From the NCBI GenBank assembly GCA_001873285.1, contig MNYV01000095.1:1-15200 (forward strand): a DNA stretch of 15,200 nucleotides. Reading direction: 5' to 3'. The DNA comes from Nitrospirae bacterium CG2_30_53_67. Its GTDB lineage: Bacteria; CG2-30-53-67. Of this stretch, positions 1 through 15,200 are shown one piece after another; the first letter of the stretch is position 1; each line of letters begins with the position of its first letter. The translations under genes were made by a program, and so were the position numbers. The notes beneath the pieces are model-generated. The model was not told the DNA's origin, ran no database searches, and saw only the letters and a program-made list of their open reading frames with translations.

Positions 1-162
1 CGGAGCGAGCGGCAGATCATCCTTGTCCACCACGATCCAGCAGGCAAGGAGCTGCCGCAGGATCTCCTTCTGACCGATCCATTGACTCTCGATGTCCACC
101 GGATGGCTCAAATGCAGGGTGATGCCTTCTATTTCGACTACATTCTTTGTTTGTTTCGGCAC
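1..162 (-). CDS. N-terminal fragment of an unrecognised protein, possibly an AAA-type ATPase (runs off the left edge)
   Basis: An open frame begins with GTG at 162-160 and stays open for 54 codons to the window edge. An AAGGAG ribosome binding site lies 7 nt upstream, which supports the GTG start. The protein opens VPKQTKNVVEIEGI and contains IGQKEILRQLLACWIVVDKD. The IGQ-x-LRQLLA stretch, reading into a D-LPLAP segment, recalls the region just before the P-loop in some MoxR-like AAA ATPases, but the Walker motifs would lie outside the window. The function is therefore a guess. The gene lies downstream of sthA in the same direction but is separated from it by a terminator and two hairpin repeats, so it is probably transcribed independently. 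I see no clear promoter for it. Confidence 0.55.
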   Translation of the reverse strand, partial: MPKQTKNVVEIEGITLHLSHPVDIESQWIGQKEILRQLLACWIVVDKDDLPLAP

Positions 163-220
163 GGTCGTTCTCCTTATGGGCCAATAGGGTCCGTCCCTCA
201 CGTCACTCATAGCAAGGCAT

Positions 221-249
221 GTCATTCCCCGACTCGATCGGGGAATCCA
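221..249 (-). repeat. REP-like hairpin, exact 29-bp copy of the one at 13616-13644
   Basis: This 29-bp unit has 9-bp perfect arms (ATTCCCCGA and TCGGGGAAT, 223-231 and 237-245) and a 5-nt loop. Its ends read GTC on one side and CCA on the other. It is the exact reverse complement of positions 13616-13644. It sits 12 bp from a second, diverged unit in opposite orientation, giving a BIME-like pair between sthA and the gene at the left edge. Hairpins of this style are scattered between genes in many environmental bacterial genomes. Confidence 0.85.
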
Positions 250-261
250 GATAAAACAAAC

Positions 262-290
262 TGGATTGTCCGGTCGAGCCGGACAATGAC
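262..290 (+). repeat. REP-like hairpin, variant unit with compensatory stem changes
   Basis: This is a 29-bp unit of the same frame as 13616-13644: it begins TGGATT, has a TCGAG loop and ends AATGAC. The stem differs at three positions, and each change is matched on the other arm: CC/GG becomes GT/AC, and A-T becomes G-C. Together with 221-249 it forms an inverted pair around a 12-bp spacer. Read on the minus strand, both hairpins lie downstream of the sthA terminator. Confidence 0.8.
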
Positions 291-306
291 AAAAAAAATA
301 TCAATA

Positions 307-327
307 AAATAGGGATGGCCCCTATTT
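307..327 (-). terminator. Probable rho-independent terminator of sthA
   Basis: An 8-bp perfect stem (AAATAGGG at 307-314, CCCTATTT at 320-327) encloses a 5-nt loop. Its first base overlaps the sthA stop codon. On the minus strand the stem is followed by TATTGA and then an eight-T run (about 291-299). The U-tract is slightly displaced, which lowers confidence a little. Confidence 0.6.
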
Positions 328-1715
328 CACAGCCGATTGACCCCGTTCAGCGCCGCCACCTTGTAGGCATCCGAAAGCGTGGGGTAGTTAAAGACCGCGT
401 TGATAAAATAATCAATGGTCCCGTTGAAGCTCAGGACCGCCTGTCCGATGTGGATGAGCTCGGTGGAACGCTCCCCGATGATGTGCACCCCCAGAAGCCT
501 GCGGTTCTCACGGTGGAACAGGAGCTTGAGCATCCCATAGATATCGCCGATGATCTGGCCCCTTGCCACTTCATTGAAAAAGGCCTGCCCGACCTCGTAG
601 GGGATCCCCTGCCTGGTGAGGCTCTCCTCGGTCTCTCCGACCATGGAGATCTCGGGAATCGTGTAGATCCCATAGGGGAGGATGTTCGATGGACCCGAGA
701 CCGGGCACTCCTGCATCAGGGCCGCACACATGGACAGGCGTCCCTGCTCCTGTGAGGTCGAGGCCAGGCCAGGCCCGCCGATGACGTCACCTGCGGCAAA
801 GATACTCGGCACGCTTGTCCTGTATTCCTGGTCCACCTCCACCCTCCCCCGCTTCCCTATATTTACGCCGATCTTCTCCAGGTTCAGACCTTCTGTGTTG
901 GCAGATCTGCCGAGGGTAAACAGGAGCTTCTCCGAGACCACCTGTTTGCCGCTCTTGAGATGAGTCACCACACGGCCTGGATGCTCAACCTCGATCTTTG
1001 ACATTTCTTCTCCAAGCCTCAGGACCACTCCGGACTGGCGCATCCAATAGGAGAGCGAATTCACGATTTCCTGATCGGCAAAAGTCAGGAGGCGCTCCTG
1101 CTTTTCTACGACTGTGACCTCGGTTCCGAGACAGGCGAAGATGGATGCATATTCACATCCGATCACCCCTCCGCCGATGATGGTCAGGGAGCGGGGGATG
1201 GTATCAATCTGCAGGATGGTGTCGCTGTCGTAAACCGTGGGTTCTCCGAAGGGGACTTCGGGCGGGCGGTTGGGCCTCCCACCTACGGCAATCAGAATCA
1301 CATCCGCCTGATAGTTCTCCACCCGCCCCTGGCTGTCCCTGACTGCAAGGGTATGAGCGTCTTCAAAAGAGGCCTCGCCATAGATGATCTCCACGTCGTT
1401 GCGGGTGAACTGGTCTATGATCACCTCCATCTGCCGGTGAACCACGGTATCCTTCCTATGCATCAGTTCCTGGAACTTGACGTTCTTCCCCAGGTCACAA
1501 TGGAAACCGTAGATGACCCGCTGTTTCAAGCCATAGAGATAGAGAGCGGTTTCACGAAGCGTCTTGCTCGGGATGGTACCGGTCTGAAGGCCTGCTCCAC
1601 CGATGAAGGGGTTTTTCTCGATGACGGCTACACGGCGTTTAAGCTTCGCGGCCTGGATGGCCCCTTTTTCCCCGGCGGGTCCTGAACCCATAACCAGAAC
1701 ATCGTATTTTTTCAT
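327..1715 (-). CDS. sthA: Soluble (Si-specific) NAD(P)+ transhydrogenase
   Basis: This cytosolic flavoprotein passes hydride between NADPH and NAD+ and balances the two pools. The FAD Rossmann motif GSGPAG is at residues 10-15, and a second dinucleotide fold, GGGVIG, is at 181-186 with an acidic residue (E204) at the end of its second strand. AAGDVIGG marks the C-terminal FAD contact, and the FNYPTLSDAYKVAALNG tail is typical of SthA rather than of lipoamide dehydrogenase. At the site where disulfide reductases carry CxxxxC, this protein has G42 and T47, so no redox disulfide is possible. The length of 462 residues matches E. coli SthA (466). The ATG at 1715 is preceded by GGTGGAG. A TTG at 1727 and a GTG at 1724 are in frame but lack a ribosome site. 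A promoter lies at 1846-1875 and a terminator overlaps the stop codon, so it is probably monocistronic. Confidence 0.93.
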   Translation of the reverse strand: MKKYDVLVMGSGPAGEKGAIQAAKLKRRVAVIEKNPFIGGAGLQTGTIPSKTLRETALYLYGLKQRVIYGFHCDLGKNVKFQELMHRKDTVVHRQMEVIIDQFTRNDVEIIYGEASFEDAHTLAVRDSQGRVENYQADVILIAVGGRPNRPPEVPFGEPTVYDSDTILQIDTIPRSLTIIGGGVIGCEYASIFACLGTEVTVVEKQERLLTFADQEIVNSLSYWMRQSGVVLRLGEEMSKIEVEHPGRVVTHLKSGKQVVSEKLLFTLGRSANTEGLNLEKIGVNIGKRGRVEVDQEYRTSVPSIFAAGDVIGGPGLASTSQEQGRLSMCAALMQECPVSGPSNILPYGIYTIPEISMVGETEESLTRQGIPYEVGQAFFNEVARGQIIGDIYGMLKLLFHRENRRLLGVHIIGERSTELIHIGQAVLSFNGTIDYFINAVFNYPTLSDAYKVAALNGVNRL

Positions 1716-1746
1716 GATCTCCACCAAGAGAAAACAAAAACCTTTT

Positions 1747-1820
1747 GGCCACGAATGGACACGAATCTACACAAGGAAACTGCTGTTGTTTATTCGAGTT
1801 TACTCATGCCAATTCTCGTC
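1747..1820. repeat. Degenerate long inverted repeat in the sthA leader
   Basis: The left arm begins GGCCACGAATGGACACGAAT and the right arm, near 1791-1820, reads roughly as its reverse complement (TATTCGAGTTTACTCAT, then CCAATTCTCGTC). The arms are imperfect. The wording, tandem CACGAAT-type steps facing ATTCG-type steps, matches a dispersed intergenic element that I recognise from many uncultured bacterial genomes. It would be transcribed as part of the 5' leader of sthA. Confidence 0.5.
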
Positions 1821-1845
1821 ATCGAATTTATGAATCCAGGGACTT

Positions 1846-1875
1846 AGTATACGAAGGAACCGGAAGAGTTGTCAA
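1846..1875 (-). promoter_or_regulatory. Sigma-70-type promoter for sthA
   Basis: On the minus strand, TTGACA (1875-1870) is followed by an 18-bp spacer and TATACT (1851-1846). This is a full -35 consensus and a 5/6 -10 match. The -35 box lies 5 bp beyond the namZ stop codon. Transcription would begin near 1839 and give a leader of about 124 nt before the ATG at 1715. Confidence 0.65.
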
Positions 1876-1879
1876 CTGG

Positions 1880-3055
1880 TCAACCGCCGGCATAGAGAAG
1901 GTACTGTTCCCGCCGAGCCTTAAAAGAGTCGAGGTCTTGCCGCCACCCCTCTTCGATCTCGGCAAGGGGCTTCATCCCTTCCAGATCTCTGCGTATGGCA
2001 TCGTCCCCGGTCAGGATATCGATCGGAAGCCTTTTCTCTTCATACTCATAGGGCGGCTTTCTCCACTGGAACTCCCCGGGATAGAGGGAGATCACGGACT
2101 GGAGAATGGCAAGGGTCGTCCGGTAGGGGCGGAAGGCGTTCCGGTCCGTGACGTGGATCTGAAACCCGTGGCACATCTTTCCATTCCATTTGTTAAATGT
2201 CGGCAAAAAGTGATGTTCCCTGAAGATAAGCCCGGGCAAGGCATATTTCTGCAGCTTTCTGCCGAGATCCTTGACTTCGATATAGGGCGCGCCGAAGCAT
2301 TCAAAGGGGCGCGTGGTTCCGCGACCTTCGGAGATGTTGGTCCCCTCGAGCAGGACCTGCCCGGGATAGACCAGCGCCGTGTCCGGCGTGGGAAGGTTCG
2401 GGGAAGGGATCACCCAAGGGAGTCCCGTGTCCTGGAAAAAGGTCCCCCGCCGCCATCCCAGCATGGGGACGACCGTGAGATCGCAGCCGATGCCCATCTC
2501 ACGGTTGAAAAACTGGGCCAGTTCTCCGATGGTCATGCCGTGCCGCATGGGAAGGGAAAACATCCCGACAAAAGAAGCGAATTCCGGCTTGAGGAGGTTT
2601 CCTTCCACCTCCAGTCCCCCGATGGGATTGGGCCGGTCGAGTACTACAACCTTCCTGCCCGTTTCGCCGGCGGCCTGCAGGCAGTAAGCCATGGTGTAAA
2701 TGAAGGTATAGACACGGGTGCCCACATTCTGGAGATCAATGACCAGAATATCCATCTCATTCATCATCTCCGGCGTGGGTTTCCTCGTATCCGAATAGAG
2801 GCTGAAAACCGGGATGCCGAGTTCCCGGTCCACCGAGTCCGGGGACTCCATCATATTGTCCTGTTTCTCCCCGAAGATACCGTGCTGGGGCGCAAAAAGG
2901 GCCTTAAGATTCCTGCCGCAGAGTTCTCCGAAGATCACTCGGGAGTGCACCAGGCCTGAATCCACAGAGGCTGGATTGACCAGAAGACCAATCCGGTTCT
3001 TTTTTAAAAAACCGGGCGGGTTGGATTTGATCTGCTGAAGGCCGGTGTGAACCAT
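1880..3055 (-). CDS. namZ: DUF1343 family protein, NamZ-like exo-beta-N-acetylmuramidase (GH171)
   Basis: The family (PF07075) includes NamZ, which removes N-acetylmuramic acid from the non-reducing end of peptidoglycan fragments during wall recycling. Visible family signatures are GLLVNPASV (23-31), APQHGIFGEKQ (55-65), DLQNVGTRVYTF (107-118), DRPNPIGG (140-147), RHGMTIGEL (171-179), and a C-terminal KPPYEYEEKRLPIDILTG. At 391 residues it is full length for the single-domain form. The N-terminus has no signal peptide, so the product should be cytoplasmic. In most members I recall, the DLQNVG motif reads QDVG; here residue 110 is Asn. The ATG at 3055 has only a weak ribosome site, but a stop codon lies 17 codons upstream and no better start exists. 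It is followed by sthA, which has its own promoter. Family assignment is secure; the exact substrate is inferred. Confidence 0.85.
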   Translation of the reverse strand: MVHTGLQQIKSNPPGFLKKNRIGLLVNPASVDSGLVHSRVIFGELCGRNLKALFAPQHGIFGEKQDNMMESPDSVDRELGIPVFSLYSDTRKPTPEMMNEMDILVIDLQNVGTRVYTFIYTMAYCLQAAGETGRKVVVLDRPNPIGGLEVEGNLLKPEFASFVGMFSLPMRHGMTIGELAQFFNREMGIGCDLTVVPMLGWRRGTFFQDTGLPWVIPSPNLPTPDTALVYPGQVLLEGTNISEGRGTTRPFECFGAPYIEVKDLGRKLQKYALPGLIFREHHFLPTFNKWNGKMCHGFQIHVTDRNAFRPYRTTLAILQSVISLYPGEFQWRKPPYEYEEKRLPIDILTGDDAIRRDLEGMKPLAEIEEGWRQDLDSFKARREQYLLYAGG

Positions 3056-3174
3056 GTACGATCGAGTCTTTGTAGAGAGGACGCCAGGAAAAGAGCTTTC
3101 CTTTTATCCTGTTATCCGGGAAAGCCGCCTAAACTTCTTACTCAAGGGTCTCGGAATAGAATTGACACGGATTG

Positions 3175-3300
3175 CAAAATCTCCCCTCCTCCCTCCTCAG
3201 AGGGATAACTCCCCCTTACCCCCTCTTAAATAAGAGGGGGTCTCCCTTTGGAAAAGGGAGGCTTCGGCGTGAGCTCAGCCGAACGGTGAGGTGGGATTTG
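3175..3300. repeat. Composite palindromic intergenic element between namZ and pckA
   Basis: The gap 3056-3312 holds no gene. Within it, 3219-3228/3231-3240 form a 10-bp perfect stem (CCCCCTCTTA), 3242-3249/3253-3260 an 8-bp stem (CTCCCTTT), and 3263-3268/3278-3283 a 6-bp stem (TTCGGC). The outer edges, CAAAATCTCCC near 3174 and GTGGGATTTG ending at 3300, are roughly complementary, so the whole block can fold back on itself. The C-rich, G-rich style with AAATC..GGGATTT borders matches a dispersed repeat class common in environmental genomes. It lies just downstream of the pckA stop but has no U-tract, so I do not call it a terminator. Positions 3056-3170 show no clear promoter for namZ. Confidence 0.6.
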
Positions 3301-3312
3301 TACAGGTTGAAA

Positions 3313-4935
3313 CTACTCATCCCGTCCGAATTTTGGCCCGGCGCTCTTGACTTCATCAGGGACATTGTCGGAATAATTTTTAAAATTCTTGTGGAAGAGT
3401 CCGGCCAGTTCCTTGGCCTTTGTGTCATAGGCTGTTGGATCCTTCCATGTGTTCCTGGGCTGCAGGACCTCTTTGGGCACATCCGGACAGGACTCCGGAA
3501 TGTGGAGCCCGAAGAAGGGGTCTTCCTGGGTCGGGATTTCCTTGAGCCTGCCGCTCAGGATGGCCCGCAGGATCGAACGGGTATGTGCAATATCCATCCT
3601 CTTCCCGGCGCCGTAGGCGCCCCCGGTCCAGCCCGTATTGACCAGCCAGCAGTCCGATTGGTATTTCATGATCTTTTCCCCGAGCATGGTGGCATATACG
3701 CCCGGCGGAAGGGCCATAAAGGGAGCGCCGAAACAGGTGCTGAACGTGGCCTGAGGCTCATCCCCTATCCCCTTTTCCGTCCCTGCCACCTTGGCCGTAT
3801 ACCCGGAGAGGAAATGGTACATGGCCTGCTCCGGTGTCAGACGGGCGACCGGAGGCATGACCCCGAAGGCATCGCAGGTCAGCATGATGATGTTTTTCGG
3901 ATGCCCGCCCATGCCCGAAATCACGGACCCCTGGATCGCCGATATGTGATAGGCCGCTCGGGTATTTTCGGTCAAAGTGGCGTCATTCAGGTCCACCCGC
4001 CTCGTCTCCGGATCCACGCCGACATTTTCCAGAATGGTCCCGAACCGCCGGGTGCAACGGTAGATCTGGGGCTCCGCCTCGGGGGAAAGACGGATCACCT
4101 TGGCATAGCATCCCCCCTCAAAATTGAAGACCCCGTGGTCGCTCCATCCATGCTCATCGTCTCCGATCAGGCCTCGCTCAGGGTCCGCTGAAAGGGTGGT
4201 CTTGCCCGTGCCCGAAAGTCCGAAAAAGACGGCCACGTCACCGGACTCGCCCACATTGGCCGAACAGTGCATGGGAAGAACCTTGTCCTCCCTTGGAAGA
4301 AAATAGTTCAGGATCGTAAAGACCGACTTCTTGATCTCGCCGGCATAGCTGGTCCCCCCGATGAGGATCAGTTTTTTGCCGAAGTTCACGATGATGAAGG
4401 CCTCGGAGTTGGTCCCGTCGAGTTCCGGGTTGGCATGAAAATGAGGGACATTCAGGATCGTACACTCAGGCACGTGATTCGCGAGCTTCTCCTTGTCCTC
4501 GATCTGGACGAACATGTTCCTGACGAAAAGATTATGCCAGGCTGTCTCTGTGATGATGCGGATCGGGACCTGATACTTGGGGTCGGCCCCGGCATAACAG
4601 TCCTGAATATAGAGATCCTTGCCCTGGATATAGGCCAGCAGCCGAAGGAAGAGGAAGTCCACCTTCTTCTTCTCGATGGGACGGTTGACCTGCCCCCACC
4701 AGACGTGGCTTTCGCTTGAAGGCTCTTTGACAATGAACTTTTCGTTTGCGGCCCGGCCCGTATAATGCCCGGTCTTCACGGCAATGGGCCCCCGGTGCAG
4801 GATCATCCCTTCCCTTCTCCGGACGATCTCTTCATACAAGGCCCCGGTGGTCAGATTCCAATAGACATTCCCGACATTCTTGATCCCGTGGTTTTCCAGG
4901 CCGTATTTTTTATTGATCGTCTGCTGCAATTGCAT
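3313..4935 (-). CDS. pckA: Phosphoenolpyruvate carboxykinase (ATP)
   Basis: This cytosolic enzyme converts oxaloacetate and ATP into phosphoenolpyruvate, CO2 and ADP, the entry step of gluconeogenesis; it can also run in the anaplerotic direction. ATP-type signatures are present: the kinase-1a P-loop GLSGTGKTTLS near residues 239-249, the metal-binding kinase-2 motif GLIGDDEHGW shortly after, and the PCK-specific GGTSYAGEIKKS, FNFEGGCYAKV and WLVNTGWTGGAYGAGKRM segments. Its 540 residues are the normal length. I chose the ATG at 4935 because GGGGAG lies 5 nt upstream. A GTG two codons earlier (4941) sits directly on that ribosome site and is unlikely. It is divergent from the lipoprotein gene at 5261. 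No convincing -35/-10 pair is visible for it; a TATTAT hexamer at 5006-5001 on the minus strand lacks a good -35. Confidence 0.97.
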   Translation of the reverse strand: MQLQQTINKKYGLENHGIKNVGNVYWNLTTGALYEEIVRRREGMILHRGPIAVKTGHYTGRAANEKFIVKEPSSESHVWWGQVNRPIEKKKVDFLFLRLLAYIQGKDLYIQDCYAGADPKYQVPIRIITETAWHNLFVRNMFVQIEDKEKLANHVPECTILNVPHFHANPELDGTNSEAFIIVNFGKKLILIGGTSYAGEIKKSVFTILNYFLPREDKVLPMHCSANVGESGDVAVFFGLSGTGKTTLSADPERGLIGDDEHGWSDHGVFNFEGGCYAKVIRLSPEAEPQIYRCTRRFGTILENVGVDPETRRVDLNDATLTENTRAAYHISAIQGSVISGMGGHPKNIIMLTCDAFGVMPPVARLTPEQAMYHFLSGYTAKVAGTEKGIGDEPQATFSTCFGAPFMALPPGVYATMLGEKIMKYQSDCWLVNTGWTGGAYGAGKRMDIAHTRSILRAILSGRLKEIPTQEDPFFGLHIPESCPDVPKEVLQPRNTWKDPTAYDTKAKELAGLFHKNFKNYSDNVPDEVKSAGPKFGRDE

Positions 4936-4968
4936 GGTCACTCCCCTCTTTCAGGCATGATACAACAA

Positions 4969-4983
4969 GGAACCGGGAGTTCC
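4969..4983. promoter_or_regulatory. Short inverted repeat in the pckA leader
   Basis: GGAAC and GTTCC flank a 5-nt centre (CGGGA) about 35 bp upstream of the pckA start. It could be a small operator or a leader hairpin; the arms are short enough to be chance. Confidence 0.25.
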
Positions 4984-5148
4984 CCGATTCTTCTGATTCC
5001 ATAATACTTTAAAACATGGTCTGAATTCTTCGATGAGCCGGAAGTTTCTCTACCCGTTATTTTTTAACATAACTTAAGACCCTCTGTCCATTTAAATTTG
5101 CTTCAAGAAGATATAGGAATGCCTTATTGAAATGGATATTTTGTCATA

Positions 5149-5169
5149 ATATTATTTATTAAATAATAT
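5149..5169. promoter_or_regulatory. AT-only palindrome next to the lipoprotein promoter
   Basis: This is a perfect palindrome with 10-bp arms (ATATTATTTA and TAAATAATAT) and a single central base. It ends 3 bp before the -35 box at 5173. The position suits a regulator site or an UP-like element. The rest of the 4936-5260 gap shows no gene and no other strong signal. Confidence 0.45.
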
Positions 5170-5172
5170 CGG

Positions 5173-5201
5173 TTGACATTCACATGTTTTTAGAATATAC
5201 A
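5173..5201 (+). promoter_or_regulatory. Strong sigma-70-type promoter of the lipoprotein gene
   Basis: TTGACA at 5173-5178, a 17-bp spacer and TATACA at 5196-5201 give a full -35 box and a 5/6 -10 box at ideal spacing. Transcription would begin near 5208, with a leader of about 53 nt that includes a GGGGAGGGG ribosome site directly before the ATG at 5261. Confidence 0.75.
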
Positions 5202-5260
5202 AAATTCGTAGAAAATCTTTCTACTTTCAATATTTTTTTGTTCCAACATGGGGAGGGGAT

Positions 5261-6322
5261 ATGAAGAACAACAAATTTCTTGAAATGGTCGTTATTCTCA
5301 TTGTTGTCTTGGCATTTACACCGTTTATTCAGGGCGGATGCGGGGGTGGAGGAGGCGGGGGCGGCGGGAACCCTGCTTCGGAAAATACGTCCACCACACC
5401 GGAAAACACAAAAACACTGGCAACCCTGAATGCATCGAGTTCTTCTCATACCACGGATATACTTCAGACCGGTTCTTTAATCAACGATGCGATTGAATCA
5501 TTCATATCAGAAGAGTCTGTTGGAGCATCTTCTTCTGATAATAGCCAGCCTCCATTATTCAAGAATGTTCAGAGAATTCTAAACAAGATGCACGCCGAGT
5601 CCCGGGGAGGTAAAGTCAATGCCCTTGGATCTCAGCAGCCGGATACGCCCCCGGAATCCTGCGAGGGGGGTGGAACCGTGGACCTTTCCATGAACTGGGA
5701 CGGACCGAATGGAGATATAGACATCTCAGATTGCTCCCAAATAAACAATCTGCATATGACCATCACCATGAACAACTGCGTGGAGTCCGGGGTTGATCTC
5801 AATGGGACCATGGACGTCACGGTTCCGGGCAGTTCCTGCGCAGAACCCTCGTCAATGAGCATGACCCTGAAATTCAATGGCCATGACTCTGTAGAGAATT
5901 ATACGGCCGATTTTGATGCCACCATGAATGTGACAGACATTGTCTGGGATCAGACAGCCATAGCGATCCAAAGCATGAAGGTAAATGTAACCGGAACCAT
6001 CTCCGGAGACGATGCGGGTACTCCCTTCAGTGAAACCTACGACAATTTCATGATCGGATTCGGAGATACCGGCTCACAATATCAAATCTCAATGGATGGC
6101 TTTGTCCAGACGACCTGCATGGACGGTTGGGTTCAGGTCACTACACAGGAACCGGTACTCTATCCATATGACTTCTCCTGCCCTACCGGAGGACAGGTCA
6201 GCCTCCATGGAAACGGAGATGCAGTCATATCCATTCACTCTGATTCCAGTATCGACATCACTGTGAATGGTACGACCACGCCTTATATTTCATGCCAGGA
6301 TGTCCCGGCCTGCAACGGGTAA
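5261..6322 (+). CDS. Predicted secreted lipoprotein of unknown function, with a poly-glycine linker and paired cysteines
   Basis: I do not recognise this 353-residue protein. Residues 1-26 form a signal peptide: a KNNK start, a hydrophobic run at 9-23, then IQGG before Cys27. That makes Cys27 the likely lipidated residue, although Gln at -3 is not a standard lipobox residue. Nine glycines follow Cys27 directly, then a Ser/Thr/Asn-rich linker to about residue 65. The mature part is rich in alternating strand-like segments (MTITMNNC, MDVTVPG, ISIHSDSSIDITVNG), which suggests a beta-sandwich or beta-barrel fold. Eight further cysteines (134, 158, 173, 193, 286, 307, 345, 351) could form up to four disulfides in the periplasm or outside the cell. 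It has its own promoter (5173-5201), an upstream palindrome and a terminator, so it is a monocistronic, possibly regulated gene. The ribosome site GGAGGGG sits 2-4 nt before the ATG. Confidence 0.85.
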   Translation: MKNNKFLEMVVILIVVLAFTPFIQGGCGGGGGGGGGNPASENTSTTPENTKTLATLNASSSSHTTDILQTGSLINDAIESFISEESVGASSSDNSQPPLFKNVQRILNKMHAESRGGKVNALGSQQPDTPPESCEGGGTVDLSMNWDGPNGDIDISDCSQINNLHMTITMNNCVESGVDLNGTMDVTVPGSSCAEPSSMSMTLKFNGHDSVENYTADFDATMNVTDIVWDQTAIAIQSMKVNVTGTISGDDAGTPFSETYDNFMIGFGDTGSQYQISMDGFVQTTCMDGWVQVTTQEPVLYPYDFSCPTGGQVSLHGNGDAVISIHSDSSIDITVNGTTTPYISCQDVPACNG

Positions 6323-6355
6323 ACCTCTCGGTTACTGCCCACAAGACAAAAAAAA

Positions 6356-6384
6356 AGATCCCCCAGGTCGGGGGATCTTTTTTT
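6356..6384. terminator. Bidirectional rho-independent terminator
   Basis: A 9-bp GC-rich stem (AGATCCCCC at 6356-6364, GGGGGATCT at 6370-6378) encloses a 5-nt loop. It is followed by seven T on the plus strand and preceded by nine A. It sits between the convergent genes ending at 6322 (+) and 6401 (-) and should serve both. Confidence 0.92.
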
Positions 6385-6400
6385 GTCCGAAATGGAGGCC

Positions 6401-7003
6401 TTACCACTCCGCAAGGCTTTGAATGGAGGCTCGGTAGGGCCCCAACACTGAAGCGTCTTTGAAATAGACCTTTTTCATATAATCCAGCACCCAGGAATAA
6501 TATTCAAAACGGCTGGAGAGGTCCTGAAAGATTTCCGCTCCCTGCTTTTCGGCCAGACGGTCGAATTCCGAGACCGTGGAGTAGGAGTATTTTCCCTGGT
6601 CCATATAATATTTGAGTGAGGAACCCTTGACTACGAAATCCCGGTAAATCCCGGTCATGAAGAGTGTATAATCACCGATATGCTGCCTGATCTCCCGCTC
6701 TCTGAACGGACTGAACCGGTCGCTCTGCAGATCCATGGCGGAATTCGCCTCCGTGAGGAAGTCTACCATATACTCTACCCTCTCGCCCAGGGCATTCTTG
6801 ATCTTATAGAGCCGGTCCGTAGAGGCAAAACGGGCAAGCAGGCTTGAGACATAATCCGCAACCGGCATATTATCAATGAAAAGCTGTTGAAAACAAAGGA
6901 GGGTCAATTTCTGGAAAAATCTTTTCAAACCAGGCGCCCGGTCATCTCTTTCCATATCCTTTTCTCCATGAAAGAAATTATCTTGCTTACACTTTATATT
7001 CAT
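6401..7003 (-). CDS. Conserved-looking orphan protein, function unknown
   Basis: I do not recognise a family. The 200-residue product lacks a signal peptide and membrane segments. It looks all-helical, with aromatic-rich stretches (CFQQLFIDNM, YTLFMTGIYRDFVV, FEYYSWVLDYMKKVYF). Two starts are plausible. The ATG at 7003 has AGAAGG 9 nt upstream and matches a candidate promoter at 7037-7065. The ATG at 6955 (residue 17) has GGAG 8 nt upstream, and the first 16 codons are AT-rich and low in complexity, so the shorter form (184 aa) may be the true one. The gene is divergent from bioA by 78 bp and ends at a strong shared terminator, so it is monocistronic. It is cytoplasmic as far as can be seen, and the neighbours give no clear hint of its role. 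Confidence 0.75.
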   Translation of the reverse strand: MNIKCKQDNFFHGEKDMERDDRAPGLKRFFQKLTLLCFQQLFIDNMPVADYVSSLLARFASTDRLYKIKNALGERVEYMVDFLTEANSAMDLQSDRFSPFREREIRQHIGDYTLFMTGIYRDFVVKGSSLKYYMDQGKYSYSTVSEFDRLAEKQGAEIFQDLSSRFEYYSWVLDYMKKVYFKDASVLGPYRASIQSLAEW

Positions 7004-7036
7004 TTTATCATACCTTCTTAAAATCTTCTATGTTTC

Positions 7037-7065
7037 ATTTTATGATCAAGTCATGACAACTTCAA
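7037..7065 (-). promoter_or_regulatory. Candidate promoter for the orphan gene at 6401-7003
   Basis: On the minus strand, TTGAAG (7065-7060), a 17-bp spacer and TAAAAT (7042-7037) give 4/6 and 5/6 matches to the consensus. Transcription would begin near 7030. The spacer contains ATGA..TCAT symmetry, and the whole site lies in the 78-bp gap shared with bioA. A bioA promoter is not evident there. Confidence 0.45.
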
Positions 7066-7081
7066 GAGGGAGAAAGGACCC

Positions 7082-8449
7082 ATGGATCAGGAAAGAGACC
7101 GTCTGAAAGAACTGGAGGACGATGACCGGCGCTACATCTGGCACCCGTTCACTCAAATGCAGGAATATGAGAAAGAAACTCCCTTGATCATCGAACGGGC
7201 TGAGGGGGTCTATCTTTTCGACATCCACGGCAAACGCTACATGGACGGTGTCTCCTCGCTCTGGGTCAATGTGCACGGCCACCGGAGGCCTGAGATCGAC
7301 CGGGCCATCAAGGAGCAGATTGACCGGGTCTCGCATTCCACGCTCCTCGGCATCTCCAATGTCCCGGCCATTGAGCTGGCAAAAAAACTCGTGAAAATCA
7401 CCCCTCCTGGTCTTGAAAAGGTCTTCTATTCGGACAGCGGATCCACGGCCGTGGAGATCGCCCTGAAGATCTCTTTCCAGTTCTTTCAGCACCGGATGGG
7501 CAAGTCCTGTAAAAAGACCCGCTTTATTGCCCTGACCAACGCCTATCATGGAGACACCATCGGCTCGGTGAGCGTAGGGGGAATACCTCTGTTTCATGAT
7601 CTCTTTCATCCCCTTCTGTTCCCCTGTGATTTTGCCCCTTCTCCATACTGCTACCGATGCCCGCTGGAGATGACGTATCCCTCATGCAGCCTTGCCTGTG
7701 CCGATGAGCTTGAAAACACGGTCCGCCGGATCCATGAAGAGACCGCCGCCCTGATCATCGAGCCGCTGGTCCAGGGCGCGGCGGGGATGTTGACCGCCCC
7801 TCCGGGCTATCTCGCCCGTGTCCGGAAGATCTGCACACGATATGATCTGCTGATGATTGCCGACGAGGTAGCCACGGGATTCGGGCGCACCGGAACGCTA
7901 TTTGCCTGTGAACAGGAAGGGGTCACGCCCGATCTCCTCTGCCTGGCCAAGGGGATGACCGGGGGATACCTTCCCCTGGCCGCGACCCTGACTACGCAGG
8001 AGGTTTTTGATGCCTTCCTGGGGCCGTATGAGGAATTCAAGACCTTCTTCCACGGCCACACCTATACGGGAAATCCCCTGGCCTGCGCGGCGGCGCTGGC
8101 CAGCATTTCCCTGCTTTCGCCCGAAGAAGTCCTGCCGGGTTTCCAGGCACGCATCCAGTGCCTTTCAGAGGAACTGGCTCGTTTACAAGGATTGAATCAC
8201 GTGGGTGAGGTGAGGCAGAAGGGGTTCATGGTCGGGATCGAGCTGGTTCGGAACCGGGCGGCCAAAGAGCCCTATCCATTAAAGGATCAAGTAGGCCACC
8301 GGGTGATCCTCGAGGCCCGGAAGAAAGGGATGATCATCAGACCTCTCGGCAACGTGATCGTCCTGATGCCGCCTCTTTGCATGGAAGAGGGAGAGATCCG
8401 GGAGATGGTTGCAATCACCGGAGCGGCGATCCGGGAAGTGACGGAATAA
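7082..8449 (+). CDS. bioA: Adenosylmethionine-8-amino-7-oxononanoate aminotransferase (7,8-diaminopelargonate synthase)
   Basis: This PLP enzyme of biotin synthesis moves an amino group from S-adenosylmethionine (or lysine in some relatives) to KAPA, giving 7,8-diaminopelargonate. The family signatures are clear: WHPFTQMQEY (20-29), GVSSLWVNVHGH (56-67), YSDSGSTAVE (116-125), AYHGDT (154-159), DEVATGFGRTG (261-271), the Schiff-base lysine K290 in LAKGMTGGYLPLAAT, and HGHTYTGNPLACA. Its 455 residues are normal for the class. A cysteine-rich insert (C190, C193, C202, C206) lies between the YHG motif and the DEV motif; I recall similar inserts in BioA of some non-enteric bacteria. AAAGGA just before the ATG serves as ribosome site. 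No other biotin gene is present in the window. Downstream is only a weak 6-bp hairpin (8449-8464) without a T-tract. Confidence 0.95.
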   Translation: MDQERDRLKELEDDDRRYIWHPFTQMQEYEKETPLIIERAEGVYLFDIHGKRYMDGVSSLWVNVHGHRRPEIDRAIKEQIDRVSHSTLLGISNVPAIELAKKLVKITPPGLEKVFYSDSGSTAVEIALKISFQFFQHRMGKSCKKTRFIALTNAYHGDTIGSVSVGGIPLFHDLFHPLLFPCDFAPSPYCYRCPLEMTYPSCSLACADELENTVRRIHEETAALIIEPLVQGAAGMLTAPPGYLARVRKICTRYDLLMIADEVATGFGRTGTLFACEQEGVTPDLLCLAKGMTGGYLPLAATLTTQEVFDAFLGPYEEFKTFFHGHTYTGNPLACAAALASISLLSPEEVLPGFQARIQCLSEELARLQGLNHVGEVRQKGFMVGIELVRNRAAKEPYPLKDQVGHRVILEARKKGMIIRPLGNVIVLMPPLCMEEGEIREMVAITGAAIREVTE

Positions 8450-8532
8450 AGTGGAATCCCACTTGACCGATGGGATAATATCTCTCAGTACTGAAAGAGC
8501 GGCGCCAAAACTTCATGACTCTTCCATAAAAC

Positions 8533-8562
8533 TTGACAAACAACTCGGAGGTATTATATACA
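8533..8562 (+). promoter_or_regulatory. Promoter of the toxin-antitoxin pair
   Basis: TTGACA at 8533-8538 is followed, at 18 bp, by TATACA (8557-8562) or, at 16 bp, by TATATA (8555-8560). Either pair is a good sigma-70-type promoter placed about 60 bp before the antitoxin start. Confidence 0.65.
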
Positions 8563-8576
8563 TGAATGTGTGAGGG

Positions 8577-8591
8577 TATCAGGCCTTGATA
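8577..8591. promoter_or_regulatory. Candidate autoregulatory operator of the toxin-antitoxin pair
   Basis: TATCA and TGATA flank a 5-nt GC-rich centre, just downstream of the predicted transcription start. Antitoxin-toxin complexes usually bind such short palindromes at their own promoter. A smaller ACAT-GA-ATGT symmetry overlaps the -10 region (8560-8569). Both are short, so this is tentative. Confidence 0.3.
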
Positions 8592-8620
8592 GTGAATGAA
8601 ATGAATAGAAGGAGAGTGAC

Positions 8621-8845
8621 ATGGCTGCCCCGAATAGAATTCTGAAAGAGGCATTGAATCTAAAACCTGCAGAAAAAGCGGAACTAATCGACAAACTGAT
8701 TTATAGCCTGGACAAACCTGATGCAGAGATTGACGAATTATGGGTAAAGGAGGCTGAGAACCGGATTGATGCTTATGAACGTGGAGAGATTAAGGTTGTT
8801 GCATTGGAAAAAATTCTTGAAAAATATAAGCAGGATCCGAAATGA
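8621..8845 (+). CDS. Type II antitoxin, addiction module component family (TIGR02574 / PF09720)
   Basis: The 74-residue acidic protein should bind and neutralise the toxin encoded directly downstream, and repress their shared promoter. Family features include the N-terminal helix pattern ALNLKPAEKAELIDKLIYSLD, followed by DAEIDELWVKEAENRIDAYERGEIKVVALEKILEK, in which the W..EAE.R..AY..GE.K core is the hallmark of this antitoxin group. GGAG lies 6 nt before the ATG. Its last codon and stop overlap the toxin start (ATGA at 8842-8845), so the two are translationally coupled. The pair is visibly richer in A+T than bioA and glpK on either side, which fits horizontal acquisition. Confidence 0.88.
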   Translation: MAAPNRILKEALNLKPAEKAELIDKLIYSLDKPDAEIDELWVKEAENRIDAYERGEIKVVALEKILEKYKQDPK

Positions 8846-9132
8846 GGATCCGATTCTTGGAAATAGCACAGATTGAACTGTATGAAGCCATCGAATATTA
8901 CAACTATGAAGTATCCGGACTTGGTGAAGCTTTTCTGAGCGAAGTATTGAACGTTCTTGATAGAATTGGAAAATATCCCGAAGCATGGCCGTCTTGCTCA
9001 AAGCGAACCAGAAGGACTCAGACTCGGCGCTTCCCTTATGGAATCATGTATCAAATTCGGAAGGATGAAATTTTAATAGTTGCCATTGCACATCTTCATA
9101 GAAAACCGGACTATTGGAAAGACCGAATATAA
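8842..9132 (+). CDS. Type II toxin of the RelE/ParE superfamily
   Basis: The 96-residue basic protein has the usual ParE/RelE order: an N-terminal strand MRIRFLEIAQIELYEAIEYY, the helical GLGEAFLSEVLNVLDRIGKYPEAWPS segment, and the RRFPYGIMYQIRKDEILIVAIAHLHRKPDYWKDRI core that is highly typical of toxins paired with addiction-module-component antitoxins. Such toxins inhibit either gyrase (ParE) or translation by cleaving mRNA on the ribosome (RelE); the sequence alone does not settle which. It overlaps the antitoxin by 4 bp and is at full family length with no damage, so the pair is probably functional. It ends 34 bp from the convergent phosphodiesterase gene. Confidence 0.9.
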   Translation: MRIRFLEIAQIELYEAIEYYNYEVSGLGEAFLSEVLNVLDRIGKYPEAWPSCSKRTRRTQTRRFPYGIMYQIRKDEILIVAIAHLHRKPDYWKDRI

Positions 9133-9138
9133 TTTGAA

Positions 9139-9157
9139 CTTTTCTTAAATAGAAAAG
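9139..9157. terminator. Weak AT-rich hairpin between convergent genes
   Basis: CTTTTCT and AGAAAAG (7 bp) flank a 5-nt loop in the 34-bp gap between the toxin gene and the phosphodiesterase gene. The stem is AT-rich and has no long T-tract on either side. It is a possible weak bidirectional terminator and nothing more. Confidence 0.25.
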
Positions 9158-9166
9158 ATCGGGGAG

Positions 9167-9883
9167 TTACCGGAATATCTCCGGCCGGTTGGTAAAGACC
9201 CCGTCCACGCCCCACGTCTCAAGCTCTTTGACTCGGGAGATTTGGTCCACCACGTAGGGATAGACACGGATTTCTCTGCTGTGGAAGGCATGGACCATGT
9301 CCGGGGTAACGGACTGCTCCTCGGGATGAAAAGAGACGGCCTTGAATTCCAAGGCCCGGTCAAGCAAAGGCTTCCAGTGCCCGTTCCCGTCATAGAGAAT
9401 CCCGATCCGGACTGCCGGCCGGAGATCCCGGACGATCTTCAGGGCATGAAGGTCAAAGCAGGAAATCAGCACCTGATCTTCCATGTCTCTTGCGGTGACG
9501 GTCTCCAGGATCTTCTCTTCGATCCCTTGGGACCGGGGGGCATCTTTCTTGATTTCGAGGTTCAGGGGGATCTCTCCCTTGGTGAGAGAGAGGAGATCTT
9601 CAAGGGTCGGGATCCGGGTTCCGGCGAACGGATCTGAAAACCAGGAACCGAAATCGTATCTTAGGAGCTCCGCCAGCGTGAAGTCATGGATGGGAAGAGT
9701 CGTCCCCGTGATCCGTTTGATGTCTGCATCATGAGAGAGCACAGGGACCCGGTCGGCAGTAAGACGAATATCGGTCTCGATCATGCCCGCCTTGAGATCC
9801 ATGGCCATGCGGAAGGCCGGGATGGTGTTTTCCGGGGCGAGGAATGATGCCCCGCGGTGGGCGATCACCAGGAAGTCCTTCAT
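9167..9883 (-). CDS. Glycerophosphodiester phosphodiesterase (UgpQ-like, cytoplasmic)
   Basis: This enzyme hydrolyses glycerophosphodiesters, the deacylated phospholipid headgroups, to sn-glycerol 3-phosphate and an alcohol. GDPD motifs are intact: [13 protein letters not shown] (8-20, catalytic H9), [17 protein letters not shown] (36-52, metal ligands E36 and D38, second histidine H51) and NLEIKK with E110; [12 protein letters not shown] closes the barrel. There is no signal peptide, so it should act in the cytosol like UgpQ. I chose the ATG at 9883, giving 238 residues. It overlaps the glpK stop as ATGA, has GGAG 6 nt upstream, and places the first strand (DFLVIAHRG) at the normal distance. 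The longer frame to 9925 adds 14 residues with no ribosome site. The coupling to glpK makes sense because both enzymes deliver glycerol 3-phosphate. Confidence 0.92.
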
Positions 9884-11376
9884 CGCCGGCTCCATGCCAT
9901 GGCGCATCTCACGGCCCTGTTCCATCCGGCGCAGAGGGCCTTTCTTTCACTCTCGACCATGGTTGGGAGGAATCGCTCTTTGAGCCTCCAGATCCTGGAG
10001 ACCTCGTCCAGGCTCTTCCAGAAACCTACAGCGAGACCGGATAGGAAAGCGGCGCCGAGCGCCGTGGTCTCTTGAACCTCGGGCCTTTCCACGGGGAGCT
10101 TCAGGATGTCGGCTTGGAACTGCATAAGAAAGCGGTTGCCCACGGCGCCTCCGTCCACACGGAGGCTCCGGATCGGAATGCCGGAGTCTTGCCGCATCAC
10201 GTTCAATACATCGAGGGTCTGATACGCGATGGACTCCAGGACCGCCCTGATGATCTGGGCGCGTCCGGCCCCCCTGGTGAGCCCCACGATCGTTCCCCTC
10301 GCATACATGTCCCAGTAAGGCGCCCCCAGCCCCACAAAGGCCGGGACCACATAGACCCCGCCCGTATCGGGTACGCTCCTTGCAAGGGCCTCGCTCTCCT
10401 CAGCATGGTCGAAAAATTTCAGTTCGTCTCTGAGCCACTGGACGGCCGCACCGGCAATAAAAATACTTCCCTCAAGGGCATAGGTAATCTTCCCGCCGAT
10501 GCCCCAGGCGATCGAGGTGAGGAGGCCGTTCCCCGAAGCCACCGGGGCGGGCCCCGTGTTCATCACCATAAAGCAGCCGGTCCCGTAGGTGTTCTTGACC
10601 ATCCCCTTCTGAAAACAGACCTGGCCGAAGAGAGCGGCCTGCTGGTCCCCGGCTACTCCGGTAATGGGGATGGCCTCCCCGCCGAAAAGATCCGCCTGTG
10701 TGGAGCCGAAATCCCCGCTTGAGGGGCGCACCTCCGGAAGGATGGCCTCTGGAATATCAAGCTCATTCAGAATCTCCCGGTCCCAGCACATCTCATGGAT
10801 ATTGTACAGCATGGTCCTTGAGGCATTGGAATAATCGGTGGCGTGCACGGCGCCACCGGTCAGATGATAAATCAGGAACGAATCCATGGTCCCGAAGCAG
10901 AGATCTCCTCTCAAGGCCATCTCTCCGGCCCCTTCTACATGATTCAGAATCCATTGGACCTTGGTCCCTGAGAAATAGGCATCTATGACCAGTCCGGTTT
11001 TTTTGCGGATGATCTCCTCCAACCCTTTCTGCTTCAACTGCTCGCACGCTGGGGCCGTTCTCCGGCATTGCCAGACGATGGCGTGATGGATCGGCCTCCC
11101 GGTCTTCCTTTCCCAGATCACCGTGGTCTCCCGCTGGTTGGTGATCCCGATCCCCGCAATCTCCGCCGGGGCTATGCCAGCCTTCCGGATCGCATCACGG
11201 GCAACGTCAAGCTGGGTCTCCCAGATCTCCATGGGATCATGTTCCACCCATCCCGGCCTGGGATAGATCTGCCTGAACTCCTTCTGAGAGGAGGCGAGGA
11301 TTCTTCCTTCCCGGTCAAAGAGAACGGCCCGTGAACTGGTGGTACCCTGATCGAGGGAGAGGACGGCCTTCTTCAT
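9880..11376 (-). CDS. glpK: Glycerol kinase
   Basis: This FGGY-family enzyme phosphorylates glycerol with ATP to sn-glycerol 3-phosphate in the cytosol. Signatures include [15 protein letters not shown] near the N-terminus, [55 protein letters not shown] and the C-terminal [20 protein letters not shown]. Its 498 residues are normal. The His that PTS phosphorylates in Gram-positive GlpK (in a YHF-like motif before the GVAGDQQ segment) is replaced by Leu in [13 protein letters not shown], so HPr control is unlikely. It follows the 391-aa membrane protein gene by 5 bp and overlaps the phosphodiesterase gene by 4 bp. No glycerol facilitator or glycerol-3-phosphate dehydrogenase is in the window. 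A GGAGGG lies 13 nt from the ATG, longer than ideal, so translation may depend on coupling to the gene before it. Confidence 0.97.
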
Positions 11377-11381
11377 CGAAT

Positions 11382-12557
11382 TTATTCAGCCCTCCCCTGC
11401 AGGTAGGCGAGATCCCTGCTCTGGCTCGCCTTGGTTCCGATCCTGAGCACCCTGAACCGCCGGGTCTCAGACTGCCTATAGTAGATCCGGCCGGATGATC
11501 CGAAACCCAGCTCAAAGGCATCGCACTTCTCAACCCCGGAGATTTTCCTCCTGATCTTAAGACCGGGATCTCCGTCGTTCAACCGTTTCAGCATCTCCTC
11601 GGCCTGTAGTTTTATTTTCTCATCCCCCAGACGGACAAGATCTTCCACGGCCTTCCGGTCCATTTCCAGATTCCGATAAAGTTTTGCAAAACGTTCGGAC
11701 AGGGCCTGTTCCTCCTTGACGGACCTGGATTTCTGCGCTTCATGTCTGACCGCTTTCTCTTCCAGTGTGTCTATCTTTTCCTTCTGCTCCTCGGTCTGCT
11801 CGATGGTCACAAGGAGCTCTTCTTCCAGGGAAGCCTTCTCCTTTTCCAGCCGTTCCACTTCCTGTATCCACACGTCCTCCTGGGTCTTGATATCGGAGAG
11901 TCTGCTGCGGGCCTCCTGAAGTTCATGCTCCACCTGATCGATCACCGTACGCTTTTCGGTTTCGAACCTTTCCTCCATATCGTGTATCCTCTTTTCCTCA
12001 AGCAGGGAGGATCGCTGGTAATAGAGATATAGAAAAACCACCGTCGACAGAATATAGGCCAGCAGAATGCCGCTCCCCAGCCATGAGGTCACCGGGATTT
12101 TTACCGAAACCACGATATTCATCCCCTGGATGTATTCCGAGTATTTCTCCAGGTAGTCTTCCACCTTTCCGGCGGCCTGGTTCGCGATATATCCATTTTC
12201 ATCAAAAAGAGAACCGGGTTTCTTTTCCGGAACCTTGCCTTTGATAAAGGGTGAAAGGAGGTGTTCATAATATGGATAGATGACGTTCTCCTGGGCATCG
12301 GTGATACGCACCCCGGTCTCCGCTCCCAGACGGGCAGCCCGACTTTTGGCAAGTATGGAAACAACGTTCTTATTCACTTCATCATAAAGGCTGACCTTCC
12401 CCTGAAGAAGCTCAAAATCGTTCTGAATGAGCTGCTGATGTAACACACGAGTCAGATCATTCCTGAACCAGAGCTGCAGATACGGCAGCGTCAGGACATA
12501 GAGGATGGAGGGCGCAAAAATACTGACGTAGAGAATCTTGAAGGAAAAACTTTTCAT
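11382..12557 (-). CDS. Two-TM membrane protein with coiled coil and a RelE/ParE-like C-terminal segment
   Basis: I do not recognise the whole protein. Of its 391 residues, 7-25 and 158-180 are membrane segments. The ~127 residues between them should lie outside the cytoplasmic membrane, giving the topology of a sensor receptor. Residues 183-320 are a long charged heptad region rich in Glu, Lys and Leu, evidently a cytoplasmic coiled coil. The last ~65 residues ([20 protein letters not shown], then GRIYYRQ, then [18 protein letters not shown]) resemble the C-terminal half of RelE/ParE/YafQ-type toxins: a strand with an EL-R-like step, the RIYY strand, an LxIGxK strand and a final RDLAYL helix. 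The likeness is by eye only. The gene lies 17 bp after rsmE and 5 bp before glpK, so it is in their operon. The start is the ATG at 12557, with GGAAAGTGAG upstream as a modest ribosome site. Confidence 0.85.
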
Positions 12558-12574
12558 CGCTCACTTTCCGGGGA

Positions 12575-13345
12575 TCAGCGGCCTATGGACACCGGTTTGC
12601 CGGCGGGATCGGCTGCGCCCCACTCATACCGAACCAGGGCGGCTGAAAGGATCCCCGCCGTCTCAGAGCGCAGGATCAGGCCCCCCAGCGAGACCGGTAT
12701 AAAACCGTGTTCATTCAGCAGACCGGCCTCCTCCCTTGAGATTCCTCCCTCAGGCCCGACCAGGAGGGCGATGCTTCCCGGTTCAGGGCAGGCATTTCGT
12801 ACTTTACGAAGGGTTCTGACCTTCTCGTTCTCATCGAAGAATATTTTAAGAGGGACGTGATCTACCTGATTCACGGCTTCATGGAGCATCACCGGATCTT
12901 TGATCCGGGGAAAATCCGGCCGGCCGCACTGTCTGGAGGCTCCTTGTGCAATACGCTGCCATCGCTTAAGCCAGTGGCCGGTTCTTTCCGGATCGAGAAT
13001 CCGGACGGACCGTTCCATGTAGATGGGAATGATGTCATGGACTCCTATCTCAGCGGCCTTTTGTACCAGCCACTCCATCCTTTTTCCTTTGGGAACGGAC
13101 TGCAAGAGGGTGATCCTAAGAGAGCATGAATCCGGGATGGAAGATGTTCCCAGGATGGCGCATGAAACCTCACCCTCGGGGAACCCTGAGATCTTTACCC
13201 TGTAAACAAGGCCGGAACCGTCTGAAACCTGCAAGGTATCCCCGATTCTCATACGCAGCACATCACGGATATGCCTGCCGTTCTCCCTGTCCAACATCAG
13301 AGTCTCTTTAAAAACCCGGTCCGGGCTGATAAAAAAATATCTCAA
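12575..13345 (-). CDS. rsmE: 16S rRNA (uracil1498-N3)-methyltransferase
   Basis: RsmE methylates N3 of U1498 in 16S rRNA of the assembled 30S subunit using S-adenosylmethionine, with a SPOUT trefoil-knot fold. The N-terminal RYFFISPDR and HIRDVLRMRIGDTLQVSDG parts form the PUA-like domain. Then come QSVPKGKRMEWLVQKAAEIGV, ERSV and RWQRIAQGASRQCGR, and the knot motifs LLVGPEGGIS and SLGGLILRSETA. The length of 256 residues is normal. I chose the TTG at 13345, which has GGGAG 6 nt upstream and gives the usual MRxFF start; the adjacent TTG at 13348 leaves only 3 nt. It heads the rsmE-membrane protein-glpK-GDPD cluster. In Firmicutes and some others rsmE follows dnaJ and prmA; here prmA is absent and a hairpin cluster sits between dnaJ and rsmE. 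Confidence 0.95.
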   Translation of the reverse strand: MRYFFISPDRVFKETLMLDRENGRHIRDVLRMRIGDTLQVSDGSGLVYRVKISGFPEGEVSCAILGTSSIPDSCSLRITLLQSVPKGKRMEWLVQKAAEIGVHDIIPIYMERSVRILDPERTGHWLKRWQRIAQGASRQCGRPDFPRIKDPVMLHEAVNQVDHVPLKIFFDENEKVRTLRKVRNACPEPGSIALLVGPEGGISREEAGLLNEHGFIPVSLGGLILRSETAGILSAALVRYEWGAADPAGKPVSIGR

Positions 13346-13433
13346 CAAAAACTCCCAAATAGCTGATCGTGTGTTATCACTGGAAGATGAAACCTGAGCA
13401 GAAAAAAGAGCCTGCCTTACACATTGAGTGTAT

Positions 13434-13468
13434 GGAACGGCTTAAGCCTTTTAAAGAATCGCCGTTCC
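13434..13468. repeat. Long-arm hairpin upstream of rsmE
   Basis: GGAACGGC (13434-13441) and GCCGTTCC (13461-13468) form a perfect 8-bp stem around 19 nt that contain a second short stem (TTAA/TTAA). It belongs to the gene-free stretch 13349-13685, which otherwise consists of the repeats listed next. I see no convincing rsmE promoter there. Confidence 0.55.
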
Positions 13469-13512
13469 AGGATCATGAGCACCCTCACCCGAAGGGTGTG
13501 CGACAAAAATAC

Positions 13513-13547
13513 CTGTCCTCCGATCCCCCGATCCAGTCGGAGGACAG
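13513..13547 (-). terminator. Hairpin with T-run, probable terminator after dnaJ; also a repeat-like unit
   Basis: CTGTCCTCCGA and TCGGAGGACAG make an 11-bp perfect stem with a 13-nt loop. On the minus strand it is followed by GTATTTTTG, a short T-run, so it may end dnaK-dnaJ transcription and separate it from rsmE. The distance from the dnaJ stop (about 140 bp) is large for a dedicated terminator. Confidence 0.45.
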
Positions 13548-13563
13548 ACCCGACCGCACAATC

Positions 13564-13586
13564 CACCCTTCGAGAGGCTCAGGGTG
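13564..13586. repeat. REP-like hairpin unit, CACCCT/AGGGTG type
   Basis: CACCCT and AGGGTG enclose an inner GAG/CTC stem. The outer bases read CCA at one end and TGAC at the other, the same termini as the 29-bp hairpin units at 262-290 and 13616-13644. The wording is familiar as a dispersed intergenic repeat. Confidence 0.55.
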
Positions 13587-13592
13587 ACAATT

Positions 13593-13617
13593 GTCATGGT
13601 GAGCTTGTCGAACCATG
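13593..13617. repeat. REP-like hairpin unit, CATGGT/ACCATG type
   Basis: CATGGT and ACCATG flank an 11-nt loop, GAGCTTGTCGA. The unit begins GTCA and ends in the TGG that starts the next unit, so it is in opposite orientation to its neighbour and slightly overlaps it. The pair mirrors the arrangement at 221-290. Confidence 0.55.
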
Positions 13618-13644
13618 GATTCCCCGATCGAGTCGGGGAATGAC
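13616..13644 (+). repeat. REP-like hairpin, exact 29-bp copy of the one at 221-249
   Basis: The 9-bp arms ATTCCCCGA (13619-13627) and TCGGGGAAT (13633-13641) flank the loop TCGAG. All 29 bases equal the reverse complement of 221-249, more than 13 kb away. It lies between dnaJ and rsmE. Confidence 0.85.
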
Positions 13645-13685
13645 GCTCTTAGAGAAATATGTACCCATAAATTTGTCGCAGACCC

Positions 13686-14798
13686 TCACCCGAAGATCCC
13701 CTTGACTTTTTCAAAAAAACTCCGGCTGATGGGATGCACATCCTCACCGCTGATCCGAGTAAACTCTTCAAGCAGTTCTCTCTGCCTGGGGTTGAGATGA
13801 GTGGGCGTCTCCACCTGAATCCTAACAAGCTGATCCCCGACGCTGTAGCCGTGCAGGCTCGGAAACCCTTTGCCCCTCAGAATGATCACGCTTCCGCTTT
13901 GGGTCCCCGGCTTGACCTCGATCATCTCCGGACCGTGGAGCGTAGGGACCCTGATCCGGTCGCCCAACGCCGCCTGGCTGAAACTGATGGGAAACTCACA
14001 GAGGATGTTGTTCCCTTCACGTGCAAAGAACTCGTGATCCTTGACCCGGATGACCACATACAGGTCGCCCCTCTGGCCGTTGTTCATTCCGGCCTCGCCT
14101 TCTCCGCTCAGCCGAAGCCTTGTGCCGGTCTCCACACCGGGAGGGATCTTCACGCTGATCGTCCGAACCGCCTGGACCTGTCCTTTCCCTCCGCACGTCT
14201 TGCAGGGGTGGGTAATGACCACACCTTCGCCGTTGCAATGACTGCAGGGCCGGCTGATGCTGAAGAAACCCTGCTGGTAACGCACCTGACCGAGCCCCCT
14301 GCACGTCGGGCATCGTTCAGGGCTCCGGCCCTTCTCAGTCCGGCGGCCACGACACTCACCGCAGGTCTCCATCCTCGGGATCTCCACCTCCGTCTGAAGG
14401 CCCATGGCCGCATTTTCAAAACTGATCTCCAAATTGTAGCGCAGGTCCGAGCCTCTCTGAGGCCTTCTCTGCCTGGCCTCCGCGCTTCCCCCGAAAAAAT
14501 CGTTGAAAATGTCTCCGAAGATATCCCCTAAACCGCCGAACCCTTCCGTCCGGAAACCGGCAAAACCGTTTGAACCCATGGTATGCCCAAACTGATCGTA
14601 CGTCGCGCGCTTCTGGGGGTCTGAAAGAACTTCATAGGCCTCATTGACTTCTTTGAAGCGGCCTTCGGCTTCCTTGTCATCCGGGTTCTTGTCCGGATGA
14701 TACCTCATGGCAAGACGGCGGTACGCCTTTTTGATCTCTGCATCTGAAGCGTTTTGGTGGATCTCCAGAATGTCATAATAATCTCTTTTTCTATCCAT
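13686..14798 (-). CDS. dnaJ: Chaperone protein DnaJ (Hsp40)
   Basis: DnaJ delivers unfolded clients to DnaK and stimulates its ATPase. The J domain fills residues 6-70 with HPD at 34-36. A Gly/Phe-rich region follows (71-105), containing repeated [14 protein letters not shown]. The zinc-binding domain has four Cys pairs: C146/C149, C163/C166, C185/C188 and C199/C202. The last three read CxxCxGxG, but the first reads CGECRGRR and loses its final glycine. Two substrate-binding beta domains and a dimerisation tail complete a normal 370-residue type I DnaJ. It starts 6 bp after the dnaK stop and is surely co-transcribed with dnaK. The ribosome site is weak, so coupling to dnaK translation is likely. 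The last codons overlap a 14-bp repeat that recurs at 13481-13494. Confidence 0.97.
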
Positions 14799-14804
14799 AG
14801 ATGA

Positions 14805-15200
14805 TCATTCTTCAAGATTGACCTTGTCCTCATCAGGATCGATCTCATAGACCGCGCCTTCGGAGGATTGAGGATCTTTATAAATCTGCTCGGCAAACTT
14901 GTAGGACCTCTTCTTCAGTTCGTCTTTGGCTTTTTGAATCTCGGCAGCATCGGACCCCTGTAAGGCGCGCCGCGCCGACTTCAGGGCTTCCTCAATGAAG
15001 GCAAGGTCCGAAGGATCCATTTTAGACCGATATTCCCTGATGGTCTTCTCCGTATTGTAGACCAGCGCATCGCAGGCGTTCCTCTCATCGGCCAGTTCTT
15101 TCAGTTTGTGGTCTTCCTGTCTGTGCGATTCCGAATCCTGGATCATCTTTTGAATCTCTTCCTCAGAAAGCCCGCTCGATGCCGTGATCTTAATGGACTG
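14805..15200 (-). CDS. dnaK: Chaperone protein DnaK (Hsp70), C-terminal part only
   Basis: The frame is open from the right edge to TGA at 14807-14805 and encodes the last 131 residues. The first visible residues, QSIKITASSGLSEEEIQKM, are the end of the DnaK substrate-binding beta domain and the start of the helical lid. The lid continues through NACDALVYNTEKTIREY, DLAFIEEALKSARRALQGSD and KDELKKRSYKFAEQIYK, matching the usual lid helices, and an acidic tail (DPDEDKVNLEE) closes it. The ATPase domain and promoter lie outside the window. Any hrcA or grpE would also be upstream, beyond the edge. The tail lacks the common EEVK-like ending, which is not unusual outside enterics. Confidence 0.95.
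   Translation of the reverse strand, partial: QSIKITASSGLSEEEIQKMIQDSESHRQEDHKLKELADERNACDALVYNTEKTIREYRSKMDPSDLAFIEEALKSARRALQGSDAAEIQKAKDELKKRSYKFAEQIYKDPQSSEGAVYEIDPDEDKVNLEE

Follow-up and report, generated by a model that had tools for sequence, protein, structure and literature searches.

The locus and its repeats

The window, 15,200 nucleotides of Nitrospirae bacterium CG2_30_53_67 (G000:C95), is part of a genome of 2.36 Mb that is distributed over 183 contigs and is 95% complete. Hairpin units of 29 nt are located at two of its intergenic sites, the first beside an ORF which we take to be transhydrogenase-like and the second beside a gene which we take to be dnaJ, both names being based on sequence motifs and general knowledge. 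Each site lies directly downstream of an ORF stop, between genes of the same direction. The features of the two sites are as follows.

183–198, plus strand: small hairpin AATAGGGTCCGTCCCT left of the pair; resembles 306–327 inverted, putative frame remnant
221–249, minus strand: CGTC-type REP unit, C type; stem ATTCCCCGA, loop TCGAG, TCGGGGAAT; TGG tail inward, TGTC head outward (220–223)
250–261, no strand: 12-bp spacer GATAAAACAAAC; its closest counterpart, at 11/12, is the spacer (GATAAAAGAAAC) of copy L201, which has the TA-bounded F3 frame
262–290, plus strand: CGTC-type REP unit, G type; stem ATTGTCCGG, loop TCGAG, CCGGACAAT; TGTC head outward
306–327, plus strand: hairpin AAAATAGGGATGGCCCCTATTT right of the pair; touches the end of the transhydrogenase-like ORF (327–1727, minus strand)
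13485–13493, no strand: left copy of the 9-bp target site duplication TCACCCGAA
13494–13685, no strand: 192-bp MITE, frame F1, with apparently ISKra4-type ends; holds the third unit
13494–13511, plus strand: left terminal inverted repeat (TIR) GGGTGTGCGACAAAAATA
13512–13565, no strand: decayed G-type REP unit and a further hairpin (CCTGTCCTCCGATCCCCCGATCCAGTCGGAGGACAG), ending in GCACAATCCA
13566–13615, no strand: inner hairpin dimer of another repeat family (CCCTTCGAGAGGCTCAGGGTGACA AT TGTCATGGTGAGCTTGTCGAACCA), replacing the ~12-bp spacer
13616–13644, plus strand: C-type CGTC REP unit, exact reverse complement of 221–249
13662–13685, minus strand: right TIR (GGGTCTGCGACAAATTTATGGGTA on the reverse strand)
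13686–13694, no strand: right copy of TCACCCGAA; opens with the three bases of the dnaJ stop codon (reverse strand)

A sequence-only reading of this DNA had placed the three units at 221–249, 262–290 and 13616–13644, and all of them are found there. The first and the third are reverse complements of each other with no mismatch in 29 nt, while the unit at 262–290 keeps TGGATT, AATGAC and the loop TCGAG and differs from the first at stem pairs 1 (C-G to G-C), 2 (C-G to T-A) and 6 (A-T to G-C), all of these changes being compensated. The BIME-like facing arrangement that had been described is also present, with the units 12 bp apart, the TGG/CCA tails directed inward and the GTC heads outward. 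The stretch 221–290 is a heterodimer of CGTC-type REPs, in which two hairpin units of 29 nt stand inverted to each other and differ in their stems. Small AATAGGG hairpins stand in inverted orientation on both sides of it (183–198 and 306–327); its flanks contain no F1 frame ends, share none of the frames defined below, have a weak inverted-repeat score, and yielded neither TIRs of a MITE nor a target duplication. Further intergenic repeats are located at 1727–1796 and 3144–3298 of the window and have several matches in the congener G001, and a 96-aa ORF at 8842–9132 resembles a ParE/RelE-type toxin and could encode one.

A lineage-specific pair next to genes

The congener G001 and the relatives G002 and G004 lack the pair at the orthologous site, and it is therefore lineage specific. 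In G002 and G004 the interval is short and free of any repeat. In G001 (L271, G001:C149:9900-10700) it holds an unrelated tandem TTTGAACCC repeat, which indicates that this intergenic site received different repeats in two species and leaves the exact empty-site boundaries of the pair unreadable there. The position of both window sites behind an ORF stop could suggest that selection keeps the hairpins for a function in RNA at the 3' ends of genes, as mRNA stabiliser, attenuator or terminator, and the copies in G000 agree with this in being mostly intergenic (30 tandem and 8 convergent locations versus 9 divergent, by rough ORF calling). Yet the orthologous sites lack conservation, no T-run follows the hairpins in the sense orientation, and an Rfam search of the window gave no match, so a role in RNA is regarded as improbable.

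Copy number and distribution of the units

The whole-genome search proposed in the sequence-only reading bears out the multi-copy character of the unit: the frame TGGATT-N13..19-AATGAC has 72 matches in G000 versus 0 for the reversed pattern, which is not chance, and a wider frame (N8-24) has 83 versus 1 in the reversed control. The copies in G000 were examined as separate stretches. G001, the sole congener in the comparison, has 22 frame matches, and four other family members have 1 or 2 each, which is the background level. Over 386 genomes the counts are patchy, with G025 (235), G250 (225) and G183 (198) far above the control. The exact degenerate 29-mer matched at least 118 stretches in named genomes; among the matches listed, the hosts are Alphaproteobacteria, Nitrospirota, Syntrophaceae, Treponema, Omnitrophota, Clostridia, Elusimicrobia, Stahlbacteria/WOR-3 and several candidate-phyla-radiation bacteria. 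The hosts reported in the 2013 survey are Proteobacteria, Chlorobi, Bacteroidetes, Spirochaetes and Thermotogae (Di Nocera et al. 2013, PMC3733652). The paired hairpins of the window are a lineage-specific copy of a palindromic repeat, the CGTC-type REP, that is common to many bacterial phyla. A few 26-nt CGTC-1-type units also occur in G000 (e.g. TGGATTCCCGCCTACGCGGGAATGAC; L001, C19, C81, C87, C164, C182) and form a separate family.

The units belong to the CGTC-tagged REPs

All three units are members of the CGTC-tagged REP super-family and not RAYT/GTAG REPs. The super-family is characterised by an unpaired CGTC, TGTC or CCTC at one end, an AT-starting stem of 8–9 bp, a loop of 4–5 nt, a CCA tail, the predominance of one type of inverted dimer, and no transposase gene flanked by its units. 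The unpaired head is TGTC at 220–223 and, on the reverse strand, at 288–291, and CGTC for 13616–13644; the 9-bp stem begins with AT, the loop has 5 nt and the tail is CCA. The predominant dimer is the tails-inward one (79 of 95 close pairs). GTAG REPs and BIMEs are excluded because their tag differs.

The inverted dimer architecture resembles that of REPINs, and three Y1_Tnp matches exist in G000, both of which would be expected of a bare dimer moved by RAYT/TnpA-REP (a Y1 HUH transposase), as GTAG REPs are. The tag nevertheless is CGTC/TGTC, and the link to RAYT that the sequence-only reading had raised falls away in the scan of the Y1 family: none of the 32 Y1/RAYT loci (the three in G000 and 29 in other unit-carrying genomes; 21 unit-carrying genomes and 95 kb in all) has a unit nearby. 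Moreover, G191 (135 frame matches) and G379 (44) carry units and have no Y1 match, and the multi-copy Y1 gene of G000 is flanked by a different repeat. Such a REPIN-like origin is considered very unlikely, and the reading of a RAYT gene flanked by its repeat was rejected after Y1_Tnp had been searched in this genome and 20 others with no adjacency to units. As observations apart from the units, the multi-copy Y1 transposase is cut by contig ends and preceded by AAATAGGGACAGCGCCCATTTTACTTG repeats (G000:C120:43493, G000:C136:13589; L032, L033), an arrangement that recalls the TIRYT elements described by Di Nocera et al. 2013. A further Y1 transposase, of 326 aa, is located at G000:C101:15868-16194 (L031); it is single-copy, has a long C-terminal extension and has no REP around it.

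The third unit is the core of a MITE

The unit at 13616–13644 had been described as an exact copy 13 kb away from the first. The copy is indeed exact, but it is not a free repeat: it forms the core of a MITE of 192 bp, with TIRs, no coding capacity and a perfect 9-bp target duplication. Because the right copy of the duplication begins with the dnaJ stop codon, the insertion left dnaJ intact. The element is absent from the dnaJ site in G001 to G005. Comparison of flanks showed that many dimers share sequence beyond the hairpins. The ends of this larger element, the frame F1, read GGGT[GC]TGCGACAAATTTATGGGTA in inverted orientation. Among the 20 F1 elements of G000 and G001 in which both ends are present, the 9-bp flanks are 76% identical versus 27% in the mismatched-flank null, seven of them being perfect, including those in the window; of the lengths from 2 to 12, only 9 bp behaves in this way. 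Matches to the TIR pattern number 50 in G000 and 27 in G001 (control 0), and its search in viral contigs and plasmids gave no informative match. The dimers are multi-copy, they are absent at orthologous sites of relatives, and many of them occupy the centre of TIR-bounded transposon frames of G000. The location of the third copy inside a MITE with a 9-bp duplication is new here.

Elements of the ISKra4 group have GGG ends and 9-bp duplications. Contig C177 of G000 carries the F1 TIR and then, 62 bp in, a stretch that matches the last 70 positions of an ISKra4-family transposase (NF033572, E 7e-31; 107.7 of 205 bits, which is below the whole-protein cut-off because the match is a fragment at the contig end). 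In contig C56 the same TIR precedes an ORF beginning MPESLSELERRRDG (PF20586, DUF6788). Some fifteen contig ends of G001 lie ~30 bp inside such an IS, as would be expected of a multi-copy IS that disrupts assembly; the search for a full-length autonomous IS returned contig-edge fragments only. F1 is the best-documented frame, and its ends probably match those of a resident ISKra4-like IS, known from fragments.

A second frame, F3, has the ends TACA[CG]AGCG[TA]CA[TG]AAR, is TA-bounded and carries the same CCCCGA/GTCCGG dimer; a third, F2, contains a CTCCGG/GCCCGA dimer and its ends are undefined. The same heterodimer core is therefore present in at least two unrelated transposon frames. Around the dimers of other phyla mostly no frame could be recognised, and transport by MITEs is accordingly indicated for the lineage of G000 only.

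Nesting of hairpins

The spacer of the F1 dimer is either ~12 bp long or a 50-bp hairpin pair of another family (CCCTTCGA...), as at 13566–13615, and the hairpin loops of the units often hold further palindromes. Such nesting may have arisen by insertion into palindrome centres or by growth through template switching. Two side observations concern the same structures. The hairpin dimer at 13566–13615, CCCTTCGAGAGGCTCAGGGTGACAATTGTCATGGTGAGCTTGTCGAACCA, is itself a heterodimer, its TGTC heads face inward, and it is multi-copy in G000 and G001. Another F1 MITE (L292, G000:C104:3700-7000, at ~261–432) has at its core an extended palindrome, nested and near-perfect, which is made up of CCCCGATC..GCCTGTCCT.. 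modules; as a rule, such long palindromes are not stable in bacteria.

Stem covariation and the heterodimer rule

In 63 distinct 29-mers, taken from all loci with no palindrome filter, 350 of the 378 pairs at the inner six stem positions are Watson-Crick pairs, versus 233 after shuffling. In the covariation test on 47 of these 29-mers, 96.0% of the cells are paired, 68 are double-changed versus 20.5 with shuffled and 5–8 with slid partners, and the covariation score is 0.449 versus 0.146; the outer three stem pairs are fixed by the search pattern, and variation at pairs 3–5 is underestimated because many loci were retrieved by a pattern that fixes CCG/CGG. The stem covariation pointed out in the sequence-only reading is statistically strong, but its claim that the structure and not the sequence is maintained goes too far, since the tails, ATT/AAT, the loop and the stem core are conserved too.

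Across many phyla, 78 of the 79 facing (tails-inward) dimers are heterodimers, where shuffled partners give 11.2 homodimers on average; 33 of the 79 belong to this genus and are largely copies of the same MITEs, and the 46 from other genomes alone contain 1 homodimer versus 4.0 shuffled (P 0.06, from a global pool which understates uniformity within genomes). All 16 listed close inverted pairs of G025 are also heterodimers, as judged by eye. A narrower rule, that a first stem pair C faces a G in the partner, holds in most dimers of the genus and is broken in other phyla; it was rejected in favour of the statement that the stems differ.

Folding with DNA parameters gives the window pair −20.7 kcal/mol as one long hairpin versus −19.1 as two hairpins, while the equivalent homodimer has about −40 versus −19 kcal/mol. 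Over 38 distinct real dimers the best fold is more stable than the two hairpins, with a median excess of 1.2 kcal/mol versus 19.4 in same-unit homodimers, and shuffled-partner dimers have an intermediate excess. By this calculation the separate hairpins of a heterodimer have nearly the same stability as the long form; homodimers would lock into the latter. As far as could be found, this energy balance is new here.

Compensated changes can also arise when templated correction perfects an imperfect palindrome, with no selection involved. It is conceivable, if somewhat doubtful, that the covariation reflects a mutational process (template switching) and that homodimers are lost to a palindrome-processing nuclease or to replication slippage, none of it involving a function. 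The greater stability of the homodimer hairpins (~20 kcal/mol) agrees with this, and Di Nocera et al. 2013 (PMC3733652), who found that heterodimers predominate in CGTC-2/3, suggested that they are protected from nucleases and from genome clearance. However, the tails, loop and stem core are conserved across phyla, unlike what a purely structural mutational bias would leave. As the cause of the heterodimer rule, the mutational process is compatible with the explanation preferred below.

How the dimers may spread

Taken together, our results make it quite probable that 221–290 is a CGTC-type REP heterodimer of a kind that spreads as the core of MITEs moved in trans by IS transposases, and that its stem differences are kept against collapse into a long hairpin. 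On this explanation the dimers would travel as passenger cores, and the MITEs would be mobilised by ordinary IS transposases and not by a RAYT of their own. The pair at 221–290 could have arrived by the same route, its frame having since decayed, or by an independent insertion. The stem differences would be retained because two identical units would fold together into a single long hairpin free of mismatches, on which palindrome deletion could act, and a heterodimer could stay as two hairpins. The units may also have first spread by another route and been captured by MITEs later. A bolder and more speculative proposal, which we put forward only tentatively, is that CGTC heterodimers are a phylum-crossing parasite that has no enzyme of its own, whose hairpins insert preferentially at palindrome centres (MITE frames, REP spacers, hairpin loops) and are carried by whichever IS transposase moves the outer frame, the stems having to differ in order to stay two hairpins.

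The spread of CGTC REPs has been open since 2013, when no carrying transposase gene was found and mobilisation by a wide range of transposases was a hypothesis only (PMC3733652). Pairs carried by MITEs are a possible answer to the question of how these REPs spread with no transposase of their own. The hypothesis is now testable because the same core is present in at least two unrelated frames, one of them with a clear 9-bp duplication and a probably matching resident IS. Together with its energy balance, the heterodimer rule yields a prediction simple enough to be examined in laboratory E. coli.

Comparison with known systems

The closest relatives are the 9-bp-stem families CGTC-3/4 (Di Nocera et al. 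2013, PMC3733652), which have the same CGTC/TGTC head, AT-starting 9-bp stem, 5-nt loop and CCA tail, and which likewise form mostly facing dimers with no attached transposase gene. What differs here is that the dimers often form the core of MITEs with TIRs and target duplications, that nearly all pairs are heterodimers, and that the host phyla extend beyond the 2013 list. Neisseria dRS3 (CGTC-1 according to PMC3733652) belongs to the same super-family and is also an intergenic palindrome mixed with other repeats, but its stem (8 bp) and loop (4 nt) are shorter and an ISKra4-type frame has not been reported for it. REPINs/RAYTs and E. coli BIMEs share the inverted pairs of short palindromes and the multi-copy, intergenic occurrence, whereas their GTAG tag and linked Y1 transposase are absent here. 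With IS-derived MITEs, those of an ISKra4-like element in this case, the F1 elements have in common TIRs like those of the resident IS, a 9-bp target duplication and no coding capacity; their interior, however, is not IS-derived but consists of hairpins of other repeat families, nested in one another. The earlier precedent for REP dimers inside palindromes comes from H. neapolitanus and A. variabilis, where the dimers are also central in a conserved larger palindrome. For those genomes neither a target duplication nor a related IS or a transposase was described, whereas all three are indicated here.

Follow-up and report, generated by a model that had tools for sequence, protein, structure and literature searches.

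Toxins with the RelE fold are usually free proteins that are restrained by antitoxins. The locus studied here raises the question of what such a fold is doing at the end of a membrane protein that has no antitoxin beside it. The gene lies at 11382..12557 on the minus strand of the window (i.e. the complete stretch of 15,200 nucleotides that was analysed), and encodes a protein of 391 amino acids comprising a membrane segment, an external domain, a second membrane segment, a coiled coil and a RelE-fold domain. The first-pass annotation of this DNA gave the correct coordinates without a strand; this was found to be minus, and the plus strand contains stops when translated over the same interval.

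Hydropathy places the membrane segments at residues 4-27 (12477..12548, on the minus strand, as for all the features of this gene given below) and 156-180 (12018..12092). About 128 residues lie between them, in good agreement with the ~127-residue domain that had been proposed to be flanked by two membrane segments. The external domain (residues 31-155; 12093..12467) is presumed to be an extracytoplasmic sensor, and a Pfam search with this region gave no family match. From the hydropathy, and from the cytoplasmic location of the known relatives of the C-terminal domain, we infer that the region between the membrane segments is extracytoplasmic and that the C-terminus is cytoplasmic. The coiled coil (residues 181-290; 11688..12017) had been estimated at ~140 residues, and a single-sequence AlphaFold2 model of the full-length protein has one long helix running from 159 to 309. 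The confidence of that model is good across most of the coil and low elsewhere. Weak profile matches to the coil are to coiled-coil families only, and we attribute SMC-like, JetC and similar weak matches from Pfam, NCBIfam and PADLOC to this part of the protein.

The RelE/ParE-fold domain occupies residues 293-390 (11388..11681), as defined by profiles and a structure model. It includes a GRIYY motif at residues 356-360 (11478..11492) and the motif K376-x-x-Q379-x-x-D382 (11412..11432). An internal start that would yield a free toxin was considered; the candidate initiators M299 and M322 are not conserved among the homologues, and this was therefore rejected.

The likeness to RelE and ParE had been read by eye. 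It is now supported by separate profile libraries, by profile-profile alignment and by the structure model, but the segment that had been proposed (~325-388) is too short, as the domain extends over ~293-390. The RelE/ParE toxin family TIGR02683 (upstrm_HI1419) matches the C-terminus of the window protein, taken in isolation, with E=5.1e-4, and matches all five close homologues with a best E of 1.9e-4. The corresponding score of 20.9 bits is far under the curated cut-off of 62.85 bits, so that the domain is a relative of this family and not a member of it. PHROG 3445, annotated as a toxin, also matches all five (best E 6.6e-5), and Pfam ParE_toxin weakly matches two of the five (0.068). We aligned a profile of the six-member family with one built from 14 aligned TIGR02683 sequences taken from other loci, using hhalign, and obtained a score of 33.4 with a probability of 75%. 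Reversed profiles scored 14.4-14.6 and 30 column-shuffled profiles scored no higher than 17.5, so the likeness exceeds that expected by chance. The most distant homologue (in genome G064), taken alone, matches neither TIGR02683 nor PHROG 3445; it is tied in via the family, with 49% identity in the RelE-like domain. Searches of the PDB sequences returned no toxin with the family profile, nor with a toxin-rich profile. Judged on sequence, the C-terminal domain is a member of the RelE/ParE (BECR-fold) superfamily, and by profiles the free toxins of TIGR02683 appear to be its nearest relatives.

Two other occurrences of TIGR02683 were observed. A free toxin of the family (E=1.5e-39) is encoded on contig C27 of the same genome (L031 1186-1785, minus strand), followed by a gene of 100 amino acids that resembles an HTH antitoxin by eye. 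In genome G015 a TIGR02683 domain ends an open frame of 577 residues (L044 43-1773) that has no membrane segments by eye.

The structure of residues 293-391 was modelled with AlphaFold2 using an alignment of 18 TIGR02683 toxins from viral contigs together with one close homologue. With the toxins in the alignment the model has a pLDDT of 82.6 and a pTM of 0.76, and the order of its elements is beta-alpha-alpha-beta-beta-beta-alpha. On comparison with the PDB by Foldseek the first 21 matches all belong to the RelE superfamily (RelE, HigB, YoeB and ParE toxins, and Cami1). VIA-align gave Z = 11.0 with M. jannaschii RelE, 10.6 with YafQ, 9.6 with Cami1 and, over 93 residues, 9.5 with ribosome-bound E. 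coli RelE; for RelE, YafQ, YoeB and HigB structures taken together Z is 8-11. The comparison with the RelE and YafQ folds that had been suggested earlier thus came out in favour of a RelE fold. Note that since toxins were included in the alignment, the model is consistent with the sequence evidence and is not an independent test of the fold. In the single-sequence model the C-terminus, which is of low confidence, has three strands followed by a helix, in the RelE order.

Positions that are the same in at least 90% of the 18 TIGR02683 toxins were compared with the window protein. Those that it keeps are L310, D312, G329, G332, G341, G353, R357, Y359, L371, G374, K376, Q379 and D382, of which R357, Y359, K376, Q379 and D382 are invariant across all 18 toxins. 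It departs from the toxins at the helix-1 Trp, the strand-2 Arg, the hairpin and other positions. In E. coli RelE, R61, R81 and Y87 are important for cleavage, while the K52A and K54A substitutions have little effect (PMC2807027). R357 aligns with R61 in both of the alignments made, and K376 lies within one place of R81; the counterpart of Y87 is not tyrosine. From these residues, ribonuclease activity of the RelE-like domain is plausible.

The gene is present in five of the eight genomes examined from its small phylum, i.e. in five of six genomes of one family and neither of the two of the other. The homologues in the four other genomes are 58-84% identical to the window protein. A wide sample of 386 genomes provided one further true homologue, that of G064, which belongs to a different phylum. 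It is 32% identical overall and has the same domain layout with other gene neighbours; the next large gene upstream (L021 2100-3908, minus strand) is one that we take by eye to be RqcH/NFACT-like, of ribosome quality control. A search for proteins of the same architecture thus gives six genomes in two phyla that share the layout, and membrane anchoring behind a sensor-shaped region is common to the relatives. An exact-word scan of a large genome collection found only a copy corresponding to that of G001. We found no homologue on plasmids, none of the whole protein or of its C-terminal family on viral contigs, and none in further phyla picked by DnaK similarity, the last being searches made without a positive control. 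A weak match in G304 (to a release-factor-like reading frame), and others in G093, G158, G034 and G051, were judged to be due to chance. In G004 the gene has been reduced to a short fragment after rsmE (L007 1501-1638), a natural deletion that indicates that the gene can be lost and is dispensable.

Conservation is unevenly distributed along the protein. Between G000 and G001 dN/dS is 0.04 in the first membrane segment (which is 97% identical to that of G001), 0.05 in the RelE-like domain, 0.13 in the coil and 0.18 in the external domain. The best-conserved parts are therefore the first membrane segment and the RelE-like domain, and the least conserved is the external domain. Such a gradient would be expected of a sensor whose input varies while its output stays fixed.

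The gene is preceded by rsmE (12575..13348, minus strand; Pfam PF04452), encoding a 16S rRNA methyltransferase, at a distance of 17 nt, and is followed after 5 nt by glpK. These spacings agree with the tight operon proposed in the first-pass annotation; however, rsmE is the only conserved neighbour. In all five genomes of the phylum that have the gene it is found directly after rsmE, beside dnaK heat-shock genes, whereas the downstream gene varies, being glpK in G000 and G002 and different genes elsewhere. In the window dnaJ (13686..14798, minus strand) lies upstream of rsmE, and the end of dnaK (14805-15146) beyond it. The upstream order in G001, G002, G003 and G005 is hrcA, dnaK, dnaJ, rsmE and then the membrane-protein gene, with grpE visible in G001 and G003, where the list of reading frames resolves it. 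A CIRCE-like element precedes hrcA in G001, where 0.01 such matches are expected by chance; searches of the window and of L010 gave none, and the start of the operon lies beyond this contig. Co-transcription with dnaJ is putative; 337 nt lie between dnaJ and rsmE in the window. The location beside the dnaK genes is suggestive of a link with protein-folding stress.

No antitoxin-like small gene was found beside the gene in any locus read, the neighbours being rsmE and glpK or unrelated genes, so the earlier remark that an adjacent antitoxin is lacking holds for the relatives also. Elsewhere in the window there is an ordinary toxin-antitoxin pair (8621-9132, plus strand), in which an Unstab_antitox gene (PF09720, E=2e-15) overlaps that of a free ParE_toxin (PF05016, E=1.3e-6). 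Two further genes of the window have relatives in the same genomes. One (6401-7003, minus strand) encodes a protein of 200 residues with no Pfam match and has relatives in the same region of G005 and G003; the other (5261-6322, plus strand) encodes a secreted, glycine-rich protein of 353 residues with weak Pfam matches only, and probable relatives close by in G003 and G005.

We tentatively favor a reading in which the protein is a membrane signal transducer, with an output that is a RelE-fold domain related to the TIGR02683 toxins and controlled in cis. The external domain would sense envelope or environmental stress, and the coiled coil would dimerise and restrain the RelE-like domain. Upon a signal this domain may act on mRNA at the ribosome, by cleavage or by a block to translation, and inhibition in cis would replace a separate antitoxin. 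The relationship of fold, the retention of R357, Y359, K376, Q379 and D382, the layout, the lack of an antitoxin, the conservation, the heat-shock position and the precedent of Cami1 all argue for such a transducer. The lack of tyrosine at the position of Y87, the missing strand-2 Arg, the loss of the gene in G004 and the 337-nt gap between dnaJ and rsmE argue against it. A more specific form, in which a transmembrane stress sensor acts through the coiled coil on a cytoplasmic RelE-type ribonuclease, with no antitoxin and set with the dnaK genes in an IRE1-like design, is doubtful.

A possibility that we regard as nearly as likely as the cis-controlled transducer is that the RelE fold has been reused without catalysis, and binds ribosomes, rRNA, mRNA or a partner so as to tether or sense translation at the membrane. 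The strand-2 Arg, the helix-1 Trp and the hairpin, where the protein differs from the toxins, would fit with this, as would stable vertical inheritance in one chromosomal place with no antitoxin to restrain a toxin, and the action of the neighbouring rsmE product on 16S rRNA. By contrast, the presence of R357, K376, Q379 and D382 in all six homologues, one of which is 32% identical, goes beyond the need of a pure scaffold.

It is improbable that the protein is simply the toxin of a conventional toxin-antitoxin system, bound to the membrane and paired with an antitoxin gene at another site in the genome. The closest relatives are indeed toxins, and the putative antitoxin gene that accompanies the free TIGR02683 toxin of contig C27 might cross-react, but no antitoxin-like gene adjoins the gene in any relative, its position is a fixed, housekeeping one, and the searches of plasmids and viral contigs found nothing. 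It is very improbable indeed that the likeness to RelE is due to chance or convergence and that the C-terminal domain has a different fold. The gap between 20.9 bits and the 62.85-bit cut-off, the lack of a TIGR02683 match for the G064 homologue alone and the use of toxin sequences in modelling the structure might be taken to favor this. Yet in both NCBIfam and PHROGs each of the five close homologues matches a toxin family, the reversed and shuffled profiles reach about half the score, and the low-confidence single-sequence model already has the strand-strand-strand-helix order.

We found no description of this arrangement (a membrane sensor, a coiled coil and a C-terminal RelE fold, with no antitoxin) in the literature surveyed. 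A vertically kept, chromosomal membrane protein with a RelE domain suggests that the fold has been recruited into ordinary stress signalling, with control within a single polypeptide. If so, it would provide a direct path from an envelope signal to the control of translation, and a means to ask how RelE folds stay silent without antitoxins.

In design the protein may be compared with RNase Y, which has a membrane anchor, a coiled coil and a ribonuclease, and with IRE1, a stress sensor that spans the membrane and has a cytoplasmic ribonuclease. The likeness is one of design only; the catalytic domains are unrelated, and the activity of the protein studied here is putative. The TIGR02683 toxins are homologous by profile and share the invariant Arg, Tyr, Lys, Gln and Asp, but they are small, free and encoded beside an antitoxin, whereas here the domain is part of a membrane protein, scores below the cut-off and has no antitoxin. 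Cami1, a RelE nuclease that is dimeric, controlled by a ligand and without an antitoxin (PMC11229360), combines an N-terminal sensing domain and a C-terminal RelE domain in one chain, as is proposed here. However, Cami1 is described as binding cA4 through a CARF domain and as belonging to type III CRISPR loci, while the window protein has two membrane segments, a coiled coil and heat-shock neighbours. CARF was not matched among its Pfam hits, the N-terminal fold being modelled at low confidence. Membrane toxins with the BECR fold are known in the ToxM-ToxR systems (Gerdes 2025, PMC11980606), where the protein that carries the RelE fold likewise has an external domain and a transmembrane segment. 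In ToxM the toxin fold is N-terminal, there is one transmembrane domain, and a gene for an RHH or HTH antitoxin (toxR) lies upstream (PMC11980606); the window protein has the reverse order, with two transmembrane segments and a coiled coil, and no small gene of a DNA-binding type accompanies it. As both signal-controlled RelE (Cami1) and membrane toxins of the RelE fold (ToxM) are already known, the novelty lies in the combination. The survey of Gerdes (2025) omitted many multidomain BECR proteins, where the antitoxin was unrecognisable or the members too few (PMC11980606), and the present family is one of this kind, with a setting that is conserved and testable.
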